NCBI GenBank assembly: GCA_017622795.1
Contig: JAGAQI010000131.1
Coordinates: 1-33,162 of the forward strand
Reading direction: 5' to 3'
Origin: Lachnospiraceae bacterium
GTDB taxonomy: Bacteria; Bacillota; Clostridia; Lachnospirales; Lachnospiraceae
Length of the DNA stretch: 33,162 nucleotides
Each line of letters begins with the position of its first letter. Position 1 is the stretch's first letter. The notes beneath the pieces are model-generated. The model ran no database searches. It worked only from the letters and a program-made list of their open reading frames with translations, and was not told the origin of the DNA. Shown piece after piece: positions 1 to 33,162 of this stretch. Position numbers and translations under genes: made by a program.

Positions 1-138
1 CCAAGCTGGGATATACATCCATGCTTGACTATTACCTAATAGTTCGTGAAAACTAAAGAACCGCCGTATACGAGAACCGTACGTACGGTGGTGTGAGAGG
101 TCGGGAAAATTTATTTCAAATTTTCCCTCCTACTCGAT
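1..138 (+). mobile_element. 3' end of a group II intron (domains V and VI)
   Basis: Only the tail of the intron is in the window. Domain V is visible at about 58-94: ACCGCCGTA (60-68) pairs with TACGGTGGT (84-92) around an ACGAGAACCGT-type tip. The linker GTGAGAGG follows. Domain VI is a 10-bp stem, 103-112 with 118-127, then TCCTACTCGAT, the usual bacterial 3' end with a branch-point A near 132. The intron is read rightward and ends at 138 or 139, three bases from the stop codon of the leftward DUF3021 gene, so it lies just outside that gene. Domain IV, where a reverse transcriptase/maturase would be encoded, is cut off by the window edge; no clear protein end can be read in 1-57. Confidence 0.85.
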
Positions 139-141
139 TTA

Positions 142-561
142 TTATTTGTCAGCATTTCTATTTTCCAAATAACGATTAATTTCCTCTGCATCCATTTTTA
201 AACGGTAAATATTATACCAGGTAAACAGGAAGTAAACTATGAGAAAATCTATGGTAAAGGCAATTAGGTTTGGTACGGAAAAGCCGACCCATCCGGTGAC
301 AAGCATAAGGACTCCGATTCCTACATACCAGGTTAGACAGGAGAAAAACAAGCCTCTTCTTGCGCTGGCTTGCCATACGGAAGGGAGTAGGTAATATTCT
401 ACACAGCTAAGAAGAAAGCCTCCGCCAATAATAATAAGCAGGTTGATGAATAAAAGTTTTTCCGGACTGTTTCCAACAATATTGTAAATGGCAGATATAA
501 ATATGAGTGCCATGGTAAATAATCCGGTTTGCGGTAAAATGAATTTAGTGAATGATCTCAT
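142..561 (-). CDS. DUF3021 family membrane protein
   Basis: A 139-residue integral membrane protein with four hydrophobic segments (about residues 12-30, 38-58, 70-92 and 98-118) and a charged C-terminal tail. Length, topology and its position directly behind a LytTR regulator match the DUF3021 family. Members of that family are usually co-transcribed with a LytTR DNA-binding protein and are thought to modulate it or respond to the same membrane signal; no biochemical role is established. It starts five bases after the LytTR stop, so the two form one leftward operon. A group II intron ends three bases beyond its stop codon and may have displaced the native terminator. Confidence 0.8.
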   Translation of the reverse strand: MRSFTKFILPQTGLFTMALIFISAIYNIVGNSPEKLLFINLLIIIGGGFLLSCVEYYLLPSVWQASARRGLFFSCLTWYVGIGVLMLVTGWVGFSVPNLIAFTIDFLIVYFLFTWYNIYRLKMDAEEINRYLENRNADK

Positions 562-566
562 AAATG

Positions 567-1010
567 TTATCTTCCTCTCTTTACAATGTTCTTTAATTCA
601 GGGATATAGGTTCTGCCTACAATGAGCTTTTCGTTGTTCTTCATATGGGCAAGCAGACGATGGTTGCTGTAAGGCTCTACCCTAATCAGAAAGTCAATAT
701 TTATCAGGCAGTTTTTGCTGATACGGACAAACTGTTTTCCTTTTAAACGTTGCTCAATGCCGGATAAGGCTTCTGTGGTTTCATACATTTCATTTTCGGT
801 GTATAAAAAGGTTTTTCCTTCCACAGTGTCGGCATAATAAAGGTCTGTTTCGTAAAGTTTATGTTGTATGCCGTCTTTTGCTGCCCAAAGAGGCTGGGCA
901 TAACCTGCAATATGGTGATAAAGGCGATGCACCTCTTCGTTTTCTTCCCTACATAGGATTTTTACAAGTAGCTCTTCGACTTTATTTTGTGGTTCAATTA
1001 TTATTTTCAT
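567..1010 (-). CDS. LytTR-family DNA-binding transcriptional regulator
   Basis: A 147-residue regulator without a receiver domain. The C-terminal ~100 residues carry LytTR features: an aromatic/acidic strand (YYADTVEGKTFLYT), the FVRISKNCLINIDFLIRVEP block and a terminal GRTYIPELK segment. The N-terminal ~45 residues are a short helical/strand extension, as in stand-alone LytTR proteins paired with DUF3021. It should bind promoter direct repeats and commonly autoregulates. The start is supported by GAGGAA eight bases upstream on the minus strand. It is the first gene of an operon with DUF3021, diverging from the ABC-F leader at 1149. Confidence 0.85.
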   Translation of the reverse strand: MKIIIEPQNKVEELLVKILCREENEEVHRLYHHIAGYAQPLWAAKDGIQHKLYETDLYYADTVEGKTFLYTENEMYETTEALSGIEQRLKGKQFVRISKNCLINIDFLIRVEPYSNHRLLAHMKNNEKLIVGRTYIPELKNIVKRGR

Positions 1011-1065
1011 GAATCAGTTCCTCACATTCTTATCATTTGCACACCGGTATGTTTTTGACGAGGTA

Positions 1066-1094
1066 AGGATAGCATTCCAGAAAAAGTTTTGCAA
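1066..1094 (-). promoter_or_regulatory. Candidate promoter of the LytTR-DUF3021 operon
   Basis: On the minus strand, TTGCAA (1089-1094) and TATCCT (1066-1071) are separated by 17 bases and end about 55 bases upstream of the LytTR start codon. This is a reasonable sigma-A match but with a weak -10. Confidence 0.4.
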
Positions 1095-1148
1095 TAGGCG
1101 GACTGGGGAAGTGCCCGGGGAGAGGGGCGAAATGCCACGAAACAAAAA

Positions 1149-1177
1149 TTGACATTGTAGATTAATTGTGCTACAAT
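1149..1177 (+). promoter_or_regulatory. Sigma-A promoter of the ABC-F leader, overlapped by a 7-10-7 dyad
   Basis: TTGACA (1149-1154), a 17-base spacer and TACAAT (1172-1177) form a near-consensus promoter directed rightward. The spacer and -10 are covered by an inverted repeat, ATTGTAG (1154-1160) and CTACAAT (1171-1177). That geometry would let a dimeric regulator block the polymerase. The predicted transcript starts near 1184 and has a leader of about 320 nt before the ABC-F start codon. Confidence 0.7.
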
Positions 1178-1222
1178 TCCCCTTGGTAACAAAATAACAC
1201 AAACTAATAAGAGGTTGAGAAT

Positions 1223-1240
1223 TTGATTATTCGCAGATAA
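1223..1240 (+). CDS. Possible five-codon leader peptide (uORF1) of the ABC-F gene
   Basis: TTG ATT ATT CGC AGA TAA would encode MIIRR. A GAGG motif lies eight bases upstream (1211-1214) and a terminator-like hairpin begins 35 bases downstream. Very short leader ORFs that sense ribosome stalling are known for erm genes and several antibiotic-resistance ABC-F genes. It is too short to judge by composition, so this is a weak call resting on context. Confidence 0.3.
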   Translation: MIIRR

Positions 1241-1274
1241 GATTCCACGAAATGCATAGAGACAGAAAGCAATA

Positions 1275-1305
1275 ACCCACCTGTAATGGATTGGGTGTTT
1301 CTTTG
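1275..1305 (+). terminator. Possible attenuator hairpin in the ABC-F leader
   Basis: ACCCACC (1275-1281) can pair with GG at 1288-1289 and TGGGT (1292-1296) through a small bulge. A T-rich stretch (GTTTCTTT) follows. It lies about 95 nt into the predicted leader, between the two candidate leader ORFs, where an attenuator would be expected. The stem is short, so this is tentative. Confidence 0.35.
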
Positions 1306-1363
1306 TGTACTCTGATTGTTTGCATTTTTGCTGGAATTTTTTTATTTGCGTGGGAGGATTCTC

Positions 1364-1387
1364 AAGCTCTTTTTTTCGAGTTTTTTA
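1364..1387 (+). terminator. Second weak terminator-like hairpin in the ABC-F leader
   Basis: AAGCTC (1364-1369) pairs with GAGTTT (1378-1383) with one G-U pair, around a T-rich loop, and runs into six T residues. It sits immediately before the strong ribosome binding site of the second leader ORF. The low GC of the stem makes efficient termination uncertain. Confidence 0.3.
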
Positions 1388-1405
1388 TAATAAGGAGGTA
1401 TCAAC

Positions 1406-1456
1406 ATGATTATTTTCACAAGACCGGAAATGGCAACAAAGACAATTATTTTATAA
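1406..1456 (+). CDS. Candidate 16-residue leader peptide (uORF2) of the ABC-F gene
   Basis: An ATG preceded by a near-perfect AAGGAGGT (1392-1399, six bases upstream) opens a 16-codon ORF encoding MIIFTRPEMATKTIIL, ending in TAA at 1454-1456. The ribosome binding site is stronger than that of the ABC-F gene, which argues that this short ORF is translated. Its last base is the first base of a 12-bp hairpin that ends just before the ABC-F ribosome binding site. A ribosome stalled here would therefore affect that structure. It is in a different frame from the ABC-F gene. Confidence 0.55.
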   Translation: MIIFTRPEMATKTIIL

Positions 1457-1491
1457 ACAATCCGGTAACAAATTTGTGCTACTGGATTGTT
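1456..1491 (+). promoter_or_regulatory. Hairpin between the leader peptide and the ABC-F ribosome binding site
   Basis: AACAATCCGGTA (1456-1467) pairs with TACTGGATTGTT (1480-1491): 12 bp with one G-U pair and a 12-nt loop that is itself self-complementary. It starts within the stop codon of uORF2 and ends five bases before AGGAG (1497-1501). This fits translational control by ribosome position on the leader ORF. Confidence 0.55.
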
Positions 1492-1506
1492 GGAACAGGA
1501 GACAAT

Positions 1507-3102
1507 ATGGCACAAATTGAAATAAAAGATTTGACATTTTATTACGATGATTTTTATCATCCGGTATTTGAACATTTAAACGTAAATTTAGACACAGATT
1601 GGAAAATGGCACTGGTGGGAAGAAACGGACGGGGAAAAAGCACACTGTTGAAGCTGCTTTTAGGAAGTCTGAAGCCTTCCTCCGGGGAAATAAGGCGAAG
1701 CGGTACGGTGTCTTATTTCCCGTACCTTTACGATGCGTCCTTTACAAAGGCAATGGATGTGGTGAAGGAATGTATCGGAGGACTGCGGACGCTGGAGTTG
1801 AAACTGCAGGAATGTGAAGAGGCATTTTGCAAAGCATCTATGAATGAACAAGGAGAAGTATCTGTTGAAAATGACGGCACAGCATATTTTGAACTGTTAA
1901 ACCAATACCTCGAGTTGGACGGTTACTCTATGGAAAGCAGCATTTGCAAAGAATTATCTCAAATGGGACTTTCCGAGGCTCTTTTAGAGCAGAATTTTGA
2001 TACTCTGTCCGGCGGGGAACAGACCTGCATGCTGATTATTGCATTGTTTCTTAGAAAAGATACTTTTGTACTTTTGGATGAGCCCACTAACCATCTGGAT
2101 GTGGGAAAGAAGGAGTACCTGAAGGAATATCTGAAAAAGAAAAAAGGATATATCATTGCTTCCCACGATACAGCGTTTCTGGACGCGGTGTGCGACCACA
2201 TTCTTGCCATTAACAAGGCGGATATTTCCATAGAGCAGGGCAGTTATTCCACCTGGCGTAACAACATGGAACTGAAGGAACAGTTTGAACTGAGAACAAG
2301 AGAAAAGCTGGAGCATGAAATCAGCCAATTGGAACGGCAGTCCAAACAGACTAGAGCCTGGTCCAATATCGGAAACAAGCAGAAATACCCTTTTGCGGGC
2401 CATTTTAGGACCAACGGAACCAGAGCCTACATGCGGCAGGCAAAGGCGGCAGAGCAGCACATTCAGGATAATTTGGCGGAGAAAAAGCAGCTGCTCCGCA
2501 ACATGGAGGAAGAACGGAAGTTACATATTACCCAGGAGAAGCCGCAACGGGACTGCCTGCTTATGGCAGATCATGTAACCTTTTCCTACGAAGGAGCGTC
2601 CATGCCTGTATTGGAGGATGTAACCCTGCATATTTATCCGGGCGATAAAATCTGGTTACGAGGGAAAAACGGTGCCGGAAAAACAACGCTGTTAAAGCTT
2701 CTGGCAGGAAACCTTTCATCAAAAGGAATCCGGCGAAGGGGTGGAATCTCCATTGCTTATATTACGCAGGAACCAACAGAACGAAGCGGTGACGTAAAAG
2801 AGGGGATTCAGGCAGATTACCGCAGATTCAAAGAACTTTGCATGCTTTTTGATGTACCGCCGGACTTTGAACGCCGCCCGTTGGAGACTCTAAGCAGTGG
2901 GGAATTAAAGAAAGTGGATATTGCAAGAACTCTGGCAGAGCATCATCAGATTTTGTTTTTGGACGAGCCTCTAAACTATATGGATGTGCAGTTTAAAGCC
3001 CAATTGGAGGAGGCCTTGTCCGGTGAAGAACTGACGTTGGTGTTTGTGGAGCACAACGAGGAGTTTGGAGAGCGGGTGGCAAACCGGGTAATAGAATTGT
3101 AA
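1507..3102 (+). CDS. Antibiotic-resistance-type ABC-F protein (Lsa/CplR-like)
   Basis: A soluble protein of 531 residues with two ABC ATPase domains and no membrane segments. Domain 1 has Walker A GRNGRGKST (about 38-46), signature LSGGEQT and Walker B FVLLDEPTNHLD. Domain 2 has GKNGAGKTT, LSSGE and ILFLDEP, with NYMD in place of NHLD. The roughly 90-residue linker, with charged helices and a GTRAYMRQAKAAEQ segment, resembles Lsa/Vga/CplR-type proteins. Those bind the ribosomal E site and displace lincosamides, streptogramin A and pleuromutilins. The exact drug profile cannot be read from sequence. The chosen ATG has AGGAG five bases upstream; the frame stays open back to 1291, but that stretch is a leader. 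GNAT gene 3134 follows after 31 bases, probably co-transcribed. Confidence 0.85.
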   Translation: MAQIEIKDLTFYYDDFYHPVFEHLNVNLDTDWKMALVGRNGRGKSTLLKLLLGSLKPSSGEIRRSGTVSYFPYLYDASFTKAMDVVKECIGGLRTLELKLQECEEAFCKASMNEQGEVSVENDGTAYFELLNQYLELDGYSMESSICKELSQMGLSEALLEQNFDTLSGGEQTCMLIIALFLRKDTFVLLDEPTNHLDVGKKEYLKEYLKKKKGYIIASHDTAFLDAVCDHILAINKADISIEQGSYSTWRNNMELKEQFELRTREKLEHEISQLERQSKQTRAWSNIGNKQKYPFAGHFRTNGTRAYMRQAKAAEQHIQDNLAEKKQLLRNMEEERKLHITQEKPQRDCLLMADHVTFSYEGASMPVLEDVTLHIYPGDKIWLRGKNGAGKTTLLKLLAGNLSSKGIRRRGGISIAYITQEPTERSGDVKEGIQADYRRFKELCMLFDVPPDFERRPLETLSSGELKKVDIARTLAEHHQILFLDEPLNYMDVQFKAQLEEALSGEELTLVFVEHNEEFGERVANRVIEL

Positions 3103-3133
3103 ATATTCTTAAATACATGAAAAGGAGATAGTT

Positions 3134-4048
3134 ATGCAAAATATCACAACAAAACAATTTCAACAATTAACAGACATCCACTTGGTCTGGGACTTCATGG
3201 TAGAGGTTTATGATAATCGGTTTGCAAACGGTGTTGCAGCACCGTTTTTCGAATATGCACTGATGTCCTCCTGGATGGACAAGAATTACTTATATTTAGA
3301 CCGTCTTTGGTTCGATAGTGATAAGGTGATTGCCTTTGTGTTTTATGAAAATCCTGTCACCGGTATATTCTTTAACCTGCGTCCGGGATACGAAGCACTG
3401 GCAGCAGAATTGATAACTTATGCAGAAGAGTGTATGCCAAATTTCGGCGAGCAGGAACTGATTCTCTTTGCGGGGCAGGAAGCTTTGAGAAACGAAGTTG
3501 AAAAACGGGGCTACAAGGTGGCATGGGAAAATGTAGATTATATCTTTGATTTTACCAAAGGTGATTTAACATATCCGCTTCCGGAAGGGTTTCACTTTGT
3601 GGATCCGTTGCAGTCTGATCCGGTAAAGGCGTCTATTTGCATGTGGAAGGGCTTTGACCATGAAGATAAAGGGCCATTCGAACATTGGAATGATAAAATC
3701 GAGGGTGAGGATTGGACACCGCAGAGAGCTTATAGTGGTGTGGTTGGTCCAACCATGGCGCCTCCGCCGCATTCCACATTCTGTCATAATGTAATTATTG
3801 CAGATGAAAAAGAAGAATATGTGTGCTTTTCCGGTATGTGGTGGGTGCCGGAAAACAAGCTGGCATACATGGAACCGTTGTGTACCGTACCGGAGTACCG
3901 GGGCAGAGGTTTGGCAGCAGCGGCACTTTCCGAACATTGCAGAAGATTGAAACCTTTGGGTGCTGAAATGATGACCGGAGGTGGCGACGAATTCTATAAG
4001 AAAATTGGGTATGAGGACGGCATTCATTGGCTGCACTATAAGAAGTAA
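3134..4048 (+). CDS. GNAT family N-acetyltransferase (two-domain)
   Basis: A 304-residue cytosolic protein. The last ~100 residues form a GNAT acyl-CoA-binding domain: LAYMEPLCTVPEYRGRGLAAAAL, where RGRGLA is the pyrophosphate loop, followed by a GGGDEFYKKIGYE segment. The N-terminal ~180 residues look like a second, degenerate acetyltransferase-like half. The substrate is not evident. AAGGAGA lies six bases before the ATG. It follows the ABC-F gene by 31 bases and ends at a strong terminator, so it is the last gene of the ABC-F transcript and may be induced with it. Whether it modifies an antibiotic is unknown. Confidence 0.75.
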   Translation: MQNITTKQFQQLTDIHLVWDFMVEVYDNRFANGVAAPFFEYALMSSWMDKNYLYLDRLWFDSDKVIAFVFYENPVTGIFFNLRPGYEALAAELITYAEECMPNFGEQELILFAGQEALRNEVEKRGYKVAWENVDYIFDFTKGDLTYPLPEGFHFVDPLQSDPVKASICMWKGFDHEDKGPFEHWNDKIEGEDWTPQRAYSGVVGPTMAPPPHSTFCHNVIIADEKEEYVCFSGMWWVPENKLAYMEPLCTVPEYRGRGLAAAALSEHCRRLKPLGAEMMTGGGDEFYKKIGYEDGIHWLHYKK

Positions 4049-4051
4049 AAC

Positions 4052-4092
4052 AACCCCCTCCATGTCAGTTTATTTGACACGGAGGGGGTTTT
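4052..4092. terminator. Strong intrinsic terminator, probably bidirectional
   Basis: AACCCCCTCC plus TGTCA (4052-4067) pairs with TGACA plus GGAGGGGGTT (4075-4090) with one A-C mismatch and a 7-nt loop. TTTT follows on the plus strand and a run of A precedes it, so it can serve both the GNAT gene and the converging glycosidase gene. Confidence 0.9.
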
Positions 4093-4110
4093 GCGCCTTT
4101 TTGTAATTTA

Positions 4111-5502
4111 CTAAAACCAACCTTCCGGTAACCACTGGCGCTGATTTTCCAACATATCGTTAAACAGTGCTTCTCCGTCTGCAGGAGTGATGGCGCCCAT
4201 CTGAGGGTCGCTCATAAAGGTGGAAAGACCCAGCTTGCGGTCGCAGGTCAGTGCGGTACGAAGCATGTTTTCCTGATTTTGTACGTGACGGGAAATCAGA
4301 GGCAGGATATTTTCCGGAATCTTTCCGGCATGTACCGGCTCGATACGGTCGTAGCCAAACAGGGCATTGGTTTCTACCACCACGTCAAGAGGCAGATTTT
4401 CGATTTGTCCGCGGTTTGGAACATTCACGTTGCTGACTAAATCGCCAAGACCAAGCAGTGCCTTAATGAGTAAGTGTCCTTCTTCGCCGGAGCCTTTTAA
4501 TGTGATTGGTTCTGCACCGGAAATCAGGTCATCGGAGCGCTGTAAACGTTCTTTTAAGTCGTTTTCACGCCAGTCTACGGTAGTTAAGCCAAACTGCCAT
4601 TCCTTCACGGTTTCCGGAGTTTTGGTATACCACGGCGGCATAAATTCTGCTAAGTGGCGGTCACCGGCTGCGGCAATGGCACCGTAACGGTTGAATAAAT
4701 CAAATTTTACCCGGTGCGCGCATTCAAAGGAATTGTTCATCCAGTTTTCGTCCTTGCCCTTGGAGTATCCACCGGCATATTTTTTAGCAAATTCCGCATA
4801 GAGAGGGAATAAGTCCATGCCCTTCCAGGTGGCACGGGTCAGCCAGGTAAAGTGATTGATGCCAACAACGGTGGTGTAGATGTCCTGGCGCTTTACATTT
4901 TCGTCGATGCCCAGTTCCTTCAACATGGTGCAAAGCAGATGCTGTGTGCCGAATACTTCGTGGCAGCAGCCAAAGGCTTTGATATCAGGGAATACCTCGT
5001 ATAAGGTGCGTATGCACATGGTCATTGGGTTGGTATAGTTGATAACCCAGGCATTTGGAGCATAGTCACGGATGGCTTCACCGATTTCCACAAACATCGG
5101 GATGGTACGCATGGCGCGCATAAAGCCGCCCGGCCCAACCGTGTCACCTACCGGCTGCCAGATGCCCAGCCGCTCCGGAACGTGTACGTCGGAACGCATT
5201 TCCTTAAAGGTGGCAGGCAGAATGGAAATAATAACAAAATCTGCACCGGTCAAAGCTTCTTTCAGGCTGTCGGAAACTTCAAAGTCCCAATGGGATTTCG
5301 CATCCGGGTGTGCAGAGATTTTTTCTCCGATGATTTTATTGCGTTGTGCCGCTTCGCGGTCGATGTCATAGAGACGGACAGTACCGGAAATCTGTTCGTC
5401 GCAGGCAATGTCGGTCATAAAGCCCCAGGCCCAGCCACGGGAGCCTCCGCCGATGTAAGCTACGGTTAAACCGGAAACCCGGTCACTGTGATGTTGAATC
5501 AT
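4111..5502 (-). CDS. Family 4 glycoside hydrolase, LplD-like alpha-galacturonidase
   Basis: A 463-residue NAD- and divalent-metal-dependent glycosidase of family GH4, acting in the cytosol by oxidation/elimination. Visible motifs are the Rossmann loop IGGGSRGW (17-24), the INYTNPM substrate/metal loop (154-160), GCCHE (178-182) and GINHF (214-218), which supply the Cys and His metal ligands, and GDRHLAEF further on. The SGTVRLYDIDREAAQ, PVGDTVGPGG and NVNVPNRGQIENLP blocks closely resemble Bacillus LplD, a galacturonidase, more than AglA or MelA. The role would be release of galacturonate from pectin-derived oligosaccharides; the substrate is inferred from resemblance. It lies 27 bases behind the reductive-activator gene in one leftward operon. 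Confidence 0.8.
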   Translation of the reverse strand: MIQHHSDRVSGLTVAYIGGGSRGWAWGFMTDIACDEQISGTVRLYDIDREAAQRNKIIGEKISAHPDAKSHWDFEVSDSLKEALTGADFVIISILPATFKEMRSDVHVPERLGIWQPVGDTVGPGGFMRAMRTIPMFVEIGEAIRDYAPNAWVINYTNPMTMCIRTLYEVFPDIKAFGCCHEVFGTQHLLCTMLKELGIDENVKRQDIYTTVVGINHFTWLTRATWKGMDLFPLYAEFAKKYAGGYSKGKDENWMNNSFECAHRVKFDLFNRYGAIAAAGDRHLAEFMPPWYTKTPETVKEWQFGLTTVDWRENDLKERLQRSDDLISGAEPITLKGSGEEGHLLIKALLGLGDLVSNVNVPNRGQIENLPLDVVVETNALFGYDRIEPVHAGKIPENILPLISRHVQNQENMLRTALTCDRKLGLSTFMSDPQMGAITPADGEALFNDMLENQRQWLPEGWF

Positions 5503-5529
5503 GTTTCATTCCTCCTGATTTATAAAGTT

Positions 5530-6984
5530 TTAAAAGGATAGTTCTTCCATATAATTTTTGCTAAAAGCCGGATTGTCGGGAAGGGAAAGGTAGGTTGCCT
5601 TCCCTGCAATCGTCTGTGCAGTTTCTTTTAAGGATTCATCGGTCAGCATGGAAGCAGCGCCTTTCAGTGCGGCATTTCCGAGAATGTGTACTTTGTTACG
5701 AAGGGATGCCGGAAACAGGCCGATTCGTACAGCAGAATCCAAATTTAAGTGTTTTCCGAAGCCTCCTGCCAGATAGAAGGCAGAAAGTTCTTCTTCGGAG
5801 GTTTTTGTTACCTGTAAAAGAGTGCGGATACCGGCGGCAATGGCTGCTTTTGCCAGTTGGACGTTACGGATATCCTGCCGGTTGATAAAGACTCCTTTGC
5901 AAAGAAGAAGTTCTTCCGGTTCCATGGCACCGGTTTCATCTACTGTACCATTTTCTAACAGACACGCAATGGTGTCGATAACTCCTGAGCCGCATAAGCC
6001 GATGGGAGTTGTGTTGCCAATGGTGGTTACGGAAAAGGAATCGTTTTGTAAAGTCACCTTTTCGATGGCGCCTGTCACGCTCTGACAGCCACAGGAAATA
6101 CCGGCACCTTCAAATACCGGTCCTGCCGCGGTAGAAGTCACATATAAGGTTCTATCTTTCCAAAGGGCGATTTCACCGTTGGTACCGATGTCGCAAAGCA
6201 GTGCGGTTTCAGTGCTGTTACACATGCCGCTTGCCAGCAGGGCGCAGGTAATATCGGCGCCTACAAAGGCATGCATGCAGTATGGAAGATATGCTGGCTT
6301 TCCAAGGAAAGAAATTTCTTCGCCAAAGAAATAGTCTGCCATATATGGTGCCGTGGCAAAGCTTTGCGGGTTTCTGCCGCAGAGCAGATAGAGCATAGTG
6401 GTGTTGCCGGTGAGGCACCAGGTATCAATCCGGTTTAAATAGCCGGTGTCTTCTGCCAGTGTGCGGATGCCGGCAACCAACATATTTTGCATATTGGTGA
6501 GTTTACCGTTTAGTGCGGCATCAATTCTGCCTATAACGTCAGCAGATATTACCGATTGGGGATTTAATGCGGTTTTTGAGGCAAGACATTTGCCTGTGGC
6601 AAGGTCATAAATTGACAACGCAATCGTGGTGGTGCCGATATCCACGGCGGCACCGAATTTATTACCAGGGTTTTCGATTGGTTTTATATTTTCATCAAAA
6701 CCTTCTGCAATAAGAGAAGAATTTGTTTGTTCTTTTAGGGTTACAATGGCATCGCCGTACAATCTGGTACGACAGGACAATCTGTAGCCTGCAGAACGTT
6801 CTGTTTCGTCCGGCAGAGAAACCTGTCCGATAACGGTAATGGTACATTTTCCGCATATTCCCGCACCACCGCAAGGGTGTGCCATGGAGATGCCGGCACG
6901 CTCCAGTACCTGCTGTACGGTTGGGGTGCCGTCAAACGCAATATTCTGTTTTCCTTTAGCGGTAAAAACGGTTAATGTACCCAT
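5530..6984 (-). CDS. Iron-sulfur ASKHA protein, reductive activator of corrinoid proteins-like (DUF4445)
   Basis: A 484-residue protein. The N-terminal ~85 residues are a plant-type 2Fe-2S ferredoxin domain with Cys38, Cys44, Cys47 and Cys71 (CGGAGICGKC). The remainder is an ASKHA ATPase of the RamA/RACE/DUF4445 class: AAVDIGTTTIALSIYDL, LCDIGTNGEIAL, ACGCQSV-type and LCGSGVID blocks, and AGGFGKHL near the end. Family members use ATP to return inactivated Co(II) corrinoid proteins to Co(I) for methyl transfer. No corrinoid protein or methyltransferase is in the window. I chose the inner ATG at 6984 because CGGGAG lies six bases before it; a TTG at 7002 is the alternative. It is first in the operon with the GH4 gene. 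Confidence 0.8.
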   Translation of the reverse strand: MGTLTVFTAKGKQNIAFDGTPTVQQVLERAGISMAHPCGGAGICGKCTITVIGQVSLPDETERSAGYRLSCRTRLYGDAIVTLKEQTNSSLIAEGFDENIKPIENPGNKFGAAVDIGTTTIALSIYDLATGKCLASKTALNPQSVISADVIGRIDAALNGKLTNMQNMLVAGIRTLAEDTGYLNRIDTWCLTGNTTMLYLLCGRNPQSFATAPYMADYFFGEEISFLGKPAYLPYCMHAFVGADITCALLASGMCNSTETALLCDIGTNGEIALWKDRTLYVTSTAAGPVFEGAGISCGCQSVTGAIEKVTLQNDSFSVTTIGNTTPIGLCGSGVIDTIACLLENGTVDETGAMEPEELLLCKGVFINRQDIRNVQLAKAAIAAGIRTLLQVTKTSEEELSAFYLAGGFGKHLNLDSAVRIGLFPASLRNKVHILGNAALKGAASMLTDESLKETAQTIAGKATYLSLPDNPAFSKNYMEELSF

Positions 6985-7044
6985 GGAATTCTCCCGTGTC
7001 AAACAGTGATTTTTTTGTTGCGAACAAAGTTTTCTTATGTCATA

Positions 7045-7073
7045 ATAATAACATCAGTAAGAGCAGCTTGCAA
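7045..7073 (-). promoter_or_regulatory. Promoter of the activator-glycosidase operon
   Basis: On the minus strand, TTGCAA (7068-7073), a 17-base spacer and TATTAT (7045-7050) form a good sigma-A promoter. The predicted start is near 7038, about 54 nt before the chosen ATG. Confidence 0.6.
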
Positions 7074-7124
7074 GGTTGCGTTTTGTTTTTTTGAACAAGA
7101 TTGGTGCAGAAAAGAGGTACGGTT

Positions 7125-7700
7125 ATGGAAAAGAGAGCGATTCCTGTTGCCGGTGAGTTTTACCGGCATTTTAAAGGCAATTTATATCAGATTATCGGTG
7201 TGGCAAAGCATTCCGAAACCATGGAGCAGATGGTGGTGTATCAGGCATTGTACGGTGATTATTGCTTATACACCAGACCTTTGGAGATGTTTTTGAGTCC
7301 GGTGGATAAAGAAAAATATTCGGATGCAGTGCAGGAGTATCGGTTTGAGAAGTGTGTGCCGGGTTCCTCAGAAGAGAAGGCTGTGTCGGTAATCAAAGAA
7401 TCAGAAAAAGTACAGGAAACCGCTCCTGTAGTGGAACCACAGAAGATAGATGCAGCAGAGGAAACCGACGACGAATCCGTCCGACCGGAAATCCTGCGCT
7501 TTTTGGACGCAGAGGATGCACAGGCAAAGTTAAAGGTACTGCGGGAGCTCCGTATGGATTTGGATGAAAACCTGATGACAACAATAGAGCTATCCATGGA
7601 TTTACTTCCGGATGATAAAGAATCTTTAGAGCGCAGATATGATTTTGTGGAACGCACCCTGGAACAGCGTATCCGTTTTGAAGGAAGCAGGTTACGATAA
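7125..7700 (+). CDS. DUF1653 domain protein
   Basis: A 191-residue protein. The first ~75 residues form a DUF1653 domain (AGEFYRHFKGNLYQIIGVAKHSET, VVYQALYGDY, TRPLEMF), a small beta-rich fold of unknown function. Residues ~80-125 are acidic and low in complexity, followed by a charged helical C-terminus (LRFLDAEDAQAKLKVL...). That C-terminal extension is common in clostridial members. The start ATG at 7125 has AAAGAGG seven bases upstream; an earlier in-frame GTG/ATG has no such site. Function is unknown. It ends inside a perfect inverted repeat that belongs to the next operon's control region. Confidence 0.75.
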   Translation: MEKRAIPVAGEFYRHFKGNLYQIIGVAKHSETMEQMVVYQALYGDYCLYTRPLEMFLSPVDKEKYSDAVQEYRFEKCVPGSSEEKAVSVIKESEKVQETAPVVEPQKIDAAEETDDESVRPEILRFLDAEDAQAKLKVLRELRMDLDENLMTTIELSMDLLPDDKESLERRYDFVERTLEQRIRFEGSRLR

Positions 7701-7722
7701 AGATTTATCGTAAAACGATAAA
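7692..7722. promoter_or_regulatory. Triple ACGATAAA operator upstream of the DUF2975 operon
   Basis: Three half-sites with alternating orientation: ACGATAAA (7694-7701), TTTATCGT (7704-7711) and ACGATAAA (7715-7722). The first two make a perfect 10-bp inverted repeat with a 2-base gap. The last two make an 8-bp repeat with a 3-base gap. The array ends six bases before a consensus -35. Placement suggests control by the XRE regulator encoded two genes downstream. Confidence 0.55.
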
Positions 7723-7728
7723 AATATA

Positions 7729-7757
7729 TTGACAAACAAAATACATAATGTTATGAT
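7729..7757 (+). promoter_or_regulatory. Sigma-A promoter of the DUF2975-XRE-DUF4173 operon
   Basis: TTGACA (7729-7734), 17 bases and TATGAT (7752-7757). The predicted transcript start is near 7764, about 32 nt before the DUF2975 ATG. Confidence 0.85.
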
Positions 7758-7795
7758 ACCTCCAGAAACAGAATTTGTTATGGAGGTATTTTTTT

Positions 7796-8275
7796 ATGAG
7801 CCAGAAAAGTATTGCAATGATGTTAAAAGTATTTTGTGTAGTGGTTGCGGTAGTGGGAGCGTTTTTCTTCTTCGTCTATGCACCGCTTTTTGTGGATGAA
7901 TTGGCAATCATGTATCAGGAAGCGGCATATTTAAAATGGCCGGGACTGGTAGGAATTTGTGCAATTGCTGTGTTGTGCTATTTGGTTCTGGGAATATTCT
8001 GGAGCATTTGCGTAAGAATCGGTGAAGATAACAGCTTCTGTAATGAAAATGCGGATGGCATGAAACGTATGGGTCTTCTTTCCTTCGGCGTAGGCGTATT
8101 ACTGACGGGTGCTATGATTTTCTTAGGCTTCCAGGGCTTTTTGGGTATCGCATATTTCGTTGTTTATTTCCTGCTGATGTGCGTGGTTTGCGGAGTCGGC
8201 GTTTTGTGTCTGGCACTTTCTGCACTAATCCGCAGAGCTGCCCAGTTAAAGGAAGAAAACGATTTGACCATCTAA
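7796..8275 (+). CDS. DUF2975 family membrane protein
   Basis: A 159-residue inner-membrane protein with four hydrophobic segments (about 10-32, 52-76, 92-112 and 118-145). The pattern of paired helices, a short extracellular loop after helix 1 and a charged RRAAQLKEEND tail fits DUF2975. This family is nearly always followed by a small YozG-type XRE regulator, as here after 15 bases. The biochemical role is unknown. The ATG has GGAGGT seven bases upstream; the frame is open from an upstream TTG that lacks a binding site. Confidence 0.8.
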   Translation: MSQKSIAMMLKVFCVVVAVVGAFFFFVYAPLFVDELAIMYQEAAYLKWPGLVGICAIAVLCYLVLGIFWSICVRIGEDNSFCNENADGMKRMGLLSFGVGVLLTGAMIFLGFQGFLGIAYFVVYFLLMCVVCGVGVLCLALSALIRRAAQLKEENDLTI

Positions 8276-8290
8276 GAGGAGGAAAAGTGA

Positions 8291-8509
8291 ATGATTATCA
8301 TTAACATAGATGTAATGCTCGCCAAGCGGAAGATGAGTGTAACGGAGCTCTCCAACCGGGTGGGAATTACCATGGCAAATATGTCGATTCTGAAAAATGG
8401 TAAAGCGAAGGCCATCAAGTTGGAAACCTTAAGTAAAATCTGTGAGGTGCTGCAGTGTCAGCCGGGAGATGTGTTGGAATATGTTCCGGATAATGAGGAG
8501 GTTGAATGA
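8291..8509 (+). CDS. YozG-like XRE-family transcriptional regulator
   Basis: A 72-residue protein that is a single Cro/C1-type helix-turn-helix domain. The IDVMLAKRKMSVTELSNRVGIT helix pair is followed by the recognition helix and a conserved IKLETLSKICEVLQCQPGDVLEY block, typical of the YozG group. It should bind as a dimer, and the triple ACGATAAA site before the operon is the obvious candidate target, giving autoregulation. AGGAGG precedes the ATG. Its stop overlaps the next start (ATGA), so it is translationally coupled to the DUF4173 gene. Confidence 0.88.
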   Translation: MIIINIDVMLAKRKMSVTELSNRVGITMANMSILKNGKAKAIKLETLSKICEVLQCQPGDVLEYVPDNEEVE

Positions 8510-9921
8510 CGATGGAAGAAAATGTAACCAAGGAGAGTAAACGGATTCGCGAAAACTTCCAAATCTTTGGTGTGGCGACCTTTTTGTTTGCCTGTTTTTA
8601 TTCCGTTTGCATGTATAAAAATGATGCGGGAATTACCTATCTGCTTTTGGTGGTAGCGGGTTTATATTACGTAAGATATTGCGGAAAGCAGTTTGGATTT
8701 GCGGCAAAAAAAGGGACGCTGTTTTATGTAATCTGCATCCTGCTACTGGGAATATCCACGTTTTGCACCGATGACGCCAGAATCATTTTTTTTAATAAGA
8801 CCGGGGTGTTTTTACTGATGATTTCCATGGTGTTATATAACGTGTTTGAAACGAAAAAATGGGGACTCGGTAAATATGTAGTTACCATTGTTCAAAGTGT
8901 TTTATGGTCCTGGGGTGAGTGGGTACGTCCCTTTGGAGATGCAAAATATTATTGTAAAAATAAGCTGGGAAGCAAGGGAAAGACAATACTTTATGCCGCT
9001 GTCAGTGTGGCGGTATCTGTGCCGGTGGTGGCGGTTGTGCTGAACCTGCTTATGAGTGCGGATGTTCTTTTCGGCGACATGGCACAACGGGTGCTGGAAA
9101 GCTTGAATTTAAAGAATATCATTGGTGTTTTGGGATTGACTGTCTTGGTGTTCTTTGCGGTGTATGGTTTTCTTTCCTATGTGGTAAAGGGAGAAATAAG
9201 AGAAGAAGTAGCCGAAGGGAAAAAAGCGGAATCCATTCTTGCTATTCCAATGGCGGGTATTCTTACTGTACTTTATCTGGTATTCAGCGTGGTACAGATT
9301 GGCGGTTTGTTCCTCGGCAAAATGACATTGCCAAAGGGTTATACCTATGCCATGTACGCACGGGAAGGTTTCTTCCAGCTGCTGGCGGTCAGCATTTTTA
9401 ACTTACTTTTAGTGCTGGCGGGAATACAGTTTTTTAAGAAAAATAAGATTTTAACTGTTTTGCTCACGTTGATGTCCCTTTGTACCTTTATCATGATTGC
9501 ATCCAGTGCCATGCGAATGGTTCTGTATATCAAAACCTATCACTTGACCTTTTTACGTATTCTGGTTTTGTGGGGCCTCATGCTGCTTGCAATCTTGTTT
9601 GCAGGGGTGATTACCACATTGTACAAAAAACAGTTTTCCCTGTTCCGCTATAGTGTGGTGGTAGTAACGGTTTGTTACCTGGGACTTTCCTTTGCACATC
9701 CGGACTATTGGATTGCAAAATATAATGTATCCCATCAAAGCAAGGTAATTGCCATGGACTCGGGCTATCTTCGGGATTTAAGTGCCGATGCAGCTCCGGT
9801 TCTGGTACCTTATTTCGGCATGAAAGAAGCAGATTCCCGGTGGAATACCGACGATGTGGTTTCCGTCCGCAAATTTAATGTATCCAGATTTGTTGCAAAG
9901 CAGTTGGTAGAAAAACAATAG
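8506..9921 (+). CDS. DUF4173/DUF4153-like polytopic membrane protein
   Basis: A 471-residue protein with about ten or eleven hydrophobic segments and a soluble C-terminal ~70 residues. The segment YTYAMYAREGFFQLLAVSIFN is the hallmark of DUF4173 proteins, and the FIMIASSAMRMVLYIKTYHLTFLR block also fits. Function is unknown. It is the third gene of an operon with DUF2975 and XRE genes and overlaps the XRE stop by four bases, with GAGGAGG just upstream. The trio suggests a membrane sensing or maintenance unit under its own regulator. A strong terminator follows. Confidence 0.75.
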   Translation: MTMEENVTKESKRIRENFQIFGVATFLFACFYSVCMYKNDAGITYLLLVVAGLYYVRYCGKQFGFAAKKGTLFYVICILLLGISTFCTDDARIIFFNKTGVFLLMISMVLYNVFETKKWGLGKYVVTIVQSVLWSWGEWVRPFGDAKYYCKNKLGSKGKTILYAAVSVAVSVPVVAVVLNLLMSADVLFGDMAQRVLESLNLKNIIGVLGLTVLVFFAVYGFLSYVVKGEIREEVAEGKKAESILAIPMAGILTVLYLVFSVVQIGGLFLGKMTLPKGYTYAMYAREGFFQLLAVSIFNLLLVLAGIQFFKKNKILTVLLTLMSLCTFIMIASSAMRMVLYIKTYHLTFLRILVLWGLMLLAILFAGVITTLYKKQFSLFRYSVVVVTVCYLGLSFAHPDYWIAKYNVSHQSKVIAMDSGYLRDLSADAAPVLVPYFGMKEADSRWNTDDVVSVRKFNVSRFVAKQLVEKQ

Positions 9922-9932
9922 CGAAATTAGGA

Positions 9933-9973
9933 AAGCGTGTATCAGGAATTTATTTCTGATACACGCTTCTTTT
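9933..9973. terminator. Intrinsic terminator between converging genes
   Basis: A perfect 13-bp stem, AAGCGTGTATCAG (9933-9945) with CTGATACACGCTT (9956-9968), then a T-rich tract on the plus strand. It closes the DUF4173 operon and probably also the leftward CDF-like gene, whose stop codon lies four bases past the stem. Confidence 0.9.
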
Positions 9974-10598
9974 ACTTTTTAAGTCTCTCAAAAATGGTTT
10001 GTATACCGCACCAAATCAGGTACAGTGCCACAATGACGGAACCAATCAAATCCAGATAGTAGGAAAGGGTGGAAGTCGGAAATAGTACCACAGAAAGCAG
10101 CGCGATGGTAACACAGGAGTCCACCAGACTTTTTGCACGGTAAAGTCTTGCCTGTACCGCCAAAATAGCATTTGGTTCCTGCTTGTTAAGCTTCGTGTAT
10201 TTGCGCCAGAAAATCGTGTTGGCAATTACACCGAGCAAAGCAATGGCAAGTCCCGGGATCACATTACCTTTGTCTTCGTTTTCAGATACAAAGGCTAACA
10301 GGAGCATAAGGGAACCGCCCAGGCACATCATAGCACCGACGAACAGGTTGGAAAAACGCTCCAGCTTATCTTTGCGGACGGTGTCACAAATACCGTCTTT
10401 AGTGGTGATTTTGTAGACTACATAGGCCATAATAATGGCAAGCAATTCGGAACTGCGGCGGACAAAATCCGCAATCTGGGTGGAACTGCGACCTACAAAC
10501 AGACCAAGACCGATAATCAGCGGTCCCGGTGCACTCATGATGACGGACCAGAGCAAAGTTTTGGTGCCGTACTTCTTTTGTGTATGTTCGTTGCTCAT
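9972..10598 (-). CDS. Cation-efflux-like membrane protein lacking the cytosolic domain
   Basis: A 208-residue protein with about six hydrophobic segments. The spacing of helices and the ARLYRAKSLVDSCVTIALLSV and DLIGSVIVALYLIWCGIQTI segments resemble the membrane half of cation diffusion facilitators. The cytosolic C-terminal domain of that family is absent, and I cannot see a complete set of metal ligands (a single Asp in SLVDS is the best match). It may be a degenerate or divergent member. The inner ATG at 10598 is chosen because GGAGG lies eight bases upstream. It follows the polyprenol-kinase-like gene by one base, in one operon. Confidence 0.5.
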   Translation of the reverse strand: MSNEHTQKKYGTKTLLWSVIMSAPGPLIIGLGLFVGRSSTQIADFVRRSSELLAIIMAYVVYKITTKDGICDTVRKDKLERFSNLFVGAMMCLGGSLMLLLAFVSENEDKGNVIPGLAIALLGVIANTIFWRKYTKLNKQEPNAILAVQARLYRAKSLVDSCVTIALLSVVLFPTSTLSYYLDLIGSVIVALYLIWCGIQTIFERLKK

Positions 10599-10599
10599 T

Positions 10600-11310
10600 T
10601 TATAATCCTCCAAACAGGTAAACTAATGGTAGTAAAACTACCATGGCGGACAACGGGCAGATGATGGTGTCATTGCCGTTTTTGGAATAAAGTTCGGTTA
10701 CTGCGGCAACAAGGGCCACAATCAGCGAAATAATCAGGCAAGGCAGCAGGCTGAGACCGCCCCGGCACATCAAAATGGTAGTTACGGTAAGGAAAGAAAC
10801 CGTGAACATGGAACCGGTACCTTCGTAGCTTTTTTTGCCGTCCAGCTTTGGTGATTTAATTTTATGTTTACCGAATTGCTTGCCGATCAGTGCGGCAAAA
10901 GCGTCTCCGATGCCCCAGGCATACAGACTTGCCAGCGCCAGGTATTTGTCTTCGAAAATGCCCCAGCAAATGGCAACCACAATGGCAAACATGGTAAATA
11001 CCAACATAAGACTGGCTTTTAATTCACCGTGTTTACGCTCGGTGGTAAGTTCGGAATATCCTTTGAAGCGTTCGAAAAAAGCAAGTATCGGATAGACCAG
11101 CACTTCAAAAATGATGGCGGCCAATGCAGCGCTTTGCCAGGTTGGATAGGCAAAAACAAATACTAAAAAAGATCCAAGCAGAATAAAATGCAGAATTTTG
11201 CGGAACAGTTCCTTCGGAATAGGAAACAGGTAGTGACCGATGAGGGCAGTGCTGGCCGCAATAACAAAATATACAATTAAATAAAGTGTGCCTTGTAAAA
11301 CCGGATTCAC
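10600..11310 (-). CDS. Phytol/dolichol-kinase-like CTP-dependent polyprenol kinase family protein
   Basis: A 236-residue polytopic membrane protein with about seven helices. It shows the family blocks RKILHF (about 38-43), AWGIGDAFAALIGKQFGKHK, KLDGKKSYEGTGSMF and ELYSKNGNDTIICPL near the C-terminus. These belong to the CTP-dependent lipid kinase/cytidylyltransferase superfamily (VTE5, SEC59, bacterial phytol-kinase-like proteins). The likely role is phosphorylation of an isoprenoid alcohol at the membrane; the bacterial substrate is not established. The start is GTG, with AAAGGAGGG about six bases upstream. It diverges from a PAP2 phosphatase, suggesting an isoprenoid-phosphate theme. Confidence 0.7.
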   Translation of the reverse strand: MNPVLQGTLYLIVYFVIAASTALIGHYLFPIPKELFRKILHFILLGSFLVFVFAYPTWQSAALAAIIFEVLVYPILAFFERFKGYSELTTERKHGELKASLMLVFTMFAIVVAICWGIFEDKYLALASLYAWGIGDAFAALIGKQFGKHKIKSPKLDGKKSYEGTGSMFTVSFLTVTTILMCRGGLSLLPCLIISLIVALVAAVTELYSKNGNDTIICPLSAMVVLLPLVYLFGGL

Positions 11311-11342
11311 GGGGAACCCTCCTTTGTGGGGATAAATTTTCC

Positions 11343-11371
11343 TTGTAAATTATATTCTAGCACTTTATAAT
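11343..11371 (+). promoter_or_regulatory. Promoter of the PAP2 phosphatase gene
   Basis: TTGTAA (11343-11348), 17 bases and a consensus TATAAT (11366-11371), about 38 bases before the PAP2 ATG. Confidence 0.75.
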
Positions 11372-11393
11372 GAACTTAACAATAAAATTTCAA
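11365..11393 (-). promoter_or_regulatory. Candidate leftward promoter of the polyprenol-kinase-like operon
   Basis: On the minus strand, TTGAAA (11388-11393), 17 bases and TTATAA (11365-11370). Its -10 lies on the same bases as the rightward -10 of the PAP2 promoter, so the two could not be occupied at once. Confidence 0.45.
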
Positions 11394-11409
11394 TAAAATG
11401 AGGTGACTT

Positions 11410-11946
11410 ATGGACTGGGAATTTTCATTTTTATATTTCTTACAGGAATTACATAATCCGGTGTTGGACAAAATCATGGTGTTTATTACATCACTTGGTA
11501 ATGATGGTTTGTTGTGGATTGGATTGGCAGTGTTCCTGGTATTTTTTAAAAAGTACCGTAAATGTGCCATTAGCATTGGTGTTTCCTTGATTTTAATGGA
11601 ATTAACCGGTAATGTGATATTAAAGGAACTGATTATGAGAGAACGTCCCTGCTGGATTGATCCGACAGTGGAGTTGTTAGTAAAGGCACCGTCCAGTTAT
11701 TCTTTTCCGTCCGGACATACATTTGCGGGTTTTGCATCCGCAACTACGGTGTTTTTGAATCATAAAAAAGAGGGTATCGCGGCTATAGTAGTAGCAGCAC
11801 TCATTGCCTTTTCCAGAATGTATGTGTTCGTGCATTTTCCAACGGACATTTTAGGAGGGATGGTACTTGGCATCGGCTTGGCAGTGTTGACATATTTTAT
11901 TGTGCACCGGTGGGCACCAAAGCTGAAAAAAAAGAAAGATATATAG
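11410..11946 (+). CDS. PAP2-superfamily lipid phosphatase (possible undecaprenyl-diphosphatase)
   Basis: A 178-residue membrane phosphatase with about five helices and the complete three-part PAP2 active site: KELIMRERP (motif 1), SFPSGHTF (motif 2, catalytic His) and SRMYVFVHFPTD (motif 3, with the second His and Asp). The compact length fits bacterial BcrC/PgpB-type enzymes that dephosphorylate undecaprenyl pyrophosphate or phosphatidylglycerol phosphate at the outer face of the membrane. The substrate cannot be fixed from sequence. GAGGTGA precedes the ATG. It is monocistronic, between its own promoter and terminator. Confidence 0.88.
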   Translation: MDWEFSFLYFLQELHNPVLDKIMVFITSLGNDGLLWIGLAVFLVFFKKYRKCAISIGVSLILMELTGNVILKELIMRERPCWIDPTVELLVKAPSSYSFPSGHTFAGFASATTVFLNHKKEGIAAIVVAALIAFSRMYVFVHFPTDILGGMVLGIGLAVLTYFIVHRWAPKLKKKKDI

Positions 11947-11949
11947 CGG

Positions 11950-11990
11950 AAAGCAGTAGTTGGAACAAAAATTCAACTACTGCTTTTTTT
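11950..11990 (+). terminator. Intrinsic terminator of the PAP2 gene
   Basis: A 13-bp stem, AAAGCAGTAGTTG (11950-11962) with CAACTACTGCTTT (11974-11986), an 11-base loop and seven T residues. Confidence 0.93.
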
Positions 11991-12004
11991 GTTTAGAAAA
12001 GAAG

Positions 12005-12033
12005 TTGACAATAGAAAAAGAAGGTGTTATAAC
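12005..12033 (+). promoter_or_regulatory. Promoter of the LacI-type regulator
   Basis: TTGACA (12005-12010), 17 bases and TATAAC (12028-12033). The start would be near 12040, just before operator 1, so the regulator probably represses itself. Confidence 0.75.
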
Positions 12034-12047
12034 TCAAATGAGAAGAA

Positions 12048-12067
12048 TTTCGTGGGCGCACACGAAA
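12048..12067. promoter_or_regulatory. LacI-type operator 1 (autoregulatory)
   Basis: The 20-bp sequence TTTCGTGGGCGCACACGAAA has 7-bp perfect arms (TTTCGTG/CACGAAA) with a CG near the centre, the usual geometry of LacI-family sites. It lies about 8 bases past the predicted transcript start. A nearly identical copy lies before the ABC exporter. Confidence 0.75.
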
Positions 12068-12076
12068 AGTAAGAAG

Positions 12077-13075
12077 GTGAGCGTTATATCGGCGACAATT
12101 AAAGATATTGCCTTACGGTGTGGCGTGTCGGAAGGTACCGTAGACCGTGCATTAAACGGCAGGGAAGGCATAAAAAAGGAAACAAAAGAGAAAATTTTGC
12201 AGGTGGCAAAGGAAATGGGATATCGTCCGAACCATCTGGCCAGCTGTCTGGCAAGAGGCAGTTCCAAAACAATTGGGGTTGTCTGCGCAGGACTGGATAA
12301 TCCGTTTTTCAGTGCGTTTGTAGAATCTATAGAGCGTATGGCTTATGAAAACGGATATTACTTGAATTTGATTCTGACCCATGGCAGTAAAGAAAAAGAG
12401 TTGGAAGGTATAAATTACCTGGCAGGACGTCAGGTGGACGGACTGATTATTATTCCATTGGGTCTGGGAGAAGAATACGAACGGCAACTGTTAAACCTTC
12501 AAATACCGATTGTTACGGTGTATAATCGGATTTCCGACAAGTTTACCCATGTGGAAGTAGACGGACGGCAAATTATGAGAAATGCGGTTCACAGGATGGC
12601 GGAGAAGGGATACCGGCGCATTGTTTATTTGGATTCGGGCTACGAACGATCCGTAAACCTGAATAACAACCGTTATTCCCTGAATCAGCGACGCTTAGGA
12701 TATATTGACGGAATGCAGCAGGAGGCATTGGGAGAACCGGTCATTCTGACGGATTATGACTGGGAGCCGCTGGAGAAATTTATTCAAGAGGAAGGTGGAA
12801 AACCGGCTGTTTTATGTCCTTTCGATGCTGTGGCAATTCATGTACTTGACCTAATGAAGCAGCATGAAATTTCGGTTCCGGAGCAGATGGGAATTATGGG
12901 ATTTGATAATATCCGTATTCTGGATTCCATTTCTCCGAGACTGGCATCTGTGGATTGTGAAATTACGGGACTGGGAAGAAAAGCATTTCAGGCATTACTG
13001 CAGATAATTAACGGTGATTCCGAGGTTCGGGAATATATAACCGAATATACAATTATAGAAGGCGAAAGTTTGTAA
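12077..13075 (+). CDS. LacI-family transcriptional regulator
   Basis: A protein of about 332 residues. An N-terminal LacI helix-turn-helix (ATIKDIALRCGVSEGTVDRALNG, then a hinge ending RPNHLASCLARGSSKTIGVV) is followed by a periplasmic-binding-protein-like sensor domain with DNPFFSAFVESIE, GRQVDGLIIIP and MGFDNIRILDSISP blocks. Members bind a small molecule, often a sugar, and repress from 20-bp palindromes. Two such palindromes flank this gene. The start is uncertain: GTG at 12077 fits the promoter and family length but has only a weak binding site. An ATG at 12038 lies at the transcript start, and the frame is open from 11960. The neighbouring target is an ABC exporter, unusual for this family. 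Confidence 0.85.
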   Translation: MSVISATIKDIALRCGVSEGTVDRALNGREGIKKETKEKILQVAKEMGYRPNHLASCLARGSSKTIGVVCAGLDNPFFSAFVESIERMAYENGYYLNLILTHGSKEKELEGINYLAGRQVDGLIIIPLGLGEEYERQLLNLQIPIVTVYNRISDKFTHVEVDGRQIMRNAVHRMAEKGYRRIVYLDSGYERSVNLNNNRYSLNQRRLGYIDGMQQEALGEPVILTDYDWEPLEKFIQEEGGKPAVLCPFDAVAIHVLDLMKQHEISVPEQMGIMGFDNIRILDSISPRLASVDCEITGLGRKAFQALLQIINGDSEVREYITEYTIIEGESL

Positions 13076-13109
13076 ATAATGTGTGTTTTAGCGGCACGCA
13101 TTATTTTAT
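13075..13109 (+). terminator. Probable terminator of the LacI-type gene
   Basis: AATAATGTGTG (13075-13085) pairs with CACGCATTATT (13095-13105) with one wobble, followed by TTATATTT. The stem overlaps the end of the coding sequence. Its interrupted T tract may allow some readthrough into the exporter operon. Confidence 0.55.
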
Positions 13110-13115
13110 ATTTGA

Positions 13116-13135
13116 TTTCGTGTACGCACACGAAA
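13116..13135. promoter_or_regulatory. LacI-type operator 2, before the ABC exporter operon
   Basis: The 20-bp sequence TTTCGTGTACGCACACGAAA has perfect 8-bp arms. It differs from operator 1 at two central positions only (TA for GG). It lies 23 bases before the exporter ATG and just past a weak TATATT -10-like element (13107-13112). Confidence 0.8.
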
Positions 13136-13158
13136 CTTGCGACAACAAAGGAGGACAT

Positions 13159-14991
13159 ATGGATACTTTAAAATTTGGATTTAAATACTGGAAGAGAAAT
13201 GTGCCCGGAGCAATCTTTACCCAAATCATCAGCTGTTTGGCGATTATTGCGGATTTAATGATTCCCATGCTTTCCGGTGTTTTGTTAAATTATATTATTA
13301 AGGGCGAAAAGGTGGAAGACGGAGCCGGCGGTGTTTTTTCCTTTTTGCTGGACGGAAGCTTTGGAGAGGTTCAGACCTTTGAACTTTTCTTCCACGTGGC
13401 GGCAGTGTACGGCATTTTTATTCTGGTGCGTATTCTTTTAATTTATACGAAAAACACGGTAAACCAGCATTTGGGACTGAATCTGGAAACCGATCTTCGT
13501 ATGGCGACGTTTCATAAACTGATGGAACTGGACAGTATGACGATTTCCGAATATAACTCCGGTGAATTATTGCAGATTATTAATAGTGACACCATCATGT
13601 TTAAGGAAATGTTCTGTCGAATGATTCCAAACATTATGGACAGTATTTTTGTGTTGGGGGTAACGACTTATTTGTTATCCACCATTAATCTTTGGTTTAT
13701 TTTAATTCCGTTGATTTTGATGCCGTTTTTGGTAGTGACTTTAATGAATTTCAGAAAAAAGGCAAAGGAAAACTTCCGGAAAATCCGTGAGTGTGACAGC
13801 CGCATGAATCTTACGGTGCAGGAAAATATCGAGGCGGTACGTCTGGTGCGTTCTTTCACTAATGAACCGTTAGAACGTAAAAAGTTTGACGAAACAAATC
13901 AGGAGGTAAAGGACTCCCATATCAGTCAGGTATGGCTGCATTCCAGGTTTGAGGTAGTGTTCCATTCTATCCGGCAGATTGCTTATATCGGAACCATTGC
14001 TATCGGTGCGGTGCTTGTAATGAAAGGATATATGCTGGTAGGTTATATTGCTACCTGTTCTGCTTATGTTATGAAAATCATGGACCACATTACCCAGATT
14101 AACAACATGCTGTTCCAAATGCAGCAACAGATTGTTGCCGGTCAGAAGATGAAGAATTTTATGGAGTTTAGCTCCAGAATTCCTGATGAAGGTTCGGAAG
14201 AAATTGAAACAAAGCATCCGGATATCTCCATCCGGGATATTTCCTTAAACATTGATGAACAAAAGGTACTGGATCACATTTCTATTGAACTGCCTTACGG
14301 AAAGAAGCTTGGTATCGTTGGCGGAACAGGAAGCGGTAAAAGTGTGTTGTTAAAGAGTCTGGTACGTATTCATGATGTCAGCAGCGGTTCTGTCCTGGTG
14401 GATGGAAAGAACGTGAAAGATTACAGTTTAAAGAGCCTTAGGAAAATCTATGCATATGTATTTCAGGATGTTTTCCTGTTTTCCAATACCGTGGATTCCA
14501 ATATTGCCTACGGCAATCCGGAAATTGAGGATGACTATGTCATTAAGGCTGCCATGGATGCCCAGGCACATAACTTTATTACAGAACTCAGTGATGGATA
14601 TAAAACAGTGGTCGGAGAGCGGGGACTCGGTATTTCCGGCGGTCAGAAGCAGCGCGTTTCCATTGCAAGAGCCTTGCTTAAAAATGCTCCGGTACTGATT
14701 TTTGACGATTCCACCAGTGCGCTGGACATAAATACCGAGAAAAAGCTTTTGGAAACAGTAAACCAAGAATATGGCGATAAAACCGTAATTATCACAGCTC
14801 ATCGTATGTCTTCCGTTGTGGACTGTGACGAAATTATCTATATGAAGGATGGCAGAATCACGGAGCGTGGTTCCTTTGCGGAACTGATGGCATTAAACGG
14901 TGATTTTGCGGAAGTTTATAATATCCAGCAGGCACAGCGGCAACAGGTAGTTGATTTTGATGCGCTGGCAGCAGAAGGCGGGGTGAACTAA
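13159..14991 (+). CDS. ABC exporter half-transporter, subunit with degenerate ATP site
   Basis: A 610-residue half-transporter: six membrane helices (about residues 17-320), then an ATPase domain with Walker A GGTGSGKS, signature GISGGQKQR, Walker B VLIFDD and H-loop AHRMSS. The residue after Walker B is Asp (DDSTSALD) rather than the catalytic Glu. That is typical of the non-catalytic site in heterodimeric type IV exporters such as BmrCD, LmrCD and TM287/288. The ATG at 13159 is preceded by AAAGGAGG, and operator 2 lies just upstream. The partner gene begins on the base after its stop. Drug or lipid export is likely; the substrate is unknown. Confidence 0.9.
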   Translation: MDTLKFGFKYWKRNVPGAIFTQIISCLAIIADLMIPMLSGVLLNYIIKGEKVEDGAGGVFSFLLDGSFGEVQTFELFFHVAAVYGIFILVRILLIYTKNTVNQHLGLNLETDLRMATFHKLMELDSMTISEYNSGELLQIINSDTIMFKEMFCRMIPNIMDSIFVLGVTTYLLSTINLWFILIPLILMPFLVVTLMNFRKKAKENFRKIRECDSRMNLTVQENIEAVRLVRSFTNEPLERKKFDETNQEVKDSHISQVWLHSRFEVVFHSIRQIAYIGTIAIGAVLVMKGYMLVGYIATCSAYVMKIMDHITQINNMLFQMQQQIVAGQKMKNFMEFSSRIPDEGSEEIETKHPDISIRDISLNIDEQKVLDHISIELPYGKKLGIVGGTGSGKSVLLKSLVRIHDVSSGSVLVDGKNVKDYSLKSLRKIYAYVFQDVFLFSNTVDSNIAYGNPEIEDDYVIKAAMDAQAHNFITELSDGYKTVVGERGLGISGGQKQRVSIARALLKNAPVLIFDDSTSALDINTEKKLLETVNQEYGDKTVIITAHRMSSVVDCDEIIYMKDGRITERGSFAELMALNGDFAEVYNIQQAQRQQVVDFDALAAEGGVN

Positions 14992-16758
14992 ATGGCAAAA
15001 CGTAATACCTATTTTCAGGATGAGGTAATTGAACGGAAAATTGATATTAAACAGCTGGGCAGAACCTTACGGTACGTGCTGCCGTATAAAAAGGTGTTTT
15101 TTCTTGTAGGTATTCTGATGTTTGTCTCTTCTCTGGTTGCCTTGATTCCGGCCCTGATTTTAAAGCATATTACGGATGTTGTAATTCCGAATAAGGATTA
15201 TGCCGCGCTGGCATATATGGTACTTAGCATGGTGCTTCTTGCTGTGGTGGAAATCAGTATCACCTTCGTACATTCCAGGCTGATGGGTAAAACAGGACAT
15301 TCCTTGATTGCGGAAATCAGACAGGATATCTTCTATAAATTGCAGGAATTGCCGTTTGATTATTTTGATAACCGTCCAAACGGTAAAATCGTGGTGCGTG
15401 TTACGGAATATGTAAACGGTCTGGCAAACTTCTTTACAAACTTTGTCATGATGTTTGTTATTTATATTATCAAAATTTTAGTTGTCACCGTGCTCATGCT
15501 CAGCTTAAGCCCGAAGCTTACGTTGATTGTATTTTGTACCGTGGTTCCGATGATGATTTGCGTATTTTGTTTGCGTTATACCATCCGGAAATTATTCGGA
15601 GCACACCGGGCAAAGGTGTCCAACCGTACTGCCTTCCTGGTGGAGTCCATTATGGGTGAGAAAATTGTTAAAAACTATAACCGGGCAGGAATAAATGAAG
15701 AAATTTATAGGGAAGTGCATGATACCAGTGTAAAGCAGTGGAGAAAAATCTATCTGCGAAATGAGTTAAATACACCGATTGTGGAATTTTTCTGGAATGC
15801 GGGAACTTTGTGCTTATACGCAGTTGCTCTTGGTATGCTTTTAAACGGTGACTCCATAATCAATGTAGGTCTGATGACGACGTTTACGGCATATATGTCC
15901 CAGTTTAGCGGTCCTCTTGCCATGATTGCTGCCATGATTCAGAACCTTGCCCAGGTAAGTTCCAATTTGGAGCAGGTGTTTGATACCATTGATTATCCGG
16001 TTTCCATTCATGATACGGAAGGCAGTACCGTACTGGAACATGTAGAAGGCAACATTGATTTTAACAATGTAACCTTTGCTTATGAAGAAGGCGTAAATAT
16101 CTTAGAAGGCTTTGATTTACACGTGAAGAAGGGGGAAACCATTGCCCTGGTTGGCCCAACCGGTGCAGGAAAAACCACGGTTATCAACATGCTCACCCGG
16201 TTTTATGATGTGCAGAAGGGTTCCGTTACCATTGACGGTAAGGATGTAAGAGAGGTTACTTTGGAATCTTTACGAAGAGAAGTAGGCGTACTTATGCAGG
16301 ATCCGTTTATTTTTAAGGGTACAGTTATGGAAAATATCCGATACGGCCGTCCGGATGCCACCGATGAAGAATGTATTGCAGCAGCAAAGGCAATTTATGC
16401 AGACCGTTGTATTGATAAATTAAAGGATGGCTATCAGCATGTGCTGGATGAACGCGGTGAAGGATTATCTGCGGGGGAAAAACAATTAATCAGTTTTGCC
16501 AGAATTATTTTGAAAAATCCGTCGGTGATTATTTTGGATGAAGCAACCAGCTCTATCGATACGGAAACAGAAAACCTGATTAAGCAGGCATTGGATGTTA
16601 TCATCAAAGAGAAGACAGCGTTTATTGTTGCGCATCGTCTTTCTACTATCCGTAATGCGGACCGAATCCTGTATATTTCCGACAAAGGCATTGCAGAACA
16701 GGGCACCCATGCGGAATTGATGGAGAAAAAAGGATTATATTATGCATTAAATGTCTAA
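14992..16758 (+). CDS. ABC exporter half-transporter, catalytic subunit
   Basis: A 588-residue partner of the preceding subunit. Six membrane helices (about 35-320) carry the YFDNRPNGKIVVRVTEYVN coupling segment and are followed by an ATPase domain with Walker A GPTGAGKT, Walker B VIILDEATSSID with an intact catalytic Glu, and H-loop AHRLST. The signature reads LSAGEKQL instead of LSGGQ. With the degenerate partner this gives the standard asymmetric heterodimer, with one competent and one degenerate nucleotide site. Its ATG abuts the upstream stop and a GGGGTGA binding site lies within that gene, so the two are translationally coupled. No clear terminator follows. Confidence 0.9.
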   Translation: MAKRNTYFQDEVIERKIDIKQLGRTLRYVLPYKKVFFLVGILMFVSSLVALIPALILKHITDVVIPNKDYAALAYMVLSMVLLAVVEISITFVHSRLMGKTGHSLIAEIRQDIFYKLQELPFDYFDNRPNGKIVVRVTEYVNGLANFFTNFVMMFVIYIIKILVVTVLMLSLSPKLTLIVFCTVVPMMICVFCLRYTIRKLFGAHRAKVSNRTAFLVESIMGEKIVKNYNRAGINEEIYREVHDTSVKQWRKIYLRNELNTPIVEFFWNAGTLCLYAVALGMLLNGDSIINVGLMTTFTAYMSQFSGPLAMIAAMIQNLAQVSSNLEQVFDTIDYPVSIHDTEGSTVLEHVEGNIDFNNVTFAYEEGVNILEGFDLHVKKGETIALVGPTGAGKTTVINMLTRFYDVQKGSVTIDGKDVREVTLESLRREVGVLMQDPFIFKGTVMENIRYGRPDATDEECIAAAKAIYADRCIDKLKDGYQHVLDERGEGLSAGEKQLISFARIILKNPSVIILDEATSSIDTETENLIKQALDVIIKEKTAFIVAHRLSTIRNADRILYISDKGIAEQGTHAELMEKKGLYYALNV

Positions 16759-16815
16759 TTTGCGCATTTTATGTAAATTTACTTTCGTTTTTGGCTAGGC
16801 AAAACATATTTTTTG

Positions 16816-16824
16816 TGGTATACT
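16816..16824 (+). promoter_or_regulatory. Extended -10 promoter element before the chemoreceptor gene
   Basis: TGG followed by TATACT (16819-16824) gives an extended -10 about 40 bases before the ATG. No good -35 is spaced correctly, and I see no sigma-28-type motility promoter. Confidence 0.4.
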
Positions 16825-16863
16825 TAAAATAATACTTAAGCAAAAGCTTACAAGGGGGATACT

Positions 16864-18882
16864 ATGGCATTTAATATGTTAAAAGAAAAGAAGGAAAAGG
16901 CTCCAAAAGTTAAAAAATTTAAAGCTCCGAAGGAGAAAAAGGAAAAAGAATTAAAACTTCCGAAAGAGAAAAAAGTAAAAGAGCCAAAGAGTAAAAAAGA
17001 AAAGCTCCCTAAGGCAGAGAAGCCGGTGAAAGAGAAAAAGACCGGTGAAACCGGACTGCCTAAGTTTAAACTGACTAAAATCAAGCTTCCAAAGGTTACG
17101 TTGCCTGTTAAAAAAAGTGAAAAAATTAAAATACCGGTATTCCGTACAGCAAAGAAGAAGCCGATTCAGGAAAATAAAAAGAGGGTTCTTACACTTTCCG
17201 TACGTCTGTTATTGCTGTGCCTTCTTCCGATGGCATTGGCATGTCTGCTGATAACCGTATTAAGTGCCACCCGTTTACGTGCCGGTATTGAAGATGAAAT
17301 CGAAAAATCCTTAAAAATTGTTACAGCCAGTGTAAATGAAACATATACTACCCTTTATGAGGGTGACTATGTAGTAGATTTAACCGGAAGAGTTACCAAG
17401 GGTGGTGTACAAATTACCGCAGATAACCGTCTGATTGACAGTATTAAAGAAAAGACAGGCCTGGAAGTATCTTTTCTGTTTGGTAACTCCCGTACCATTA
17501 CCACTGTCCGTAATCCAAACGGCGCAAGAGCAAACGGTATCGGCATTCCAAAGGAGAATTACAGCAGAATAGAATCCGGAGAAGAATTTTTCGTAAGTGA
17601 TTATTCGGTTGCCGGAAATCTGTTTTATGCATATTATCAGCCATTAATCAACTCTGACGGAACCGTTGTAGGTGCAATCGAAGCTGCAGTAGAATCTTCC
17701 AGCGTAAACAAAACCATCAACTCACAAATTTGGGTCATTGTTGCATTCTCTGCCTTGTTCGTAGCAATTGCTGCTGTGGCAGTGGTACTCTTATCTAAGA
17801 GTCTGGTAAATGGTTTAACTGCAATCAGAAAATTCTTACATAAAATTGCAAACGGTGATTTGGGTGTTCAACCAGATGATGTATGGCAAAACCGTGACGA
17901 CGAACTGGGTGACATCTACCGTATGGCAACCAGATTACAAAACACATTACGTCAGATTGTAAATGAAATTAAGACGTCTGCATCCAGATTGAATGATTCT
18001 GCCGACCAGTTAACCGGTATGGCACAAAACACCAACTCTGTGGTAGAAGATGTTATTCAGGCAGTAGGTGAAATTTCCCAGGGTGCGAAGCAGCAGGCGG
18101 AAGACACCGCAGAAACCAACGACAGCATTATCCGTATGGGTAAGCAGATTGAAGTAATTGTAGAAGAAGTAGTAAACTTAAATAAAAATGCCGCTAAAAT
18201 GGCAGAAGAGGAAGAAGAGTCCGAGCGTATCATCAATGAGTTAAATGCTTCCAATAACGAAACGAAGGAAGCGGTAATGCAGGTAGCAGAACAGATTACC
18301 CTGATGAGCGAGTCCATCCGTGATATTACGACAGCCTTAGATATGATTCGTAACGTGGCGGATGAAACGACGCTGCTTGCATTGAACGCCAGCATTGAAG
18401 CAGCCCGTGTTGGTGAAGCCGGTCGTGGCTTTGCGGTTGTGGCACAGCAGATTAACAAGCTGGCGGAACAGTCCAATTCTTCCATCGGAAAAATTGAAAA
18501 GGTTATTGAAGGTGTTGTATCTACCTCTGAAAAAATGGTTCTTATTATGGGTGATGTTAAGAACAAGATGGATCAGCAACAGGAAAAACTGGACGAAACC
18601 ATGCAAAAATCTGTTGCGGTTGCAGGTGAGGTAGAGCACTCCAAACAGAAGATTGAAAATATCCGTGGTAACGTAGATAACTTAAATGAATTCGGCAATA
18701 CCATCGGAAGTGCAGTAAGTAATCTTGCGGCAGTTTCTTACGAAAATGCCGCTTCGGCAGATAGTACTAAGGATTCGGCAGACGCCATGAGTATCACTAT
18801 GGGTGAATTACAGTCTGCTTCCGAAAAGTTAGTAGAGCTTTCTAAGGAATTGGAACAGTCCTTAGGTCTGTTTAAATTGTAA
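16864..18882 (+). CDS. Methyl-accepting chemotaxis protein with Lys/Pro-rich N-terminal extension
   Basis: A 672-residue chemoreceptor. Residues 1-107 are a highly basic, repetitive segment built from KEKK, KxPK and KLPK units, before the first membrane helix (about 113-135). An extracytoplasmic single-Cache-like sensor follows (about 140-287), then a second helix (289-311), a HAMP domain (312-370) and a long signalling coiled coil. The conserved tip reads [25 protein letters not shown] and would contact CheA/CheW; methylation sites should lie in the flanking helices. GGGGGAT precedes the ATG. No other chemotaxis gene is in the window, so it is an orphan receptor gene. The ligand is unknown. 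Confidence 0.9.
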
Positions 18883-18923
18883 ATGTATAAACTATATAGA
18901 CAGGGCTTTAAGGAGCAGGAACA

Positions 18924-20105
18924 ATGGTAGAATTACTGGCAAGGTATTTTGTAAAGGCTAAGAATACGGAATCTTTAGAAACACGGCAGGCGTACGGTGT
19001 GCTGTGCGGTTCTGTCGGTATTTTCTTCAATGTGCTTTTGGCAATAGGAAAATTCGTAGCAGGCTTATTATCCGGGTCCATCGCTATTATGGCAGATGCA
19101 GCAAATAATTTATCGGATGCGGGTTCTTCCCTAATTGTTTTGTTCGGTTTCAAACTGGCAGGACAAAAGCCTGACCCAGACCATCCCTTTGGACACGGAC
19201 GTGTGGAATACATCTCCGGGTTATTGGTGTCGGTACTTATTATTTATATGGCATTTGAGTTACTAAAATCTTCGGTAAATGCCATTATTCATCCGGGAGA
19301 AATCAGTTTTGAACCGGTTATTTTAGTTATTTTGCTGGTTTCCATTCTGGTGAAGTTTTATATGTTTTGTTACAACAGAAAATTTGGTAAGAGAATCCGC
19401 AGTGAAGCAATGTTAGCTACCTCTATGGATTCCTTAAGTGATATGGGTGCCACTACGGTGGTGCTCATTTCCATGCTGGTGTCTCATTATACCAGTATCC
19501 AGATTGATGGTGTTTGCGGTGTGCTGGTAGCGTTATTGATATTCTACGCAGGATTTAATTCTGCCAAGGAAACCATTAATCCGTTGCTGGGGCAACCACC
19601 GGAGCCGGAGTTTGTGCAGCGTATTGAAGATATTGTGAATGAGGAAGAGGAAATCATAGGTATTCACGATTTAATTGTACATAACTACGGACCGGGCAGG
19701 GTGATGATTTCCCTTCATGCGGAAGTTCCTGCGGATGGTGATATTTTAGCGTTGCATGACATGATTGATAATGTGGAGCATCGTTTAAAAAGCGAACTGC
19801 ACTGTGCAGCGGTAATTCATATGGATCCGGTCAGCACAAAAGATGAGCAGACGTTGGAACTGAAAAAAGTTGTTACCGGTATTGTGAAAGAGGTTGACGA
19901 GGTGTTATCCATTCACGATTTCCGGGTAGTAGCAGGACCAACCCATACCAATTTAATTTTTGACATGGTTGTTCCGTTTGATTTCCCGATATCCGATGTG
20001 GATTTGGCAGATCAGATACAAAATAAAATCTGGAAATATAATCCGGTTTATTTTGCCGTGATTGAGATTGATAAAGATTATACTAAAGTAAAAGAAAAGA
20101 AATGA
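18924..20105 (+). CDS. Cation diffusion facilitator exporter, probably Mn-type
   Basis: A 393-residue metal/proton antiporter: six membrane helices (about 25-220), then two soluble C-terminal domains of about 80 residues each, longer than the single domain of YiiP. The transport-site residues read NNLSD in helix 2 and DSLSD in helix 5. The His usual in zinc transporters is replaced by Asn/Asp, which fits Mn exporters such as MntE or MneP. GHGRVEYISG is the conserved loop after helix 2. The metal preference is an inference from these residues. AAGGAG precedes the ATG. pduL follows after ten bases, so the two are probably co-transcribed. Confidence 0.85.
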   Translation: MVELLARYFVKAKNTESLETRQAYGVLCGSVGIFFNVLLAIGKFVAGLLSGSIAIMADAANNLSDAGSSLIVLFGFKLAGQKPDPDHPFGHGRVEYISGLLVSVLIIYMAFELLKSSVNAIIHPGEISFEPVILVILLVSILVKFYMFCYNRKFGKRIRSEAMLATSMDSLSDMGATTVVLISMLVSHYTSIQIDGVCGVLVALLIFYAGFNSAKETINPLLGQPPEPEFVQRIEDIVNEEEEIIGIHDLIVHNYGPGRVMISLHAEVPADGDILALHDMIDNVEHRLKSELHCAAVIHMDPVSTKDEQTLELKKVVTGIVKEVDEVLSIHDFRVVAGPTHTNLIFDMVVPFDFPISDVDLADQIQNKIWKYNPVYFAVIEIDKDYTKVKEKK

Positions 20106-20115
20106 GGAAAAAGAC

Positions 20116-20760
20116 ATGCCGCCAAGAATACCGATTGAAACATCGGCAAGACACATTCATATTACAAAAGAAGATTTTGAAGCACTGTTCGGTGAAGGAC
20201 GGGAATTAACTTTCGTAAAGGAGTTAAGCCAGCCCGGTCAGTATGTGGCAGCAGAAAAACTGGCAGTAGTAGGTCCCCGGGGGGAATTTGAAAAGGTATC
20301 CATATTAGGTCCGTTCCGTAAAGAAACCCAGGTAGAGGTTTCCGTAACCGATACAAGAAAGCTTGGCATTCCGAGTGTCATCCGCCAATCCGGTGACATT
20401 GAAGGAACTCCGGGATGCATTTTACGGGCAGGAGATAAGGAAATCACTTTGGATAAGGGTGTTATTGTCGCAAAACGCCATATTCATATGCGTCCGGTGG
20501 ATGCCTTGCAGTATAATGTCCGGGATAATGAAAATGTTTTTGTCATTACCAAAAGCTATGAAAGAAACTTAATTTATGCGGATGTAGTAGTCCGTGTCAG
20601 CCCGTCATTCCGGTTGGCAATGCATGTGGATACCGATGAAGCCAATGCTTTTGCCGGGGATGCAGACCCATACGGAGTAATCGTAAAAATTTTCGATACG
20701 GAAACCTATTCCGTAGATAAATGGATGGATGAGGTATTACGCGGAATTAACCGAATATAG
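20116..20760 (+). CDS. pduL: Phosphate propanoyltransferase/phosphotransacylase, PduL type
   Basis: A 214-residue enzyme that exchanges CoA and phosphate on short acyl groups (acetyl or propanoyl). It has two PduL beta-barrel repeats: the first opens with ETSARHIHIT (about 9-18) and the second with VIVAKRHIHMRP (about 116-127), supplying the zinc-binding histidines; HVDTDEANA near residue 172 gives further ligands. No microcompartment genes are nearby and I see no clear encapsulation peptide, so it probably acts free in the cytosol as a phosphotransacetylase-like enzyme. The start has GAGGAAAAAG about eight bases upstream. It sits behind the CDF gene and ends at a strong terminator. Confidence 0.85.
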   Translation: MPPRIPIETSARHIHITKEDFEALFGEGRELTFVKELSQPGQYVAAEKLAVVGPRGEFEKVSILGPFRKETQVEVSVTDTRKLGIPSVIRQSGDIEGTPGCILRAGDKEITLDKGVIVAKRHIHMRPVDALQYNVRDNENVFVITKSYERNLIYADVVVRVSPSFRLAMHVDTDEANAFAGDADPYGVIVKIFDTETYSVDKWMDEVLRGINRI

Positions 20761-20769
20761 AATAGTTAG

Positions 20770-20796
20770 AAGCATCGCTTTGGCGGTGCTTTTTTT
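20770..20796 (+). terminator. Intrinsic terminator after pduL
   Basis: AAGCATCGC (20770-20778) pairs with GCGGTGCTT (20783-20791) with one wobble around TTTG, followed by a run of T. Confidence 0.9.
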
Positions 20797-20856
20797 CTGC
20801 CCAAAGGTGTGCATAGATATTCCCGGATTTGGAAAAAGTAACTGCAGGAGGGAAAA

Positions 20857-21486
20857 ATGAAACGGTTTTTGTATGTACTTGCAGCAGCACTTTTATTAAT
20901 AATTTTAGTTTCGGTTCCAAACTATTGGACGGTGTTTCAAAGTGATAAGAGCCAATATAAAACGGAGACTTTTTATTATGTAATCAAAGAAGAATACGAG
21001 GAGAACCGGCACGGACAAAGAGTGTACCATCCAAAATTTACGGACATACAGGACGGGGATATTTTAGTGACAGATTCCACGTATTGCCTTTGCTTTAGGC
21101 ATGGTCATGCAGCCATTGTAACAGATGCGGAAAAAGGAATTACACTGGAAGCATTTGGAATCGGTACGGAGTCGGAATATTCAGAACTGCGAGAATGGCA
21201 AAGGTATCCCCATGTGCTGGTTTTAAGGTTAAAGGCCCCGGAAAAAACCAGAAGGAGAGTGGCGGAGTACGCAAAAAAGCATCTGGTAAATGTATCATAC
21301 ATGCTAAGTCCTGGGGTGATAGACGATAAGGATATGGACGGAGAATATTGGGGAACCCAGTGTGCGCATTTGGTATGGGCTGCTTTTCGGGCGTGCGGGT
21401 ATGATATTGACGGAAACGGAGGATGGCTGGTGATACCGGAGGATTTTACGAAATCGGAGATGCTATTTGCGGTTCCGCAGGAATAA
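20857..21486 (+). CDS. YiiX/YebB-like permuted NlpC/P60 (papain-fold) hydrolase, membrane-anchored
   Basis: A 209-residue protein with an N-terminal membrane anchor or signal (about 4-24) and an extracytoplasmic domain. The order DGDILVTDS, then RHGHAAIV (His) and later GTQCAHLVWAAF (Cys) matches the circularly permuted NlpC/P60 superfamily, in which the Cys follows the His. Relatives are amidases or cysteine peptidases acting on cell-wall or lipid substrates; this protein's substrate is unknown. GGAGGG precedes the ATG. It starts a new unit after the pduL terminator, and no clear terminator separates it from the transporter gene 63 bases on. Confidence 0.7.
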   Translation: MKRFLYVLAAALLLIILVSVPNYWTVFQSDKSQYKTETFYYVIKEEYEENRHGQRVYHPKFTDIQDGDILVTDSTYCLCFRHGHAAIVTDAEKGITLEAFGIGTESEYSELREWQRYPHVLVLRLKAPEKTRRRVAEYAKKHLVNVSYMLSPGVIDDKDMDGEYWGTQCAHLVWAAFRACGYDIDGNGGWLVIPEDFTKSEMLFAVPQE

Positions 21487-21549
21487 AACGGGAGAAAGGA
21501 AGAAATACTAGGCAAAAAGAATTGTTCGGAAAGTGAGGAAATAAACTTT

Positions 21550-21984
21550 ATGCTTGGTATGTTATTGTCTATTTTATCCGGTGCTCTGATGAGTATACAA
21601 GGTGTGTTTAACACCGGTGTAACAAAGCAGAGCAGTATCTGGGTAGCGTCCGGATTTGTACAGTTTTCAGCACTGTTAGTGTGTGTAGCAGCCTGGTTTT
21701 TTACCGGTCGGCAGGGAACAGTAACTTCCCTGTTTGCGATTGATAATAAATATATGCTATTAGGCGGTGCTATGGGTGCTTTTATTACGTACACGGTAAT
21801 CAAGGGTGTAGAAATTTTGGGACCGGCAAAGGCGAATATGTTCATTATTGTTACACAGCTTCTGGTGGCCTATCTGATTGAACTGTTCGGGCTGTTTGGC
21901 ACACAGAAAGCCACTTTTGATGTGAGCAAGCTAATTGGTATGCTGCTTTTAATCGCCGGTGTGATTGTATTTAAGTGGAAATAG
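21550..21984 (+). CDS. Small DMT-superfamily transporter (YdcZ/DUF606-like)
   Basis: A 144-residue protein with five hydrophobic segments and almost no soluble part. The N-terminal SGALMSIQGVFNTGVTKQSS motif and the GGAMGAFITYTVIKGVEILGPAKAN block are characteristic of YdcZ/DUF606 half-length members of the drug/metabolite transporter superfamily, which work as dimers. The substrate is unknown. GAGGAAA lies about nine bases before the first ATG; an alternative ATG three codons later is possible. Confidence 0.75.
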   Translation: MLGMLLSILSGALMSIQGVFNTGVTKQSSIWVASGFVQFSALLVCVAAWFFTGRQGTVTSLFAIDNKYMLLGGAMGAFITYTVIKGVEILGPAKANMFIIVTQLLVAYLIELFGLFGTQKATFDVSKLIGMLLLIAGVIVFKWK

Positions 21985-21995
21985 AAAAGTAATTC

Positions 21996-22024
21996 TTGCA
22001 CTTAAGAGTATTTTTGGGTACAAT
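21996..22024 (+). promoter_or_regulatory. Promoter of the comEA operon
   Basis: TTGCAC (21996-22001), 17 bases and TACAAT (22019-22024). The transcript would begin near 22031, about 43 nt before the comEA start. Confidence 0.7.
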
Positions 22025-22050
22025 GAAACTGAGCGGCCGGAAATGAGGGA

Positions 22051-22067
22051 CTCCTGAATAAAGGAGG
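22051..22067 (+). promoter_or_regulatory. Hairpin covering the comEA ribosome binding site
   Basis: CTCCT (22051-22055) can pair with AGGAG (22062-22066) around a 6-nt loop, hiding most of the AGGAGG that precedes the TTG start of comEA. The stem is only five pairs. Confidence 0.35.
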
Positions 22068-22073
22068 AACCAA

Positions 22074-22718
22074 TTGAATCGGAAAACAAAAAAATATGTA
22101 AAAGCAGCACTGGTCCTTATGTTTTTTCTGGGAGCCGGTGTCTGGTATTTTTTCTTTGAAAAAAGTAGTTTGGAAAAACAGAAAACTGACACAGAACTGA
22201 CCAGTATTTTGATTACAGTAGAGCCGGAACCTACATCCGGTGAGCACTTTGGAAAAGAGGCAACGGGGGAGGTAGTGGTGTATGTGTGTGGTGCAGTGAA
22301 TGCACCGGGAGTATATACACTGCCGGATAACAGCCGGTTGTACGAAGCGGTTACCATGGCAGGTGGGTTTTCGTCGGAAGCTGACCCTGCATATCATAAC
22401 TTAGCCAGAAGCATTACTGACGGAGAGCGGATTTATATTTTAAGTGTGGCAGAAACAAAAGAGTTGTCTGCCGAACTTAAGGTATCCGGAGAAGAAGGCG
22501 CAGGACAGGCGTTTTCTCAAAACGGAATTTTGAATTTAAACACTGCAACTGCAGAACAGTTAATGGATCTTCCGGGAATCGGAGAAGCCAAGGCAACCGC
22601 AATTTTATCGTACCGTGCAAAAATCGGGCAATTTACCGACATTGAAGAGATTATGAATGTCAGCGGCATCGGTGAAGCTATGTTTGAAAAAATCAAAGAT
22701 AAAATTACTGTGAAATAG
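22074..22718 (+). CDS. comEA: ComEA-like DNA-binding competence protein (SLBB plus helix-hairpin-helix)
   Basis: A 214-residue protein. An N-terminal membrane anchor (about 9-27) is followed by an extracytoplasmic SLBB domain (VVVYVCGAVNAPGVYTLPDNSRLYEAV, about 67-93). The C-terminus has two helix-hairpin-helix motifs, ILNLNTATAEQLMDLPGIGEAKA and FTDIEEIMNVSGIGEAMFEKI. ComEA binds incoming double-stranded DNA at the membrane for the ComEC channel. The start is TTG, with AGGAGG six bases upstream. Unusually, comEC is not the next gene: a two-component system and a GerMN lipoprotein lie between them in the same direction. Confidence 0.88.
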   Translation: MNRKTKKYVKAALVLMFFLGAGVWYFFFEKSSLEKQKTDTELTSILITVEPEPTSGEHFGKEATGEVVVYVCGAVNAPGVYTLPDNSRLYEAVTMAGGFSSEADPAYHNLARSITDGERIYILSVAETKELSAELKVSGEEGAGQAFSQNGILNLNTATAEQLMDLPGIGEAKATAILSYRAKIGQFTDIEEIMNVSGIGEAMFEKIKDKITVK

Positions 22719-22743
22719 GAACAAGAAAGGAGCATTTAACAGT

Positions 22744-23424
22744 ATGGCAAAGAAAGTACTTGTAGTAGATGATGAAAAGTTAATCGTAAAGGGAATACGA
22801 TTCAGCCTGGAACAGGAAGGCATGCAGGTGGACTGCGCTTATGATGGTCAGGAAGCATTGGATATGATTAAAGAAAATACCTATGATGTTATTCTGTTAG
22901 ACGTAATGCTCCCAATATTTACCGGATATGAGGTATGTCAGCAGGTAAGGGAATTTTCCGATGTGCCGATTATCATGGTAACAGCAAAAGATGATGATAT
23001 GGACAAAATCCTTGGCCTGGAATACGGCGCAGATGATTATATTACAAAGCCATTCAATATTCTGGAAGTAAAGGCCCGTATTAAAGCCATTATGCGTCGC
23101 AGCAGCAAGAAAGAGGAGGAAGTAAAGGAAGCTACCTATGGCGATTTGACCATCGACTGCAGCAGCCGTCGTGTATATATTGACGGGCAGGAAGTTAATT
23201 TAACAGCAAAAGAGTTTGATGTGCTGGAGCTTTTGGTATTCCATCCGAATAAAGTGTATGACAGAGATTCCCTGCTGGATATTGTTTGGGGAAAAGATTA
23301 TCCGGGAGATGCCAGAACGGTGGATGTACATATCCGTCGTTTGCGTGAAAAGATAGAAAAGAATCCAAGTGAGCCAATGTATGTACATACGAAATGGGGA
23401 GTGGGGTATTATTTTGAGCATTAA
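22744..23424 (+). CDS. OmpR/PhoB-type response regulator (WalR-like)
   Basis: A 226-residue regulator: a receiver domain (about 1-120) with the acidic pair DD (VVDDEK), the phospho-acceptor Asp in ILLDVMLP, the VTAK Thr/Ala and the KPF Lys, then a winged-helix DNA-binding domain (about 130-226, with DVLELLVFHPNKVYDRDSLLDIVWG and RTVDVHIRRLREKI). Composition is close to WalR/PhoP regulators of cell-envelope control. AAAGGAG lies 11 bases before the ATG, a little far. The histidine kinase start overlaps its last codons, so the pair is coupled. Confidence 0.9.
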   Translation: MAKKVLVVDDEKLIVKGIRFSLEQEGMQVDCAYDGQEALDMIKENTYDVILLDVMLPIFTGYEVCQQVREFSDVPIIMVTAKDDDMDKILGLEYGADDYITKPFNILEVKARIKAIMRRSSKKEEEVKEATYGDLTIDCSSRRVYIDGQEVNLTAKEFDVLELLVFHPNKVYDRDSLLDIVWGKDYPGDARTVDVHIRRLREKIEKNPSEPMYVHTKWGVGYYFEH

Positions 23425-24853
23425 ACGACGTTCCGGAAAAGCGAACAGTCTCCATGTGCAGGTAATATTTGCCCTTGTTTTGGCGTGTATTATTCCGCTG
23501 GCTGTGGTTGCAGTGCTGTTTGTTAACAGCTATCGGGAGCAGGTAAAGCAGGAGCGGCTGAGTAAGGTACAGGAATTGTGCGCTGATTTTGCTAACCGAA
23601 TACAAAATACAGGCTACCTGAACAATGCGGCTCAGGCAGAGCTTTCTGCGGCTATGGATACGGCATCCCAAATTTATGACGGACGCATTATTGTGGTTAA
23701 TTCCGAGCTTCAAATCGTGAAGGATACTTTCAAAAGAGAAGAAGGAAGAACCATGATTTCTGAAGAAGTGGTGCGGTCTCTTTTGGATAAGACAGTTTCC
23801 TATCAGTACTTTTACGAGGATACAACGGAAATTATTTATCAAATCCGTGATGCGTTAGGAAAGACGGTGTTGGGCAGTGTTATTTTTACCTATGAAAACC
23901 CGAAGCAGGTTGGTTTGACAGATGATATTAGCCGGAATTCCCTGCTTCTAACTTCTTTTTTTGTTGGCTTGGCTCTGTGCGCCATTCTGATTGCAGCGGC
24001 GAAAATGGCATTTCCGTTTAAAAAACTGGCATTTTCCCTCAGGCAGCTGGCAGAGGGAGACCTGGAAGAAAAGTTAGAGGTATCGGGAAATTACGAGGTT
24101 GAGGAAATTGTAGATTCCGTAAATTACATGTTAGATGATATGCGAAACACGGAACAGCGTCGTCAGGAATTTGTATCCAATGTATCACACGAATTAAAAA
24201 CGCCGCTGACTTCCATGAAAGTATTGGCAGAATCCCTGGTAGGACAGCAAGGGATACCGGAAGAACTGTATCAGGAGTTTTTGCATGACATCAACAGCGA
24301 AATTGACAGAGAAAATGAAATTATTACCGATTTGCTGAATATTGTAAAGCTTGACCGAAAAGAAGGCGACATGCAAATTGCCCAGGTCAGCATCAATGAG
24401 CTTTTAGAAATTATTATGCGTCGGTTACGTCCTATTGCAAAAGAACGTAATGTGGAGATGGTATTTGAAAGCTTCCGTAACGTACTGGCGGAAGTAGACG
24501 AAGTAAAAATGTCATTGGTATTTACCAATCTGATTGAAAATGCCATTAAGTATAATAAAGAAGGCGGTATGGTAAAGGTGTCCCTGAACGCGGATCACCG
24601 ATACTTTTATGTCCGGGTAGAGGATACCGGTATCGGTATTCCGGAAGAAGCAAAGAAATATATTTTCGACCGTTTCTACCGGGTAGATAAAGCAAGGTCA
24701 AGAGCAACCGGAGGTACCGGTTTAGGACTTGCGATTACAAAGAGTGCAGTAATGATGCACAAAGGAAATATTAAGGTTTCAGGAAAAGAAGGAGAAGGTT
24801 CGGTATTTGTTGTGCGCATTCCGCTGAACTTTATACCGGAGTACAAAGAATAA
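23414..24853 (+). CDS. Sensor histidine kinase (WalK/PhoR-like)
   Basis: A 479-residue membrane kinase: a first helix (about 17-38), an extracytoplasmic sensor region (about 40-180), a second helix (about 185-205), a HAMP domain, and a HisKA dimerisation domain with the phospho-acceptor His in FVSNVSHELKTPLTSM. The ATPase domain has an N box (NLIENAIKYN), G1 (DTGIGIPEE), an F box (IFDRFYRVDKARS) and G2 (GGTGLGLAI). The start is placed at the TTG overlapping the regulator stop, with GTGGGG upstream; the frame is open further back (23369) inside the regulator gene. Its stop shares one base with the GerMN start. The signal is unknown. Confidence 0.88.
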   Translation: MSIKRRSGKANSLHVQVIFALVLACIIPLAVVAVLFVNSYREQVKQERLSKVQELCADFANRIQNTGYLNNAAQAELSAAMDTASQIYDGRIIVVNSELQIVKDTFKREEGRTMISEEVVRSLLDKTVSYQYFYEDTTEIIYQIRDALGKTVLGSVIFTYENPKQVGLTDDISRNSLLLTSFFVGLALCAILIAAAKMAFPFKKLAFSLRQLAEGDLEEKLEVSGNYEVEEIVDSVNYMLDDMRNTEQRRQEFVSNVSHELKTPLTSMKVLAESLVGQQGIPEELYQEFLHDINSEIDRENEIITDLLNIVKLDRKEGDMQIAQVSINELLEIIMRRLRPIAKERNVEMVFESFRNVLAEVDEVKMSLVFTNLIENAIKYNKEGGMVKVSLNADHRYFYVRVEDTGIGIPEEAKKYIFDRFYRVDKARSRATGGTGLGLAITKSAVMMHKGNIKVSGKEGEGSVFVVRIPLNFIPEYKE

Positions 24854-25836
24854 TGCAAAAGGGCAGGCAAAAAAACAGCATAGGATATGTTTGGAGCAGA
24901 ATTTTTCTGCTCCCTCTTTTGATGCTGCTACTGTTGCTTTTTGCTTGTGCAGAGGAAGCTCCCCCGGTGCGGGAACTGATTACTGTCGAACTGCCGGAGG
25001 GCTCAACAAAATTGTACTATCTGAATGAAGAACGGACAAAAGTAATCAGTGAGAATTATGAAATTTCCAGAGGAACAGTGGAAGAACAGGTAGCAGAGCT
25101 GTTAACGGAATTGGAAGCTGTTCTTTGGACTGATGCTGAAAAAGCGGTGCTTACGGATAAAAATCCAATCTACGAATATAAAATAGACAGTGCAGGCTTG
25201 CTATCTCTGCGATTTTCATCGGATTATAGTGCCTCATCATTAATCACGGAGGTATTACGCCGGGCAGCCATTGTAAAGACTTTATGCCAGTTAGACAAGG
25301 TCACGGCGGTAGAATTTTTTATAGGAACACAACCACTGCTTACATCTTCCGGAAAGCCGGTAGGTGTGTTGACAGCAGAAGACTTTATTGATACTACCGG
25401 TGAAAATTCGGAATTTTATCAGGAGGCAAAGGTATCCGTTTATTTTGCAAACCTGGAGGGCGATGCTTTGTTGGAATCCAATTTAAAGATTACCTATGAC
25501 GGTTCTCTGTCTACAGAACGGCTTATATTACAACAGCTGATGGATGGCCCGATCATGGATGACAGACAAGCTGTAATTCCGGAAGGAACGGTGTTAAACA
25601 AAGTTACAATCCGTGACGGTATTTGTTATGTTGATTTCAACGAGAAATTCATGGAAAAACGGAAAGAAATATCAGCCGAAGCGGCCATTTATTCGGTGGT
25701 TAATTCCTTGACGGAGCTTTCTAACGTGTACCGCGTACAGTTTTTAATTAATGGTTCTACCAGGAAAACATACTATAATCTGGATTTTTCTTCTACCTTT
25801 GAACGAAACTTAGAAATCGTTGAAGGAGAACAATAA
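24853..25836 (+). CDS. GerMN-domain lipoprotein
   Basis: A 327-residue lipoprotein. The signal peptide ends in a lipobox-like LLFAC with the acylated Cys at about residue 32. Two GerMN domains follow (about 50-170 and 190-315), with ITVELPEGSTKLYYLNEE and KVSVYFANLEGDALLESNLKI openings and the repeated EVL/LQQLMDGP and VEFFIG/VQFLING elements. GerMN domains occur in spore germination protein GerM and other envelope lipoproteins. In Actinobacteria a similar lipoprotein (LpqB) sits behind the MtrAB two-component system, so a role as accessory to this kinase is plausible but inferred. It overlaps the kinase stop by one base (TAATG) and ends just before comEC. Confidence 0.8.
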   Translation: MQKGRQKNSIGYVWSRIFLLPLLMLLLLLFACAEEAPPVRELITVELPEGSTKLYYLNEERTKVISENYEISRGTVEEQVAELLTELEAVLWTDAEKAVLTDKNPIYEYKIDSAGLLSLRFSSDYSASSLITEVLRRAAIVKTLCQLDKVTAVEFFIGTQPLLTSSGKPVGVLTAEDFIDTTGENSEFYQEAKVSVYFANLEGDALLESNLKITYDGSLSTERLILQQLMDGPIMDDRQAVIPEGTVLNKVTIRDGICYVDFNEKFMEKRKEISAEAAIYSVVNSLTELSNVYRVQFLINGSTRKTYYNLDFSSTFERNLEIVEGEQ

Positions 25837-25838
25837 AT

Positions 25839-28361
25839 TTGAAAAGACCTATGTGTATATTAGCGGCTTCCTGGCTTGCCGGAATTCTCTTGGCAAGCCG
25901 TAAGCCGGAATTTGGAACATCGATAGTTCTGTTAGTATATTTTATTCTGATTATCGTCGGACTCTTAGTCTTAAAAAAACACCCCCAAAGTTTAAATCGA
26001 TATTTACAAACAGAGTGGTATCCGCAGTTTACATTTCTGCTTTTACTAATTCCCTGCCTTTTCCTTGCCGGCTTTTGGCGCATGGAAAACTATGCGGAGA
26101 AGAGTGAGTTGCAGGAACGTCCCTGGCAGCTGCTTGATTCCGAGGGAGAGAGCTATGTTACCGTGGAAGGGATTGTAATATCCAAAACAGTAGAAGATAA
26201 TGTGATTTTGGAGCTTACGGACTGTGAAATTATCGGATATTACGGGCAGGAAAACCAGTCAACAGGGGACTGCCGTGTCCGCGTGGAGGAAGAAGGAAAG
26301 GAATGGCTGCCGGAATCCGAGGTAGGAAACCGAATCCGGGTATTTGGCAAGTTTTCTACCTTTCAGCCAGCGGGAAATCCGGGCCAGTTTGATGCGTATG
26401 AGTATTATTCGGGAAAAGGAGTATTCGCTGATGTTTCTGCCTTACGGGTTACCATAATACAGGATACAAAGAGTGGGCCGGGGCAGGCATTCTTTTTGCT
26501 AAAGCAACGGTTACGGCAAAGTATCCGTTCTTTGTATCCGGAAGACAAAGCAGGGGTACTGACGGCTATGCTGTTGGGAGACAAGGATTTGCTTCCGGAA
26601 GAGATAGAAGCATTGTACCGCCAAAACGGTATCTCGCATATTCTTGCCATATCAGGCTTACATATTTCGATGTTATGCATGGGATTGTTCCGGGTGCTTC
26701 GGAAATTGACGGTACCGCTTCGGTTATCGGCGGTAACAGCGGTATTGTTTTTAGGGTTTTATGTAATTTTTACCGGAGCAAGTACTTCGTCGGTCAGAGC
26801 AGCAATTATGTGTCTGGTTACTTTTGGTGCCATACTACTGCGAAGAAGCTACGATTTGCTTTCTTCTCTTTCTTTTGCTGCTATTGCAGTTACTGCGATA
26901 TGGCCTGCAGAAGTAGACTCAGCCGGATTTCTTCTTTCTTTCGGGGCAGTGCTTGGGATAGCTTTGGCACAGGAAGCGGAATATGTGGTACAGCAGGAGT
27001 ATGACGGAAAACGGCCGTGGTGGTGTGTCATGCTGTACGGGGGCATGATTCAATGCATGACACTGCCGATATCCCTTTGGTTTTTCTATGAATTATCGCC
27101 ATACGGAATCTTCTTAAATCTTTTGGTAATCCCCTTGGTTTCCCTGATTATCGGCGGAGGTCTGATATCGGCAGTGTTGGGACTTTGGTGGCCGGTGCCT
27201 GCAAAGCTTCCGGTGGGCGGCACTTATCTTTTACTGGAATTTTATGAATGGCTGTGTGAGGTGACCCAGAAGCTTCCGTTTTCATTTGTATTGCTGGGGC
27301 AGCCGGCGGTGTGGCAGCTGGTGGTTTATTATGGCTTGTTGGCAGGGGTGCTTTGGTGTTTTTTCCGAAATGTCGCCGGAGAGAAGATATCCGGTTCTGC
27401 TACATCAGAGTCGTCTGTAACTGCTGTTCAAAAAAAGGAGGTTATACTGGCAGCCGGTCTGATTTGCACGATAGGAATATTATTTTTTCCGTCAAATAGG
27501 AACACAGAACTTTTATTTATGGACGTTTCCCAGGGAGATGGTGCGTTAATTACGACGCCAAACGGAACCGTGATTTTGTCGGACTGTGGCAGCAGCGATG
27601 TGCTTCAGTTGACAGAGTATCGTCTGTCTCCGGTGCTGAAATACAACGGAATTCTTCTTGTGGACATGGCGGTAGTTTCCCACCTGGATGCGGACCATAT
27701 TAGTGGTATCAGGGAACTTTTACGTGCAATGCCGGTATACGAAGGAGAAGTTGCTTTTGCCACCGGATATGCGGGTGCTGTGGGTGTAAAAGAGCTTGTT
27801 TTACCAAAGGTTTCAGAAAAATCAGAAGCATATTTGGAATTGGAGGCTTTGGCAAGTTCAAAGAATGTGAATGTCCGTTATATAGAAGCAGGTGAGATGC
27901 TATACCGGGAAAAAGAATTTCTCATGGAATGTCTGCATCCGTATCACGCGAAGGAATCGGACAATGACACATCTCTTGTATTTCTTTTGCAGACACCAAA
28001 GCTTGTTGCCTGGCTGACCGGGGATGCAGGTATTGCACCGGAGGCAGAGATTATTTCACATTTGGGAGCGGTGAATATGTCTGCTTTGCGTAATGGAAAG
28101 CTTGTGTTGCTTAAGGTTGGTCATCATGGTTCAAAAACGTCCTCAAGCCGGGAATTTATTGAGTATGTACAGCCGGATGTAGCGGTCATTTCCTGTGGTT
28201 ATCACAATTCCTACGGGCATCCTCATGCCGAAGTTGTGAATCGGCTTGCTGCCTCCGGTGCCGAGGTATTCCGTACGGATTTGCATGGGGCAGTTCTTGT
28301 GGAGGAGAAAGAGCGCAGGGGTGTTGTGGTGCACGGATGGAGGAAACTTGTTCGGGAGTAG
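25839..28361 (+). CDS. comEC: ComEC/Rec2 DNA-uptake channel protein
   Basis: An 840-residue full-length ComEC. An N-terminal DUF4131 region with membrane helices and an OB-like soluble part (about 1-210) leads into the competence membrane domain with GILSHILAISGLHISMLCMG-type and GASTSSVRAAIMCLV blocks. The C-terminus is a metallo-beta-lactamase-like nuclease domain (about 560-840) with SHLDADHISG, LTGDAG and VGHHGSKTSSS. It forms the channel for single-stranded DNA, and the nuclease domain is thought to degrade the other strand. The start is TTG, with AAGGAGAA about eight bases upstream; an ATG four codons on is the alternative. All key metal-binding blocks look intact. Confidence 0.93.
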   Translation: MKRPMCILAASWLAGILLASRKPEFGTSIVLLVYFILIIVGLLVLKKHPQSLNRYLQTEWYPQFTFLLLLIPCLFLAGFWRMENYAEKSELQERPWQLLDSEGESYVTVEGIVISKTVEDNVILELTDCEIIGYYGQENQSTGDCRVRVEEEGKEWLPESEVGNRIRVFGKFSTFQPAGNPGQFDAYEYYSGKGVFADVSALRVTIIQDTKSGPGQAFFLLKQRLRQSIRSLYPEDKAGVLTAMLLGDKDLLPEEIEALYRQNGISHILAISGLHISMLCMGLFRVLRKLTVPLRLSAVTAVLFLGFYVIFTGASTSSVRAAIMCLVTFGAILLRRSYDLLSSLSFAAIAVTAIWPAEVDSAGFLLSFGAVLGIALAQEAEYVVQQEYDGKRPWWCVMLYGGMIQCMTLPISLWFFYELSPYGIFLNLLVIPLVSLIIGGGLISAVLGLWWPVPAKLPVGGTYLLLEFYEWLCEVTQKLPFSFVLLGQPAVWQLVVYYGLLAGVLWCFFRNVAGEKISGSATSESSVTAVQKKEVILAAGLICTIGILFFPSNRNTELLFMDVSQGDGALITTPNGTVILSDCGSSDVLQLTEYRLSPVLKYNGILLVDMAVVSHLDADHISGIRELLRAMPVYEGEVAFATGYAGAVGVKELVLPKVSEKSEAYLELEALASSKNVNVRYIEAGEMLYREKEFLMECLHPYHAKESDNDTSLVFLLQTPKLVAWLTGDAGIAPEAEIISHLGAVNMSALRNGKLVLLKVGHHGSKTSSSREFIEYVQPDVAVISCGYHNSYGHPHAEVVNRLAASGAEVFRTDLHGAVLVEEKERRGVVVHGWRKLVRE

Positions 28362-28381
28362 AGCGCTATAAGGAGATACTG

Positions 28382-28462
28382 CTTATTTTTTGGTTGGATG
28401 CCCGACCAGGCGGTGAAAGTGTGGGCCTGGTCGGGCAGAAATCCAACCAATTAGAAAATAAG
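28382..28462. repeat. Long GC-cored palindromic hairpin after comEC
   Basis: Three nested arms: CTTATTTT (28382-28389) with AAAATAAG (28455-28462); TTGGTTGGAT (28390-28399) with ATCCAACCAA (28441-28450); and GCCCGACCAGGC (28400-28411) with GCCTGGTCGGGC (28425-28436), all perfect, with small 4-nt bulges on the 3' side. No T tract follows on either strand, so it is not a standard terminator. The CCAA at 28443 is the first member of the periodic array downstream. Confidence 0.85.
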
Positions 28463-28795
28463 AACATATAGTTGGGATGACGTTCAAAATCAAAAACCAA
28501 TCAAACAAGAAAGTATGTAGGTAAATTGGATTTCGATTTTTTGTGATTCCAATGAAATGAGGATAATTGCTGTTTTGTTGGCCTTACTTATTTTATAAAA
28601 TACCAACAGAAGATGGAAAATAAGACAAATATTGGTTTATGTAATTTTATAAAAACCAACAAAGTGAGAAAGAAAAGATTTAAGTTGGTTTTTTGAATTA
28701 CAATGGAGACCAACTAATTTGAATAAAGTGAGAATTTGTTGGTTAATAAAAAATTTTATGTACCAATAATTTTATGGTAATAAGCAATAAGTTGG
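28443..28795. repeat. Periodic array of alternating TTGG and CCAA cores, period 53-54 bp
   Basis: CCAA begins at 28443, 28497, 28549, 28603, 28656, 28710 and 28763; TTGG begins at 28472, 28526, 28578, 28632, 28685, 28739 and 28792. Every CCAA-to-TTGG step is exactly 29 bp; TTGG-to-CCAA steps are 23-25 bp. Most cores extend to 6-8 bp arms (for example AGTTGGT/ACCAACT at 28683-28715). Apart from CCAA at 28447, no core falls out of register up to 28795. The 25-base linkers after CCAA are mostly purine-rich, while segments between TTGG and CCAA are mostly T-rich or A/T palindromes such as TATTTTATAAAATA. The sequence between cores is not conserved. No gene lies in 28362-28821. Confidence 0.85.
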
Positions 28796-28821
28796 ATTTT
28801 GGAAACAGAAAGGACTGTAGA

Positions 28822-29640
28822 ATGAAAAGACTAGAATATATTTTGAAAGAAGAGTTAGCACAATTGAATCATGTAGTAGAAATGGCTAAACAAAGGCTTA
28901 ATCATGTGCCGGAAGGTCACCTGAGAGTCAGAGAATGGAATGGTAAGACGGAATATTACTATAGAAATAGTGAGTCGAAAGATACCAATGAAAGCAGGAG
29001 TAATGGTAGATATTTAAGAAAGCAGGAAAAGGTATTGGCAAAAAGTATTGCACAGCGGGATTATGATACTATGGTGATGAATAAAGCAAAGGAAAGAATT
29101 CATGCGATTGAAAAATTTCTTAGAACGTATGAAAGAACAAGTTTAAAACAATTATATCAAGATACAATTCCGGGACGGCGAAAACTAATTGAGGCAGAAA
29201 TAATCTCCGATGAAGAATACATCAGACAATGGCAAGATGTTAGTTACAAAGGGAAAAGTTTTGATGATGAGGAAAATGAAATTATAACAGAGCGAGGTGA
29301 ACGTGTCCGTTCAAAATCGGAGAAAATTATTGCAGATAAATTGCATGCATTGGGAATCCCGTATCGTTATGAATATCCGCTTACTCTGGTAGGAGGACTC
29401 AGGGTATATCCGGATTTTACAATTCTCAAAATGCCGGAGCGCGAAGAAGTATATTTGGAGCATTTTGGTATGATGGATGATGCAGACTATGCGGAAAATG
29501 CCTTACATAAGCTAAATACATTTGAGAAAAACAAGATATATCTGGGAGTGAATTTATTTATTACTCACGAAACAAGCAAAAATCCGCTGAATACCAGGGC
29601 ATTGGATGGCATGCTGAGGAAATTATTTTGTGAGGAATAG
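28822..29640 (+). CDS. PD-(D/E)XK nuclease-like protein of unknown function
   Basis: A 272-residue soluble protein. The N-terminal ~140 residues are charged, mostly helical and coiled-coil-prone, with a short strand region (HLRVREWNGKTEYYYRN). The C-terminal ~110 residues resemble a PD-(D/E)XK fold: an acidic helix RSKSEKIIADKLHALGIPY, the PD motif RVYPDFTIL, then EVYLEHFGMMDD, where Glu-His replaces the usual ExK, and a final NLFITHETS strand. I recall this architecture from unassigned proteins of Clostridia; no function is established. The ATG at 28822 has AAAGGA about eight bases upstream. The gene lies directly behind the periodic array, is AT-richer than its neighbours and interrupts the comEC-holA pair, suggesting later acquisition. 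Confidence 0.65.
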   Translation: MKRLEYILKEELAQLNHVVEMAKQRLNHVPEGHLRVREWNGKTEYYYRNSESKDTNESRSNGRYLRKQEKVLAKSIAQRDYDTMVMNKAKERIHAIEKFLRTYERTSLKQLYQDTIPGRRKLIEAEIISDEEYIRQWQDVSYKGKSFDDEENEIITERGERVRSKSEKIIADKLHALGIPYRYEYPLTLVGGLRVYPDFTILKMPEREEVYLEHFGMMDDADYAENALHKLNTFEKNKIYLGVNLFITHETSKNPLNTRALDGMLRKLFCEE

Positions 29641-29720
29641 CGTGTACATTTTTGTGAAAATGTGGTATTCTAAAAATGAATCGTATTAATTATGTATTGT
29701 TCTTTTTCGAAAATTTTGAG

Positions 29721-29741
29721 TGACAAAGGGACTGTTTGTCA
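29721..29741 (+). promoter_or_regulatory. Inverted repeat next to the holA ribosome binding site
   Basis: TGACAAA (29721-29727) pairs with TTTGTCA (29735-29741) around a 7-nt loop, ending directly before AGGAG. It could be an operator or a small RNA hairpin. Confidence 0.35.
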
Positions 29742-29752
29742 AGGAGCCATCC

Positions 29753-30715
29753 ATGAAAAACATTAAAGAAGACATTAAAAATAGAGAGTTTAAGCGGGTT
29801 TACCTTCTGTACGGCACGGAGGAGTATTTAAAGCGCCTGTATAAAAATAAGCTGAAGGAAGCGGTGCTTCAGGATTCCGACGCCATGAATATGGCGGAGT
29901 ATGCCGGTAAAGGAATTGATGAAAAAGAGGTAAGAGAGTTTGCTGATACATTGCCGTTTTTTGCGGACTATCATTTGCTGATTTTGGAGAATACCGGCTG
30001 GTTTAAGAACTCTACAGACTTTGCGGACTATATACCGGAGCTTCCGGACACGGCAGTGCTTGTGTTTGTGGAAACCGAGGTAGATAAGCGGAGCCGCATG
30101 TATAAGGCGGTGAAGGAGCATGGCTACGTTTGTGAGATGAACGGTATGACCGAACAGGAACTGAAAATGTGGGTAGCTTCCCTGCTGAAGCGGGAAGAGC
30201 GTAAAATTACGGAATCAACCATCGAATTCCTTTTGGAGCAGGCGGGCACCGATATGGCAAAGCTTCAGAACGAGTTGGAAAAACTGGTTTGCTATACGAT
30301 GGGCAGAGATGTGGTTACTGCAGAAGACATCAGACAGGTGTGTTCTGAACAGATTACGGGCAAAATATTTGTTATGGTAGAAGCTATGGCACAGGGACGT
30401 AAAAAACAGGCTTTAGAGCTGTATTATGACCTGATTGCCTTGCAGGAAAAACCGATGGGTATCCTGTATATGATTCAGCGGCAGTTCCATTATTTGCTGA
30501 TTGTAAAAGAAATGAAAAAGAACCGTGCAGATAAAGGCAGTATCGCCTCTGCTCTCGGAGTACCTCCTTTTGCTGTACAAAAGTATATGGCTCAGGCAGA
30601 CCGCTTCCAAATGGAGGATTTAAAGAAGCTGGTAAATTACAGCCTCACCTTGGAGGAAGATGTAAAGTCCGGACGTTTGAAGGAGCAGCTGGCAGTAGAA
30701 TTATTGCTCGGATAA
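29753..30715 (+). CDS. holA: DNA polymerase III delta subunit
   Basis: A 320-residue clamp-loader subunit that opens the sliding clamp. It opens with the usual MKNIKEDIKNREFKRVYLLYG and YLKRLYKNKL blocks, has a degenerate AAA-like domain 1 without a working Walker A, a central FLLEQAGTDMAKLQNELEKLVCY segment, and the C-terminal collar domain with ALELYYDLIALQEKPMGILYMIQRQF. Length fits the family. AAGGAG lies seven bases before the ATG; the frame is open from 29720 without a binding site. In Firmicutes holA usually directly follows comEC; here about 1.4 kb intervenes. Confidence 0.92.
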   Translation: MKNIKEDIKNREFKRVYLLYGTEEYLKRLYKNKLKEAVLQDSDAMNMAEYAGKGIDEKEVREFADTLPFFADYHLLILENTGWFKNSTDFADYIPELPDTAVLVFVETEVDKRSRMYKAVKEHGYVCEMNGMTEQELKMWVASLLKREERKITESTIEFLLEQAGTDMAKLQNELEKLVCYTMGRDVVTAEDIRQVCSEQITGKIFVMVEAMAQGRKKQALELYYDLIALQEKPMGILYMIQRQFHYLLIVKEMKKNRADKGSIASALGVPPFAVQKYMAQADRFQMEDLKKLVNYSLTLEEDVKSGRLKEQLAVELLLG

Positions 30716-30795
30716 ATTATTGAAACTTTTTCCTGCGGGTTTGCGTCTAATGGATAAAGGCGAATGAAGTCGCAGAAGGAAAGGATGATTTGATA

Positions 30796-32160
30796 ATGAA
30801 GAAAAAATTTTTGTGCATGATATTATGTGGCTGCATGCTTGCAGGAATGGCGGGTTGTGTCGGAGAGGATGCTATGGGAGGCGAAACTGTGACACCGGGA
30901 AAAGAAAACGAAGTTACAAGCATTCCGGTAGAAGATTTGGCAGACGGCAATCTGCCTGCAGAAGCACCGGAAGAACTGCTTACCGAAACCGTAGACCTAA
31001 TGGGCGGCATCGAACTGATGGCTACGGAGTGGAACGATAATTTCCCGGAGCATCCGATTACTCAGTTTGGTGTGCCAATGTTTCAGAATGCCTTAAAAGA
31101 GGCAGGGAATGGTGAAAATGTGTTGGTTTCCCCAATGTCAGCCTGGACAGTACTTTGCATGGTAGAAGCCGGAGCAAACGGTGAAACTAAGCAGCAGATG
31201 CAGGAGGCTTTGGCAGTTACCGAAGGTGATTATCTGACCTATGCAAAGAAGTTTACTTTCCTGCTTCCGGAAAATGACAATTGCAAGGTGCACATGGCAA
31301 ACGGTATCTGGTACAAGAACGTACCAAGTCTTCATGTGAACGATTACTTTTTGCAGTACAACAAAACCTTTTTTGATGCAGCAGCTTATAAGGCCCCGTT
31401 TGATGCAAGTACCCTGCAAAACATCAATGACTGGGTTTCTGAAAACACCGACGGTATGATTCCGGGCATCCTGAAAGAAATCGATCCAACGGACGTAATT
31501 TATCTGGTAAATGCCTTAAGCTTTGATGCAAGATGGGGCAAGATTTATAGCGAAACAGACATCTGGAATGATATTTTCACTACAGAAGCAGGCGAAGAAA
31601 AGCTGGTTTCCATGATGCATTCCGACGAAAATCTGTATCTGGAGGATGAAAACACCACCGGCTTTATCAAATATTATGACGACAATGAGTACGCTTTTGT
31701 GGCATTGCTTCCGGCGGAAGGCATGACCATGGAAGAGTATGTGGAGAGCCTGACCGCAGAAAAGCTTCGTGCACTTTTCAATGGCAAAATACCGACAGAA
31801 GTAAAAGCAACCCTGCCGAAATTCTCTGTGGATTATGGTTTTAACATGAATAACATTTTACAGCAGATGGGCATGACGGATGCTTTTTCTGACAGCGATG
31901 CGGATTTTACCAAGATGGCAACCTCTGATGCGGGCAACATTTATATCAGCAGTGTAGACCAGAAGTGCTTTATTGCAGTGGACGAATACGGCACGAAAGC
32001 AGGAGCCGCAACGGCAGTGGCTATGCAGAATAAGGCCCTGTCCTTACAGCCGGTAAAGGTAGTCAACTTAAACCGTCCGTTCGTATATCTGATTGTGGAA
32101 TGTGATAATTTTGAGCCGCTGTTTATGGGCACAATAATGAATGTGGAGGAAGCCAAATGA
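30796..32160 (+). CDS. Serpin-family lipoprotein protease inhibitor
   Basis: A 454-residue secreted lipoprotein. The signal peptide ends in a lipobox (GMAGC, Cys at residue 21), followed by an acidic linker to about residue 75, then a full serpin fold: NVLVSPMSAWTVLCMVEAGANGETKQQM, the breach/shutter NALSFDARWGKIYSE block, FVALLPAEGMTMEEYV, and the KCFIAVDEYGTKAGAATAVAM hinge before the reactive loop. The small residues in the hinge (GTKAGAATA) fit an inhibitory, loop-inserting serpin. The loop ends before VVNLNRPFVYLIVE; the P1 residue cannot be set confidently. Gut bacterial serpins inhibit host elastase-like proteases, a possible role here. Its stop overlaps the DUF6472 start. Confidence 0.9.
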   Translation: MKKKFLCMILCGCMLAGMAGCVGEDAMGGETVTPGKENEVTSIPVEDLADGNLPAEAPEELLTETVDLMGGIELMATEWNDNFPEHPITQFGVPMFQNALKEAGNGENVLVSPMSAWTVLCMVEAGANGETKQQMQEALAVTEGDYLTYAKKFTFLLPENDNCKVHMANGIWYKNVPSLHVNDYFLQYNKTFFDAAAYKAPFDASTLQNINDWVSENTDGMIPGILKEIDPTDVIYLVNALSFDARWGKIYSETDIWNDIFTTEAGEEKLVSMMHSDENLYLEDENTTGFIKYYDDNEYAFVALLPAEGMTMEEYVESLTAEKLRALFNGKIPTEVKATLPKFSVDYGFNMNNILQQMGMTDAFSDSDADFTKMATSDAGNIYISSVDQKCFIAVDEYGTKAGAATAVAMQNKALSLQPVKVVNLNRPFVYLIVECDNFEPLFMGTIMNVEEAK

Positions 32161-32330
32161 CCCAGTGTGAAGAGTGCCAGTACTACGCTTATGATGAAGA
32201 CTACGAGGCATATATGTGCGAAATGAATATGGATGAGGACGAGTACGCAAGACTTGTGTCCGGGCACCGTCAGTCCTGCCCGTATTATAAGAGAGGAGAT
32301 GAATACTTCATTGTCAGAAAACAGATGTAA
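32157..32330 (+). CDS. DUF6472 family small cysteine-rich protein
   Basis: A 57-residue acidic protein, MTQCEECQYYAYDEDYEAY followed by a MCEMNMDEDEYARL core and a CPYYKRGDEYFIVRKQM end. Four cysteines (Cys4, Cys7, Cys21, Cys41) could bind a metal ion, probably zinc. The pattern matches DUF6472, a clostridial family of unknown function. The ATG overlaps the serpin stop (ATGA) with GGAGGAAG upstream, so the two are translationally coupled. The TraX-like gene begins inside its last codons. Confidence 0.8.
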   Translation: MTQCEECQYYAYDEDYEAYMCEMNMDEDEYARLVSGHRQSCPYYKRGDEYFIVRKQM

Positions 32331-33057
32331 GTTTGGAATTACTTCTTTTGCACTGCATATCCTTGCCATGGCTTTTATGCTTTGTGACCATTTGTGGGCA
32401 ACTGTTATTCCGTGGAATGCAGAATGGATGACCTGTCTTGGTCGTCTTGCCTTTCCTATTTTTGCATTTATGACGGTGGAGGGCTTTTTCCATACCAAAA
32501 ACCTAAAACGCTATGCAGGAAGACTGTTGCTGTTTGCCCTGATTTCTGAGATACCGTTTAACCTGATGATGTGCGGAAGGGTGTTTTTTCCGCTCCATCA
32601 GAATGTGCTGTGGTGCTTTCTTTTGTGTATTGGCTTAATGAGTCTTAACGAAAAAGCAAAAGCTACCGGCAAGTGGTGGATTCGGGGCTTTACGGCTGTT
32701 GGCACAATTTTGCTCGGAACCGTGGTAGGTATGTTCTCTTTCATGGATTACATGCACTATGGTGTGTGGATGGTGCTGACCTTTTATTTTCTTCGCGGCA
32801 CAAAGTGGTGGAATTATGCGGGCCAGCTGCTGTTGATGATTCTGATAAATAAAGAAGTGGGCGGCATGGTTTATCAGTGGGAGCTGTTTGGACACATGTT
32901 TGAGGTAAGACAGCAGTACTTCGCCGTTTTTGCCCTGGTGCCAATCTGGCTGTATAACGGCAAGCAGGGGTATCACAGCAAGTGGTTCCAGTATTTTTGT
33001 TATGCCTTCTATCCGGCACACATTTTGATTTTGTGGCTGTTGATGATGATATTTTAG
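32311..33057 (+). CDS. TraX-family membrane protein
   Basis: A protein of about 248 residues with about eight membrane helices. The SFALHILAMAFMLCDHLWATVIPWNAEWMTCLGRLAFPIFAFMTVEGFFHTKNLKRYAGRLLLFALISEIPFNLM region (first third) is typical of TraX/acyltransferase-3-like proteins. TraX acetylates F pilin, but chromosomal homologues in Firmicutes probably acylate some other envelope molecule. The start is uncertain: TTG at 32311 is eight to nine bases after GGAGATG, whereas an ATG at 32299 abuts GAGGAG directly. It overlaps the DUF6472 gene. No terminator is evident before the tRNA promoter. Confidence 0.8.
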   Translation: MSENRCKFGITSFALHILAMAFMLCDHLWATVIPWNAEWMTCLGRLAFPIFAFMTVEGFFHTKNLKRYAGRLLLFALISEIPFNLMMCGRVFFPLHQNVLWCFLLCIGLMSLNEKAKATGKWWIRGFTAVGTILLGTVVGMFSFMDYMHYGVWMVLTFYFLRGTKWWNYAGQLLLMILINKEVGGMVYQWELFGHMFEVRQQYFAVFALVPIWLYNGKQGYHSKWFQYFCYAFYPAHILILWLLMMIF

Positions 33058-33060
33058 TGC

Positions 33061-33089
33061 TTGAATGTTATAGAAAATTGTGTTAAAAT
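33061..33089 (+). promoter_or_regulatory. Promoter of the tRNA-Ser gene
   Basis: TTGAAT (33061-33066), 17 bases and TAAAAT (33084-33089). The start would be near 33096, about 24 nt before the tRNA. Confidence 0.55.
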
Positions 33090-33119
33090 GTTTAAGTTGT
33101 TTCATACAATTTAACATTT

Positions 33120-33162
33120 GGAGACGTATCGAAGAGGCCGTAACGAGACTGACTCGAAATCA
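33120..33162 (+). tRNA. tRNA-Ser(CGA), 5' part, cut by the window end
   Basis: The acceptor 5' strand GGAGACG (33120-33126) is followed by TA, a serine-type D arm (TCGAAGAGGCCGTAACGA), the anticodon stem ACTGA (33148-33152) and the loop CTCGAAA (33153-33159), whose centre is CGA. TCA begins the 3' side of the stem. The variable arm, T arm and acceptor 3' strand lie beyond the window. Confidence 0.88.

What the first reader, a model, noticed from the sequence alone, without database searches (positions are those of the whole stretch)
28443..29640. Strictly periodic TTGG/CCAA array directly upstream of a PD-(D/E)XK nuclease-like gene
Seven CCAA cores and seven TTGG cores alternate over about 350 bp. 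All seven CCAA-to-TTGG steps are exactly 29 bp and the six TTGG-to-CCAA steps are 23-25 bp, giving a 53-54 bp period (about five helical turns), yet sequence between the cores is not conserved. This is neither a CRISPR array nor a simple tandem repeat. It could be a structured RNA in which each core can pair with either neighbour, or a row of evenly phased protein-binding dyads. The gene directly behind encodes a nuclease-like protein. A nuclease paired with a repeat-bearing RNA or DNA element would be a new type of system, for example toxin/antitoxin or defence.
Basis: partly seen in the sequence, partly recalled or inferred. Interest (0 to 1): 0.87.

Follow-up and report, generated by a model that had tools for sequence, protein, structure and literature searches.

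The report
Nuclease gene with phased DNA-site arrays
Many gut and rumen bacteria carry a small nuclease-like gene next to a row of short mirrored DNA sites spaced by whole turns of the double helix, and sequence comparisons suggest that the protein's own front end reads those sites; no description of such a pairing turned up in the literature searched.

Summary
It belongs to a large family. Of 185 non-redundant homologues, 112 have an inverted-core array upstream, against 0 of 185 shuffles. Periods cluster at 53, 63, 74, 85, 95 and 106 bp, multiples of about 10.45 bp. A held-out set repeats this (74 of 93 loci periodic, R(10.5)=0.82). Whole B-DNA turns, and G.T and A.C mismatches in near-equal number, point to sites on double-stranded DNA, not RNA.

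Cores differ between cassettes even within one genome (21 of 22 pairs). They co-vary with the protein's N-terminal half (partial r=0.59, 0 of 1000 permutations) and not with its nuclease half (-0.02). So the nuclease itself most likely reads the array. The same dyads also form stand-alone intergenic arrays: two more in this genome, eight in a congener, none with the gene nearby.

Best reading: a dimeric array-binding nuclease that covers its own leader DNA (probably autorepression and storage) and extra sites elsewhere. What it cuts is unknown. It fails defining tests of CRISPR, TIGR-Tas, type III toxin-antitoxin and REPtron systems.

The parts
28390..28450 (.). 5' terminal element: TTGGTTGG...CCAACCAA enclosing a GC-rich inverted repeat (GCCCGACCAGGC/GCCTGGTCGGGC)
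   Evidence: sequence; by eye its inner arms resemble the CCCGACTA-type cores of relatives L002-L004
28443..28475 (.). dyad 1, CCAA-N25-TTGG
28497..28529 (.). dyad 2
28549..28581 (.). dyad 3
28603..28635 (.). dyad 4
28656..28688 (.). dyad 5
28710..28742 (.). dyad 6
28763..28795 (.). dyad 7, ending 26 bp before the start codon at 28822
28822..29640 (+). 272-residue two-domain protein, PD-(D/E)XK-like nuclease
   Evidence: no Pfam or NCBIfam match at E<=0.1; PADLOC PDC-S68 C-terminus E=2.5e-27
28822..29121 (+). N-terminal ~100 residues, inferred core-reading domain (strongest association at residues 25-47)
   Evidence: core similarity tracks this half and not the nuclease half
29287..29637 (+). 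C-terminal nuclease domain (residues 156-272) with invariant S164, K165, E167, D198, E213, H214
   Evidence: alignment of 69 sequences; PADLOC match at 166-285 in the 288-residue numbering

Best explanation
The cassette (array plus one gene) encodes a sequence-specific DNA-binding nuclease and its own binding array. Shown by comparison: the sites are inverted pairs with half-site cores about 29 bp apart, and successive dyads lie a whole number of B-DNA turns apart (mostly 5 to 10). Shown statistically: the core is matched to the N-terminal half of the protein beside it. Inferred: a protein dimer occupies each dyad, and dimers on one face of the DNA bind cooperatively along the array. Inferred: because the array fills the leader between the upstream gene and the start codon, occupancy represses the gene and holds the nuclease in a bound, idle state; stand-alone arrays elsewhere act as further anchoring or titrating sites. 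Inferred and weakest: the nuclease acts when released, or on DNA outside the array, as a defence or self-maintenance device. The invariant putative catalytic residues say that cutting matters.
For: Period quantised to 10.4-10.5 bp: at z>=5, discovery 63 of 96 and held-out 74 of 93 non-redundant loci periodic, R(10.5)=0.825 and 0.818 (these counts still include loci with masked bases). Without the loci that hold masked bases (L198, L206, L207, L211), 109 of 185 loci at z>=6 and period 38-112, R=0.88, 0 of 2000 jittered sets as high; at 45% identity clustering n=30 of 60, R=0.86. Linkers change inside single arrays by about one or more turns while the ~29 bp distance stays (L014, L023, L030, L039, L050, L151, L234, L256). 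Enriched upstream of the nuclease against three control regions. Core co-varies with residues 1-148 (partial r=0.59), peak 25-47; residues 91-154, about as variable, show none (0.03). 21 of 22 same-genome pairs have different cores, which argues against one host factor. Stand-alone arrays keep core and register. No RNA wobble bias. Presence/absence as a unit: congener G003 has a bare comEC-holA junction.
Against: No binding, expression or cleavage data. 52 of 189 non-redundant loci are not periodic at z>=5 and 73 of 185 have no core at score 15, so the array is not universal. Six distant copies in the window's genus (L296-L301) show no CCAA dyad and only L299 reaches z=5. Two periodic loci fit whole turns poorly: L113 (70 bp) and L254 (71 bp). 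In 5 loci the ~29 bp distance itself changes by 8-12 bp (L009, L034, L055, L097, L229). Gene and array are inherited together, so part of the co-variation is common descent, although the contrast between the two halves is not explained by that alone; the core-similarity score under-calls some pairs. Arrays also lie downstream of the gene in L026, L028, L065 and L071, and stand-alone arrays lie between convergent genes (3 of 8 in G002 by my reading of the ORFs), so autorepression cannot be the whole role. The cognate nuclease of the G002 arrays was not seen; no holA was found in that assembly. Purine-rich spacers (39 of 115 loci with skew above 0.3) are unexplained.
Confidence: 0.62

Rival explanations
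1. REPtron-like selfish system: the nuclease copies or spreads its cognate palindromic arrays through the chromosome, and the arrays are substrates rather than operators.
For: Cognate dyads form eight stand-alone intergenic arrays in G002 and two in G000 with no family member in the fetched DNA, and an array of L071's core lies at a contig start in the same genome (G444) with no family member in the 1.5 kb seen. Core and protein co-diverge, as REPs and TnpA-REP do (PMC8266576, abstract and introduction read). Presence is patchy, 126 of 397 genomes.
Against: No HUH protein (the window protein has no Pfam match). Spacers of the arrays are about equally alike between and within arrays (0.45 best strand and 0.44), so there is no sign of recent copying. 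Whole-turn phasing is not a known REP feature (recalled). In G001 no second array was found by DNA similarity.
Confidence: 0.18
2. Chromosome-organising or segregation sites: arrays are anchoring points for the protein, which is mainly architectural.
For: Eight dispersed arrays in G002 with conserved dyads and phased spacing.
Against: Members occur in only 126 of 397 genomes of the family, often in several copies with different cores, and putative nuclease residues are invariant in 69 of 69 aligned sequences.
Confidence: 0.08
3. Structured or guide RNA made from the array (type III toxin-antitoxin, TIGR or CRISPR-like), with the nuclease as toxin or effector.
For: Strong predicted fold of the + strand (z=-7.9); the last core lies under 60 nt from the start codon in 43 of 115 loci, which leaves little room for a separate promoter; purine-rich spacers.
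Against: Whole-turn B-DNA step; 268 G.T against 287 A.C mismatches; no Rfam match at gathering threshold at 28381-28821; inverted repeats of any kind fold well, so the fold score is expected.
Confidence: 0.05
4. A host DNA-binding protein reads the array and the nuclease gene is only its neighbour.
For: Dispersed arrays without the gene.
Against: Different cores in the same genome (21 of 22 pairs); core tracks the N-terminal half of the cassette protein.
Confidence: 0.05

Closest known systems
REPtron (TnpA-REP/RAYT with REP or BIME palindromes)
   Same: One gene with cognate palindromic repeats beside it and elsewhere in intergenic DNA; protein and repeat co-diverge
   Different: PD-(D/E)XK-like nuclease instead of HUH enzyme; no GTAG motif in the window consensus; dyads phased at whole DNA turns; cassettes with different cores coexist in one genome
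I-TevI of phage T4 (homing endonuclease that represses its own gene)
   Same: A nuclease with a separable DNA-reading domain that can bind operator DNA before its own gene and cuts it far less (PMC2988022, passages read)
   Different: One operator, GIY-YIG domain, intron-borne; here seven dyads, another nuclease fold, chromosomal intergenic cassette
Phage lambda repressor on operators spaced by whole turns (recalled, no paper seen)
   Same: Dimers on dyads that bind cooperatively when on the same face of DNA
   Different: Not a nuclease; a few operators rather than long arrays
PADLOC candidate PDC-S68
   Same: Its C-terminal ~120 residues are homologous to the nuclease domain (E=2.5e-27)
   Different: Model of 1221 positions matched only at its C-terminus; whether it has an array was not tested
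TIGR-Tas
   Same: Array of alternating short elements, up- and/or downstream of a small effector gene, element sequence varying by locus (PMC12045711, passages read)
   Different: Effector is a Nop-domain protein and the array makes 36-nt guide RNAs; no Nop match here and no RNA evidence

Membership tests
REPtron (REPIN-RAYT) | HUH (Y1) TnpA-REP protein | tested here: not met
   Window protein: no Pfam match at E<=0.1, none in NCBIfam
REPtron (REPIN-RAYT) | Cognate palindromes dispersed in intergenic DNA | tested here: met
   Eight arrays in G002 and two beyond the window in G000; not found by similarity in G001
REPtron (REPIN-RAYT) | Conserved GTAG tetranucleotide | tested here: not met
   Window-type consensus CCAACAAATT...AATTTGTTGG
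TIGR-Tas | Nop-domain effector | tested here: not met
   No Pfam match
TIGR-Tas | Array processed into guide RNAs | not testable with these tools
   No transcript data; wobble test gives no sign of RNA pairing
CRISPR array | Near-identical repeats with unique spacers | tested here: not met
   Only the dyad consensus is shared in the window; tandem repeat finder reports nothing there
Type III toxin-antitoxin | ToxN/AbiQ/CptN-type endoribonuclease | tested here: not met
   No Pfam or NCBIfam match
PD-(D/E)XK nuclease superfamily | Acidic catalytic residues on the core fold | tested here: inconclusive
Integrase arm-binding / AP2-like beta-sheet domain | Recognisable profile match of the N-terminal domain | tested here: not met
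   No such family among the 25 of 62 weak Pfam families listed for 52 members nor in the PDB profile search; the resemblance is recalled only
Homing endonuclease | Recognition site split by the insertion | tested here: inconclusive
   By eye the bare comEC-holA junction of G003 shows no core dyad; one genome only

The most novel reading that the evidence does not exclude
A new class of single-gene systems in which a nuclease is controlled by DNA instead of by an antitoxin: a phased array of its own recognition dyads, in the cassette and at stand-alone chromosomal sites, holds the enzyme idle, and loss, damage or out-titration of that DNA-bound state (for example by invading or degraded DNA) lets it cut.
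Probability: 0.22. Interest if true: 0.93.

Novelty: categorically new. Interest (0 to 1): 0.85.

Why it matters
The family is common (126 of 397 genomes of the window's family at E<=1e-10; also Treponema and Fibrobacter by the record titles), the window protein has no Pfam or NCBIfam match, and each cassette with an array carries its own predicted recognition sequence. That gives a natural collection of DNA-reading domains with matched targets, a built-in readout of helical phasing, and a directly testable question: how can a nuclease live beside so many of its own sites?

Tried and rejected
Rfam scan of the window (gathering threshold): only a group II intron at 59-138. RNA fold z=-7.9 was not taken as evidence because any inverted-repeat array folds. 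Integrase arm-binding or AP2-like identity of the N-terminal domain: no support. PDB sequence matches: none convincing. Phages and plasmids: 1 of 3 phage-record hits and 0 of 6 plasmid hits cover at least 80% of the protein; viral contigs only nuclease-domain hits (8 loci). Defence or partner genes beside the cassette: 90 of 147 neighbour ORFs scanned (I left out mainly short or doubtful ORFs); the commonest Pfam neighbour is comEC (Competence 7 of 90, Lactamase_B 8), no other listed family in more than 3; PADLOC matches are led by metallo-beta-lactamase-type models (8 of 90) and mad3 (4 of 90); both lists are capped at 25 families. Promoter-like sites at 28200-29800: 7 found, 5.5 expected. 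L206 and L207 first looked like exceptions (periods 28 and 25) but are artefacts of N-masked stretches. Departures of spacing inside arrays are also phased but noisily (96 spacings in 46 loci, R=0.49 at 10.5). The automatic core-similarity score under-calls some pairs (window and L001 share CCAAY...RTTGG at the same spacing, yet score 3), and the automatic choice of the fixed distance picks 25 instead of 29 in the window itself. Literature searches without a matching system: (terms as listed there); open-access full text only.

Full report
What is there. The array at 28443-28795 is real and exact: seven CCAA-N25-TTGG dyads, all at 29 bp, separated by 23-25 bp, with no such dyad elsewhere in the window and at most one in any of 5000 dinucleotide shuffles. 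It lies between comEC (ORF 25839-28361) and holA (ORF 29720-30715), directly before a 272-residue ORF at 28822-29640. The protein has no Pfam or NCBIfam match; its last ~120 residues match PADLOC's candidate PDC-S68 (E=2.5e-27) and other PD-DExK models. In an alignment of 69 sequences (window plus 68 of the 80 loci) S164, K165, E167, D198, E213, H214, F215 and G216 are invariant. The lysine usual after the second acid is absent, so PD-(D/E)XK membership is likely but not proved.

It is a family. A scan of genome contigs found 257 relatives, of which the best 80 were kept, mostly Lachnospiraceae, Treponema and Fibrobacter by record titles. In seven genomes already known to hold one, the matches per genome were 8, 5, 1, 7, 3, 1 and 5, at least four of these 30 being fragments (L157, L161, L165, L170). 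Phage and plasmid records hold almost none, and the viral-contig scan only the nuclease domain (8 loci).

The array is a family trait, but its sequence is not. Upstream of other members lie arrays with other cores, for example TAGTYGGG/CCCRACTA (L002), GGAAYGGG (L010), CCTACAG/CTGTAGG (L039), TACATGA (L036). A blind autocorrelation scan found a dominant period at z>=5 in 64 of 100 loci (104 loci held, 4 with under 250 nt upstream), clustering at 53, 63, 74, 85, 95 and 106 bp. I then drew a second set (119 loci located, L141-L260; 93 non-redundant with at least 250 nt upstream) and repeated the test unchanged: 74 of 93 periodic, best step 10.40 bp, R(10.5)=0.818. Removing loci with masked bases (L198, L206, L207, L211) leaves 109 of 185 non-redundant loci at z>=6 with period 38-112, best step 10.45 bp, R=0.88, against a maximum of 0.31 in 2000 jittered sets; at 45% clustering n=30 of 60 and R=0.86. 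Regression of period on number of turns gives slopes of 10.38 to 10.45 bp. Controls: 42 of 71 nuclease upstream regions reach z>=5, against 4 of 65 regions further upstream, 0 of 80 nuclease ORFs and 3 of 74 downstream regions. Inverted cores at score>=15 occur in 112 of 185 loci, 0 of 185 shuffles, and 0 of 65, 1 of 80 and 1 of 74 control regions. Arrays are not confined to the upstream side: L026, L028, L065 and L071 have one downstream.

Geometry. Two distances alternate. One is about 29 bp (mode mean 28.9, sd 3.5, 112 loci; it was chosen as the one nearest 29, so its mean is partly by definition, and in the window itself this rule picks 25). The other is mostly 22-26, 31-38, 41-49 or 52-58 bp; the split depends on which 8-mer was taken as core. 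Where an array is irregular, the linker alone changes in 27 of 47 loci, often by about 10-12 or 20-22 bp (L014, L023, L030, L039, L050, L151, L234, L256), the ~29 bp distance alone in 12, about seven of these by roughly a whole period because a core was missed, both in 7, and one falls in none of these classes; five loci (L009, L034, L055, L097, L229) change the ~29 bp distance by 8-12 bp. So the usual unit is a dyad with half-sites about 29 bp apart, and dyads are set whole turns apart. Two periodic loci fit poorly, L113 (70 bp) and L254 (71 bp).

DNA rather than RNA. The step fits B-DNA. In 115 loci, mismatches inside dyads are 268 G.T and 287 A.C; 51 loci have more G.T and 43 more A.C (p=0.47), so pairing in an RNA of either strand leaves no trace. 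For the RNA reading stand the strong predicted fold, a last core within 60 nt of the start codon in 43 of 115 loci, and purine-rich spacers in 39 of 115 (5 of 115 pyrimidine-rich).

Who reads it. Core similarity falls steeply with protein identity: 5 of 6 pairs at >=70%, 26% of 46 pairs at 60-70%, 4% of 196 at 50-60%, under 1% below. Among 184 pairs at >=52% identity, core similarity tracks the N-terminal 148 residues (partial r 0.59) and not the C-terminal part (-0.02), with the peak at residues 25-47. The result survives removal of each of 12 clusters (0.53-0.63); 0 of 1000 within-cluster permutations reach it (mean 0.18, maximum 0.39); and windows over residues 91-154, about as variable as the N-terminus (mean identity 0.48 vs 0.44), show no association (0.03 vs 0.28). 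Within one genome, 21 of 22 pairs of cassettes have different cores (11 genomes with two or more called cores, of 22 examined; the score under-calls some likenesses). A shared host factor cannot read all of these; the gene in the cassette can. The N-terminal pattern (PxGxLRI...QYY...GxYI...LAQKDYD) reminds me of three-stranded arm-binding domains of integrases, but that is recall, and profile searches gave no support.

Stand-alone arrays. A pattern of two successive window-type dyads hits only 2 of 61 genomes, both of the window's genus: G000 at three places (two besides the window) and G002 at eight; the reversed pattern gives none. By my reading of the ORFs these lie in intergenic DNA, in G002 three between convergent genes, the others tandem or divergent; a profile search of the fetched 3-6.5 kb around each finds no family member (two of the ten lie near contig ends). 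Their spacings are 52-54, 85, 105, 137 and 158 bp, several of the gaps holding weaker dyads in register. G003, which has no family member, has none; G001, whose nuclease has another core, has none of this type. G002's own nuclease homologues carry other or no arrays; no holA was found in its assembly, so its cognate nuclease at comEC-holA may be unassembled, or lost. In G444 an array of L071's core lies at a contig start with no family member in the 1.5 kb after it.

Cassette behaviour. Congener G003 has comEC followed by holA with a short spacer and no cassette. A comEC match lies in 19 of 165 loci, including Fibrobacter L053; this count is not de-duplicated (L172 is the window, L146 repeats L053, L095 very likely repeats L002). 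In L071 a second, displaced comEC 3' end lies downstream of the cassette, which suggests arrival by recombination together with a comEC tail; the repeat search of the same call found no up/downstream likeness in the window and 12 other comEC loci.

How it probably works. A dimer on each 33-bp dyad, dimers aligned on one face and cooperative (inference from phasing; lambda repressor is the recalled precedent), a nuclease domain kept for cutting (invariant residues), and occupancy of the gene's own leader giving repression and storage (inference from position; I-TevI is the precedent for a nuclease repressing its own gene, PMC2988022 passages). Stand-alone arrays between convergent genes show that gene control is not the only role. 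What the enzyme cuts is unknown. REPtrons are the nearest organisation (PMC8266576 abstract and introduction), but the protein, the motif and the phasing differ. TIGR-Tas (PMC12045711 passages) shares only the look of a locus-specific array of alternating elements. Five literature searches found no description.

Limits. No structure prediction was available. Between a quarter and two fifths of the loci show no clear array by these methods (52 of 189 below z=5; 73 of 185 without a core). Linked inheritance inflates the core-protein correlation, though not the contrast between the two halves. The stand-alone arrays were sought with one core in 61 genomes only.

Noticed in passing
L071:3735-3870: A second, displaced comEC 3' end lies downstream of the cassette and its downstream array, while a comEC end lies upstream: a trace of acquisition by recombination.
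   Followed up: partly
window 59-138: A group II intron match by Rfam.
   Followed up: no
L050:3334-3600: A near-perfect 37-bp tandem repeat array right after a nuclease gene, unlike the phased dyads.
   Followed up: no
L289:1550-1800: A different repeat array beside hicAB-like genes (by eye) in the genome of L071.
   Followed up: no
L026:3407-3851, L028:900-1500, L065:1802-2240: Phased dyad arrays downstream of the nuclease instead of, or in addition to, upstream.
   Followed up: partly
L296-L301: Distant copies of the gene in the window's genus have few or irregular dyads and a promoter-like TGnTnnAAT-type stretch just before the gene (by eye).
   Followed up: partly
G000 contig C8 (L082, L083): Matches are placed symmetrically on the contig, as in an inverted duplication or misassembly.
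   Followed up: no
window 30790-32160: A serpin gene close behind holA.
   Followed up: no
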